Shown here: piece by piece, positions 1-64,000 of the stretch
Layout of the letters: every line of letters begins with the position of its first letter
How positions within the stretch are numbered: the stretch's first letter is position 1
Source: Pyrus communis
Taxonomy: Eukaryota > Streptophyta > Magnoliopsida > Rosales > Rosaceae
Direction: 5' to 3'
DNA: 64,000 nucleotides
Assembly (NCBI RefSeq): GCF_963583255.1
Contig: NC_084805.1
Coordinates: 7,308,827-7,372,826, forward strand
Translations under genes and position numbers: made by a program
The notes under the pieces: model-generated
Databases searched by the model: none
Seen by the model: only the letters and a program-made list of their open reading frames with translations
Told to the model about the DNA's origin: nothing

Positions 1-736
1 GATAAATCAAAGAAATTGGATGATAAAAGAAATGTCAGGTCGATTCAGATAGGCAAGAAGCAACCAAATTCCATCAACCTCGGAACCCAGAAAGAAGAAA
101 GGATTATGGACCACCTATTTTATGAGGTAGAAATAAAATCCTGCTATTTTTTTTTTTTCAATCCTCCCTACCCAATTATTGGAGTTTTGTCTGTTCAATA
201 ATATTGTTTTCGTATGTACCCAAAATTAACCAATTTGTCATCGTTATATTATTGTTTCCTTTTCGTTTCGAAATTTATTAAAAATATTATTTTTACTATA
301 ATTTTCATATTACATTTGTATCATCTTTCTAATAGAGAATAGAGATGAGATCTACATGTGTTAGTAATCCTACCTCAATTAGAAAGATGATATAGATATG
401 ATAAAAATATATATATAATAAATGTTACATTACTCTTTTTACTAGCTTAAAGTTGTTCAACTCTTTTGATTTATTAGTTATATTTACCATTTCAACTATT
501 GAATCATGAATATGTTACGTACATCCACTATGACCTTTGTTTTCGTCAAATCGTACACAATCATATGCATATAACAAGTACAAAAGTGTGAATGATAATT
601 TTCAATAAGAAATGTTATTTAGTCTCAATAAACATGTTATAGTTTTTCTTTGGGTCTCAATGCCACTACTCCAAATCAAAATTAAGTTAATACTAATTCT
701 AACGATTATTCATTCTGTTATTAAGAAGCTTACACC
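1..736. other. AT-rich DNA, no gene recognised
   Basis: AT-rich sequence with short homopolymer runs. Short open frames exist but carry no recognisable domain, no splice context and no compositional bias. I see nothing else here before the LTR-like start at 737. Confidence 0.5.
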
Positions 737-1239
737 TGACACACTCCGACTCAAAATGTCCACAAGGACTTCGAATCGAGCTGTGTTGACCGACACCTGG
801 AAGGTGTTGAAGTCATAAAATGTGATGATGTAGAAAAATATGAATAAATTTGAACCTAAGAGTGCCTAATTACCAAAGTGCGCTGGTGAGCGGGAATGAA
901 CTCACTTCACATGTGACGTTGATTAAGAGTCATACCCTCGAAAGAAATCTCCAATACTAAGATTTTCCACGACCCTTCGTCGATAAGAAAGCTCAACTAA
1001 TAAAACCTAGAGGGTGAAAACAAAACAAGGGTAAGTGGCCCAGGAAATAAAATTTTTAATAGAAGCCTTCTTAAACGTTATAACCCCTCGATGCAATACC
1101 TGTATAGTTTCCAGAAAATCATATCACGTATCAATGTGAAATCAAAAGTATATCAACAGTAATTCCATAAATATACCATGACACAGCATCTTACAGTAAT
1201 ATGAATAATCATGTGCTCAAAAATCTATATTAGCATGCA

Positions 1240-1545
1240 AGTCGGAGTCACCTAATGTAACCTATACAACTGCACCTATATCTCATCAATCAATGCTAGC
1301 ACATAAGTCGAAGTCACCTATAGTGACCTGTACGACTTGTCCATATCTCATCAATCAATGCTAGCACATAAGTCGGAGTCACCTATAGTGACTTGTACAA
1401 CTCATCCATATCTCATTAATCAATGATAGCTCATAAGTCGGAGTCACTTATAGTGACCTGTACGGCTCATCCATATCTCTTCAATCAATGCTAGCTCATA
1501 AGTTGGAGTCACTTATAATGACATGTATGACTCATCCATATCTCA
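1240..1545. repeat. 64-bp tandem array of hairpin-forming units in LTR copy A
   Basis: About five units of 63-65 bp. Each has AGTCGGAGTCAC, then a short loop, then GTGACctgtaCGACT, so each unit can fold into a stem. Single, more diverged units follow near 1569, 1636 and 1741, and similar stems occur at 1920-2030. The same stem type is found once or twice in the intact Tekay LTRs (8904-9125 and 17870-18090). Confidence 0.75.
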
Positions 1546-2223
1546 TCAATCAAAATCCAAGTAATATGTCAACTGGATCCACCTTTTGTGGCCTGTACGG
1601 CTAAACCCATAGCTCATCACATATCCCTGCACACAAGTTGGAACCACCTCTAGTGGTCTGTACGACAGAACTGGGTGTAAATAAGTACGCACAAGTGCTA
1701 CAATCACGTAAAGACTATGCGAATAATCGCGAGTCACCTACGAGTCGGAGCCACCTGTAGTGGTCTATACGATAAGACTGTGCACCTACCTTGGATCCAA
1801 GGTAAGCATAAGGTGCGGGAGGTGAACATTACGTGAAAGATTGTGCCCTGGCCACGGGCGGGAGCACTAACAGCGGGGTGTAGGTTTATGAGCTCTAACT
1901 GCATCTATTATAACATGTACGACTCATGGGTGACCTGTACGACAATGTCAGAATTGCCTATTATTGCAACCTGTACGACAGTGTCAGAATTGCCTAGTAT
2001 TGCAATCTGTATGACAAGGTCGGAGCTGCCTAAAGTATAAATATAGTCATGCCATAACTCGATCACTTCAAATAACACCATAAACTTAACTGAACTTACA
2101 TGTGCATCTTGCGTTCCTCTTTGCACTTCAAAGCATTCACAGTAATTCCTTACAGGTAGTATACATATGGATATGTCATGATGCAATCTAATAATCAACC
2201 ATGTCATAGCATTTATCAATATA

Positions 2224-2226
2224 TAC

Positions 2227-2258
<32 letters not shown>

Positions 2259-2270
2259 ATATATATATAT
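2224..2270. repeat. AT/GT microsatellite
   Basis: A run of alternating AT interrupted by a short GT block, lying within LTR copy A. Confidence 0.85.
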
Positions 2271-3939
2271 AAGATGGCGAAATATGCATAATCTGTAACA
2301 CCTCACTCCCGAACTATTTATTTCAGGAATAATTATCGGGAACAAGTCCAACTAAATATTAGTTTAATTAACCATCATTATTTATGATTCTTTAATTCAA
2401 TCTCTAAATTCCTCACACATTGATTTATGACCAACATTTAACCACCAAAATCATAAGGTTAAATCTCACATTTTCACCAATTTCATTCACATTGCTCAAT
2501 TCCCAAACCAGGCTTTTGTCTCGATTATTTAATCTCATTTATTGTATGGCTGCATCTAACGTCTCGTTAGACTGCCTACGTACCCTAAATAGGGATCAAG
2601 CCAATCATAGTTCACATCAATTATTTGTAGGTAACATGCATAAATCAACTTAAACACGTGTGTGGAATTATCAATCATATGTATATATACGATAGAAAGG
2701 AAATGACCCACTCACCTGAGGTTCGCGCTATGACTCCCTAGCATGCACATCAAGACATCACGAACCAATGTCGCCTGCGACCAAGGTTAATTTAGCCGGG
2801 AAAAGCCCCAATTTAACACGAACCAATCGAACCCTATAATTTGGGTGTCTTCAATTCGGCTCTATAGCAACTCTGATGGCCCTAAACTTGTTTGGGCTTT
2901 GTTCCTGAGCTTCAGATGAGTACTTTGGTGGTGGTAATTTAAGGGTTTTGTTTCAGAATTTGAGGAATGGCCACCACGAACCTTAGCCCCACCATCGGCC
3001 CTTTGATGAATTTACACCCAAATTCCTTCAAATTTTAGGTGGATATGGAATAAGGGAAGGCTAGATGATGACTGGGAGTAGTAAATCGGTCCAAATCGTC
3101 GGAAAAATGGTAGAAACATGATGGAAATAGCTGGTATACGGGTCGGGTCCGTGGGTTTTACAGGTCAAGGGGAACAGGTCCGGTTCCCCCCTTCTTTTCC
3201 TCCATTCCCTCATTGGGCCATCCTCTCTCCCGGTCCCTCATGTGCTCTCTTCCTCCCTTTTCTTTCGCCGCCATCACGCAGCCCCTTCTTCTCTCTTCCT
3301 TATTTATTTTTTTTTTCCTTTCTTTTTCTCTTAAAATTGATTGGTTACCACTCCAACATGATACACCTCGACCTGGAATGCCCACTAGGACCCCGAATCG
3401 AGGCATGCTGGCTGATACTTGGAAGGTGATGAAGCCATAAAGTGTGATAATGTATAAAATGTGAATAAATTAAAATCTAAAAGTGCCTACGTACACGAGT
3501 GCTTGGTGAGCGGGTCTGGACCCATTTCACGCGTGATACAGAGCATAAGTATAGTACAGTAAAGTAAGATAATGATTATACCATCATAAGAAGACATCTG
3601 TACTGAAGAGTGCCATGAATCCTTGTCGATACGGAACTCTGCTGCTAGAACCTGAAGGGGTGCAAAAATAGAAAATGTGAGTGAGTGAAACAAAACTTTT
3701 CAAACCAATTTCAATTACCAAAGGCAGTAGCCCCTCGCCGTAACACCTGTATAATTTCCCAGAAATACCAGGCGTGACTATAACTCAAAACCATAACCAA
3801 AATAACAATCTCATAGTTATGCCGTGTCAAATATCTCAACAAGAATAAGTAACCCAGGTGAAATAAATCAATATGAAATGGTATGTCAACCAGATCCACC
3901 TATTATGGCATGTACAGCTAAACCAATAGCTTATCAACA

Positions 3940-4310
3940 TGTTAGTCGGAGTCACCTTACGTGACTTATACGGTTGAATCAATAGCTCATCAACATGTTA
4001 GCCGGAGTCACCTCACATGACTTGTACAGTTGAATCAATAGCTCATCAATCAATGCTAGCACATAAGTCGAAGTCACCTATAGTGACCTGTACGACTTAT
4101 CCATATCTCATCAATCAATGCTAGCACATAAGTCGGAGTCACCTATAGTGACATGTACGACTTATCCATGTCTCATCAATCAATGCTAGCACATAAGTCG
4201 TAGTCACCTATAATGACCTGTACGACTTATCTATATCTTATCAATCAATGCTAGCACATAAGTCAGAGTCACTTTTAGTGACCTGTACGACTAAATCAAA
4301 AGCTCATCAA
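3940..4310. repeat. 64-bp tandem array of hairpin-forming units in LTR copy B
   Basis: Five to six units with the same stem sequence as the array at 1240 (GTCGGAGTCAC ... GTGACctGTACGAC). A further unit with GTGGT in place of GTGAC lies at 4326-4363, and another near 4434. Copies A and B therefore both carry the expanded form of the repeat. Confidence 0.75.
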
Positions 4311-5309
4311 ATATCCCTGCACATGAGTTGGAACCACTTCTAGTGGTCTGTACGACAGAACTGGGTGTAAACAAGTACGCTCAAGTGCTACGATCACGTG
4401 AAGACTATGCGAATAATCACGGGTCACCTACGAGTCGGAACCACCTATAGTGGTCTGTACGACAGGCCTGTGCACCTACCTTGAATTCAAGGTGAGCGTA
4501 AGGTGCAGAAGGTGAACATTACATGAAGGATTGTACCTTGGCCACGGGCGGGAACACTAACACCAGGGTGCAGGTTTATGAGCTCTAAATGCATCTAATA
4601 CCACATGTACGACTCATAGGCAACCTGTACGACAGTGTCGGAGTTGCCTAAAACATAAATGTAAGCATGTCATAACCCCATCATTTCAAATAAAATGTAA
4701 TCATAACCATGCATCTCACATTTCACAACATATACTCACCTAAACTTACCTGTGCATTCTACGTTCACCTTCACACTTCAAAGCATTCACAATAATTATG
4801 TACCGGTAATATACATATGGATATGCCATGATGCAATCTAAAACTCACCCATACCATAGCATCTTCAAGTATATATAAATATATATAATATGGCGTAAAA
4901 TGCACAATCTATAACGCTTTACTCCCGAATTATTTATTTTCGAGAATAATTATCGGTGATAAGCCCAACTAGACACTAATTTAATTAACCATCATTACTT
5001 ACGTTTCCTTACTTCATTTCCTTGATTCCTCGCATATTGATTTATGACCAACATTTAACCACCAAAATCATATGGTTAAATCTAACATTTTCCACCAATA
5101 TCCTTCGCATTGCTCAATTCCCCAAACAAGGCTATTGTCCCAATTAATTAGTCTCGTTTATTGTATGGCTGCATCTAACCTCTCGTTAGACTGTCTACGT
5201 ACCCTAAACAGGGGTCAAGCCATTCGTAGTTTGCACTAGTCCTCTAAAGCATTCACAGAAATTATATGAAATATTCAATTTATAAACGTTTGTGGAGATG
5301 TCAATCTTA

Positions 5310-5352
5310 TATATATATATAGACACACACACACACACACATATACACACAC
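5310..5352. repeat. AT/CA microsatellite
   Basis: A short AT run followed by an AC dinucleotide run inside LTR copy B. Confidence 0.85.
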
Positions 5353-6542
5353 GATAGAAGGGAAAAGACCCACTCACCTTAGGTCCACGCTACGACTCCC
5401 TCGCACGAATATCGAGACATCATGAACTGTCGTCGTCTGTGACCAATTATCAAATCACATCTCAGAGTTCTTACCGATAGAATACATAATTTACATAAAA
5501 CACATCCTTACGTAATACAATCCGGAAGATCTGCATCACGAATCTACGATCCGTTACTTCAAAGATCTACATTATGTTTCTAGAACAATGTCCTAAGGTT
5601 TCATTACGATCCAACGGTCGGATCTCTGCCAATTGCTAAAACCAAGTGACGGTCAACATTTTATTTTATGAACTTACAAATTCAATTCGGGAAGATCTGT
5701 ACATAGGATTCCCGATCCGTAAGTTTCTATGGTCCTCAAATATTACGTATTATAACGTATTAAAGTTTGGTGACGATCCAACGGTCGGATTGTCGATTCA
5801 TATAATGACCTTTTAACGTATTGTAGAGAATTTAGGTCCCAGTGATCAATCTACATCATACGATCCTCAGGACTGAACTCCAGGCATCTAATTTATCCTA
5901 AACATAGCATTAACGGTCCTCTGGCCATGCACTGTCGTGAGTGGCGGTCTGCCACCCTTACTTGCCGGAAAATTCAACTATTTCTAAAAATTCTCATAAA
6001 TTACAAAAAACGAAGATCTCAATGAGAGGAACAACTTTCATACCTGCCACGAAGTCCAAAAGTGGACAGAAGATGGTCAATTTTGCCCACGAAGCCAACG
6101 GATACCTAAAGCTTCACAATGTCGATTCGTCGTCTACGGTGGTCCAACGGGGTCAAGGTTGGTTGGGTTTTTCTCCTGGGATGATGGGCTACAAAGCCCA
6201 GGTGGTGGCATCGGCCATCGCTTTGCCGTTTTGCCAGAAAAATAAAAAAGGGTAGCTGGAGCACTGTGAGAACCGTCAACTTTCGTGGCCTCAAACCGCC
6301 ACATACAGAGGTTAATCAAGGTGGTTCTTGGGTGGATTTTGTAGAGGGGAATGAAAGCTTCAACATGGCGGTGGTGGCGTCGAGAAATTCAACCGGAGTT
6401 GGCCGAAATTGGCCTTGGAAGTTGGGTGGTCGCTGTGGTGGCGTGCACAGGAAAGCTGGGAGTTTTCTTCCCCTTTTTTTTTTTTTTTTTTTTCTCTTCT
6501 GATTTCTGATTGGGCTGCTGCCCTTTTTCTACCTTTTATCTA

Positions 6543-6697
6543 AAGGAAAACTAATGAAAAGGGCTTGAAAACTTTGAGTTTTTATACTAATGACAAAATA
6601 AAGGGTAAAGTGAATAGTACCATAATTGACTTTTTAGTGTAAAAATGTGATTTTTCGTTACAATGAACAATACTGTAGGCTTTTTGTTAAAAGTCCC
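6543..6697. mobile_element. 155-bp MITE, hAT-like
   Basis: It starts AAGGAAAACTAATGAAAAG and ends with the imperfect inverted form (CTTTTTGTTAAAAGTCCC). It is flanked by the 8-bp direct repeat TTTATCTA (6535-6542 and 6698-6705), the TSD length of hAT elements. Related copies lie at 49914 and 50064. It is inserted in LTR copy B. Confidence 0.75.
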
Positions 6698-6966
6698 TTT
6701 ATCTAATTGGTCCTCCTTAACCAATTAACTAACTTTAAATAACCAACTTCAAACGTTCGTAACTATACCGTTATAATTTGGACTCGCAAACGACTTTCGC
6801 CTAAGTGTTCGTACCACCGAGTACTACTTAAATACGCTAAAAGAAGAAGTCATACATTTCTCTAAATGATGGTTAACAGAAGTCAAAGTCCTTGCCTCTA
6901 GGACATTTTCGTCAATTCCTTTGATTAAAATAAATAAAAACGTAAAATTAAAGACGGGTTGTCACA

Positions 6967-7249
6967 CCTCAATTAATTAAGAATATTTTCTTTTTGCATG
7001 AAATCTTGAGTTCAAATTCTCACGCTTCAATGTCACTCATATAAAAATTAATAACCGTTGTTATGGGTTGATTGTAAAAGCTTAACTTCTGGTTTGACTT
7101 ATGAGGCTAGGCGAGGGGACAAATGGCCTCCCAAAATATAGCTAGCTAGGGACTAGAATCCAAAATTTGTTTATTTTATACTTACTGTTTTATCAACTTG
7201 GTGATGGTTATCCAAGACTTACACAAAACCTATTTTAAAGAATTGAACA
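6967..7249. other. Non-coding DNA, no feature seen
   Basis: A short stretch between the end of LTR copy B and the TSD of the MITE at 7259. I see no coding or repeat signal in it. Confidence 0.5.
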
Positions 7250-7365
7250 TTTATGTATGGCTTTTTAGCTAAAATGGTTATTAAGATTTGTATAACTCTT
7301 CACTTTAGTTCTTGAGATTTGAAATCAATAGAAGTGGTTATTGAGATTAGGCCTGGCAATTCCTG

Positions 7366-7510
7366 ACACGACCCGATAACCCGACACGACACGACACGAA
7401 ATTAACAGGTGTTCGGGTCGACACGATAACGAATCGGGTCGTTATCGGGTAACCCGATAAGCACCTGTTAAGATAACGGGTTGATTCGGGTATACATGTG
7501 GGTAACACGA
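7366..7510. repeat. Left subterminal repeat cluster of the hAT element
   Basis: Closely spaced ACCCGATAA, CACGACACG and GGGTCGTTATCGGG motifs in both orientations. They match in kind the cluster at the other end (22896-23050). Such subterminal clusters are the usual binding region for hAT transposase. Confidence 0.65.
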
Positions 7511-7623
7511 TACACGATAAGCAGAATATTATTTTTATAATTTTATAACCCTAAAAAAATACTGTAATAATTATATACATTAATTTAACAATTTTATACC
7601 CCTAAAAACTATAATAAATAAAT

Positions 7624-7627
<4 letters not shown>

Positions 7628-7655
<28 letters not shown>
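7628..7655. repeat. AT microsatellite
   Basis: An uninterrupted AT dinucleotide run in an extremely AT-rich stretch (7510-7850) of the hAT left arm. Confidence 0.85.
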
Positions 7656-7660
<5 letters not shown>

Positions 7661-8186
7661 TTAACTATAAAGTCTATAATAATTATAATAATTATATATA
7701 CTATAATAATTATACCCCCAAAATATTAACTATCTATAATAATTATATAATTATATATATATATATATTAAATTTTGAATTAAATTTTATAAAAATTATA
7801 ATAATTATTAATTAATATGCATGATGCATGATGCATCCATTGATTTGATTCCATTCCATTCCTGCCGCCCTTTTTGAAGAAAAATGGAAAATGAAAATGA
7901 TAAGAAAAATTGAAAATGAAACAAAAAAGTGAGGGAATTAGGGAAAGATGCTAGAGGGAAAAGTAAAAATTATTAGAAAAGTTGAAAAGGAAACAAAAAG
8001 GAGAGGGGAAAATGAAAATTAATAGAAGTGGTGAGAAATTTTTTTTTCTTTTTTTAAGTTATTAACTTTTTATTACACGTATGACATATCTCACCATTTT
8101 TATAATGACACACGTGATGTACTACTTCGTGTACCAGTCAATTATACATACAAAATAAATAGATTTAAATCTACTTAATAAATAAA

Positions 8187-8206
8187 TATATATATATATA
8201 TGTGTG

Positions 8207-8293
<87 letters not shown>
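8187..8293. repeat. Compound AT/GT microsatellite
   Basis: Two AT runs followed by a GT run of about twenty units, directly upstream of the first 347-bp repeat unit. Long open frames across it are low-complexity artefacts. Confidence 0.9.
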
Positions 8294-8295
<2 letters not shown>

Positions 8296-8318
8296 CTATA
8301 TACGCCATTGGAACTTGA

Positions 8319-8379
8319 TGGGGTACGAATTCTCCGAAACTAATTTGAACGATCCCAGCCGTCAAACTTGTTTGTATAT
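8319..8379. repeat. First unit of the 347-bp tandem array, left part
   Basis: It starts GGGGTACGAATTCTCCG and matches the beginning of every unit of the array at 19815-22414. The unit is cut at TATAT by the gypsy insertion and resumes at 19529. The two parts sum to 347 bp, exactly one period. Confidence 0.85.
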
Positions 8380-10591
8380 TGACACACCCCGACCGAGATC
8401 GGAGCGTGCTGGCCGTCACACGAAGGTGACGTAGCCATGTGCACGTGCGGAAGCCAATAAAGTAATAATATAAAAGTACGAATAATAAAAAAACTAGCAC
8501 ACAAAGTACTAAACAAGTGCTAGCGTATGTGAAAGACAATTTCAGAGCAGGTCTACAGCAGTCCAAAAGAAAGTTGCGACATAAGTACACCCAAAGGTGA
8601 CCCTACGCTGGTGAGTATCTGTCAGAAAAGCCGGGAGAAATCCTCTGGGAAAACCACCGAAACTGCTGATCAACTAGAACCTGGAGGGGCGCAAAACAAA
8701 AGTGTGAGTGGGCAAAAACAAAGCTTTCGAAAACCATTTATAAAATACTTTCTAACCCCTCGCCGTAAAACCTGTATACTTCCCAGAAAATAAACATATA
8801 ACTGTATGTACAAATATGCCAAACATGCTCAAGATATGCCATGCCAAAGCCTCATAATGAATGTAAGTGCCCAGGTATAAATCATATCAATATCATAACC
8901 TCTGACAGCCGGAGTCACCTAACGTGACCTGTACGGCTGCATCTAGAGCTCAAATCTCAACTCAATAACTGAACCTGCCCACGAGTCGGAACCACTCAAA
9001 GTGGTCTGTACGACAGGCCTGGGTGTAACATATATATACGCTCTAGTGCTACGATCACGTGAAGGTTGTGCGAATCATCGCGGGTCACCTACGAGTCGGA
9101 ACCACCTAATGTGGTCTGTACGACAGGCCTATGCACCTAACTTGGATCCAAGCTGAGCGTGTGGTGCGGGAGGTGAACATCACGTGAAGGACTGTGCCCT
9201 ACTCTGGGCGGGAGCACTAACACCGGGGGTGCAGGTTATGAGCTCTCTAATCATCTCAAACCACTACTGAACTGTAAACATGCATACCTCTTACCTGGCA
9301 CTTACCTGTGCGTCCACGGCACCCAATACGCATATATAAATGTATGCCACTACTAATGCATGTGATGATGCATAAACGATAATAATAAAGTGCATGACAT
9401 AACATACATAATCCTTTTAATCAATTTCTGGGAATATAATTGTATATAGGTATATACGGAAAACAAAAGCCCACTCACTGGTAAGTGGAAGGGTCGTAGC
9501 CCCCCTGCCTCGAGTGCGAACGCTCGTCCTCGGGGTACGTGTCACCTATATGCGAAATAACTATAAAAACGTTAGTTTTAAAGCACATAACCAACTTCTC
9601 GTAATAACTTCTCATACATTGCTCAAAATGGACAATTGAATATACCAACGTGCTCTACACAACCTCAGGATCACAACCATATTTTTAGAATAATTTTCCT
9701 CCGCCGCACGCGCCCCCACGCGCCGGCCAAGGCACGGACCTACGCGCCCCCACGCGCGGCCACGTGCCATGCACACTGACGGTGTCAACTGACGCCGTCA
9801 GGAATATTCCGTTAAGATTTCGGAATATTCCGTTAAACTTAACCGGATACCGTTACTGCCGTTAGGAATATTTCGGAATTTTAACGGAATATTCCTGTTT
9901 CTTCTCCGGCCTACCCTCGCCGGACTCCGGTCACCGGAAAACTGGGAAAAATATAAACTCACTAATCTCCTTCGTTTTTCATCCATTTTTCACGTACCTT
10001 ATACCAAAATGAAGCCCTAAACATAATCTACCACGTTGGACTAGTTTTAGGGCCTAAAAACAACGGAATCAAACTTTCCAAAATATGAAAATTTGGCCAA
10101 ACTTACAGTTCGTGGTTCCGACGTCCAAATCCGTCCAACGATGCACTCCCAAGCTCCTTGGGACCTCACCAACACATCTACAAGCTTCAAAAGTCCAAAA
10201 ACTAACTAGATTAAGTTTGCATGAACAGTACCCAAGTCGGACCACTTCGAATCGACGTGAAAATGTTGGTTTTCTTACCTGAAAATAGTATGGACGTGCT
10301 CGCCTCGACCTCACGAGTTCAATGGTATGCTTCGTTCCCTTGATCTGCAAGGTTTGGTATGGTTATGTGTGTGTCCGTACAGTTTCAATGGAGAAGGGAG
10401 GAAGGGAGCACGGGAGAGACAGAGAGAGAAGACAGAAGGAGAGAGAGAGAGACAGTGTCTGTGTGTGGGAGTGTGTGTGGTCCAACACATGCCACACCAC
10501 ACAAAACAACCCATAACGTGACAAAAACGAACTAGGGGCAAAGTCGTAATTTCACACGTGCATTTCGATATTTCCGGGACGGGATGTCACA
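8380..10591 (-). repeat. 3' LTR of the Tekay-type element
   Basis: 2212 bp. It is nearly identical to the other LTR. The clearest difference is an extra segment of about 30 bp around 9720-9750 (a 'cgcgcccccacgcg' duplication) that is absent at 18670-18700. It contains two hairpin units of the GTCGGAACCAC...GTGGTctGTACGAC type. On the coding strand it is read from 10591 to 8380. Confidence 0.9.
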
Positions 10592-10606
10592 ACCTTCCCA
10601 CCTTAA
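10592..10606 (-). other. Polypurine tract of the Tekay-type element
   Basis: On the minus strand a purine-rich stretch (AAGGTGGGAAGGT) lies directly before the 3' LTR, the expected place for plus-strand DNA priming. Confidence 0.7.
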
Positions 10607-10647
10607 AAGAATTTCGTCCCGAAATTCAAAACAACCAAGTATAACCC

Positions 10648-12697
10648 CTAGTGGTCAAAGAACAATCGAGGATACAAATCCCTCATCCGATCTTCTGTCT
10701 CCCAAGTAGCTTCCTCGACTGAATGATTCCTCCACAAAACTTTTACTAAGTTCACCGTCTTATTCCTCAAAACCTTCTCTTTCCAATCGATGATCGTCAC
10801 TGGTTCCTCGTCATACGTCAAATCTAGGTTAATCTCTAACGGTTGAGGAGGTATCACGTGAGATGGATCAGCAATATAGTGTCGGAGCATAGACACGTGA
10901 AAAACATTATGCACTCTAGCCAACTCCGAAGGCAACTCCAACCTGTAAGCTACCTCACCAACTCGTTCTGTGACCATGTATGGTCCGATGTATCTGGGAC
11001 TCAACTTCCCCTTCTTTCCAAACCGTACGACACCTCTCCACGGTGAAAGCTTCAAAAATACCCAATCTCCGACGTCATACACTCTGTCCGTAGCATGCCA
11101 ATCCGCTAGACTCTTTTGCCTGTCCTGAGCTGCTTTCAGGTTAGACTTAATCACCTGAACATTCAGAGTAGTCTCCTCGACAATCTCTGGACCCACTAAA
11201 ACTCTTTCTCCAACCTCTGACCAACATAACGGTGTGCGACAAGCTCTGCCATATAAAACCTCAAATGGCGCCATGCCAATGCTCGAATGAAAACTGTTGT
11301 TGTAGGCAAATTCCATCAGATCTAACCGCTGGTGCCAAGCATCACCAAACTGCAACACCGAAGCTCGCAGCATATCCTCCAAGGTCTGAATAGTTCTCTC
11401 TGACTGTCCGTCTGTCTGTGGATGATACGCCGTACTGTAAAGTAATCTCGTGCCCAAAGCTTCCTGGAAAGCCACCCAAAACTTAGATGTGAATCGTGGA
11501 TCACGATCCGAGACAATACTCACTGGGACACCATGATACTTCACCACCTTCGAGATAAACAACTCCGCTAAACGGCTCAAAGAATACTTCTCTCTTACCG
11601 GAACAAAATGAGCCGACTTAGTGAGTCGATCAACGATCACCCAAATGCCGTCAAAGCCATTTTGTGTACGCGGCAACTTGTACACAAAATCCATGGTGAT
11701 ATTTTCCCATTTCCACTCTGGAACGGGAAGCGGCTGCAACAACCCAAACGGCTTCTTCCTCTCTGCTTTAACCTGCTGACACACAGCACACCTGCTCACA
11801 TACTCGGCTATCTCCCTCTTCATACCCGGCCAATAATAAAATGGTCGAATGGTATGATACATTTTTGTAGCTCCTGGATGCATGGCATAAGCCGAGATAT
11901 GTGCTTCATCGAGAATTTCTTTCTTCAACTCCACACTATTAGGCACGAACATTCTACCCTCTAGCATCAACATGTCATCCTAATCACGAACTCTGAGGTC
12001 TCGCCTCCTTCCTTGATTTCGAGCTTGGATTAGTTCCTGAGTCTCCTGATCAGCTACTTGGGCTTCAAGTACCCGATCAACAAGTATCGGCCCAACTTGA
12101 AAATTAGCAAGTAACGCCACTTCTCGATCTTCTGCTTCTAAACTCACTCCCGTAGCACGCAAGTCAGCCAAAAGAGGAACACGACTAGCGTACAACGTAT
12201 TAATGTGGCCCTGCGACTTCCTGCTAAGTGCATCAGCCACTACGTTCGCACGACCAGGATGATAATCAATCGTGCAATCGTAATCGCTGAGCAACTCCAA
12301 CCACCTCCGCTGACGAAGATTAAGTTCCTTCTGAGTAAAAAGATATTGGAGACTCTTGTGATCTGTAAAGATCCTGCACTTCTCTCCGTAAAGATAGTGT
12401 CTCCACAACCTCAACGCAAAGATGATAGCAGCCAACTCTAAATCATGTGTAGGGTAATTCAACTCATGAGGTTTCAACTGCCGCGAAACATAAGCAATCA
12501 CCCTACCATGCTGCATCAATACACATCTCAGACCATTCAAGGAAGCATCGCTATAAACCTCGAAATCACCACTATCGTCTGGGAGTGCCAAAACAGGTGC
12601 ATGAGTGAGACAATGCTTCAACTGCTGGAAACTCTGCTCACACCTATCATCCCACTCAAATTTAACATCCTTCCTCGTTAACCTCGTCAACGGCAAG
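10648..12697 (-). pseudogene. Tekay pol, 3' part: RNase H, integrase, chromodomain-like tail
   Basis: This continues the reading frame that the nested hAT interrupts. Removing the hAT plus one TSD copy (1797 bp, divisible by 3) restores frame with the RT part. It begins in the RT/RNase H linker and carries an RNase H domain (YSDAS, then FTDHKSL, then [14 protein letters not shown]). After a TAG at 11980-11982 it continues with an integrase: an H-H-C-C zinc finger with CAVC, a catalytic core with VIVDRLT, SDRDPRF and TDGQSER, and a GPY-type region. The C-terminus (LTYDEEPV, then VKVLWRN, then EEATWE) resembles the chromodomain of Tekay/Del chromoviruses. The single stop would separate RNase H from integrase unless suppressed. 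Confidence 0.85.
11980..11982 (-). other. In-frame amber codon between RNase H and integrase
   Basis: The codon is TAG on the minus strand. The frame continues on both sides without other damage (12697 down to 10648), so this is a point nonsense mutation or a suppressible stop. Confidence 0.8.
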
Positions 12698-13014
12698 GCA
12701 ATCACTAGGGCTGGAAAAAAATCCCAAAAATCCCAAACCAAACCGAAAAAATCCCGATCCCAAACCAAAAAAATCCCAAACCAAAATTCCCGAAAATTTC
12801 GGTATGTCATCCCGAACCAAACCGAAATTTTCGGTATGGGATTCGGTATTACATCTCCATTTTTTCGGTATTCCCATACCGAATAGAAATAAATATTATA
12901 TATATATATATATTATTTTTTAATTATAAGAGAATTATTTCAACCGTTCATTGTTTTAGATTTAATCTGTGCCGTTCATTTGTTTTTAGGTTAGATCCCA
13001 TTTCAATTTTCACT

Positions 13015-13327
13015 TCCGTAGCTTGAAGTTGAAACGCATCCATGAGCCACCAGCTTTCCTTCACCAGAAATCAGTGAATCACCACCACCCAGCTTCACAA
13101 ATCAACACCCAGCCACCGGCGCCACGCCAAAGCATCCTTCACGAACCATCTCCGACACGATTCCTTCACGAATCGTCTCCGACACGAATCGCTGGACAGA
13201 ACTCTCCAGCCTTCCTTCACGATTCCTTCACGAATCGTCTCCGACACGGCGACACTTGCGAGTTGCGATCTCTCTCTCTCTCGGGCAATTTTCCCTCACA
13301 GACAGAACTCTCAATCTAGAGGCGGAG
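13015..13327 (+). pseudogene. Captured leader-like exon in the nested hAT
   Basis: It is richer in GC than the surrounding DNA, with CT-rich stretches and a consensus splice donor (GGAG|GTAAGT) at 13327/13328. It resembles a 5' untranslated first exon. The open frame through it (13023-13319) is compositionally biased (His, Pro, Ser) and partly repetitive ('acgattccttcacgaatcgt' variants), so I do not call a protein. It probably belongs to the same captured gene as the SCAMP exon downstream. Confidence 0.45.
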
Positions 13328-13432
13328 GTAAGTCTTCCTCAATGATATTTGGTTATTACTTGATTGTAGGTAAACTTAGCTCCTCTGGCTATCACGCTAA
13401 TTGGATCTTCTGATGACTTTCATAAACTGCAG

Positions 13433-13526
13433 GTGTTAAAATATTTTTGCTTGCAACGATCTATGCTCTAATGGGATGCCCTCTTTCATATGTTCTTTGG
13501 TACAGGCCTCTCTATCGTGCAATGAG
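13433..13526 (+). pseudogene. Captured exon of a secretory carrier-associated membrane protein (SCAMP)
   Basis: A 94-bp exon is bounded by an acceptor (CTGCAG|GT) and a donor (ATGAG|GTAATT). In the second frame it encodes a hydrophobic stretch followed by [13 protein letters not shown]. The LWYRPLY core sits in the conserved membrane region of plant SCAMPs, four-helix proteins of the secretory and endocytic pathway. Only one coding exon is recognisable and neighbouring SCAMP exons are not seen, so this is a fragment. Identification rests on memory of the family motif. Confidence 0.7.
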
Positions 13527-14502
13527 GTAATTGTTTAAAGATGGCTTTGTTTCTAGTTTCCATGTAAATAAAAGATTGTAGTTCCTCTGGAAATTACAGA
13601 GAAGCCGCAATGTTAGCATAAATTTTTTGGCACTTTAGAGAAAATAGCTTGACTGTAATATCATGGATCTTAGGGTGGGATTGTTATATGGTGCATGACA
13701 TGGTGGTTGTGGTTGTGCTTCCTAAAAAACACTTTTCTTTTCTATAGGGATGGTGATGGAATGCCTTTACATGGGACCTTCATTTCTATGGAGTGCACTT
13801 AGATGGACTTTGATTTTCTTAGTGGAAGTTCTGTTTTGTTTTGAAGCATGAATCTGAGGAAGCATGTCTATTGATAATTTGACTGCCTGCGTTTTGCTTC
13901 AGGTTCCAAAATTTGGTGAACTAAAACAAGAGTATGGACGGTAATATTCTCGGAGGCATTGACAATAAGGTTGTTTCTTTGGAACCAAACCTCGTATTAG
14001 ATGTTTGTTTGCTGCTATGAACTCACTTTGTAATTTTTAAGCTAGAATCCTTGAATTTCTGCTGGAAATCTTGGGAGTGGGAGTTTAGGATATGCATGAT
14101 CTTTGGTGTACTGTAAATCTTCGTTGAATTAGTATAAGTCTAAACGACAAATTCCCCCTCATTCCTCTCTTCTTTCACTCACTTAACTAGCTCTGCTAGG
14201 TGACCGGAGACGGGATAGGTACAGATGAGCTCTGTGGAAGATAGGCAGGGGTAGAACTTTAAACAATGTCGGAATATCGTTTGAAGGGGAACACAATATT
14301 TTCTTATTTTCAAATTTTAGTCCAAAAGCCCAAAAACATTTCGGGATTCCCGATTTGTCCCGAAATCCCGAAATTATTTCGGGATTCCCGAAAATTTGGT
14401 TTGGGATTGGTATTGAATTTGGGATTCCCAAAAATTTCGGTTTGGGAATCGGGACAAGGGTTTCGGTATGGGATCCCATACCGAACCACCCCTAGCAATC
14501 AC

Positions 14503-15846
14503 CGAAAAATCCTTAACGAATCTCCGATAATACCCCGCCAAACCAAGGAAACTTCTTACCTCGGTGACGGTTCGCGGTTGCTCCCAACTCTCTACCGCTG
14601 CAACCTTCTGAGGGTCAACCAAAATACCCTGAGCAGAAATGACGTGCCCCAGAAACGCTACTTGGTCTAACCAGAACTGGCACTTGCTAAACTTAGCATA
14701 TAACTGGTGTTCCCTCAACCTCTTCAACACCAAAGTAAGATGTCGAACATGCTCCGCTTTGGACTTAGAATACACCAGAATATCGTCAATGAAGACAATA
14801 ACAAATCTATCCAAGTAAGGCTGGAACACCCGATTCATCAAATCCATGAAGGCGGCTGGTGCATTCGTCAACCCAAATGGCATAACCAGAAACTCGTAAT
14901 GACCGTAACGAGTCATGAACGCCGTCTTAGGGATATCATCCCTACTGATCATCAGCTGATAGTAACCAGACCTCAAGTCTATCTTAGAAAACACACAAGC
15001 ACCTCTCAACTGATCGAACAAATCATCGATACGAGGCAATGGATAACGGTTTTTAATCGTCACCCGATTCAATTGCCTGTAGTCGATGCACAGCCTCAAA
15101 GTTCCATCCTTCTTCCTCACAAACAGAACTGGAGCGCCCCAAGGCGAAGTACTAGGCTGAATAAATCCCTTATCCACTAACTCCTGCAACTGGACTTTCA
15201 ATTCCCTTAACTCCGCGGGAGCCATACGATAAGGAGTTAAAGAAATAGGATTAGTACCTGGAAGCAACTCAATAGTGAACTCCACGTCTCGATCTGGGGG
15301 TAGACCAGGTAAATCCTCGGGAAAAACATCAGGGAAATGTCTAACCACTCTCACATCCTCAACTCTGTTAGGAACAGCCTCATCTAGCACCACGTGAGCT
15401 AGGTACCCCTGACAACCTTTAGATAACAACTTTTTCGCTCGCAGCGCTGAAATAACGCCATGTCTCACCCCACTCTGCTCGCCCACGAAAGTAACCACAG
15501 GTAGTCCAGGTCGGTGAAATGTAACTACTTTCCCATAATAGTCAATGTTGGCACGGTAGAAGTGCAACCAATCCGTGCCCAGAATCACATCAAAGTCCAC
15601 AATATCTAACGGGATACGATCGGCTGACAAGGCAACACCCTCTACGATCACTGGACATCCAGGGTACACACAATCTACAACACAACTCTCTCCTCTAGGC
15701 ATAGTAAACTCTAAATCATACCCTAGAGGTGTGGGGCGAGGTTGCGTCACTTGAGCAAATGTATGAGAAATTACGGAATGTGTAGCTCCACAATCAATTA
15801 AGACTCTAGCAAAACAACCAAGAATGTTCAACGTACCCATAATCAA
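14503..15846 (-). pseudogene. Tekay pol, 5' part: protease and reverse transcriptase
   Basis: The frame begins near the protease and is continuous with the gag frame upstream apart from one TAG. The protease active site is [11 protein letters not shown] near residue 18 of this part. The RT follows: a [21 protein letters not shown] block, [34 protein letters not shown], and the catalytic [11 protein letters not shown] (the FxDD form usual in gypsy elements). It ends in the thumb/connection region ([12 protein letters not shown]), where the nested hAT cuts the frame. I see no frameshift in this part. Confidence 0.9.
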
Positions 15847-15978
15847 GTCTGGGTTGTTCTGAGCGTCCTGCAGAGAAATATTGTGAAGACGCCCCTGGCC
15901 CTGCTGACGTCCGCCGCGGCCTCTGCTCGCCTGAACGCCGCGTCCCTGAGCACCACGCCCCTGACTGGGCTGACCCGA

Positions 15979-15981
15979 CTA
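15979..15981 (-). other. In-frame amber codon at the gag-pol boundary
   Basis: The TAG codon follows AGA and precedes TCG on the minus strand. The same frame runs on for 45 codons (Gly/Gln/Arg-rich) into the protease ORF at 15846. No frameshift is needed to fuse Gag to Pol. Confidence 0.85.
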
Positions 15982-17262
15982 TCTCGAAGACCCTGCACTG
16001 CTAGTGGCAATCTCCCCCTGCTGATACTGTCCTCCCTGATACCACTGAGAACCACCCGCTGGAGCTGGAGGATACGGCATATAGCCGCCTGAATACTGGG
16101 GATAGCCACCCTGAGAATAGGGATCCTGAGGGTGCTGATACTGCCCCGGAGCATAAGGGACAGCATCACCCTGATAGTGGTAAGCACAACCTCGACCCGT
16201 CTGGCCGTAGCTACTAGTACCCTGGATCTGCTGGAGCGGTGCAGGTGGTGGCATAAAGGTCTGCTGCGGTTTCTGCTGCTGCTGACCCTGGGGACAATTC
16301 GCCGCTCTATGTCCCATCTGTCCACACGTGAAGCAACCACTGCTACCACGTCTACACTCGCCGAAATGCCGGTTGTTACACCTACGGCAAACTGGGGCTC
16401 TGCCTCGCCCACCATCGCCCTGCCTCTGGCCTCTAGCGCCACCAGAAAATCTACCTCCACGACCCTGTCCAGTGGCACTGAAACCACCACTCGAAGAACT
16501 AGAACTAGCTCCACCTCTCTTGAAGTTCTGAGTCTGACGGGGCCCGAGCGATGCCTGACCTTTACCTTTTTCATCTTTCTTCTGATTGCCGTCTTTCTCT
16601 TCATCAGTGTCGCTCGACATATTCTCAGAGTCCTCGATTCTCAACAGTATCTCATAGAAGTCCTGGTAAGTCTCGCTGTGGACAGTAGTCGCCATAGAAC
16701 GCCACTTCTTCCTGGTGCCCAAACGGAAAAGACGAAGCATCTCCGCCGGATTACCAGCGACATCAGGATGGTAACGAGACAAGTCCGTAAACTTGCGGTA
16801 GTACTCATTCGCCGACATCTTCCGCTGTTTTAACTCGGTAAACTCTTGCTTCTTTCTATCGATGTACTCAGGGGGCACATATCTCCTCTTGAACAAATCC
16901 GTAAAAACATTCCAATCCGTCCTCTGATCTGGAGTCAACCTACGAAGCTCCTGCTCCCACCAAGCTGCAGACTCCGTATCCAGAAACCATGAGGTCGTCT
17001 CGACCCACCTCTCCATAGGAAGGTTCCCCTGATTATGCAGCACACGGAAAGTCTTCTCTACGTGTTCTAGCCAGCGCTCTGCGCCCTCATGCCCCTCACT
17101 GCCCTTAAACTTATCCAACTTCAGATTGTACATAGTCTCCAGATGAGTCATCTGGGGAGGGCGCAACACAGACTGAAGGGCTGTAGCAAAAACTTCCCCC
17201 AACTGAGTAACATCGGGGAAGCTAGACTCAGAAAAACGACGTGGTTCCCGACGAGGAGGCAT
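15979..17262 (-). CDS. Tekay-type Gag (capsid and nucleocapsid)
   Basis: Gag packages element RNA into cytoplasmic virus-like particles. I start it at the ATG encoding MPPRREPRR at 17262, because the frame upstream of it is leader sequence also found in the element at 57956. The Retrotrans_gag core includes ERWLEHVEKTFRV, WFLDTESAAWWEQEL and the YYRKFTDLSRYHP region. A nucleocapsid CCHC knuckle (CFTCGQMGHRAANC) follows an Arg/Gly-rich stretch, and a Gln/Tyr/Pro-rich tail ends at a TAG at 15979-15981. About 427 residues. The frame beyond the TAG is the same as pol. Confidence 0.88.
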   Translation of the reverse strand: MPPRREPRRFSESSFPDVTQLGEVFATALQSVLRPPQMTHLETMYNLKLDKFKGSEGHEGAERWLEHVEKTFRVLHNQGNLPMERWVETTSWFLDTESAAWWEQELRRLTPDQRTDWNVFTDLFKRRYVPPEYIDRKKQEFTELKQRKMSANEYYRKFTDLSRYHPDVAGNPAEMLRLFRLGTRKKWRSMATTVHSETYQDFYEILLRIEDSENMSSDTDEEKDGNQKKDEKGKGQASLGPRQTQNFKRGGASSSSSSGGFSATGQGRGGRFSGGARGQRQGDGGRGRAPVCRRCNNRHFGECRRGSSGCFTCGQMGHRAANCPQGQQQQKPQQTFMPPPAPLQQIQGTSSYGQTGRGCAYHYQGDAVPYAPGQYQHPQDPYSQGGYPQYSGGYMPYPPAPAGGSQWYQGGQYQQGEIATSSAGSSR

Positions 17263-17324
17263 AATTCTGACAGAAGACACCAAAACCATTAGAATACTCA
17301 CAAGGACACAGGACTGCCAAACCT

Positions 17325-17339
17325 AAGCTCTGATACCAA
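17325..17339 (-). other. Primer-binding site, initiator tRNA-Met type
   Basis: On the minus strand TTTGGTATCAGAGC follows the LTR end (GTGTGTCA) after one base. TGGTATCAGAGC is the standard complement of plant initiator tRNA-Met used by many LTR elements. Confidence 0.9.
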
Positions 17340-17341
17340 AC

Positions 17342-19523
17342 TGACACACCCCGACCGAGATCGGAGCGTGCTGGCCGTCACACGAAGGTGACGTAGCCAT
17401 GTGCACGTGCGGAAGCCAATAAAGTAATAATATAAAAGTACGAATAATAAAAAAAAAAAAAGCATACAAAGTACTAAACAAGTGCTAGCGTAAGTGAAAG
17501 ACAATTTCAGAGCAGGTATACAGCAGTCCAAAAGAAAGTTGCGACATAAGTACACCCAAAGGTGACCCTACGCTGGTGAGTATCTGTCAGAAAAGCCGGG
17601 AGAAATCCTCTGGGAAAACCACCGAAACTGCTGATCAACTAGAACCTGGAGGGGCGCAAAACAAAAGCGTAAGTGGGCAAAAACAAAGCTTTCGAAAACC
17701 ATTTATAAAATACTTTCTAACCCCTCGCCGTAAAACATGTATACTTCCCAGAAAATAAACATATAACTGTATGTACAAATATGCCAAACATGCTCAAGAT
17801 ATGCCATGCCAAATCCTCATAATGAATGTAAGTGCCCAGGTATAAATCATATCAATATCATAACCTCTGACAGCTGGAGTCACCTAACGTGACCTGTACG
17901 GCTGCATCTAGAGCTCAAATCTCAACTCAATAACTGAACCTGCCCACGAGTCGGAACCACTCAAAGTGGTCTGTACGACAGGCCTGGGTGTAACATATAT
18001 ATACGCTCTAGTGCTACGATCACGTGAAGGTTGTGCGAATAATCGCGGGTCACCTACGAGTCGGAACCACCTAATGTGGTTTGTACGACAGGCCTATGCA
18101 CCTAACTTGGATCCAAGCTGAGCGTGTGGTGCGGGAGGTGAACATCACGTAAAGGACTGTGCCCTACTCTGGGCGGGAGCACTAACACCGGGGGTGCAGG
18201 TTATGAGCTCTCTAATCATCTCAAACCACTACTGAACTGTAAACATGCATACCTCTTACCTGGCACTTACCTGTGCGTCCACGGCACCCAATACGCATAT
18301 ATAAATGTATGCCACTACTAATGCATGTGATGATGCATAAACGATAATAATAAAGTGCATGGCATAACATACATAACCCTTTTAATCAATTTCTGGGAAT
18401 ATAATTGTATATAGGTATATACGGAAAACAAAAGCCCACTCACTGGTAAGTGGAAGGGTCGTAGCCCCCCTGCCTCGTGTGCGAACGCTCGTCCTCGGGG
18501 TACGTGTCACCTATATGCGAAATAACTATAAAAACGTTAACTTTAAAGCACATAACCAACTTCTCGTAATAACTTCTCATACATTGCTCAAAATGGACAA
18601 TTGAATATACCAACGTGCTCTACACAACCTCAGGATCACAACCATATTTTTAGAATAATTTTCCTCCGCCGCACGCGCCCCCACGCGCGGCCACGTGCCA
18701 TGCACACTGACGGTGTCAACTGACGCCGTCAGGAATATTCCGTTAAAATTCCGGAATATTCCGTTAAACTTAACCGGATACCGTTACTGCCGTTAGGAAT
18801 ATTTCGGAATTTTAACAGAATATTCCTGTTTCTTCTCCGGCCTACCCTCGCCGGACTCCGGTCACCGGAAAACTGGGAAAAATATAAACTCACTAATCTC
18901 CTTCGTTTTTCATCCATTTTCACGTACCTTATACCAAAATGAAGCCCTAAACATAATCTACCACGTTGGACTAGTTTTAGGGCCTAAAAACAACGGCATC
19001 AAACTTTCCAAAATATGAAAATTCGGCCAAACTTACAGTTCGTGGTTCCGACGTCCAAATCCGTCCAACGATGCACTCCCAAGCTCCTTGGGACCTCACC
19101 AACACATCTACAAGCTTCAAAAGTCCAAAAACTAACTAGATTAAGTTTGCATGAACAGTACCCAAGTCGGACCACTTCGAATCGACGTGAAAATGTTGGT
19201 TTTCTTACCTGAAAATAGTATGGACGTGCTCGCCTCGACCTCACGAGTTCAATGGTATGCTTCGTTCCCTTGATCTGCAAGGTTTGGTATGGTTATGTGT
19301 GTGTCCGTACAGTTTCAATGGAGAAGGGAGGAAGGGAGCACGGGAGAGACAGAGAGAGAAGACAGAAGGAGAGAGAGAGAGAGACAGTGTCTGTGTGTGG
19401 GAGTGTGTGTGGTCCAACACATGCCACACCACACAAAACAACCCATAACGTGACAAAAACGAACTAGGGGCAAAGTCGTAATTTCACACGTGCATTTCGA
19501 TATTTCAGAGACGGGATGTCACA
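17342..19523 (-). repeat. 5' LTR of the Tekay-type element
   Basis: 2182 bp, TG...CA ends, followed by the TSD TATAT at 19524. It should contain the promoter for minus-strand transcription of gag-pol. It is very similar to 8380-10591. Confidence 0.9.
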
Positions 19524-19528
19524 TATAT

Positions 19529-22414
19529 GCTTTGAGAGCACATCACCAAAAAATCGCAAAAAACAAACATTTAGAGATCAAGTAACATGACAAAGCTTTT
19601 CGACGGTTATAAATGAAAAATCACGATTTAACGGTTATTTTAACTTCGATTTTGATGATTTTTTATAGCTACACTCCTTGACCCTATATGAATACAATGA
19701 ATGAATTCGATCTTCAATTTAAAATATTTACACAAGTGGATACCGCAAAATCTTATGTTATACTTGATGAAAGTATAAATAAACTCTAAGTGTTAGTTAA
19801 TCTATTGTTTTTATGGGATACGAATTCTCTTAAACTAATTTCAACGATCTCAACCGTCAAACTTGTTTGTATATGCTTTGAGATCACATCAGCAAAAAAT
19901 CACAAAAAACAAACATTCAGAGATCAAGTAACGGGACAAAGCTTTTCGACGGTTATAAACGAAAAATCACGATCTAACGGTTATTTTAACTCAGATTTTG
20001 ATGATTTTTTACAGCTACACTCCTTGACCCTACATGAATACCATGAACGAATTCGATCTTCAATTTCAAATATTTACACAAGTGGATACCACAAAATCTT
20101 ATTTTTTACTTAATGAAAGTATAAATAAACTCTAAGTGTTAGTCAATCTATCGTTTGGGTGGGATACGAATTCTCCAAAACTAATTTCAACGATCCAAAC
20201 CGTCAAACTTGTTTGTATATGCTTGGAGATCACATCAGCAAAAAATCACAAAAAACAAACATTCAGAGATCAAGTAACAGGACAAAGCTTTTCGACGGTT
20301 ATAAACAAAAAATCACAATTTAACGGTTATTTTCACTCTGATTTTGATGATTTTTTACAGCTACACTCCTTGACCCTATATGAATACAATGAATGAATTC
20401 GATCTTCAATTTAAAATATTTACACAAGTGGATACCACAAAAATTTATGTTATACTTAATGAAAGTATAAATAAACTCTAAGTGGTAGTCAATCTATCGT
20501 TTTGATGGGATACGAATTCTCCAAAACTAATTTCAATGATCTAAACCGTCAAACTTGTTTGTATATGCTTGGAGATCACATCAGCAAAAAATCACAAAAA
20601 ACAAACATTCAGACATCAAGTAACGGGACAAAGCTTTTCGACGGTTATACACGAAAAATCACGATTTAACGGTTATTTTAACTTCGATTTTGATGATTTT
20701 TTAAAGCTACACTCCTTGACCCTATATGAATACAATGAGTGAATTCGATCTTCAATTTAAAATATTTACACAAGTGGATACCACAAAATCTTATGTTATA
20801 CTTAATGAAAGTATAAATAAACTCTTAAGTGTTAATCAATCTATCATTTTGATGGGATACGAATTCTCCAAAACTAATTTCAACGATCCAAACCGTCAAA
20901 CTTGTTTGTATATGCTTGGAGATCAAATCAACAAAAAATCACAAAAAACAAACATTCAAAGATCAAGTAACGGGACAAAGCTTTTCGACGATTATAAACA
21001 AAAAATCACGATTTAACGGTTATTTTAAATCCGATTTTGATCATTTTTTACAGGTACACTCCTTGACCCTATATGAATACAATGAATGAATTCGATCTTC
21101 AATTTAAAATATTTACACAAGTGGATACCACAAAATTTTATGTTATACTTAATGAAAGTATAAATAAACTCCAAGTGTTAGTCAATCTATCGTTTTGTTG
21201 GGATACGAATTCTCCAAAACTAATTTCAACGATCCAAACCATCAAACTTATTTGTATATACTTGGAGATCACATCAACAAAAAATCACAAAAAACAAACA
21301 TTTAGAGATCAAGTAACGGGACAAAGCTTTTCGACGGTTAAAAACAAAAAATCACGATTTAACGGTTATTTTAACTCTGGTTTTGATGATTTTTTACAGC
21401 TACACTCTTTGACCCTATATGAATACAATGAATGAATTCGATCTTCAATTTAAAATATTTACACAAGTGGATACCACAAAATCTTATGTTATACTTAATG
21501 AAAGTATAAATAAACTCTTAAGTGTTAGTCAATCTATCGTTTTGATGGGATACAAATTCTCCAAAACTAATTTCAAAGATCTAAACCGTCAAACTTGTTT
21601 GTATATGCTTGGAGATCACATCAGCAAAAAATCACAAAAAACAAACATTCAGAGATCAAGTAACGGGACAAAGCTTTTCGACGGTTATAAACGAAAAATC
21701 ATGATTTAACGGTTATTTTAACTCCGATTTTGATGATTTTTTACAGCTACACTCTTTGACCCTATATGAATACAATGAATGAATTTGATCTTCAATTTAA
21801 AATATTTACACAAGTGGATACCACAAAATCTTATGTTATACTTAATGAAAGTATAAATAAACTCTTAAGTGTTAGTCAATCTATCGTTTTGATGGGATAC
21901 GAATTCTCCAAAACTAATTTCAACGATCCAAACCGTCAAATATGTTTGTATATGCTTGGAGATCACATTAACAAAAAATCACAAAAAACAAACATTCAGA
22001 GATCAAGTAACGGGACAAAGCTTTTCGACGGTTATAAACGAAAAATCACGATTTAACGGTTATTTTAACTCCGATTTTGATGATTTTTCACAGCTACACT
22101 CCTTGACCCTATATGAATACAATGAATGAATTTGATCTTTAATTTAAAATATTTACACAAGTGGATACCACAAAATCTTATGTTATACTTAATGAAAGTA
22201 TAAATAAACTCTAAGTGTTAGTCAATCTATCGTTTTGTTGGGATACGAATTCTCCAAAACTAATTTCAACGATCCAAACCGTCAAACTTGTTTGTATATG
22301 CTTGGAGATCACATCAACAAAAAATCACAAAAAACAAACATTCAGAGATCAAGTAACGGGACAAAGCCTTTCGACGGTTATATACGAAAAATCACGATTT
22401 AACGGTTATTTTAA
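19529..22414. repeat. 346/347-bp tandem repeat array (core of the hAT element)
   Basis: Unit starts (GGGATACGAATTCTC) lie at 19815, 20161, 20507, 20854, 21200, 21547, 21894 and 22240, with spacing 346, 346, 347, 346, 347, 347 and 346. With the unit split by the gypsy insertion (8319-8379 plus 19529-19814) there are eight full units and a last one cut at about 22414. Units differ by scattered substitutions. Open frames of about 96 codons recur in several units, but the period is not a multiple of three and substitutions are not codon-biased, so these are not proteins. Confidence 0.92.
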
Positions 22415-22895
22415 TATATTTTTATATGGTATAGTATTATTATTTTATTTCTTTTCATAATTATTTTGGTAAACTTCTCATAATTTGAATGATTTTTAAT
22501 GTTTGGTTTTTCTATACTTAGTTTATGCGGAAGAGAGTTTTGACGTGGAAAACCTTACTGAAAACATCTTCAACATAACTCTTCAAGGCAATAGATCAAA
22601 CCAAAGTTTCAATACAATTTCATGATGATCGATGTAAATTGAAGATTTTGTAGATAGAGGTGTAAACTTTTGAGAAAGACTTACAATCTTGAAAACAAAA
22701 ACTCTTTCATTTTGCATATCCTTGCACATTTAATATTTGTAATAGATTAGTAGTGTATGTATTATTTTTTTTATTAGGCTCTTATTTTCGAGTGTAGATA
22801 TAGTACTTAAACGATAAATGTTTTAATGTTTTGAAGTAATATTTATGTGGCAATGTGTGGTATGTGCAAATTAAAAAAAAAATATATATTTTTCT

Positions 22896-23050
22896 TAACG
22901 GGTCATAACGGGTCGGGTCACTTTACCCGTTGGGTAAAGTGACCCGACCTGTTAAGGACCCGTTAAGATAACGGGTGTGACACAACACGACCCGTTAAGA
23001 TAACAGGTGTTACACGAAAACGACACGAACACGATAGACACGACCTGTTT
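22896..23050. repeat. Right subterminal repeat cluster of the hAT, with palindrome
   Basis: Dense ACCCGTTA, TAACGGGT and CACGACACG-type motifs. A strong inverted repeat at about 22916-22950 (CGGGTCACTTTACCCG, then CGGGTAAAGTGACCCG with overlap) can form a hairpin. It mirrors the left cluster at 7366-7510. Confidence 0.7.
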
Positions 23051-23357
23051 GCCAGGCCTAATTGAGATTGTCCACCAGCAATCATTTTGGTCATTGGGTG
23101 AAAAATTATGTTAAATAAGGATCAAAATTACAAAATTATCCTCAATTTAATAAACAATAGGCCAACATGATTGGACCAAAATTGAGGATATTTTTATCAT
23201 TTTATTCCTATTTTATGGCGATTTTTTGTGGAATGATCAAAATGATTGATTGTGGACAAACTCAAAGACCAATTCTATCTATTTCAAATCTCAGGAATCA
23301 AAATGAGGAGTTATGTAAATCTCAAAGATTACTTTTAGCAAAAAAGCCTTTATGTAT

Positions 23358-23970
23358 TGGTGCTATTTTTTGGAACTTCTTTTACAGAAAAATGGAAAAG
23401 ATATGAATAAGTAGGAATTCTTGTAACATGTAGAAATACTACAGGTGTGGGAAGTGATGAACAAAGGAGTAGGTACTTTCAGAGCGGCGAACAAAAAATG
23501 CAGGAGTCATTTGTTTTTTTCTAGAAAAGAATTATTTTCATTCATTTCGGCTAGATTTTTTGTTCATTTTGGCCTGCTCTCCTTCTTGCCTATGCTTAAA
23601 GACTTTTGGGTTAAGCTACAATCTCATTGCTTTTAAAAGATTAACAAACAAATAGAAGTTGGTGATGGAAAACAAACTTGAACTGAAAACTTGTTGTATA
23701 CACGTTGAAAACGAACTCTTCTGCATGCTCATGAAAACAAACTCGTACAATACACATCAAAAACACTCTTTTTCCCTTGCTAATGCATGGAAAACAAACT
23801 TGTACAATACATATCGAAAACAAACCCTTTTCTCCTCTGTCTCTGAGGTTCGAAACCCGTTTACATATATAGCCGATTGAGAGGAGGTACATTATATAAC
23901 CGACACCTACCATAATTTTCGTCAAAGAACTAAATGCACAACCATTATACCATCCACATATCACACTAAT
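23358..23970. other. Intergenic DNA downstream of SOT copy 1
   Basis: This is the 3' flank of the minus-strand transporter gene and will include its 3' untranslated region and polyadenylation region. The 23690-23830 stretch has repeated 'gaaaacaaact(c/t)gtacaatac' phrases, a short degenerate direct repeat. I see no other gene. Confidence 0.5.
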
Positions 23971-26742
23971 CTAATTAGCTGGCCCTTTTGTGCCTAATTC
24001 GACCGCACCAGTTCCATTGTTGCCATCGCCATGATCAACTTGGGTTTTCGTTTCGAGCATTGCATTCGCTTCTCTCCACTTGTGGAACTTGCCAAACAAG
24101 ACCTCCATATCTTCTAGGGTTCTACCTTGTGTCTCCGGGTACATCGTATAAAAGAACACCCATGCAACAGCAGCAATTCCCCCGTAAAGAAAGAAGGCCC
24201 CGCCCATTGTTATGGCCTTATACAACGAAATAAACGTCATTGTGAGGACCCCACTCACCACCCTATTCATCGCCACTCCCATACTACAGCCTTGGGCACG
24301 TAGCTTCAACGGAAAGATCTCAGAGCTATAAACCCAAGTGATGGGCCCCAATCCGATAGAGAAGAGCGCGGCGTACGCTATTACCATGGTCAAGCACAGT
24401 GCAGTAGTCCACGTCATCTTAGCCCCGTGGTGCTGATCAATGATTGTAAGGCCGACACCAAGAGCTCCGAGGGAAAATATCATCCCGGCAACACTAGATA
24501 GAAGCAACGGACGCCGTCCGACCCGATCAAGCAAAAACGTGGCGACCAGGATGAAAATGGTCTTGGCTAATCCAACGGCTACAGTGCAGAGTAGCTTGTG
24601 GTCGGAGTTGGTTATCCCAGCCTTCTCAAAGACTCTTGGGCTGTACAAAACGATGGCGTCGATGCCCGAGGCCTGCTGAAAGAAATGGATACCGACGGCG
24701 CAGATTAAAATGTGACGAACTGCTGGTGTTGGATGGAGGAGCAACTCTTTCCAGACGTCTTGGCCTTTGCTACGTTTGGGGACCTGAACGACGTCGTCGG
24801 TGCAGTGCTCGGGGATTCCAGCAGCTTCTTTGATGTCCGCTAATCGAAGCAGAGACTCCTCCTTGGAGTCTGAGGTTTTGTTGAGAACACGTGTCGCGTC
24901 CCCGAGCCGTCCCTGCATGACGAGCCAGCGCGGCGACTCTGGCATGGCTAAGACGCCTAAGGCCAAAAAAACGCAGGGGACTGCGCCGACGCCGAGCATG
25001 AGCCGCCACCCCAAGTTAGTTGGGAGCTTCGAGAACGCATAGTTGGACACGTAGCCCAACAGTATCCCTACATTGACAAAGACCTAGTATGCATTCACAC
25101 AAATCAAATTAGTGAAAACATAATCAATTCATAATAAAAACAAAATCAATTCATATCTGCATTCCACAATTTTTTTCTTTAACTAATAAATCATTTCAAG
25201 ATTTTCAAAAGTGATTTTCGCATCATAATTCTTTTTTTTTTCCTAAAATATTTTATTCATCTAGCATGTAACTTTCTTTAAATTTATACAATTCACATGT
25301 TAATCAAGAGTAGTGTTAGGTACATTAAGTTTGTAGACTAAATTTGCAATTAAATAATGTGCTCGCAATAAGAATAAACACGTTAATTAAATAATAATTC
25401 AATTGTCAACTTACATATCATTTAGTTTACAAATTTAATCTCCTTAGTACTACTCGAAAAAATAATAAGAGTGCATGAGAGAAAAAATTACAAATAATTA
25501 TTTACAAAATTTCGTCTCACTAACATTACCCAAGAAAATGAGTCATGAGAGAAAAAACATTGCAAATAACGCGTTATCCAACATTATCCTTTTATAATTA
25601 TCCAAATTTTATAGTAATAAACTGTTAATTTTGTTTTCATGTGGAGGGAAAATAAAAGAAATTCATGAAAAACCACATAAAAGAAAAACTCCCGACATAT
25701 CGAAATTCTTTTATTTGTATGATGTTTTTAAGAATAATGCTGCACTTACCACCTATTATTATCATCTTATGTAGCACCTTTATATAGAAGTAGGGACCAC
25801 CAACTCATGTGAGTGCTATTTTTTTTAGAAAAATGATACAAATAAATGATAAGAGTAACATTTTTGTTTCTTAAAATGTTGAAGGCATGCATGTGGTAGG
25901 TCTCACCAACATGCTGCCTGTGCTTTGGGTTGTGAACTTGTGATAAGCTCTAGTACTATGGTTGTTTCGCTTTATGGAAAATGATATAGCGGTTATGGAT
26001 GCATATAAACCAACCTCTGGGAAAGATGTGAGGAACCCACGAGATGACGCTGGCGAGACCTCGGCGGTATAGACAGGAGCGATCATGAGGGCGTACCCGA
26101 CGCCAATCCCAGCTACAAACCGGCCGACCATTAGAAAGACATAGTTTGTGGCGAATCCCATAAGAAGAGCTCCGGCGAAGAAAATAGCCCCGGCAAGGAC
26201 TATGGTGTATCGGCGACCAATCCAGTCGGATGTTCTTCCGGCAGCGGCGGAGCCGAAGAGGGAGTAGACGTTTAGAATACCGAGTAGGATCTCAATTTGC
26301 ACGTCGGAAATCTTGAGGTCCTTTTGTATGTAAATTGCAGCTCCACTCATCACACCAATGTCTATAGATATATAAAACCAACATCATCACATGCAAAAAT
26401 ATAACTTTTGGAATATTAATGACAACGAATTGTTGCAATAAATTAAGAATTTTTTCTCGCGACTCAATTTTTATATTTATCGTGTATTTTTATCATTAAA
26501 GCAAAAGTGTATACGACTACTTTGGAGGGTTAATAATAATTAAAAACAAATCTAAGGAAGCAAAATTTGAAGTATATATACTTACCATAACCCAGCAAGA
26601 TTGAAGTCATGGAAGCCAAAATGGCACAACCAAAGGCGTACTTATTTCTTTTGGGTTTCTTTGGGGGATCAAAGTCTGAGAGGCCTCTGCTCCCGGTTTG
26701 TTGGCTGAAGACGGCATTATCTTCAGCTCTCCGGCCGGCCAT
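23971..26742 (-). CDS. SOT: Sorbitol/polyol transporter, MFS sugar-porter family (SOT copy 1)
   Basis: Proton-coupled uptake of sorbitol and other polyols across the plasma membrane. Three exons: 26742-26586, 26361-26015 and 25083-23971, with GT/AG introns of 224 and 931 bp and a predicted protein of 538 residues, the usual length for plant polyol transporters. Motifs: GYDIGVMSGA (about 51-60), GRTSDWIGRR (about 91-100), PESPRW (216-221) closing the N-terminal half, QQASGID (304-310) in helix 7, DRVGRR (354-359), GPITWVYSSEIFP (414-426) and PETQGRTLEDME. The ATG at 26742 opens a Lys/Arg-rich cytosolic tail (KKPKRNKYAF) before helix 1. It closely matches apple and cherry SOT proteins as I remember them. 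Exon and intron boundaries are intact, so it is probably functional. It differs from copy 2 mainly in the N-terminus, the loop after helix 10 and the C-terminus. Confidence 0.92.
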
Positions 26743-26805
26743 CTTCTCAGAGAAAAGAGATGTGGAGGGGAAAAATGGAGCCTAATATTTGCAGAGATGT
26801 AATTT

Positions 26806-26808
<3 letters not shown>

Positions 26809-26851
<43 letters not shown>
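26809..26851. repeat. GA microsatellite in the SOT copy 1 leader region
   Basis: A GA run between the TATA-like box (26897) and the start codon (26742). In the transcript it would be a CU-rich leader. Confidence 0.85.
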
Positions 26852-26856
<5 letters not shown>

Positions 26857-26896
26857 AGTGGATATTAGATGTTTTGAGAACTTGAGGTGAAGAGGG

Positions 26897-26904
26897 CTTA
26901 AATA
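26897..26904 (-). promoter_or_regulatory. TATA-like box of SOT copy 1
   Basis: On the minus strand TATTTAAG lies about 155 bp upstream of the ATG, within GTCTATTTAA. SOT copy 2 has the same GTCTATTTAA at 54395-54404 at a similar distance, supporting a conserved promoter element. Confidence 0.55.
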
Positions 26905-26981
26905 GACATTAAAAAAGCTAACATCATTTTAATAGCATAAATAGATTCGTGAGTCACAACTCCTCTACTAGCCACTCTGCA

Positions 26982-26985
26982 TCTC

Positions 26986-27033
<48 letters not shown>
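26982..27033. repeat. CT microsatellite upstream of SOT copy 1
   Basis: A long CT run, broken once by an 'a', upstream of the TATA-like box. Confidence 0.9.
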
Positions 27034-27035
<2 letters not shown>

Positions 27036-27183
27036 CACCAGTTCTTCCATCCCTCTAACATATTCGTCCAACCTAACGACAAAAAAATATATATTAGTAA
27101 CAGTGTTTCTCACGTTTTCTTGTTCTACGTGGGGCGATGACCAGCCGACTCTTTCTTTAAAGATAACGTAATCATTTTGGATA

Positions 27184-27352
27184 GGAAAAAGACTTGGCTG
27201 ATGAAAGATTCAGCAGTATCTCTTGCTGCCTATCAATCACGGTTGGATACGTGTCCAAATTAATCAAAAAATTCATAATTTGGACACGTGTTTAACCGTG
27301 ATTGGTTGGTAGCAGGAGATGTTGCTGAATTTTCAATAGCCAAGTCTCGTTC
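27184..27352. mobile_element. Foldback MITE, Mutator-like, upstream of SOT copy 1
   Basis: 169 bp, almost wholly palindromic. The left arm (GACTTGGCTGATGAAAGATT...) mirrors the right arm (...GAATTTTCAATAGCCAAGTC). It is flanked by the 9-bp direct repeat TTTTGGATA (27175-27183 and 27353-27361), a Mutator-type TSD. Both arms carry ACGTGT/ACACGT cores. It lies about 440 bp upstream of the start codon of SOT copy 1. Confidence 0.85.
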
Positions 27353-27361
27353 TTTTGGATA

Positions 27362-29951
27362 AGAGAATTTACATATTTTACCGTAGTCTCAATTTTGAAA
27401 TATTATAATTGTGTGAAAGTAGAAAAATAGGAAACTCATTCATTCATTTAAATGAATACAATGTCAAGCCTTTTAACTATTAAAGTGATTGGTGTAAGAA
27501 AAATGAAGTGAGACATTCACCGTCATCATGCTTGAGGTCAAACACTCCAAGCCTTCGGATTAGTAGAGCATATTCCACCTCTATTAGGTGTGTCGCAAAT
27601 TATAAATTGTAGTTTCTCAAGTTTATTTAGTAAAAAAAGAATCGCTATAATATAAGTTATGTACAACTCAAATATCGAATGAGTTCTATTTACACTTGCA
27701 ACACAAACATATACTATTATTGATACAGTCGTTAAAATAGGTGAATTCCAACCAGTTCTCCTATAATTTATCTTCTGAATTCAGACAACAACATAAATCG
27801 ATGACATTTAAAAGCTTTTGTGGGTTACAACGAACTGTCAGACAGAAAGAATAATGTTTTCCCAGCTCCTCTTTGTGCCACAAACACATTGGTAACTTCA
27901 CTCATCTCAATCCCTCTAAATATAGTCTCTAAAGGAGTTCCTAATACACCAAAAAACTCTCTCACTCTCACTCGGTATACCCCAATATAAATCTTAATCA
28001 ATTAGTCACACTCAAAAAGACGAAGGCAACCAAGGCCCACTGGGGCAGCTGCCCAAAAAATATGATGCTTACATAAAGGGGTAGAACATATTATTCATGC
28101 TCATTCGAATGAATATAAAGTAAAAGATATATATAACTTGAATTTATTATATTTAAGTACTTTAATTGATCAATTGAAATTTTTAAATAATATGTATAAT
28201 GATAAGCGATGTGAAAAAATGCCTATAAGTTGGCTTAATGAAATTTAAGGGAAAAAAAAGGAATGAAATTATAGAAAATATTATATTATCATAAATTTTC
28301 TCAAGTAGAGCTAGAAGTTAAGGTCACCCCAGCTAAAAAAAGTTTCGAGCTCTTTCCCTATACTTACACTAGATAGTCAACACATTACAAAATAAACAAC
28401 CCCAAAACATGAAGAAATTGAACTGAAATGATATGATTTTATCATGAAGGAAGTTGGGATTACACTCTAAACTCAATTAGCAATGAAGTGAGTAACCCAG
28501 TTCTTTGCAAGCTCTTACAAGGTATGCTAAGTTTCAAATTTGAGACATTTCCTCACATCTTCACAATTCATAATCAAATTGGACTGATCAAGTAGTGTGC
28601 TCATTTTCAGACTGCGGGAACCAGTGAGCACCTGTTGGGTGATCGGTGACCCCAGAGAGAGAGAACCAATTTCGCCGGCTAGTTTTGAAGACTGATCCCC
28701 CAATGCCACCGATCGGTCGTCAGTTAATTTCTACACTAAGAGGAGAATAACTACAGTCATTGAAATAGTAAGGAAATTACTACAGGAAGATCGTGAAATA
28801 AAGAGTGGTCCAAAAAAAAACTTTCCGAAGCTTTCAACCCGGTTCAAAAAGAGGCGCCACACTATAAAAGAAAACATGCTAACTACTTTTTAAATCGGAC
28901 ATTAAATCAGATGGTTTCTCAAACCAAATATACTCATGTTCCTGAACAGTACACAATTTGCTTCGCTTTGTTCATGGGAAAATTTGACTTGGAAAAGAGA
29001 CGAGACGCCAGGAAATGTCTTGAAACATTAATGATATTGCACAACGTTAAAAACATTTTCCTCCTTCGATGAACAACTGCTAAAAAAAGGAAGCAGCTGT
29101 ATTTTGAAACACATTTCTTGATGAGATTGAAGAGCCCCAGATGGCTAGTAAACTATTTGAAATATCATCATAAGTATTCGGATTATCATTCACATATCAA
29201 TTTATTTGAATGATGTTCAATGTATAATGGCATATATATGCCCGAGGAAGAGAAATTACGAATTCATTAAAATAAGTCATCGTTCCAAATAATAATCAAT
29301 AAGTTAATAACTATACCAGCGCGAGTAAAAACATTAATACTTCAGTTAAACAGAAAAGGGAAACGAAAAGGGGGAGAAAACACTACACTGTACATATGTA
29401 AATAATTCATGAAAAGGGTAGTACACAGATGGAAAGAAAAATACATGATAAATAACAACGCACTAACCTTCACTACTCTCCTCAGTCACCACAAATTGGA
29501 ACTCATCCAAATCTTGATCATGAACATGAGCAAACCAAACTAGCACATTGCCCCACCCAAACTTTCTTCTTAAAAGGAGGGTTGCACTCATTTTCATGAG
29601 GGTGATATATCCCAACCTCTAATGCTATTCTCAAGGTGCAAAATGGAAAATCTAACCTAACGTCACCCACAACCATTGATAATTTAATAATCCCAAGCTT
29701 GATTTCACTGTATCATAAAATTCTTGTATACGATGATCTGCATGTGGCAACACATTCAAAAGGGAAGTTCGTCTGGGACTTGCATGCATGGTGCCTACCT
29801 TTACTGCGAGTAATGACGCATACTGTCGAAATTTCTCCACAACTTAAGTAGGTGCCAGAAGCTTCCTAGACACAGTTCACTTATGTGAAAAGCTTGTCCT
29901 AATTAACAAAACATGTGTTCACTCACTTCCTATCTAAGCATCTACTATTTT
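27362..29951. other. Intergenic AT-rich DNA, no gene recognised
   Basis: No ORF with recognisable domains. An antisense frame at 29440-29560 looks like a possible decayed exon but matches nothing I recognise. The rest is AT-rich with no clear repeats. Confidence 0.45.
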
Positions 29952-30125
29952 ACTAGGAATATTTTGAAATATTTCAATTTAGGATAGGGTTGGTCCTGAG
30001 ATTTTTGAAGTCCGGGGCAACCCTAAAAATACTATTTCACTAGGAATATTTTGAAATATTTCGGTTTTTGATAGGGCCGGTCCTGAGACTTTTGAGGATT
30101 CGGGCTACCCTAAAAAGTTGCCCTA
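29952..30125. repeat. 87-bp tandem duplication with hAT-like end motif
   Basis: ACTAGGAATATTTTGAAATA starts at 29952 and again at 30039. Each copy contains a 'GATAGGG(C/T)(C/T)GGTCCTGAGA' phrase, the sort of end sequence found in hAT-derived repeats. The two copies are diverged. Confidence 0.65.
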
Positions 30126-30380
30126 ACTTCATATAAGAAAATTATTTATTTTCACATGTAAGACTTTGATAAAATTATACTTAGAAAAACGCTTTAAGCT
30201 TAATAATTTAGACACAAAAAAAACTAATTTATTTTGTATTGAGAGAAGGGAACAAAAAAACCCCAGACTTACAAGTAGATAGATGATAAGTTTTGTTTCC
30301 CTTATATCTGAACTTTTAAAGTGTTTATATATAATTTGTGAGGTGTTTTTTCTTTTTTACTAACCTTGTCAATATGGGAA

Positions 30381-31407
30381 TGTTTGGGCCCAAAATGACA
30401 ATTTGGGCCGAGAGTAACAAAATGACAATTTGGGCCGAGAGTAACAAAATGGGTTGAGATTCTTGGTCCAGCGATCTTCCGGGGGGTATCATGGGCCGGT
30501 TAGGCACTGGGAGTTGTCTAGTCGGCTTCGATTGAGTCCTTTTGCGAGAATGATGGATTTGGATAAAGGTGAAGGTTGAATCCCTGTACCAACATGGGTG
30601 TTAAAGCTGAAGGCACTGTGAGTCAAGGAATGAATCTGGTTCATTATGAAGGTGGGTTCAAAGTCCCAGTTGAATTAGGATTTGCCGATTCCTAGTTAGA
30701 TTAGGATAAAGAGTCCTAATCCGAGTGTGGTTCTAACTCGGCCAGAAGTGGTTTCACTGCTATAAATAGAAAAAGGAGTGCATCATTCGAGCCCTCCAAT
30801 TCAACACACAAACTGCCCTGCGCAAACTCTCGCTCTACGCGAAACCTCTCAACAACCTTAAGATGTTTATTTTCTTTTTTCCGACAACACATCTTCAGTT
30901 TGGATAAACAACACTGTGATGGCAACCGGTGACATCTTTAGTTTGGATAAACAGCACTATTGCCGTAGAATCAACCGACCGCGGAGCACCTTCAGTTTGG
31001 ATATACAGCATTGCGTCGAGGTCGACTGGTTGTCTATCCAAGTCTCGGTCGAGAAGGATTTTCGAATCCTTATTGGCAGAGGTCAACTCATTAGCCTTCT
31101 CAGCGAAGTGAAGTGTTACAGGTTACTACATTCGGCACATTGAAAGCCGAATTTGATATTGAACTTCGCAGAACTAGCAGCCTTGTCTTCAAGCTTTAGA
31201 CTCGAAGACCTAGACGTGTTCCTTCCTCGACTGCAGTCGCAAGATCAAGAAGTCAGCAGCCCGCCCAATGCCACATCAACATATTTTACTCCCCGGCCGA
31301 ACTCGACCAACGAGTTGGCACGCCCTGCACACAACTGAATGACGTAGTTATCTTATTAATTACTCGGCTTGCGCGCCACGTAGGCTTGGAAGTTTTTAGG
31401 GTCAACA
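30381..31407 (+). repeat. 5' LTR of the Tat-lineage element
   Basis: 1027 bp, collinear with 45152-46145 but visibly diverged by substitutions and small indels, so the insertion is older than the Tekay element. A CTATAAATAG TATA box lies near 30760, with the matching GTTATAAATAG near 45501 in the other LTR. Confidence 0.88.
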
Positions 31408-31409
31408 TT

Positions 31410-31429
31410 TTGGCACCCCCAGTGGGACA
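31410..31429 (+). other. Primer-binding site region of the Tat element
   Basis: TTTGGCACCCCCAGTGGGAC follows the LTR end by two bases. The position and TGGCA start fit a tRNA-primed site. I do not assign the tRNA. Confidence 0.65.
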
Positions 31430-32101
31430 CAGTGCTAAAGCTACGAAGTTCATGACCATTGAGACACGGTTAGTAAAAAGGAAATAAGGATGGGTAAATC
31501 AGCGACTAACCTTCCACTTATGGTCCAAAACCCAGATCATGATGGTCTGTCATAAGCACATAATCCTCATGCTGCCATCACACCTGAAGCCACAAATGCG
31601 ACACGCCGAGAAAATGAAGTTAGTCTCGGCGGACAGGCTCATGATGCTGAGATCACCACCAGAGCAACAAAAGCAATTTTTGTCGAAAGAATAATCGAGG
31701 ATTGCGATGATAATGATGGCGAAGGTTCTGATCCACCAACTAGATTGTTTCTCCGGAGAAGACTTGAAGAGCAATCTCAGAATTTTAGTCGAGACGTAAA
31801 AAGCATACTTGAGGTAATACGTAGTAATGGCGAGTCACACAACAAATTGCTCAAACTATAATGGCGAGTCACACAACAAATTGCTCGAACTATTGGTTAG
31901 TAAAGTTTACGAAGGTAGACCCGTTCATCGTTCCTGACAACTACCACTTAAGAGTAATTCGTTATTAACGATACAAGCCAAGACAAGATCTGATCGGCTC
32001 AAAACAATCAACTTGGAAAAAAAGGAGGATCAAGCAGTAGATCAGACGGATCTGACCAGAGAAAAGAAACAACATCCGTCGACATGATCGAGGTCTAAAG
32101 A

Positions 32102-33527
32102 ATGATCGATTCAGCCTTGGAAAATAGGCCAAAGTTTCCAAAATTCATCCATCTATACCCAACTTATGTAGAGAAGTTCGAATATCCTAAAGGCTTTAAG
32201 ATCCCAGATTTCAACCTTTTTGATGGAGAATCGTCCTTATCCTCGTTAGAACATGTAGCTCGATTCACTGCACAATGCGGAGATGTTAATAGTGACTTCC
32301 ATAAATTGCGACTATTCAACTTCTCGTTGACAGGCCCAAAAATTTAGCATTCGCATGGTACATCAACCTCCCACCTAGCTCAATCCAAAGTTGGGAAGAA
32401 CTGGTCGAAAAATTCCATAAGTAATTTTATCGGCCAGGGATGGAAATGTCAGTTTCTTCATTAGCCAGGATGGCTCAAGTATCTGATGAGTCATTGATGG
32501 ATTATCTTACAAGGTTTAAATTGGCCAAAAATTGGTGCCGAGTACATTTCCCTGAAGTCAAATTTGTTAGGCTCACTATGAATGGGTTGGACGTGGAGTA
32601 CAAGAAGAAATTCCTAAGGGCAAAGTTCCGTGACATGTACGAACTAGCTCAACATGTCGAGCAATATGATTATTTACTCCGAGAAGAGAAGGCTTCGAAG
32701 TCCCTATCCAGAGGAACAATTTACAAAAACCCCACGGTCAATTATGTGTCGGCCTAAGCTGAAAAATATGCCAGTATAGACGCGGCCGAAATAATAATCG
32801 GCAAACCATATATATACAAGGCGTTGGCTTATGCCAATCCCAAACAGGCCAAGACTCGCTCAACCCCTAAAGAGTCTTTCGTCAAAACAGTGAAAGTTTA
32901 TACTTTCGACATTACTAAGGCCGACGCCATCTTCAATCAACTACTACTTGCCAAAATTATCAAACTTCAGCCTTGCATAATATCCCCAAAGCTGAAGAAT
33001 TGAAAGGAAAGACATGTTGCAAATACCATAACTCGAACAAGCACAGGACAAACAACTGCATCGTGTTTCGAGACGTCATCTAATGCTGGATTGACAATGG
33101 TAAACTCATGTTTCTAGAAAAGAAAATAAGCGTCGACATCGACCCATTTCTTACGGCGACAATAAACGTGGTTAATGTTCATCTGCCTAAAGACAAAGGG
33201 AAAAGAAAGGCCGAGTTCGTTCTAATGCAACAAGTCATAAAGCAGAACTCTCGACCACGGCTTAAGATTGATTTATTTTCAAACAAGCCGCCTAGAGATT
33301 TTTCAGGACCAGCTATCGTCGAGCCCATGTTAGACTCCAGCGCAGAAGAAGCGGATGGGCCAATGATTTTAAGTAGTCGGTTTAAGGCAAATGTCATCTT
33401 CACCGAGCTAAAAGAGAAACTACCTCAGGCTATAATACAATGGCCGCCTCCTGCGGTCTCACCGACACCTCAAAAAGTGTTCGCGGCAGGACAACGCCAG
33501 AGAGTTTTTGATAGGCTTGGCCCTTAG
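32102..33527 (+). pseudogene. Tat element gag, broken
   Basis: The first part (32102-32347) has the Tat gag opening (FKIPDFNLFDG, then FTAQCGD), and 32440-32757 has the core (SLMDYLTRFKLAK, then EVKFVRLTMNGL). A CCKYHNSNKHRTNNC knuckle-like motif lies near 33010-33055. The parts are separated by stop codons (for example at 32345 and 32422) and at least one frameshift, so no full Gag can be made. The product would have been the structural protein of the element particle. Confidence 0.75.
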
Positions 33528-34633
33528 ACACGGATCGATGAGCAACCTTCGGCCAGACGGCACCTTGATTTCAATACACCGTTTTATAACGAGGACTATT
33601 ATACACGTAACTTTAGCAGCTCGAGTTCTTCCGTGAGCCAAAACACCTTCAAGCTGTCAGAGTCATGCCGACGTATATACCGCACTCTCAAATCGCAGAA
33701 ACGCTGGGGCCAGCGAATAGACAACATGGCCTATCGACAAGCGGCTCAGGCTACCTCGGCTACCAAATGGTAGTCGAAAGAAATAATAGATAACGAAGAT
33801 GATCGACAGCCCCCAGCAATCATGGCCGAATTACTTCACGGAAAGAAGGCGATTAATCACAATTTTGTGACCACGATAGAAGAGTTTGAGAAGCGCATTA
33901 AACTCCTTCTCCGGCTTAGGGAAATGAAGGCTCGTTTCGAACATCTCAAGAATGAAGCGGAAAATAAACTTCCTCTATTGCCTTCACAAGACCCATTAAT
34001 AAAGGTCAGACCAAATCTACACCCCATATTTCTCGGCAAAGCCTTAGAGTACATGCGGGAATTTCACGAGAAATATTTTGCTAATGACTTGTATAGCTTA
34101 CCAAAGGCGTGTCAAGAGGTTCTCGACCTGGCACTAACTTGCCCTGATGCCGAGCAGATTATTCAAAAGATTACTGATCTGAGAATGAAGGGCAGGTTTC
34201 AGCATATACGAGAAGCTCGAGTTCTCAGCTTCGAGGTCGACCCATATACTAATATAGATACTACCAAGCTTCCTTTCTCCCTCGAAGACCTCCAATATTT
34301 ACGATACCATATTGAAGTTTTCTCAGCCGTGCCTTTTTTCAGCCTGACAGCCGATGAGAAAGAGCGCGTGGCATGGCTAGATGCTTACCTAGACACGAAG
34401 GATGCTCGAATTACCTATTAGGAGCGTGCCCATAAGGCTTCGCAAGGACAAGACCAGTCTCTAACGTTGAGCGAACTCAGGGATAGCAATCAGAATGAAA
34501 TGGGAATGCTGAATGCACCACAGGAACAATTACTTGAAAAGAAAAATGATCAGGTCGAGGACACTTCAAAACAGGACACTTTGCTCAATAGTCTGGAAGA
34601 CGATGACCATAACCCAATTTCTTAGATGGTGAT

Positions 34634-37600
34634 ATGGTTGCCGAAGAAGTAACGCAAGTTGACTTCGTCATCATGGAGGAGAACGAGCAAGTAAGCAAAG
34701 AAGACATACTAAAAGCAGCTTTTGTTGAGTTGTTTCCCTACTTTTCCTCAGCCAATCCTGATCATTTAAAGTCGTTGTATGTCACAGCTCACGTCGAAGG
34801 ATATCCAGTTTCCAAAATCTTCGTCGACTGCGAAGCAACGGTTAACATCATGCCCGTCTCCATCATGAAAGCACTACGTCGCTCTAACGATGAACTTATC
34901 CCATCAAGAGTCACCATGTGTAGCTTCATCGGAGACAAATCCTAGACCAAGGGGGTACTTCCGTTAGAAGCAATATCGCAGGTCGAAATCACATGACTGC
35001 ATTTTTCATCATCGACTCAAGGACTGAACATAACGTGTTGCTTAGTCAGGATCGGATCCATCAAACAAGCTATATCCCTTCATCCTTGTATCAAGTCCTC
35101 ATATTATGGGATGGGAAATCGGTCATGGTTCATCCGACCGATAGTCAACCATTCAAAGCTAACATGATCCAAGTACGTTACTACGACGACCACGTCGGCT
35201 ACATCACCTTGTATGGTCTCAAAGATGAATGATGGCCAACTCGAATTTCGGTTCAAAAAGCCATTGAGGTTGTCGCCAAGACTGTTCAACAGGATTTGGT
35301 GAGACTCGGATTGGCTGACCTCATTACCGATCCCGATGTCTGATACCAAACATGTCGAATGCCGAGCCACGATTTCATCTACTGTGGAACGACTGCTGGC
35401 CCACTGGTATACTACTTCCAAACAGCTGAATTCGAGCGTAAACTCATAGACTTTCTCGTTGAAGAAGATAATGGTCTCGTCCTATCCCTTGATAAAGTTC
35501 AAGCTGCCCCAGTCGAGCTTGAAGACAGTCGGCCCCAAGTTAAAGACCCATTAGAGGAAATACATGTTGGAACGGTCGATGACCCTCAGCCGTTATTTGT
35601 TAGTGCATTGTTACCCCAATCCATGAAAATTGAACTTTGTAAATTACTCAACCATGAGATGCCTAGTCTAGATCGAACCCTTGTCAAGCATGAATTACGC
35701 ATCAATGCTGGTTGTAAACCTTTTCGCCAACTCCCTAGACGATTCTCGACTGAAGTACAACTCGACATAAAAGACGAACTAGTTCAGCTTTTAAAAGTCG
35801 ATTTTATTCGGACAGCTCGATACGTCGAATGGTTGGCGAATATCGTACCAGTATCAAAGAAAAGAGGCACTCTACGCATTTGCATTAATTTTCGTAGTTT
35901 GAATCTGGCAACCCCCAAAGATGAATATCCGATGCCAATTTCAAATTTGTTAATTGACGCTATGGCCAATCATGAAATGTTGTCTTTCATAGATGCATAT
36001 GCTAGCTAAATCAGATTATTATTGCTAAAGCTGATGTTCACATAAGAATGGGTAATTATGCCATTCGGCCTTAAAAACTCTAGTGCCACGTATCAACGAG
36101 CCATGAATACCATCTTCCATGACCTGATTGGTACAATCATAGAGGTATATATCGACGACGTAGTCATTAAATCGAAACACCGCCGAACCCATTTAGATGA
36201 CTTTTGGCAAGCTTTCTTTCGTATGCTCCAGCATGGCCTTAAAACGAACCTAGCCAAATGTGTCTTCGGTGTATCAGCTGTCAATTTCTTAGGTTTCCTT
36301 GTGCATCATCATGGCATAGAGGTGGACAAAAATAAGGCTCGCGCAATCATTGACGTTCCACCCCCGACAACCAAAAAGCAACTTCAGTCTTTACTCGACC
36401 AGATAAACTTTTTTCGTCGTTTCATAGCTAATTTAGCAAGAAAAATGAAGGTGTTCTTTACGCTTTTAAAACTCAAGGATTCGAACAAGTTTGAGTGGCG
36501 TGAAGAACATCAAGCGGCTTTTGCACAAATCAAGGTTTCCCTTACAACCCCACTCATCCTTGTACCGCATCGACATGGTAAACCTTTTAGGTTATACTTT
36601 TCAACAGCCGAATACCTTCTCACATAAGACAACGATGTCGGGCGTGAACATGTCATCTTTTATCTCAGCCGGAATCTTAACTCACCTGAAATCAATTATT
36701 CAGCCGTAGAAAAGCTCTGCATAGCATTGTTTTTTGCTGCGTCTAAACTCTGGCATTACATGCTCCCTTCTGTCAATCTGGTCATCATCTAGACTAATGT
36801 TATTCGATATATGCTCACTTGACCAATGGTCAAAGGTCAAATTGGGAAATGGATAATGGCACTATCCGAATTCAGTTTGCAATACGTGCCACAAAAAGCC
36901 GTCAAAGGGCAAGCACTTGCTGATTTCTTAGCTCAACATCCTTCTCCACATAGTTTCGGGGGCAACGACGTCAAAATCGGCATGGTGGAAACACATGACA
37001 AGTATTAGACAATGTATTTTGATGGTTCCAGTACTTCAGCCTCGGCTGGTGTTGGAATCGTTATTAAATCCCCAAATCAACACCGTTGGTATTTTTCTCT
37101 CAAGCTTGATTTTGATTGTACAAATAATCAGGCCGAATACGAAGCCCTTATCATCTGCCTCAACGTCCTTTATGACTTAAGGGCAGCCTGCGTACACATT
37201 TTCGGCGATTCAGAACTTATGATTAACCAACTCAATGGAACTTTCCACTGCATGAGTTGTACTCTGGCGCCTTATCACATGGTTGACAACTATTTGGCTG
37301 AGTTGTTCAATGGTATCACGTTCAAACTCATCTCCTGCGTTTGAAATACCAACGCAGAATAGTTGGCTCAAATAGCCTCCGGCGCACAACTCCTTGGGGA
37401 CAAGTTAGGCTAGGCGATACTTGTAGTACGACGATCACGTGATCCATACACGAGTAATGTCCTTACCTTCGTTATTAGAACGAAGAGATCCTATAGATGT
37501 ATGCTCTGTCGAGACATTACCAAACGATTGGAAAAGATCAATTATGCGTTATCTCGATAACCCTAATGACAAACACGACCCCAGAACAAGGGCCCATGCC

Positions 37601-38405
37601 TCAAATTATGTGTTGTACCAGACTGAGTTGTACCAGAAGGGTGATGATGGTTTATTGTTATTATGCCTCGGCCCGCAAGAGGCTGCTCAAGCAATTGCAG
37701 AAGTACACTAAGGAATTTGTGAAGCTTATCAATCTGGACGCAAGATGCATTGGCTGCTTTGCCGACATAGCTATTTCTGGCTGTGTATATTGAAGGATTG
37801 TATCGAGTATACACAAGGATGTGTACAGTGTCAAATTCATAGGCCTATACAAAGAGTCCCGGCCGAATTACTCCACTCGGTCACCAAACCATGACCGTTT
37901 AGAGGATGGGCCATGGATGTAATTAGTAAAATTACACCATTTTCTAGGGTAGCTAAACATGCATGGATACTTGCGGCAACCAATTACTTCACTAAGTGGG
38001 TTGAAGCAAAGTCATATGCCGAATTAACATCCAAGGAAGTTTGCAATTTCGTAGAAAAATATTATGACAAGATTCAGCATACTAGAATCGATCATAACTG
38101 ACAACGGCACAATCTTCATAGCCGATAGGTTCAAAGAATATACGACAAACTTGAAAATTCGACTTGAAAAATCCACGCCATATTACCCACAAGCAAATGG
38201 ACAAGCCGAAGCAAGTAATAAAGTTTTGATCGGCATTCTTGAGAAAATGATAAAAGAAAAGCTTGGTATGTGGGATTTGAAGTTGAGCGAGGCTTTATGG
38301 GTATATCAGACCTCACTTCGATCAGCAACCAGGATGACCCCATATACGTTGACTTATGGGCACAACGTGATGTTACTAGTCGAGCTGAGTATAAACTCGT
38401 TATGA
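34634..38405 (+). pseudogene. Tat element pol, broken: protease, RT, two RNase H domains, integrase
   Basis: The protease region (34780-34945) has VDCEATVNIMP where an active D-x-G triad is expected, so it is mutated. RT: LRICINFRSLN near 35870, MPFGLKNSSATYQRAMN at 36058, and YIDDVVIKSK near 36150. A degenerate RNase H follows to about 36990. An archaeal-like RNase H starts at 37012 (MYFDGSSTSASAG, then NNQAEYEAL). Integrase pieces run 37439-38405 (WVEAKSYAEL, then IITDNGT, then YYPQANGQAEASNK). Stops and frameshifts interrupt it at about 36007, 36625, 37007, 37342 and 38099. Confidence 0.82.
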
Positions 38406-41400
38406 GTAATTGAGCAAAGAAGTTTGTTCAGTGCTGAATATAACCAGGCCATGAGACAAGAGTTAGAAGATTTAGAGGAAGTTCGGCTTGATGCTTATAA
38501 TTTATTAGTGGCACAGAAAAAAAAATTGTCGAGTGAGCCTATAATCAACGAGTCAAACAAAAAACATTAGGCGAAGGGGAGTTAGTCTGGCAAACCATGT
38601 TACCCATAGAAATCAAAGATCCTAGATTTAGAAAATGGTCGCCAAATTAGGAATGACCTTTCATTGTCCGCAATGTTAGGCAAGGGGGCATACCATCTTA
38701 AAGACCGAACTAGTCTAATTCATAAACTACCAATCAATGGGAAATTTTTAAAGAAATATCATCCAGTCACTTGGGAAATGCGAGGATAAAAAGTTCATTT
38801 CATTAATTTTTCAAAAAAGGCATACAAGTGAAGTTACAAAAGATTTCCTAAAGCCAAAATCCTAAGGGATCGAAGGAATGAAGGCTTCAAGAGCGGCCTT
38901 TAGTTCCAACCACCTTACTTCACCTATTGTGACTTCGGCTTACCTTGTTCTTTTTTTCCAGCTGAAGTTGATGTCCCTGCCTTGCTCCAGCCGTGAAGTC
39001 TGTTAGTCGAGCCTTATTCGCTTCAAAATCCTTTTCGAGATCCGAAGCAACGGCAGACCTTTGTTGTTGAAGTTCGACGATTTGACATTGTAGCTCGATA
39101 ATTTGATGATCGAGGTTGGCCAGCCATGTTTTCTTTGCTTTTATGGCCTCAACCTCCTGCCGATTGGCTTCATGAGCAATCTTTGTAGCCTTTAGGTCGT
39201 CCTTCGCCCGGAGAGCCCGTTCAAAAGTAGTAAAGTACTGTCGAGTCCGCTCAAGGAGATTGGATAAGTGGACAACACTTTCGGTGCTCAGCAAGCCACC
39301 GGCTACAAGATTGTTTAGGCACCTTCTACGAAGTCGAGGCCCTTACATTGAAGGACTTGCGAGGCCGAAAGGCATAGGAGTTCATGCAACTTGGCGAAGG
39401 TATTAAATTCGACCGCAGTTGTGGAAGGCTTGATCGACGTTCCAGATGGCCCAGCCACTCTAGAAGTACTCGAGATGAGAGCATCGAGCTCAATTTCCCA
39501 TGAAGGTTGCACTTGAAAAGATTTTTTTTTTTTTTTAAAAAAGGAAAATTGTAAAAAGATAGCAGAGAGAATTTGTTTTAGACCTACTGAGAAGAGACTT
39601 TGGCCATCTCCTCTAGTACATTAAAGGTTAATGGCCAAGCCAGTGTTTAAGGCTGCTTCTCAATTCCCGCGGCCAATGAAGGTTATCTACGTTCGACGGC
39701 CACTGAGGTGGCCAGGAAATATAGATAACACTCTTCGGTGCATAGAATTTTTTATGAAATGAGTAATTGGGCACTTGACATTTAATATCTTTTTGGTTTA
39801 GAATTCTAAAGTAGGAAGTTAATAGAAGGGTAATGAAGGTTCTTACGAAGGCCGAAGTAACCTTCTGTGGAGGAATGCTGAGATTCTGGTCTTGGGGATG
39901 AATCGGCGTCTCTACTGCCGCTTCCGTCTCGACAGTAGGTGCAACTTCATTCCCCGCATGCATACTCAACAGTTGACTTGGCAAGCCGTTTCGATCATCG
40001 GCTGAGGAATGATGGGTGGCAGCTTAGTCGGTTGAGGGCACCTCACCAACAAAGGTTCCTCGCTCTCGTCCCCTTAAACAGAAAATGGTTGTTCATTAGT
40101 TGAGAAATCCAATTAAATAGCAAATTACCGACAAAAATGGTTATACCTCTTCTTCAACGATGATTATTGGTTTTTTTTTTTGGATTTGGGGATGGGTTTT
40201 TCTGGGCCAGGGTGGCTACTTTCTCAACAGCAGCAACTACTGGGACGACCCCAGGAGTAACAATTGGCCCTGGAATTACAGGCCCCTCGACCAATGGAAC
40301 AACGACTGGTTCGACCACGGTGGGAACAGTGGGGGGAACTTCAGTCGTCTGAGCCATCGGACGATTTTACGATTCTCTTGCTGAGATGTCGATGGCAGGG
40401 GGAGGGAGAGATACGCTAGAAGTTGTTGCCCCTGTTTTTTGGTTTGAGATCACAAGAATCTCTCGCTCCCCTTTCTTCACCTTCTTTTTTATGCGTTTTT
40501 GGGGTAGGGCAACATTACCAGCCGCTCCTATCTCTGGGCAAGGGCATTTGCTTGGTGTGACTGGTTCAATAGTGGCCGCCAATAGGGTAAGAGAGGTCGC
40601 GTAAGCTCGAACAGTTGCAGCCTTCTTTGGAGAAGCATGCTTCTTTTTTGTTGTAATTGTCGCGGCCGTGTCGGCCCGCTTTGTCGGACGACTTACTGAA
40701 AATAAACTCACATTAGGATAAAAAATTTTGAGCAAGAGAGAAATAATTAAAGGACATATACCTTGGGCTGCTTCTTTGGATTTTGGGGCGGGAGCTTTCT
40801 TTGGACGGTCGCTGAAGATCTTTTTGATAACATCCTCAACTGATGTGCCAAAAAATTCTTGGATGTATGCATTCCACAATTCAGCAAAAGTGTTAGTGCT
40901 GTAAGTTTCAGGGATGTTCGGTCGAATTCGGAGTTTCGTGCACCTTTCTTGAAATTCTCGCTCGGCCTCTCTACACTCTCTTTCTAATGAACCAGAGAAA
41001 TGTTCTCGACTTAGAAAAGATTGGGAGGTGAGTACAGGCACAAGGCATCCTTGAAGGTAGTGAAGTTACTCAGCAGTAAAGTGAGGGTGGTAGACTTCCC
41101 AACTTACGTGTCAAGCATCACAGTGGAGAGGAAGGTCGCGAGCTAGCATGAACGCCTCCCAGTTTTGTCGAAGATCGGCATCTTCGGTCTCATCCCATGT
41201 CGATGATGGAAGTTTGATGGAAGAATGGTACTCTTGACGACGGCAGATCAAGAGCTCATCGTCAGAGAGATTTTCTAGGCCGAAGAAGTATTTAAAGACT
41301 TCTTCGGGCGAGTGAGGATGAGCTGGTCTAGAGGCTAATTGGAGACCTAGCGCTTCAAAGGTTTTCAAGCTGGGGATTTCTGGCCTCAAGGTGGCAAAGT

Positions 41401-42574
41401 AGATTTGCAGCCAAAGCTAGAAAACCCAGAGTAGGTCGTTTTGGTGTAGGTCGATTTTGGTGACGGTCACTTCGGCCAAGCAACGTATGAGGTTGGCGAG
41501 GATGGCCGAGCTAAGAGCTAGAGTGTGACCACTAGTATTTTTTCGATCAAACATTTATTCGACTTGGTACAAACAATGAATTTGTTGTACCAATAGAATA
41601 TGAGGGCTTCATGTTCCCCCTTCTGTAGGTCTTACTCACCTCGGCTAGCAAAGTGGTGAATGAGAGTGTTATAGTTAAAGAAGTTCTTGTGCAGCTTCTG
41701 AACTTCTTCTTCTGAGGTTTGTTGGTCTTTCTTTTTTAGGGTTTCGACGACACGTTCTTCAAATAATGCTTTAAGGTCTAAGTCGAATTGATACCCAGGA
41801 AGGACGACATCAACTAGAAGACCAGATGGAGAAGTGCTAAGGATGGCTGATATGTCAAGCAAGGTCGGGCCAATGGGGCCGAGAGAGAGTACCATTGTGT
41901 TGGTGGCCGAATACTAAAAACTCAGGGCTGCCGTGAGAAGCTCCCGATCCATAATAATCTCAATAGTTGAGAGCTTGATAACGTCATAAATGCCAAGAGT
42001 CTTCCATTATGTGCTAAAGAACTTCTTCATTCGTTTGACCCAAGCTGCCTTGGATGCAGTGGTCGAGGGCCAAGCTCCTTGAGGCCTGGCCGAATCCCAC
42101 TTCGACCAATCATACCTCTGGAGCAAGGGTTTCAAGCAGTGAGCTTTGAGCATTTCAGTAATGGTTTTTGGGATAACATCCTTGAAAAGAGGTCCCAATA
42201 TTTAGTGGGAAACAATTGAATCGCCTTCAAACTGTAAGGTCTTGATAGCGTTTCGGTCGATGAAGTCTTTGCACTTGGTGCACTGATAGGAGCATATTCA
42301 TGCGACTTAAATGGCTTGTTCTCGTGCATTTACGTTATGTTTCTTTAGTTATTTTAGTACTTTAAGCTATTTTCGTGTGTTTGTAGGTCCAAAGGGCTAA
42401 AGGAGCAAAAAGATGCATTTTGGAGACTTTTGGAGCACTTTTGGGCTAAGGATGGATAGCTTATGCTTGGAGCCAAAGTGTTGGACGAAATTGAAGACCT
42501 AATTGAAGACCAAAGTGTTGGAACCTTGTTCCCTTTAGTTTTAGGACATTTAAACCTTTCCTAATCCCATTCAT

Positions 42575-43030
42575 CAACACATGCATCCACATGCATTCAC
42601 CCTTTAAACCATTAAATCCACATGTTTTCCTATTCAATTAAATCAGCCACATGCATTCATCATCATAACCTAGCTGTCATTCCACTTCATTGCACATGCA
42701 TCTTCAAATAAATCAGCCATTCCACATGCATATTCAACCTAGCTGTCATTGCACATGCATTCACTCTTTAATTCACATGCAAAACATCCCATTCCATCTC
42801 CCATTTCAGATTTCCATCATATTCACATGCATTCCATCCTTTAAAACATTGCACATGCACTCCCTTTAATTAATTAAGCCACATGCACTCCCATCCATTT
42901 CATCATTGCAGCCAACACATGCTTTCACATGCATTTTCAGATTGTCCCCTTGCACATGCAGCCACTTATTCAAAGCACATGCATTTCCACCCTTTAATCA
43001 CATGCATAAATCAGCCACATGCATCTCCCA
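42575..43030. repeat. Dispersed CACATGCA cluster in the solo LTR
   Basis: About fifteen CATGCA cores, mostly as CACATGCAT, occur in some 450 bp with irregular spacing. CATGCA is the core of the RY element recognised by B3-domain seed regulators. They lie just upstream of the TATA box at 43086. Confidence 0.8.
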
Positions 43031-43085
43031 TCACCATTCCAGATTTCCACCACCCTCCTAGCTGTCATGTTCCCCCCATTTCACC

Positions 43086-43093
43086 TATAAATA
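43086..43093 (+). promoter_or_regulatory. TATA box of the solo LTR
   Basis: TATAAATA in a CACC...ACCC context, downstream of the CATGCA cluster. It is the likely core promoter of the lost element and sets its orientation as plus. Confidence 0.55.
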
Positions 43094-43329
43094 ACCCTTC
43101 ATTGCAGCCACAAAGGAGGGGATCCATTCACCACAGAAATAAGGCCTTTGTGCCAGAAATTCATCCATTCCATAAACACTTCCATTCCATTGTACATACC
43201 ACCAACACTTCCCCCTTTGTGCCGTGAGTTTCCCTTACAATCCAAACACCATCCTTCCATTTTCACCACTCCCCAAACCATTCACACCATCAAACTATCC
43301 TTAGACCTTGTGCTACAACGAAGAGGAAG

Positions 43330-43517
43330 AGAAGAGTGCCTAAACGTTCATACAATTCAAGTTTGAGTTGTTGGAATGTTTAGGTGTTTCTTTGATTTCA
43401 ATGTTAATTTCAATACTCTTTGTTTTGTACGTATGAGGAATGGAAGAGAAGAGTGCCTAAACGTTCATACAATTCAAGTTTGAGTTGTTGGAATGTTTAG
43501 GTGTTTCTTTGATTTCA
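43330..43517. repeat. 117-bp-offset direct duplication in the solo LTR
   Basis: About 70 bp starting AGAAGAGTGCCTAAACG at 43330 is repeated nearly exactly from 43447, through 'tttgagttgttggaatgtttaggtg'. Confidence 0.85.
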
Positions 43518-45151
43518 AAGTTATGAGGAAATTCGAAATATATGTTTATGCTTGCATTTTGATTTGATTACTTCTAATTGCGTTTCATAAGTTGTGATTC
43601 AATTTGTTTAACCGTTTGATTGATAACTTATTTATGTATGTTTATTGAGAGTGCACGCTTAATTTTCATGCATGAATATGACGCTAGAATATAAGTGAGT
43701 TTCACCTAATAGTTACGAACTTATATTCACAAGTAGTGGAGGTTGCTTATAAACAATCGCGTTAAACGAATTCTTGGCATAAGTTTCATGCGTATTCCAT
43801 AGTAACGAATGCCTCGTCAACACTTATAATTTTCATAGAGCGTAATGATTCTTGCTTGTATCTCTATTATGCAATCATGTAGGGGACTTGTGGGGAATGT
43901 TTTGAATTGTTGTATGCGCTAACCCATCCAATTCAATAACGTTAGGAAGATTTGAAGGTTAATTAGTGCATCACGGTTAACTTGGGGTGTTGAGAATTCA
44001 TGGTTTATTGAAATGCAATTGGAAATCGTTTTATTATGCAAGTATAACATGTATGGAGATGAACCCCTTAGCTAGCCTTCATTCCATTCAATTCTATCAC
44101 ACATTCACATTTACATTTTGCTTTTACTTACAATCTGTTCTTTTAGTTTAAATTCGTCAAATTAAAATCCCCCTTTACTTTATTGTCTAATTTAGTTAGA
44201 AAGTGTCTTAGTTTGTGTTTATAAGAGTTTTGAGTCATTTTGTTACACAAATTCGTCCAAATTTGTGTTTGTGCTCAAATCTGCCCAGAAAGTGGTTTTT
44301 AGGCAGATTTGAGTGTGTTTGTGTTGTTTTGAGTTTTTTTGGTTTGTTTTAGTGTTTTAAAGTTTAGTTTTGCATTCTTTGAGTCTAGTATAGTGTTTCA
44401 TATTGTTATTTTACGTTTTTGAGTCAAATCCAAGTGGTTAACAATCCCTCCTAATCCCCGGTCTAGAACGATCCCTACTTATAAATATACTACAATTTGA
44501 CGAAAAGAGGGTTTAATTTGTGTGCGTATAAATCTCGCATCATGCACTCCTCAGAAAGCTTGGTGATAAAAGTGTTGGAAGCCATTGTTGAAGAACTCAA
44601 GGATTTTTCTGGGTTTGGGAATTTTCTGGGACTGGAAGTTTTCTGGGTTTCGAAATCTTCTGGGTTATGAGAGCAAATGGGAATAAAGATTCAAAAATTT
44701 TGAAAGCGTAAAGTTTGGATGGGAAAAAGCCAGGTATTTGTAGGCATTCTGGAATGAAGATTAACCGTTTGATTTTCTTAATAAGGGGTAGAATAAACCA
44801 AAGAATTTGATAATCATGATGGATATTCAGAAGACCCAGGTGAAGGGATCGAGGTTTTCGTGGTTTGAGGATGCATGTTTATGTGTGACGGCAGATTTAA
44901 TGGCGTAGAGACGTTTCAATGGTTGCACATTTCAAGGGTCATTATTAATGATAGACGAGTAAGCTGAGGAGTCGCCACGTGGCAAAGCATTTGACAAAAT
45001 TAAGATCGTGTGATCGTGATTCATAAATGCACCTGAGTGGATGGAATATTCGAAACTTTTCGTTGTCTTCCAAAGATACTGATTTCACTTCTTCAAGGTC
45101 GAAATTCGGCCAAAGAGTTATAGGTCGAAGACCTCAGAAGCGAGGAGGTAG

Positions 45152-46145
45152 TGTTTGGGCCCAAAATGAGAATTTGGGCTAAGAGTAACAAAATGGGCTG
45201 AGACTCTTGGTTCGGCGGTCTTCCGGGGGTATCATAGGCCAGCTAGGCACCAGGAGTTGTCTAGTCGGCTTCGGTCGAGTCATTTTGCAAGAAGGATGGA
45301 TTTGGATAAAGGCGAAGGTTGAATCCTTGTACCACCAGAGGTGTTAAAGCTGAAGGCACTGTGAGTCAGGGAATGAATCTGGTTCATATGAAGGTGGGTT
45401 CAAAGTCCTAGTTGAATTAGGATTTGCTTAGTCCTAGTTAGATCAGGATAAGGAGTCCTAATCCAAGTGTGGTTCTAACTCAGCCAGGACTAGTTTCATT
45501 GTTATAAATAGAAGAGTGAGTGCATCATTCGAGCCCTCAAATTCAACACACAAACTGCCCTGCTCAAACTCTCGCTCTACGCGAAACCTCTTAACAACCT
45601 TGAGATTTTTTTTTTTTCCGCCAACACATCTTCAGTTTGGTTAAACAACACTGTGACGGCAACTGGTGACATTTTCAGTTTGGATAAACAGCACTGTTGC
45701 CGTAGAATCAGCCGACCGCGGAGTACCTTCAGTTTGGATAAATATCACTGTGTCGAGGTCAACTGGTTATTTATCCAAGTCTTGGTCGAGAAGGATTTTC
45801 AAATCCTTATTGGTAGAGGTCATCTCATTAGCCTTCTCGGTGAAGTGAAGTGTTACAGGTTACTACATTCGGCACATTGAAAGCCCAATTGGATATTGAA
45901 CTTCGCAGAACTAGCAGCCTTGTCTTCAAGCTCTAGAACCCGAAGGCCGAGAAGTGTTCCTTCCTCGGTCGCAGTCTCAAGATCAAGAAGTTAGCAGAGC
46001 ACCCAACGCCACATCAACAAATTTTACTCCCCGGGCGAACTCGGCCGATGAGTTGGCATACCCCGCACACAATTGAAGGACGTAGTTAGCTTATTAATTA
46101 CTAGGTTTGCGCACCACGTTGGATTGGTAGTTTTTAGGGTCAACA
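45152..46145 (+). repeat. 3' LTR of the Tat-lineage element
   Basis: 994 bp, begins TGTTTGGGCCCAAAATGAG, ends GGGTCAACA. It is preceded by a purine-rich tract (AGAAGCGAGGAGGTAG). It aligns along its length to 30381-31407 with many differences. Confidence 0.88.
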
Positions 46146-47360
46146 TGGACTAAAAAAATAATCATATTTTCGAATCTTTAGTTGATATATATAGGCAATG
46201 AATGAGACATGCATCCATTAATTTCTTGAAGACTAATGCAAGGGATACAAAATTTTGTAAACTGTATGATGTGATTGTTGATGATTAGATTATTACTTAA
46301 GTGCTGATTAACGTATTTATTTCTTATTAGTGACACGTTGTATGGTTTGCAAATTTGGTCTATGCATTACTCTTTGTTGAAGGTTATATTTGAATTGGAA
46401 TGAATATCTAAAAATTGCACCCCACATAGCTACTAGCTAGCAATTAAAAAGAAATTAACAACCAAACAAAAATTGCTAAAAATTAGAAAGAAAAAAAAAA
46501 AAAAAAAAGCACATAGCATTTCAAACTTAAGTCATAGGATTGATTTCTAGCAAGAAAACGGGTGTTAATAATGGAGAATCGCAAACAAATTCTGGAGAGG
46601 GCAAGAGGACTCACCGTGAATTCAAAGTTGCTTGAAGAATTTTCTTCAAATCGGGACAGGATCCGCGTCAGGTCGTCATCGTTGACAAAGAGAGTACGAA
46701 ATCTTCTTCGATATTGAGACCTTACAAAATCTTGGTGTCAGGTATGTCGTTGACCGAGTGCTTCTTGACCTCAAACTATAGATGGGAACCACCAAGGAGT
46801 TCGATGTTCTATTTGGCTAAGAATTTAGAGCTTTAGAGAGAAAGATATGCAAGAAAGTTAAAGTAGATGGAGTTGACGAAGGGTAGCTAAATCAGAGTTG
46901 GACGATAACGGCTAATGGAGAACGAAGGGTTTCTGGGAGATGAACAATAGAGAAGAAAGGAGATAGAATAAACGAAACCAAAACCACATAACCCAAAACA
47001 AACGAAGTCAAATTACAGGAAAATAAGTGAAAACCAACCGAAGGAAAAACAGTGAAAAGAAAGGGAATATGCTAGAAGACACTGCGATGGTCGATAAGGC
47101 AAAAACGCCTTTTCACTGTAGAGAAGCCAAAACAAAAGCCAGCCAGAATAACATTGTAAGGGCATTTTCACCATTTTACTGTCCATGAACAGTACACCCG
47201 AGTTTGGGTCTTAGTATAGGAATAATGTCTAAAAGAAGAGCATGGTGCTAGAAGACATCAACGACTGCTATGACTTCAATGAGGTAAATGGTTTTACTCT
47301 TATTATCCTAAACCCCACCCGCAACCGGAACTAAGAAGAGACGTTAGCATAGGAGTTCAA
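46146..47360. other. Intergenic DNA, no gene recognised
   Basis: It includes a poly(A) run at about 46490. A GA-rich stretch at 46560-47060 has no open frame of note. I see nothing identifiable. Confidence 0.45.
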
Positions 47361-47362
47361 AT

Positions 47363-47722
47363 GTAGTGGCGAAGCCACTAAGGGACCAAAATGGTCTTTG
47401 ACCCATCCTGGCTTTTTTCTTCTTCTTGCTACTATAACAGATGTTGTTGTTGCTGTATATCAGTCTAATACTGATAAAATTCAAATGTGTTCTCAATCCA
47501 AACTCTTTTTTATTCCTGGCTTTAGCCTAGATTTTATAAAAAGTCTTGCTTACTCTTTACCTCATACTTGGGTTTTTGGGTTTGTGCAATATTTTTAGTC
47601 CTCTCTAATGAATTTAAGGTCTTTCAATTTTTATGCAAATTACTCTAATATCTCATACTAAGAGTTTAAATTACCTAAATATGTGAAAGGGTCTCTCACA
47701 CATAAAATTCTGGCTCTGCCTG
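47363..47722. mobile_element. Possible short DNA transposon with AGTGGCGAAGCCA-type ends
   Basis: The left end AGTGGCGAAGCCA is roughly mirrored by the right end TCTGGCTCTGCCTG. Flanks share GTTCAA but do not give a clean TSD. A related start (CAGTGGCAGAGCTAGG) occurs at 47924. The 66-codon frame inside it is not recognisable. Confidence 0.35.
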
Positions 47723-49913
47723 TTCAAGTAAATGTGTAAATTTCTCATAAGATAAAACAAAAATGCAAAAATAGCACAAGAAAAAAATAGATAAGTATAA
47801 AAGTAACTTTGAGATCCATTTGGATGTACAAGAAAGAAAAATTAAAATGCCATATGCACGCAATAGTAAAAGAAAGAAAACTCAGACAGACAATAAGTTA
47901 CGCTACCTTCAACATCAAAAGAACAGTGGCAGAGCTAGGAAGCTAGGAAGCTAGGAAGCTAGGGGCCGGACACGAGCTATTAAAATATATAATTTTCCTT
48001 AAACAATATAATTTCTTGTACAATTAATACGCATCCGTAATTACGTTGGGACGTCCAACCAATGACGAATACCGGCAGTTCAAGTTACCGACACAGGAAT
48101 GAATATTTTATATTAATGTCAAAGAAAATGATGAAAGATTCGTCCGAAACAAGATTTTGAATGGAATAATCAAAACATCCTCACACACCAAAAACAACAT
48201 GCCTTATTCAAGGAGCATTTAAAACCAAGATTAAACGCTAAAGGGTTTTAAGATCTTCTTCCTCCCGGTAAGCCTCTGTAATATTGGAGTACGACTTCCA
48301 CGTTCAAGGCAGAAAGTCTGAGATTTTGCCATCTCAAGACACTGAACCCCATTCTTCCTGAAAAAACCAATGGATGCTCAAGGTTTTGTCAAAAATTTCC
48401 GGTTGACAGTTTTACGTCATATTTATAAACATATAGCGGTTGATAGTTTTTTTTATTTTTATATCGTTAAAATGAAAATTCATCCATCAATCATCATACG
48501 ATTTAAAAAGTATGATCTCTAAGTAATTATCTCTTTCATTTTCAACTGCCACCCTTTCTCAATTATTGGAGTTTCGTCACTTTGCTCTTCCCCAAGAAAT
48601 ATTTTACGTGTGCAAAAAATACTTGGTCCACGTGATCATTGGAGTTTTGTCCCTTTGCTCTACCCACCCCTTAAAAAGAGAGCATTTTTGTTCATCATTA
48701 TAAATTATAATGTATGTTTACCATATACCTAATTAATTGACACGTGTCATTTCATTTAATCTTAGTTAATTTTTTTCAAAATTAAAAAAATAATATTTAA
48801 TATGAAAATTAACTATAGTAGGTTAAAGGATATGTGTCAATTGATTAGGTTTATGGTGAGCATACATCATAGATATTATGCTGAGCAAAAATGTTGACCT
48901 CCCAAAAAAAAATATTTTACGTGTGCAAAAAATACTATTGGTCCACGTGATCTTGCACGTCCTCAGCATGACTTTTCCCCTGCAGATCTGCGCAATACTC
49001 TCGATCATGACCATTGCATTTGATCTACAACTTAATTAATTAGAAAGTAATAAAATAAATTCTAACAAAAAAAATAAATAATAATAATAAAATTAAAGGC
49101 GAAACTCCTGTATTTTGGTGGCTGTATATTAGGAAGTGCGATTTCGGATTTCAGACCTGGGACTCAGCTGCATCTAGCCGATTCGGAGGACACACGCAAT
49201 TGCCAATTGCAGTGGTGGTAGAGGAAGAGTAGAGAAGATAAAGATGGAGAGAGTGCAATACACGTTTGTTTGGAAGTGTTTTTAAATGATTAAAAACAGT
49301 TTAAAAAATATTTTTAAATTTTAAAAGCATTTAAAATGCTTCCGCAAAAGTACCAATTTTATTCTTCTTGCAACTTCAAGTGTTTTTTCAAACATTAAAT
49401 TTATTTTTACTAAAATTTAGTTTAAAAAATGTTGCAGTTATATTTACAATAGGAATATGATTATGTAAATCATAGGGAATCTGGAAATGTATCTTATATT
49501 CCTATTAGGAGTAGATTACTTATTCAATGTTGTAATCCTAAAGGGAAATGTTTTACCTATCCTACTACTATAAATAAGGGCACAATTAAATGAATCAGAC
49601 ACACCTCACAATTAAATCAATCTCTCTTCTCTTTCAATATTGTTGAACCCCACTCTCTCTAAACTCTAGATTATTCAATCAAATAGGCCTACAACAAAAA
49701 ATAATTTAAAAAAAAATACTTTTAAGTCATTTAAGCACTTTTCAAATGAGCTACTAATTAAGCACTTTTTAAAAATACCTTTCAGATATGTTGGATGGCT
49801 AGAATTCAAAAGCCTTGTATAATCTTGTACGAAATAAACATACAGAGGATCCTTATCCCATAAATATATCAATAAAATAGTATCACTCATGAATTAGTAG
49901 GCTTAGAAAACTA
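47723..49913. other. Intergenic DNA with small repeats, no gene recognised
   Basis: It contains four copies of GCTAGGAA at about 47933-47965. A duplicated phrase of about 42 bp (ATTTTACGTGTGCAAAAAAT, then GGTCCACGTGATC) occurs at 48601-48638 and 48913-48952. The rest is AT-rich with no gene signal. Confidence 0.5.
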
Positions 49914-50062
49914 ATAAAAAGAGTTTAAAAATTTTGAGTTTTAATGATAAAGACAAAACAAAAGGTAAAGTGAATAGTACCATGATTGACTTTTTAGTGT
50001 AAAAATATGGTTTTTCGTTAAAATGAACAGTACCGCGGGCTTTTCGTTAAAACTTCCAATTT
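49914..50062. mobile_element. MITE copy, same family as 6543
   Basis: It runs from GAAAACTAATAAAAAGAG to GGCTTTTCGTTAAAACTTCC and includes the shared internal phrase AAAGTGAATAGTACCATGAT. Confidence 0.75.
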
Positions 50063-50063
50063 A

Positions 50064-50150
50064 AGGAAAACTAATGAAAAAGACTTGAAAACTTTGAGTT
50101 TTAATGATAAAGACAAAATAAAGGGTAAAGTGAATAGTACCATGATTGAA
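50064..50150. mobile_element. Truncated MITE copy directly beside the previous one
   Basis: It starts AAGGAAAACTAATGAAAAAG and keeps the left half of the family consensus up to AGTACCATGATTGA, then the homology stops. Confidence 0.7.
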
Positions 50151-51265
50151 TCTTTAAACTCTCCCATTATTTTTTTTTAGTTATCGAACTTAACATTATG
50201 TTGTCCCATTGGTCATTTTTACTAACAACGTTTTTCAGTTAATTATAGGGTATATTAAGAACTTTAGCTTAAAACTTCAAAAAACAATAGAAGAAGCTCA
50301 AAAAAAAATGAAAATTTATAAATTAATATCTAAAACTTAAAACAAAATGCCCTTTAATACTATGGTCTAGTGGTATTACTCTTCACTTGCAAGTGAGAGA
50401 TCTCAGGTTCAATTTTCGCCAAAGGAAAATTTAAAACACATTATTACTAACCTATTGTGAGGCTAAGTCCACATCTTCCCCTTAATGTAGATAATATCAT
50501 TTGTTAAAAAAAAAAAAAAAAAAAAACTTTAAACAAAATGAATTTGAAGTATAAAAATACAAAATGAAAATGGTTGGACTTTAACAACTTTTAAATGTTA
50601 GGCAATGCGATGTCAAAGTTGGCAGGAGATTGAATTGTGATTGAACTTAAACAACTAACAAATCACATATTGAACTATGAAAAAAAGTCATACGTATTCA
50701 AATTTTTTTTTTAATTTTTTGTTTTTGTGTAAATCTGGTTTTTCAGGTTTTTTTTTTTCCTTTCTCATTTCTAATTTTTAAATTTATTTTTAGTGACGTA
50801 GGATGAAATTCCTAATACCTCTAAATTTAACGGAAAAATAGACGGTGTTAGTGTAAAGTACCAATGGTAAACAAATTGTTAAGTTCAATTGTTCAAGAAC
50901 TAATGAAACTAATATGATATTAGAGACCAGTACTACATTTAAGCCTAATTAGTATCATTCATTAACTTTTGCTAAAATTGGTCAATTTGAAACTATATTC
51001 TCATTGCTTTTCGATGAACATATAAAAGTCGCAAATAAAACAGATTTGAAGAACAAACTTGTAAAATACACATGGAATTTCATCTGAACTCTGTTTTCTT
51101 ATTGCACACGATCCTTCTTTTTTCTTAAGGTCGATTGCCCTCTCCTTCTTTGGAGCAGAGTAAGAGGAGGAACATACTTTTATCGTGCGTGTATCATATA
51201 ATCGATGCATACAATAATTTTTTTGGCACATTACGTAGAATATTCCACCACATGATCGATCACAT
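50151..51265. other. Intergenic DNA downstream of SOT copy 2
   Basis: AT-rich with a poly(A) run near 50504. The last part holds the 3' untranslated region of the minus-strand transporter gene. No other gene seen. Confidence 0.5.
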
Positions 51266-54224
51266 TCACTCACTAATCTCATTAACTTGCCCTTTTGTTC
51301 CTAATTGTACTTGACCGTTGTTAGTGTTACCGTCGCCATGACTGACGTTCTTTTTCTGCTTGAGCAGTGCATTGGCTTTTCTCCACTTGTGGAACTTGCC
51401 AAACAAGACCTCCATATCCTCTAGGGTTCGGCCGTGAGTTTCGGGGAGCATAATAAAAAAGAAGACCCACGCCACCGAGGCGATTGCCGCGTAAAGAAAG
51501 AAGGCCCCACCGATCGTGATGGCCTCATACAACGAAATAAAAGTCATCGAAAGGACCCCACTCACCACCCTGTTCATCGCCACTCCGAGACTGCACCCCT
51601 GAGCACGTAGCTTCAACGGGAAGATCTCGGAACTGTAAACCCACGTAATCGGGCCCATCCCGATCGAGAAGAACGCGACGTAGAGTAAAACCATGGTAAT
51701 GCACAAAGCGGCGGCCCACATGATCCGTTCGTGGTTCTGATCAATGATCGTAAGGCCTAGGCCGAGCCCCATCAGCGACAATATCATCCCCGCCACGCTG
51801 GCAAGAAGCAACGGACGCCGTCCGACTTTGTCGACGAAAAAGGTGGCGACCAGGATGAAAACGGTCTTAACGAATCCAACGGCCACGGTGCAGAGTAGCT
51901 TTTTATCGTTGTTGGTGATCCCCGCCTTCTCGAAGATCGTGGGGCTGTACAAAACAACGGCGTCTATGCCCGAGGCTTGTTGAAAGAAGTGGATACCGAC
52001 GGCACAGATCAAAATATGACGAATGGCTGGCGTGGGATGGAGGAGCAGCTCTTTCCAGACGTCTTGGCCTTTGCTGCGTTTAGGGACCTGAACGACGTCG
52101 TCGGTGCAGTGCTCGGGGATTCCCGCGGCTTCTTTGATGTCGGCTAAGCGTAGCATAGATTCTTCCTTGGAGTCTGAGGTTTTGTCGAGGACACGAGTCG
52201 CGTCGCCGAGCCGTCCCTGCATGACGAGCCAACGAGGTGACTCCGGCATCGCTAGGACACCAATGGCGAGAAAAATGGAAGGGATTGCTCCGACTCCGAG
52301 CATGAGGCGCCACCCCAAGTGTTTTGGGAGCTTGGAGAAGGCATAGTTGGAGACGTAGCCCAACAATATCCCAGAATTGATGAACACCTTTAAAAGAAAA
52401 TTCAACTCAGTTAATATACAATGGGCCACTGGTCTAAAAGAAAAAAAAATCATGATGACATACTTGTATGGATTATGATGATTCTTTTGGTACATGATAA
52501 TTTAGCTTAGCGACGCTCTAAGTTTTTATTTTGTTGAAGGTTCTAAGTTGCACTGCCGTTGTTAAAAAGCTAGGTAAATTGGTAGTAAGAAGTAACTTTC
52601 TTGAAAATATTATTTCTTTGTCATACCATTGTTAGAAAAATACAAAAGAAAAGGGGTAATGGGATAACAATTTACAATACACACACTTAAGTCAAGAGTC
52701 AAACGTTTACCATACTCTTTGTAGCCTTTAATAAATGATCCGAGGGAAATTATAACGCATACTCGCCCTTAACAAATCTTTGTTTATTCTTATTTATAGT
52801 TTTCGTTTGATTTATTTAATTTAATAATTAAAATTACCAAAGATTATATAAAACGTTAAAAAGAGCGCATGGAAATAATTTTTCATCACTTTAAAAACAA
52901 ATTCCGGACACTGTTTTCTCCTTTTTAATTATTTTTATTTTTACTTTTATCCAGAGACCAAAAATAGTGCACGGAAAAAAGATAAACTTTGTCTTCGTAG
53001 CTCTTGCTTGTTTGTAAAGTGGGCAATATCTGCTTTTTTGAAAGAATACAGTCGGTCACAACATTTTGGAAAAGGGTGATGCTAAATGCGAGAGAGCATC
53101 TGGTTAGACTATTTTATAAACAACATATAATATATAACGGATGATGATTAAATTTCTTTTTTGAAAAAGGGTGATGCTAGATGCGACAGAATATCCAAGA
53201 TTAGCTAACCTAACAGGCAGGTGCCTAATAGGCAAAAAAGTTAGCTAACATGCCAGCCTGGTGCCTAGTAGGCAAAAATGCTTTGGGTTACATTAAAATT
53301 TAAAAGTAAAATAAAGTGTAATTGGAATTCCAAAGAAAGGGTGTAATTGGGTAGTTGGACTTGGATCCAATCCGAAAGTAATTCTAATTGATGTCCAAGA
53401 TTATCTTGATATACGAAAGGGATATTTAACAACCTCAGAAACAAACAAAACAAACCTCTGGGAAGGACGTCAGGAACCCACGTGACGACGCGGGAGAGAC
53501 CTCGGCGGTGTACACCGGAGCAATCATGAGGGCGTAGCCGACGCCGATTCCGGCAACAAATCGGCCGAACATGAGGAAGGCGTAGTTGGTGGCGAATCCC
53601 ATGAGGAGAGCTCCGACGAAGAAGATGGCTCCGGCGAGGACTATGGTGTACCGGCGGCCGACCCAATCTGAAGTTCTGCCTGCGGCGGCGGAGCCTATGA
53701 GTGAATAGAGGTTGAGAATACCGAGGAGGACCTCGACTTCCACGTCGGAGATTTTGAGGTCCTCTCTGATGTAGATTGCAGCTCCACTCATCACACCAAT
53801 ATCTGTAGATAAAACCAACATCAACACGTGTACTTTGTTTCCAAGTAAAAAAGTGCTTCCCATGCTTTTGGAAATAGCATTAATTAGCCTCCATTAATTT
53901 CTGTAATGCATGAAACACTGAAAGGGCACATCAAAATTATGCGGTTTAAGATTATGTACTATTATTGTAGCTACGTTGGTTAGGATTATTCATCAAATTT
54001 AGGTCTGAGTTCGAACACTCTCTCCAGCTCAACTATTGCTTCATAAAATAAAGTTTGAAGCATATTTACTTACCATAACCCAGCAAGATTGAAGTCATCG
54101 AAGCCAAAATAGCACAAGCAAAGGCATACTTGTTTCTTTTGGGCTTCTGTGGGGGATCAAAGTCTTCAATGGTTTTTTGAGGTTGGCTGGAGACTGTATT
54201 ATTGTTAGTTGTCCGGTCAGCCAT
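51266..54224 (-). CDS. SOT: Sorbitol/polyol transporter, MFS sugar-porter family (SOT copy 2)
   Basis: Proton-coupled sorbitol transporter of the plasma membrane, paralogue of the gene at 23971. Three exons: 54224-54074, 53802-53456 and 52387-51266, with GT/AG introns of 271 and 1068 bp and a predicted protein of 539 residues. The second exon is 347 bp in both genes and all intron phases agree. Motifs are complete: GYDIGVMSGA, GRTSDWVGRR, PESPRW, QQASGID, DKVGRR, GPITWVYSSEIFP and PETHGRTLEDME. The start is the ATG of MADRTT at 54224. As I remember the family, this copy is closer than copy 1 to published apple SOT proteins. It has GLGLGLTIIDQNHERI where copy 1 has GALGVGLTIIDQHHGAKM, and its C-terminus is Lys/Asn-rich. 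No disruption seen. Confidence 0.93.
53170..53282. repeat. Short direct repeats in intron 2 of SOT copy 2
   Basis: 'GGTGCCTA(A/G)TAGGCAAAAA' occurs twice (about 53221 and 53260), and 'GGGTGATGCTA(A/G)ATGCGA' occurs twice (about 53076 and 53169). They are small intronic duplications. Confidence 0.65.
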
Positions 54225-54393
54225 CTTCCTGGAGAGGGATTGAGACTGGACAACTGCTTAGCAAAAGGGTCTCTTGTTGCAGAAGTGTAATTTAGAGAAG
54301 AAAGGAGGAGAGAGATTTGTGTGGATATAAGTAAGTAGGAGATATAGCAGAAATACCAGTGGCTGTGCAAGTGTTGAGTTGGAGCTAATAGTG

Positions 54394-54401
54394 TTTAAAT
54401 A
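54394..54401 (-). promoter_or_regulatory. TATA-like box of SOT copy 2
   Basis: On the minus strand GTCTATTTAAAC lies about 170-177 bp upstream of the ATG, matching the box of copy 1 (26897). Confidence 0.55.
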
Positions 54402-54419
54402 GACCAAAAAGTTGGACAT

Positions 54420-57400
54420 AATTTTCACATCCGTAAGACCAGTAGAGAGTCCCCTTGCATCAATCTTTGGGTCCAGTGTGTTTCATTGTCACTGCATGGT
54501 GAAAATTTCAACCAATTAGATGCGTAAGGTGCAACGAAGACAGCTGTAACCGATTCTGTTACTAAATTATATATTTGCATTACTAAACCAAATTAATAAT
54601 GTAGAAACATTATATTTTCAATATAATACAAGGTTGTTAAGTAAAAAGAACCCCTGGTTTTGCTCTAAATATGATGATTCTGTAATTGTGAAGTTTTGAT
54701 TTTTCTTTTGGCATGTGTAACCTCTTACTTTGCTCTAAATATGATGTCTTGACGTGTCTATATGTTCCTGGCCGTTCATCAAGAAGGATTTTTATCTTTT
54801 TTATTTATGAAATAACACGTGGCAGAGGATTAGGTATATGGTAAGCATACACCAAAATTTAATATGATGAACAAAAATGCTCCCATTTTTTAGTTAGTAT
54901 GTTAGGTTATATTTGATCAAGTAATTATTACAAAATATTTCTTTTTTTTATTTTTTTTTTTAAAAAAGGGACAACTGGTGGTAAGCCACGATTATGCATT
55001 TCACTCTGCCCGTGACCACAGTTATGCATTTCACTCTGCCCGTGACCACAGTCAAGCAGACTCACCAGCTTAAAGTCTCGAACCCAAGACCTCCCACATC
55101 TTATTTGTTTATTAGGGAACTGCAATCCACGCCCTTAACATTGGGTCACTTCATGTAATTTATTACAAAATATGTTTGATTAAATAATTAAATGATCCAA
55201 CTCCAGATTCTCCCTCCCAATTAATTAATAGCTTTCTTTGTCAGGCTATTCCAAGTCGAGTGTATTTTAATTAGCTTGTGCTTCCCAATTTATGGATTAT
55301 CGGCAAATGAGTTTGATTTAATTTTATTACACAACCTTCAAAATTTAATATGTTCATTTAACGGCAATCAATAGTGCGTTTTTGTTATTGAGACGTGTTA
55401 TTTAGATGTATTTATGAATGATTTTGCAAGAAATGTGTGTCATTTTTATTCATAGGCTAACAATAATATGATTCAAATTTACCTTTAACGAGAATCGAAC
55501 ATAAGACTTTTCACTTAAAAATGAAGAAAAATATCGTTAGACCGTAGTACTAAGTGGCCGATAAGACACACTTAAAAAATAATCATAAAATAATGAAAGA
55601 AAGTTATTTATCTCATATGCATTTCTTCTCCTTACCGTCCCTTCTCGTACTCTTATCAAGTAATTAAACATGTTCGAAAGGAATGAAAAATAAAGTCGGA
55701 CGGAAGAAATTGATAAAATGACATGACAAATTTACTTTGAAAGTGGCACACGTACAATCTTCAATCCATCTGACTCAATAGAATTAACTGTAGGGGGAAA
55801 CACTAGGCATTTTGGTGTTCAAGAAGGCATAAATTCAAATTAAAATTATATAGGGTATAATGTGGAACACGGGCATTATTTACGGAAATGCCAGAATATG
55901 TCCCATCTAATATGATTACTCTCAATTTCTTCCTTCAGCTACTCCAACTTTGGAGTAAAACTCAAATTTTAGGTTATAAACTAACCCTAATTTACTTCAA
56001 CCTTTAGGTCAAATATGAGTTTTAACCCAAAACTCTTTTTTAAAACAAATTCAAACTATAATTCGTCCCGGGTTAGTGGGTTGGCTCACTATATATGTGT
56101 ATTTTTTTTAATTTTATATTTAGAAATTCATTGAATTAAACGGTTAAAATCTAATATGATCAAATCTAACGGTAAATAAAAAAAAATCTAACTGTTCAAA
56201 TTTAAATCCAACGGCTAAAATAATTAAAAAACATTCTTTCATGTATTTCATATTCTTCATAGTGTTCCACAAGTTTCATGGTGTCGGTTTAGTAATTTTT
56301 TAATATTTATCGGAATCTAAATATTTTTAAGTTAAAATGTTCATAAAATTAAATTAGGATAGTCCACATAATTTTTTTAAGAAAAAGTTACTTTAAAAAT
56401 CCTAAATTCATTGTTTAATGATCTCGGACCAAAAATTTAACCAAGAAGAGTTAGAGTAGAAAATATGCTTCTGGGTTAAAACCTAACTGCCACTTGAATG
56501 AATTTGACATCACGTTCTTCTAATGAATTTGTTTATGTTTTCAGGTATATGAATAAACATATCCTCACTTACCGTAAAGGATAAAAAGAATATAGATCCT
56601 CTCATTTTTGGGTTATTTACTTAACCGTCACTTTTGTGCTTAAAAACTTTGTGCTGTTAGATAATTTCATTTTTATTTTAGAAAATTAGAATTAGATGCC
56701 TCATTTTAGCTATTTATAGACTAAACATTTGTTACTTTTTAATTTTTAATTAAAGTGCTTTCACAATTCAACGTATATTCTTAACTTAAGTTTTTTTTTT
56801 CTTTTAAATTTTAAATTCATTTCCATATCAAAAATGCACTCAATAATCTATACTAATTAATAAAACACTCGTTGTCAACCGAGACCTATGAAATTACAAG
56901 TTTAACTCTCTAATTAAAATAGAATATGAATAAGAAATATGGGTAGAAATATAATTTCACACAACCAAATTTTGCTCTTTTTTTTAAGCCTCACCCTACA
57001 TGTAATCCTAACATATCTCTAATTAAAAAAAAAAAAAGCAAAAAAAAAAGAAGAAGAAAGAACTTCCCGCTCTCACACTCTCATCCACTCTCCTTCTATT
57101 TCAAAAACAAAAATAAAAAAATTCACATGCACTTTGTGTGTGTCCATATGCTAGTATTATTTTATTTATTGCTATTTTTATTGATCTCATTCCTTCCTCA
57201 ATTTAAGGATTCAATTATATGGGATGGAGATTAATTGGATGGATATAATTTTTTTTTTTTTTAATTTTTAACTCAACATTTTATACAGATTAAAAAAAAA
57301 GTTCTTTTATAATTAAAATAAGGATAATACAATGTACCAATAACTTTGTACGTACCAAAATAACGATAACATAACGCGCTAATAACTTGGTACATACCAA

Positions 57401-57670
57401 ATAAAGAATTGCATAATGTACCAAAGTAATATTTTCTAACGTACCAAAATAATACTAATATGTACCCAAATTAAATTTATATAATGTACCAATACGTACC
57501 AAATGATTGGTACGTTATATTTAATATATGTGCATGTTATATCTCATAATTGTATTTTAATAGGATATTTGATGTATTTTTAGAATTAAAAAAAAATTTG
57601 TTTGAGTTAAAAAATTTTATTTTCAAACGAATTATGATAGGATAAGATGAGATGTTTGTAGTGGCTTTAG
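54420..57670. other. Intergenic DNA upstream of SOT copy 2
   Basis: AT-rich, no gene recognised. A 31-bp phrase (TTATGCATTTCACTCTGCCC...) is tandemly duplicated at about 54992-55052. A degenerate array of 'gtaccaa(a/t)' phrases occupies about 57330-57515. Confidence 0.5.
57330..57515. repeat. Degenerate GTACCAA-type short repeats
   Basis: About ten copies of TACCAA or GTACCAAA(T/A)AA-type phrases at irregular spacing, with no element ends recognised. Confidence 0.55.
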
Positions 57671-57955
57671 TGTGACATCCCACATCGCCCAGGGGTGATC
57701 CTTAAATGTATATTCCCATCCCTACCTAGCACGAGGCCTTTTGGGAGCTCACTGGCTTCGGGTTCCATGGGAACTCCAAAGTTAAGCGAGTAGCGCGCGA
57801 GAGCATTCCCAGGATGGGTGACCCATCGGGAAGTTCTCGTGTGAGTTCCCAGAAACAAAACTGTGAGGGCGTGGTTGAGGCCCAAAGCGGACAATATCGT
57901 GCTACGGTGGTGGAGCGGGCTCGGGAAGTGGTGCCCCCCGGGTCGGGATGTGACA
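57671..57955 (+). repeat. Cassandra-type LTR with 5S-rRNA-like segment
   Basis: 285 bp, starts TGTGACATCCCACATCG, ends GGGTCGGGATGTGACA. Its middle is a 5S-rRNA-like segment. This matches the Cassandra group of TRIM elements, known for 5S-derived promoters in their LTRs. It is followed immediately by a tRNA-Met primer-binding site. No second Cassandra LTR is present downstream. Confidence 0.88.
57725..57850 (+). promoter_or_regulatory. 5S-rRNA-like segment (internal Pol III promoter) in the Cassandra LTR
   Basis: AACTCCAAAGTTAAGCGAG resembles the A-box region of plant 5S rRNA, and GGATGGGTGACCCATCGGGA resembles the C-box region, at about the same spacing as in 5S genes. The 5' third diverges from true 5S RNA, so it is element-borne and not a ribosomal gene. 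Confidence 0.85.
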
Positions 57956-58813
57956 ATTTGGTATCAGAGCCAGGTTTGGCAGTCCTGTGTCCTTGTGAGT
58001 ATTCTAATGGTTTTGGTGTCTTCTGTCAGAATTATGCCGCCTCGTCGGGAACCACGTCGTTCTTCTGAGTCTAGCTTCCCCGATGTTGCTCAGTTGGGGG
58101 AAGTTATTGCTACAGCCCTTCAGTCTGTGATGCGCCCTCCCCAGAGGACTCCTCTGGAGACTATGTACAATCTGAAATTGGATAAGTTCAAAGATAGTGA
58201 GGGTCACGAGGGCGCAGAGCGATGGTTAGAGCACATTGAGAAGACTTTCCGTGTGTTGCACAATCAGGGGAACCTTCCTATGGAGAGGTGGGTCGAGACG
58301 ACCTCATGGTTTCTGGATACGGAGTCTGCAGCTTGGTGGGAGCAGGAGCTTCGTAGGTTGACTCCAGCTCAGAGGACTGATTGGAATGTTTTTACGGATT
58401 TGTTCAAGATGAGGTATGTGCCCCCTGAGTACATTGATCGGAAGAAGCAGGAGTTCACCGAACTGAAACAGCGGAAGATGACGGCTAATGAGTACTATCG
58501 CAAGTTTACTGATCTATCCCGCTACCATCCTGACGTTGCTGGTAATCCAGCAGAGATGCTCCGTCGTTTCCGTTTGGGCACCAGGAAGAGGTGGCGTTCT
58601 ATGGCGACTACTACTCACTGTGAGTCCTACCAGGATTTCTACGAGATATTGTTGAGGATTGAGGACTCAGAGAATATGTCGAGCGACAGTGATGAGGAAG
58701 AAAAAGGTGGCAATCAGAAGAAAGATGACAAGGGTAAAAGTCAAGCATCGCTCGGGCCTCGCCAGACTCAGAACTTCAAGAGGGGTGTGTCAGTTTGTGA
58801 TATTAACATGTGA
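57956..58813 (+). pseudogene. Tekay-type leader and truncated gag joined to the Cassandra LTR
   Basis: The leader (57959-58033) and the gag from ATG 58034 (MPPRREPRRSSES) are nearly the same as those of the Tekay element at 17262. The capsid core is intact (ERWLEHIEKTFRV, WFLDTESAAWWEQEL, RWRSMATT). The frame follows the Tekay gag to QTQNFKRG, then departs at about 58786 and stops at 58811-58813 after a few unrelated residues. The nucleocapsid knuckle and all of pol are missing. It could have arisen by template switching between co-packaged RNAs. It cannot supply a complete Gag. Confidence 0.82.
57959..57971 (+). other. Primer-binding site, initiator tRNA-Met type
   Basis: TGGTATCAGAGCC starts three bases after the Cassandra LTR. 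It is identical in its first twelve bases to the site of the Tekay-type element at 17325-17339. Confidence 0.88.
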
Positions 58814-60422
58814 ACTAATTGGTAAATTAAATATAATAAAAATAATTTTATAATTAAAAATTAGTAGAAAAATGTTTTTTTTTTTTTTTAGTACAATGAT
58901 TTAGATGTTAGATTAGCCATTAACGGGGTTCGAACCACACCTTCCTGCAAGAATTTAACACTTTTCCACCACTGTAGTAAAGGAAAATGTTTGATCAAAA
59001 GTTTAAAAGCTATGAATGTTTGATTCAAAAAATTCAAAATTGAGGCATCTATATCAAAACACCCCTTGACCTGTGAATCCAAACTCACATTCTTTCCCTC
59101 TCAATAGTTAATATTAAGGTAGGGAACGAGATTCTCAGTAAAAATGCAGATTAAGCACTAGCCACAAGGAGAAAGGGAGAAATCAGAATTTGGATTTCAA
59201 CGTTAGAAGGGTAAGTACAAAAGCTGTTGGTCACCAACAACATTTTTGAAATGTAATAAAATTCAACCACAAAAAATGCAATAAAAATAGTGTATATAAA
59301 TGAAATGATTTTTGCAAACCTTCTCTCCTTCATGTACAATCTTTATTCTTTAGTCATTAGATTGAATGATTGAACGATCACACAATCATTAAAGCCGAAA
59401 TTAAGAGAGAGTGTACCGTATTTAAAAAATGATGCGTAGGAATCGCTTCATATAATATACAAACCATGTGAACCCAAAAACCAAAACTCTATGGAAAATA
59501 ATTTTCCAGCCCAAATCTACTTTGCACGAGCTAAATGTCAAATCCTTTGCAAAAGAACCATCATTTGTTACATGATTCTTAACTATATCTTGACCATTAC
59601 AAGTCATTTGCTTTATGAGTCCCTTTGGTATAAAGAGCCTACTAAAGATAAAGGAGCAATGACCTTTTGTCAATTAACAAGTTAAAGCTAAACCTAGCCA
59701 AATCATAGCAGTCTTATTTTGACCACAACTCACATTGAGTAACTCAGTTACAAAATTAATTCAGAAACGACCAAAACATAAACCAAATTGGATTTAATAT
59801 TTCTCATATGCAACCTCAAGGAAATAAATGGCTTGTTATGGTAAAAAAGGACATAACTAGAGTTTTATATATGGTCAAAGGAAAAATTCGTGTGTATTTT
59901 TTTACATAAATTTTGATACAGTATAATTATAGGAAACCTTAAGCCCCAAGGAACGAAATAGTTCATCATGAATTCGTTTTGCGAAATGGTTTCCACAAAA
60001 TAGTTTCCGTCCCTTCCACAATTATTTTCTCCTTTTCTTCTCGTAATTTTATATCAATATATAAGTGAAACAAGTCAATGAGAAAGATAAGGACAAAAGG
60101 GGGATGGGAACTTTGGATTGATTTTCCTTGTAAACTTCTCAATTTTCTTGGGTCATCAAAGGCGGTCTGATCTATCAAAATCTAAAGAATCTTTTAATAT
60201 CGGTTGAGGGACACCTTGCCTTTTATCACAACTTTCCCCCATTCTTTTTTCTTTATTAATTAATGCTCCTTTTGTTTTCATGTGGCAAGTTGAGTATTAT
60301 TTAAGGGGCTTGTGGCAAGTGTGATGCTTGAACAACAGTTGGCAGCTCAATGAGACATTATTTTACAAGGTCACAGATTCAGTTCATGTAATCTTATAAG
60401 GCATCGACCGCATCAAATATAT
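58814..60422. other. Intergenic DNA, no gene recognised
   Basis: AT-rich, short open frames without recognisable content, and no clear repeats or element ends. Confidence 0.45.
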
Positions 60423-60652
60423 GGGCAGAAGATAACAAAATTTTTATCTTGATTTTGTTCAGTGTTCAAGTTTATGAGCCTAACACACTAGTTTTGGTTG
60501 TAAGCACGATAACATTCATCATATTATAATTTACTCTTGGGCAGAAGATAACAAATTTTTATCTTAATTTTGTTCAGTGCTCAAGTTTATGAACCTACCA
60601 CACTAGTTTTGGTTGTAAGCACGACAACATTCATCATATTATAATTTACTGT
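60423..60652. repeat. 116-bp tandem duplication
   Basis: GGGCAGAAGATAACAAA starts at 60423 and again at 60539. The two copies match closely to 'attataatttact' and differ by a few bases. Confidence 0.88.
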
Positions 60653-61122
60653 TATGAAAACCTACCAAAATATTTAAATTGTTACTTAGGGTTAAAAAAA
60701 AAGGGTTTCTTGAATATCCCAAATCCCAATGTCTCATAAGTCGAGCATCGGCATTATTTAATTTGAGAAATGGTATTTACTTTCTTATTTGAACTTTCGG
60801 CTCTTCTTGTAATCTTGCAATGATGTATGATGATTTGAAATGGCTATTTCCTACGTAGCCCCTTAAAGATCATATTTGCTAAAAATGAATTAAAAAGGTT
60901 CTTTAGGTTTCTCACGAACCCTAGGAGAGCAATTGGAGACCATCGGAAATCTAGGGTTTCAAGGTTTTTTCGGCTGCTGATCACTGATAGGTAGCGTTGG
61001 GGGGCTTGTGATTGAGGAGTGTGGCTCTTGTCTGATACATGGTGTGGGGAATTATTGGGCGTTTCTCTGTGCGGTGCTTCAGGGTTGGCTCTCGAAGTTG
61101 GGGCTGGGTGGTACACGGATTG

Positions 61123-61920
61123 ATGTCAATGGAGGACATGATGTCGAAATTTGTAGCCAGGTTTGCTATAACAAAGGTAGAAAAGGAGGTCATTGTGGTG
61201 GGTAAGAGGGAGTCTTCGGCTCTGAAGTCGTCCCGTATATTTTTAGTAGGTAGGGTTCTCTCATCTAAACCATTGAACAAAGAAGGTTTTATGAGGCAGA
61301 TGAGAAACCTGTGGCACCTAGAAGCAAATGCAGTAGTGACTCATTTAGAAGACAATAAATTTGCTTTTGGGTTCAATTCCATGCAGGAGTGAAATACAAT
61401 CTTGCGAGGAGGACCATGGTTATATAACAAGCAGTATTTGCTGGTTCTTAAAAAGGCAGACAATTTGGCATATCCTGCTAGGATCCCATTATTTTTCCAA
61501 GAATTCTGGGTTCAGTTTAAGGTTCTACCCCTATGTTATATGACACGTCCCATGGGAAAGTTTTTGGAGAACCTTCTAGGGGAATACGTTCTTACTGATC
61601 AAAGTAGAAAGGAGGAGCAGTTTGGCAGCATCCTACGTGTTAGGGTGCAAACGGATGTGAGGAAGCCATTACGATGGTATGTGACCGTACAACTGGAAGG
61701 CTCAGTGTTGAATATGATGCTAGGTAGGAGAAACTGCCGTTAACATGCTTCCTTTGCGGTATGATGAACTATGTTGAAGATCAATATGAGCGTTATGATG
61801 GTACTCAGATGGATGATAGGGATAAGCCTTATGGGAGGTGGTTTCTAGATGACGTGTTCAAGAAGGATTACATCCGACCTACAGGGAGAAGGTTTGGGCT
61901 TGATGCTGAGGGGGTTGGAT
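61123..61920 (+). pseudogene. LINE ORF1 (RNA-binding, DUF4283-like), broken
   Basis: ORF1 of an L1-type plant retroposon. The likely start is the ATG at 61123 (MSMEDMMSKF). One frame carries it to 61743 with a TGA at 61390-61392. After a frame change, CFLCGMMNY and PYGRWFL follow. The order (an N-terminal DUF4283-type region with ILRGGPWLYNKQYLL, then a degenerate CxxC knuckle, then a PYGxWxR-like block) is typical of plant LINE ORF1. A Ser/Asp-rich extension with a basic end (RRKKNRKSQRN) runs in another frame at 61922-62437. Confidence 0.75.
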
Positions 61921-62523
61921 TATGACTGTGCTGCCAACAGAGGATTTGGATGATCATATGGATGAAGTGGTGATTGAGCACAAGGCAAGGGGGTTAAGCG
62001 ATCACGTTGGGAACATTGTACCTGATCTGAATATGTCTCTTGATGATCATGGTAGTGGGGATATTGGACCATGGTTACCAACTTTGCCGAGGGAAGCTAT
62101 TGGGTTCCAAACTGAATGTATGGATTGTCAAGTTGATGGAGTGGAAAGTGATACACCTAAACCTCTAAAGATATTTGCGACTAAGAGTACACCGAAGGTA
62201 GGGCTGGAGGAGACAGCATCGTTTGCAGCGGAGGTTTTCTCAGGAAGTGTATCTGCACACTCCATGGTATCTGATCCGTTTAACTTGGATCCATTTATCT
62301 TTGGGCCAAGGATTAATGGCAGTTCTCTTGCAAATGGCAAGGGGACTCGACGGAAGAAAAATAGGAAGTCCCAAAGAAATTCCTTTGTACCCCCGAACCT
62401 TGGTAAAAGAAGTATGCGAGAGAAAGAGAAAGTATGAGATTTACCTGTTTCCAAGAGACGTGCTATTTCGATTTCGATGAGTTCTACAGCAGCGGAGGCT
62501 GATGGAGTGCAGCCTGCAAGCCC

Positions 62524-63469
62524 AATAAGTTGTATAAGCTGGAATTGACGGGGGTTTGGGAACCTCCGGGCAATTCGGGCACTTAAGAAACTTGTTCTCT
62601 GTAAAGATCCCATGGTGATTTTTTTGTGCAAAACTAAAAACTTGAAGGAGCATATGGAGAGATTAAAATCATAGTTACGGTTTGATGTTATGTTTGCAAT
62701 TCCTAGTTCAGGAAAGTCAGGACGTTTATGTGCTATGTGGAAGATAGAAGCTAATCTTTTGTTACAATCCTATTCTTCTAATGATATTGATTTGGAGGTA
62801 AAAGGGGTAGGTGATGCGAATCATTGGAGAGTTACTTTTTTTTTTTATGGTTATCCGGCTGAGGGGGACAGACACAAATCTTGGAGTTTACTTCAGAGGC
62901 TAAGGGATAATTCTAGCTTTCTGTGGTGTTGCATAGGGGATTTTAATGAGGCTTTGCGTGCGGAGGAGCATGAAGGAGGTGATATTCGTAGTGAACGCCA
63001 AATAAAGGGTTTTTGTAGTGCCATTACTTGTTGCCAACTCCAAGACTTAGGGTTTGTAGGGAATAAGTTCACTTGGGTAACAACTACGGGTGGAGGAATC
63101 AAAGTTCGGTTGGATAGAGTGTTAGCTAAGAAGAATTAAGTGGATTTGTTTCCATGTTATAAGGTCACCTGTTTAAAGCCCACATCGTTTTATCATATAC
63201 CAATACCGGTGGTGGATTGGATTCGCTATGAAAAAGGTTGGGCCATAAAGGAGGGTTGTGGGGCTGAGGTTAAACACGGGTGAGCCTGTGGGTCTTGTAC
63301 AACCTAAATGGGGTATTCATCAAGGTGATCCATTGTCGCCGTTTTTGTTTGTGTTATGTGTCGAGGGACTGTCGGCTTTATTTGACTAATGGGAAGCATA
63401 AGGTTGAATTCAAGGTGTCAAGATTTGTAATGCAGCCCTAAGTGTTCATCATCTCCTCTTTGCGGATAG
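62524..63469 (+). pseudogene. LINE ORF2: endonuclease and RT fragment, broken
   Basis: The endonuclease opening (SWN-RG, with the usual Cys codon changed to TGA) lies near 62540. The endonuclease body at 62690-63139 has GDFNEAL, NKFTWV and the KVRLDRVL end. The frame then jumps, and near 63310-63370 reads an RT piece (HQGDPLSPFLFVLCVEGLSALF), followed by HHLLFADS near 63445. Most of the RT is deleted. The next element starts at 63470 directly after this RT piece. Confidence 0.78.
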
Positions 63470-64000
63470 TAGGGGTGGGAAATTTTGACATAAACCGATT
63501 TACTAACCAAACCATACCGGTCGGTTCATAATGGTATGGTATAGTTTTGTCATTTTTTCATAATCGATTGGCATTATACTGAACCGATAATTAATGGTAT
63601 GCCTTTGGCATTGGATTTTGTATACTGGCAGTATGGCCATACCTACCAATATATATAGATATTTTATGTATTTTTTACATGCTTGACACATGAAGAACTG
63701 GAAAAATGTAAGTATTGCTATATTTTTTTTTCTAATTCTAATTATAGTACGTCAATCCAATGTTTATTGATATTTTTAATTTATTATTCAATATTACTTC
63801 TTATTCTAATCATACTTTTTTTTTACGTAACATTTGAATTGAAATAGTTGATGGTTCTACATCTCAAGCAAGAACATCAATTCCAAGTGCTTCGAAGAAT
63901 TGATTCATGGAACATTTCACATGCATTGGTTGCTGCTACTTTAGTGATGTTTCATTATCAAAACAAGAAGTTATTTGTTTTGGAATTATAATAAGGAGAT
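63470..64000. mobile_element. Left end of a hAT-like element, runs out of the window
   Basis: It starts TAGGGGTGGGAAATTTTG, the same kind of end as the nested hAT at 12706 (TAGGGCTGG) and its right end read in reverse (TAGGGGTGGT). The following bases have many 'accggt/tatggtat' motifs, as in subterminal regions. The putative left TSD copy is GCGGATAG (63462-63469); the right end is outside the window. Confidence 0.6.

What the first reader, a model, noticed from the sequence alone, without database searches (positions are those of the whole stretch)
57671..58813. Cassandra LTR joined at the primer-binding site to a Tekay-type gag
Cassandra TRIMs carry a 5S-like promoter and no coding genes, and the element that mobilises them has been an open question. 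Here a full Cassandra LTR is followed at the tRNA-Met site by a leader and gag nearly identical to those of the Tekay-type element elsewhere in this window. Both LTR types begin TGTGACATCCC on their coding strands and use the same primer site. The simplest reading is template switching in a shared particle, which makes this Tekay family a candidate helper for Cassandra. The alternative is an autonomous 'large Cassandra' lineage.
Basis: partly seen in the sequence, partly recalled or inferred. Interest (0 to 1): 0.88.

Follow-up and report, generated by a model that had tools for sequence, protein, structure and literature searches.

The report
Cassandra–Tekay retrotransposon chimeras, shared particle
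A small gene-less plant retrotransposon (Cassandra) is joined at the replication primer site to a large protein-coding one (Tekay-like), here and at about thirty places in this genome, in ways best explained if both were copied together in one particle, which points to a candidate for the element that moves Cassandra.

Summary
Window 57671-57955 is a Cassandra LTR joined at the tRNA-iMet primer site to the leader and gag of a chromovirus ("Tekay-type", here Tek) that also lies complete at 8380-19523. It is not a one-off: 9 loci have Cassandra(-like) LTR-PBS-Tek leader and 22 have Tek U5-PBS-Cassandra internal region, 30 distinct loci in all. Flanks of 19 units could be compared, the window copy included. 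Eleven have a perfect 5-bp target-site duplication, 4 match at 4/5 and 4 (window, L046, L049, L059) do not match; swapped-flank control, 2 of 240 perfect and 30 of 240 at 4/5. So at least eleven inserted as one chimeric molecule, two of them with one end from each parent. Marks of reverse transcription: ten units with an inverted, foldback Tek U5; a captured 56-nt piece of tRNA-iMet; a head-to-head unit holding the two reciprocal recombinants. A Tek-PPT/Cassandra-LTR junction was not found (0 of 21 hits), so a "large Cassandra" is not supported. Best reading: Cassandra and this Tek clade are reverse-transcribed in one particle, and one integrase accepts both kinds of end. The clade is the strongest helper candidate. 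Dependence on it is inferred.

The parts
57671..57955 (+). Cassandra LTR, TG...CA
   Evidence: sequence; 87-90% identity to the LTRs of L009, L011, L013
57741..57853 (+). 5S rRNA-like core of the Cassandra LTR (Pol III promoter type; function not tested)
   Evidence: Rfam RF00001, 29.4 bits, E 3.8e-4, below gathering score
57956..57977 (+). spacer and tRNA-iMet primer-binding site; from 57959, 19 nt are complementary to the mature tRNA-iMet 3' end, against 12 nt in the Tek element of this window
   Evidence: 3 tRNA genes fetched, all called tRNA-Met(CAT)
57978..58787 (+). Tek-type leader and N-terminal part of gag (ATG at 58034), truncated
   Evidence: Pfam Retrotrans_gag E 4.8e-14; genome matches
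58782..58792 (+). Tek U5 tip GGGGTGTGTCA forming the 3' edge of the truncated unit, followed by GTTTG
   Evidence: reading as an LTR tip is inference
8380..19523 (-). complete Tek-type element of this window, target-site duplication TATAT, interrupted by a DNA transposon-like insert
17342..19523 (-). 5' LTR of that Tek element (about 2.2 kb)
8380..10591 (-). 3' LTR of that Tek element (97% to the 5' LTR)
15979..17322 (-). gag (Retrotrans_gag, CCHC knuckle)
14497..15975 (-). protease and reverse transcriptase (RVP_2, RVT_1)
11983..12714 (-). RNase H
10651..11979 (-). integrase (H2C2 and SH3_Tf2-1 above, rve and chromo matches below Pfam cut-offs)

Best explanation
The window copy is a cDNA recombinant between Cassandra RNA and a Tek-type chromovirus RNA that were reverse-transcribed in one particle. 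Shown from sequence: the junction lies at spacer+PBS; both reciprocal kinds of junction exist at many loci; at least eleven such units are flanked by a perfect 5-bp target-site duplication. Inferred steps: (1) both RNAs, primed by tRNA-iMet, occupy one Tek particle; (2) plus-strand strong-stop DNA of one element makes the second strand transfer onto the minus strand of the other through the PBS, giving CassandraLTR-PBS-Tek or TekLTR-PBS-Cassandra; (3) sometimes the Tek minus-strand strong-stop first folds back and primes itself, giving an inverted-U5 end; (4) Tek integrase inserts these molecules, because both families share TGTGACATCCC starts and similar ...TG(A/T)CA ends. The simplest consequence is that Tek-type particles carry and mobilise Cassandra.
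For: Four of the 40 places scored carry LTR+gag together. Target-site duplications: Cass-int-Cass-PBS-Tek-TekLTR on C2 (TTTCT/TTTCT) and TekLTR-Cass int-CassLTR on C10 (ATTTA/ATTTA), each with one end from each parent; TekLTR-Cass int-CassLTR-PBS-Tek-TekLTR on C6 (AAAAG/AAAAG); head-to-head pair of reciprocal recombinants on C13 (TTTTA/TTTTA). Of 19 units compared, 11 perfect and 4 at 4/5; swapped flanks (16 units) 2 of 240 perfect. Ten units begin with an inverted Tek U5 tip that folds back, with several different turning points. tRNA-iMet nucleotides 1-56 lie between Tek U5 and inverted Cassandra in L081. The window PBS matches the tRNA 3' end for 19 nt, and this junction form occurs once in the genome at up to 1 mismatch. 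Two Cassandras carry Tek-like tips on both LTRs (L045, L065). Tek PPT joined to Cassandra LTR: 0 of 21 hits.
Against: Four of 19 units do not match: the window copy itself (TTTAG/GTTTG, 3/5; a GTTTG lies 12 bases before the LTR), L046 (2/5), L049 (2/5), L059 (1/5). Matches of 4/5 are weak: 30 of 240 swapped pairs reach that. The patterns asked for PBS junctions, so 'at the PBS' is partly built in; L078 also has a jump inside gag. Many Cassandras have a PBS reading GAGCCA (292 places with a non-T there, most of the 100 listed reading GAGCCA), so the window's tRNA-like PBS may simply come from such a Cassandra. No packaging signal is shared: beyond the PBS 64 of 500 shuffles score as high, LTR bodies 79 of 200. 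A second, related LTR family is also joined to Cassandra (L040, L067). Rare chimeras show co-packaging, not that most Cassandra copies were made this way.
Confidence: 0.8

Rival explanations
1. Post-integration DNA recombination (unequal exchange, gene conversion or capture of an extrachromosomal one-LTR circle) between Cassandra and Tek copies through the short shared PBS.
For: Shared PBS of up to 17 bp; tandem Cassandra arrays in this genome show that recombination or concatenation is common. Could explain the C6 unit taken alone, and units without matching flanks (window, L046, L049, L059).
Against: Units with one Tek end and one Cassandra end carry matching target-site duplications (C2, C10). 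Foldback U5 ends and captured tRNA have no natural place in DNA recombination.
Confidence: 0.08
2. Cassandra and Tek do meet in one particle, but by promiscuous packaging; the main helper of Cassandra is another family.
For: No shared packaging sequence. tRNA is also captured. A second LTR family joins Cassandra (L040, L067). The census has blind spots: 982 GACA-ended and 216 short-spacer junctions were not read one by one. Copy numbers of other families were not measured.
Against: Of 36 exact PBS-Cassandra-internal junctions not ending GACA, all read, 13 are Tek or the related family, 23 Cassandra itself, none unrelated. Shared LTR tips and PBS.
Confidence: 0.3
3. An autonomous 'large Cassandra' lineage with two Cassandra LTRs around gag-pol.
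For: Cassandra LTR precedes gag-pol at three loci read in full.
Against: Those three units end in a Tek 3' LTR; Tek PPT-Cassandra LTR 0 of 21 hits at up to 3 mismatches.
Confidence: 0.02

Closest known systems
Cassandra TRIM (5S-bearing)
   Same: LTR with 5S-like core, about 70-bp internal region, tRNA-iMet PBS, tandem arrays
   Different: here its LTR is joined to gag; PMC7215508 calls the autonomous partner unknown (passage)
Tekay/Del-type chromovirus (Ty3-gypsy)
   Same: gag, CCHC, protease, RT, RNase H, integrase and chromo-like tail; long LTRs; iMet PBS
Template-switching complexes of Triticeae, rice and maize (Sabot and Schulman 2007, PMC1950507)
   Same: fused elements inserted with one target-site duplication, explained by co-packaged RNAs
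   Different: those join close relatives through R; here LTR bodies are unrelated, the junction is at the PBS, one parent is a 5S-bearing TRIM and some ends are foldbacks
TRIMs with putative autonomous partners (Gao 2016, PMC4717578)
   Same: search for the helper of a TRIM
   Different: those rest on LTR/internal similarity; in the section and passages read no partner for Cassandra is named
BARE2 and VejuL (named in PMC1950507)
   Same: chimeras thought to form from two packaged RNAs
   Different: not 5S-bearing TRIMs (recalled)

Membership tests
Cassandra TRIM | 5S rRNA-like sequence in the LTR | tested here: met
   E 3.8e-4 in 451 bases, below the gathering score; L081 E 5e-4; L079 found, but L078, L080, L082 and L013 not found at E 0.1 in one 13-kb search, although L013 is 88-90% identical to the window LTR
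Cassandra TRIM | short non-coding internal region with PBS and PPT between two LTRs | tested here: not met
   the window copy has one LTR and gag instead; intact Cassandra structure is present in L013. The copy is a chimera, not a Cassandra
Tekay-type chromovirus | gag-PR-RT-RH-IN order | tested here: met
   (element 8380-19523)
Tekay-type chromovirus | chromodomain at the integrase C-terminus | tested here: inconclusive
   PF00385 E 1.3e-4, 22.2 bits, below its 25.1 cut-off
Tekay-type chromovirus | RT phylogeny within Tekay | not tested
   no reference set used
Template-switch (reverse-transcription) chimera | one target-site duplication around the whole chimeric unit | tested here: met
   11 of 19 perfect, 4 of 19 at 4/5, 4 of 19 no match; the window copy is among the last four
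Template-switch (reverse-transcription) chimera | junction at a strand-transfer site | tested here: met
   spacer+PBS, though the patterns asked for it; the PPT side gave none; L078 has a further jump in gag
Autonomous large Cassandra | two Cassandra LTRs around gag-pol | tested here: not met
   0 of 21 hits
Helper of Cassandra | trans-mobilisation of Cassandra RNA by the Tek proteins | not testable with these tools
   needs experiment

The most novel reading that the evidence does not exclude
Tekay-type chromoviruses with TGTGACATCCC...TG(A/T)CA ends are the natural helpers of Cassandra across plants: the 5S-promoted RNA enters Tek particles, is copied by Tek reverse transcriptase and inserted by Tek integrase. 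Their strong-stop DNAs swap at the PBS, and self-primed U5 hairpins are an accepted integrase end.
Probability: 0.5. Interest if true: 0.9.

Novelty: new variant of a known kind. Interest (0 to 1): 0.8.

Why it matters
Cassandra is widespread in vascular plants and its autonomous partners are called unknown (PMC7215508, passages). No partner is named in the passages seen of PMC10853983, PMC4717578 and PMC10886601, nor in the listings of searches. The chimeras give a testable candidate and a cheap genomic assay (PBS junctions with a target-site duplication) that can be run in any plant assembly for any TRIM. They also preserve what look like reverse-transcription intermediates: foldback strong-stops, captured primer tRNA and reciprocal second-strand transfer.

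Tried and rejected
Large Cassandra: rejected. One-off fragment or assembly artefact: rejected. Shared packaging leader: no similarity beyond the PBS. 3' ends of the Cassandra-Tek units at C13:13.1 Mb, C3:10.5 Mb and C9:21.8 Mb, and the 5' end of L077, were not found where expected, so their duplications are untested; so are those of L040, L047, L052, L054, L055, L067, L075, L078 and L081, whose ends I could not define. ARAGORN does not call the incomplete tRNA in L081; its identity rests on an exact 39-base match to 12 places (itself included), of which 3 others were fetched and called tRNA-Met. The first duplication table failed; one search printed it, then stopped on a later line, finished. 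The length note for L013/14 was a placeholder and is wrong; the span is about 7.7 kb. L049, L059 and the window copy were not in that table; one search adds them. L057 stays unclassified. Three of 10 places and 3 of 38 were not read. Searches not made: Cassandra PPT joined to Tek LTR; Tek copy number. No literature hit for foldback strong-stops with the terms. Yin et al. 2014 on pear Cassandra and Maiwald 2021 are not held; a report of such chimeras there cannot be excluded.

Full report
What is in the window. 57671-57955 is a Cassandra LTR with a 5S-like core at 57741-57853 (E 3.8e-4, below Rfam's gathering score; the gathering search of the window lists nothing). It is followed by one spacer base, TT, and the primer site TGGTATCAGAGCC (57959 on), then a leader and gag that match the Tek-type element on the minus strand of the same window (57941-58787 against 17356-16512, 90.4%). 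That element spans 8380-19523 with target-site duplication TATAT and LTRs of about 2.2 kb. It encodes gag with a CCHC knuckle, protease, reverse transcriptase, RNase H and integrase, with a sub-threshold chromo match. Gag homology of the chimera stops at 58787, and the 3' edge 58782-58792 is GGGGTGTGTCA, like the Tek U5 tip, followed by GTTTG. Hits lay on sequences C1-C17; a pear-like plant would fit, but that is inference.

It is a recurrent kind of junction. With the 1143-base stretch as query, 40 of 4806 candidates were scored and 4 of 40 carry LTR and gag together: the window, C13:8734294, C6:29002705 and C2:20538285. A pattern for Cassandra U5-PBS-Tek leader gave 10 places. Seven were read: six have a Cassandra LTR (C6, C13:8.7, C13:13.1, C9, C2:32.2 and C3:10.5 Mb) and one (L078) a Cassandra-like TRIM whose internal region matches Cassandra at 85%; three with a GTGTCA end were not read. 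With the window and C2:20.5 Mb that makes 9 loci. A pattern for Tek U5-PBS-Cassandra internal gave 38 places. I read 35: 23 places (22 loci, since L043 and L053 overlap) have Tek U5; 2 (L040, L067) have a second LTR with a related U5 end; 9 are Cassandra; 1 (L057) is unclear; 3 were not read. In the 22 loci the last 40 bases before the PBS align better to Tek U5 than to Cassandra U5 (scores 15-40 against 7-11; weakest L055, L044, L059). In 20 of them all or part of a Cassandra LTR follows (not in L054; inverted piece only in L076). The C6 locus is in both sets, so there are 30 distinct loci.

Many chimeras inserted as units. The five bases outside each end match perfectly for L041, L043, L060, L062, L063, L076, L013/14, L011/12, L009/10, L068/71 and L048/73 (11 of 19); 4 of 5 for L042, L044, L056 and L069/72; 3 of 5 for the window copy; 2 of 5 for L046 and L049; 1 of 5 for L059. 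Pairing left and right flanks of different loci (16 units) gives 2 perfect and 30 at 4/5 in 240, so only the perfect ones count, and some of these are low in complexity (TTTTT, ATTTT). The most telling units have one end from each parent: C2 (CassLTR-int-CassLTR-PBS-Tek gag-pol-TekLTR, TTTCT/TTTCT) and C10 (TekLTR-PBS-Cassandra internal-CassLTR, about 2.6 kb, ATTTA/ATTTA; about 0.5 kb inside the Tek LTR was not fetched). C6 is TekLTR-PBS-Cassandra internal-CassLTR-PBS-Tek gag-pol-TekLTR (AAAAG/AAAAG). C13:8.73 Mb is head-to-head: inverted TekLTR-PBS-Cassandra internal-CassLTR, then CassLTR-PBS-Tek internal-TekLTR (with an extra insert in the Tek part), the whole flanked by TTTTA. A duplicated copy of the target about 1.2 kb upstream lacks this unit, though a lone Cassandra LTR sits next to it. 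The two halves have the structure of the two reciprocal products of one exchange. C13:7.73 Mb (L048/L070/L073) looks like the same plan with an LTR-less second half, but the 6.5 kb between L070 and L073 were not fetched.

Marks of reverse transcription. (a) Junctions lie at spacer+PBS. The patterns asked for this; the only other boundary searched, PPT/LTR, gave none, and L078 shows a further jump from gag into a TRIM LTR. The spacer base is G in Tek and mostly A in Cassandra (97 of the 100 listed read A), and chimeras show either, as a heteroduplex there would allow. (b) The window's PBS matches the tRNA-iMet 3' end for 19 bases, the Tek PBS of the window for 12, and this junction occurs once. 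That is what strong-stop DNA copied from the primer would leave. Against it, many Cassandras read GAGCCA at this place, so it may be plain Cassandra sequence. (c) Ten units start with the Tek U5 tip inverted, turn back, and read out through U5 and PBS into Cassandra; nine are 66-102 bases from tip to PBS, and L060 is much longer. The turning point differs: after GTGAC, after GTGACGTAAC, at GTAACCATG, at an earlier CACG (L044), and far upstream in L060. The Tek minus-strand start folds into a hairpin with a GTCAC/GTGAC stem (-16 kcal/mol, z -2.2). Self-priming is inferred. (d) L081 carries Tek U5-PBS running into tRNA-iMet nucleotides 1-56, then inverted Cassandra, then Cassandra U5-PBS-Tek leader (tRNA genes). 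(e) L045 and L065 are Cassandras whose two LTRs both end in Tek-like GGGGTGTGTC, so such exchanges may be carried on by later cycles.

How specific is it? Exact matches to CA-N-TTTGGTATCAGAGCCTAACCCTGG number 982 for GACA (not read one by one), 19 for GTCA, 13 for [ACT][AT]CA and 4 for [CG]CA. All 36 non-GACA junctions were read: 11 Tek, 2 the related second family, 23 Cassandra itself (two of these inverted pieces, L085 and L086). None came from an unrelated LTR family. Blind spots: LTRs that end GACA, mutated sites, other spacers. A further 216 junctions have a two-base spacer; 6 lay in sequence on hand and all 6 are Cassandra. Copy numbers of Tek and of unrelated iMet-primed families were not measured, so enrichment is not quantified.

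Against the rivals. A large autonomous Cassandra needs Tek PPT next to a Cassandra LTR: 0 of 21 hits at up to 3 mismatches, all carrying Cassandra-type PPTs. DNA recombination would not give matching duplications on two-parent units, foldbacks or tRNA. What stays open is whether Tek is the main helper or one of several carriers: no packaging signal is shared, only LTR tips and PBS.

Literature. PMC1950507 was read whole; of PMC4717578 section 18 and passages; of PMC10853983, PMC7215508, PMC10886601, PMC11899658 and PMC4668562 passages only. PMC7215508 speaks of '(unknown) autonomous retrotransposon partners'. PMC1950507 is the precedent for target-site-duplicated template-switch complexes. PMC4668562 lists one Tekay family of 214 copies in pear and Cassandra as its most numerous family. 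No paper naming a partner for Cassandra was seen in the listings of searches, but two central papers are not held.

Verdict. The junction belongs to a set of about thirty loci best explained as reverse-transcription recombinants, and it makes the Tek clade the leading helper candidate for Cassandra. The window copy itself is the weaker witness, because its own duplication is not clear. Strand-transfer details are inferred; helper dependence is not shown.

Noticed in passing
window 12698-14502: A DNA transposon-like insert (about 12706-14494, ends TAGGGCTGG.../...CCACCCCTA) with 8-bp duplication GCAATCAC interrupts the Tek pol region; looks hAT-like (inference).
   Followed up: partly
window 19524-22511: Tandem array of a 346-bp unit starts exactly at the outer edge of the Tek 5' LTR.
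   Followed up: no
window 30418-31408 and 45162-46146: Pair of 89% alike repeats 14.7 kb apart, possibly LTRs of another element with a different primer site.
   Followed up: no
window 57654-57658 and 58793-58797: GTTTG lies on both sides of the chimera, but with 12 extra bases before the Cassandra LTR; perhaps a target-site duplication with filler.
   Followed up: partly
L045, L065, L050, L051, L058, L061, L074: L045 and L065 are Cassandras with a Tek-like tip on both LTRs; the other five carry GATGTGTCA at the LTR next to the PBS (in L051 and L074 on both LTRs).
   Followed up: partly
L040, L067: A second LTR family with a related U5 end joined to Cassandra internal regions.
   Followed up: no
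L078: Tandem Cassandra-like TRIM without a 5S match at E 0.1, set between Tek gag and Tek leader.
   Followed up: partly
L076: Unit with a Tek U5 foldback at one end and inverted Tek U5 plus inverted Cassandra U3 at the other, duplication ATATT.
   Followed up: partly
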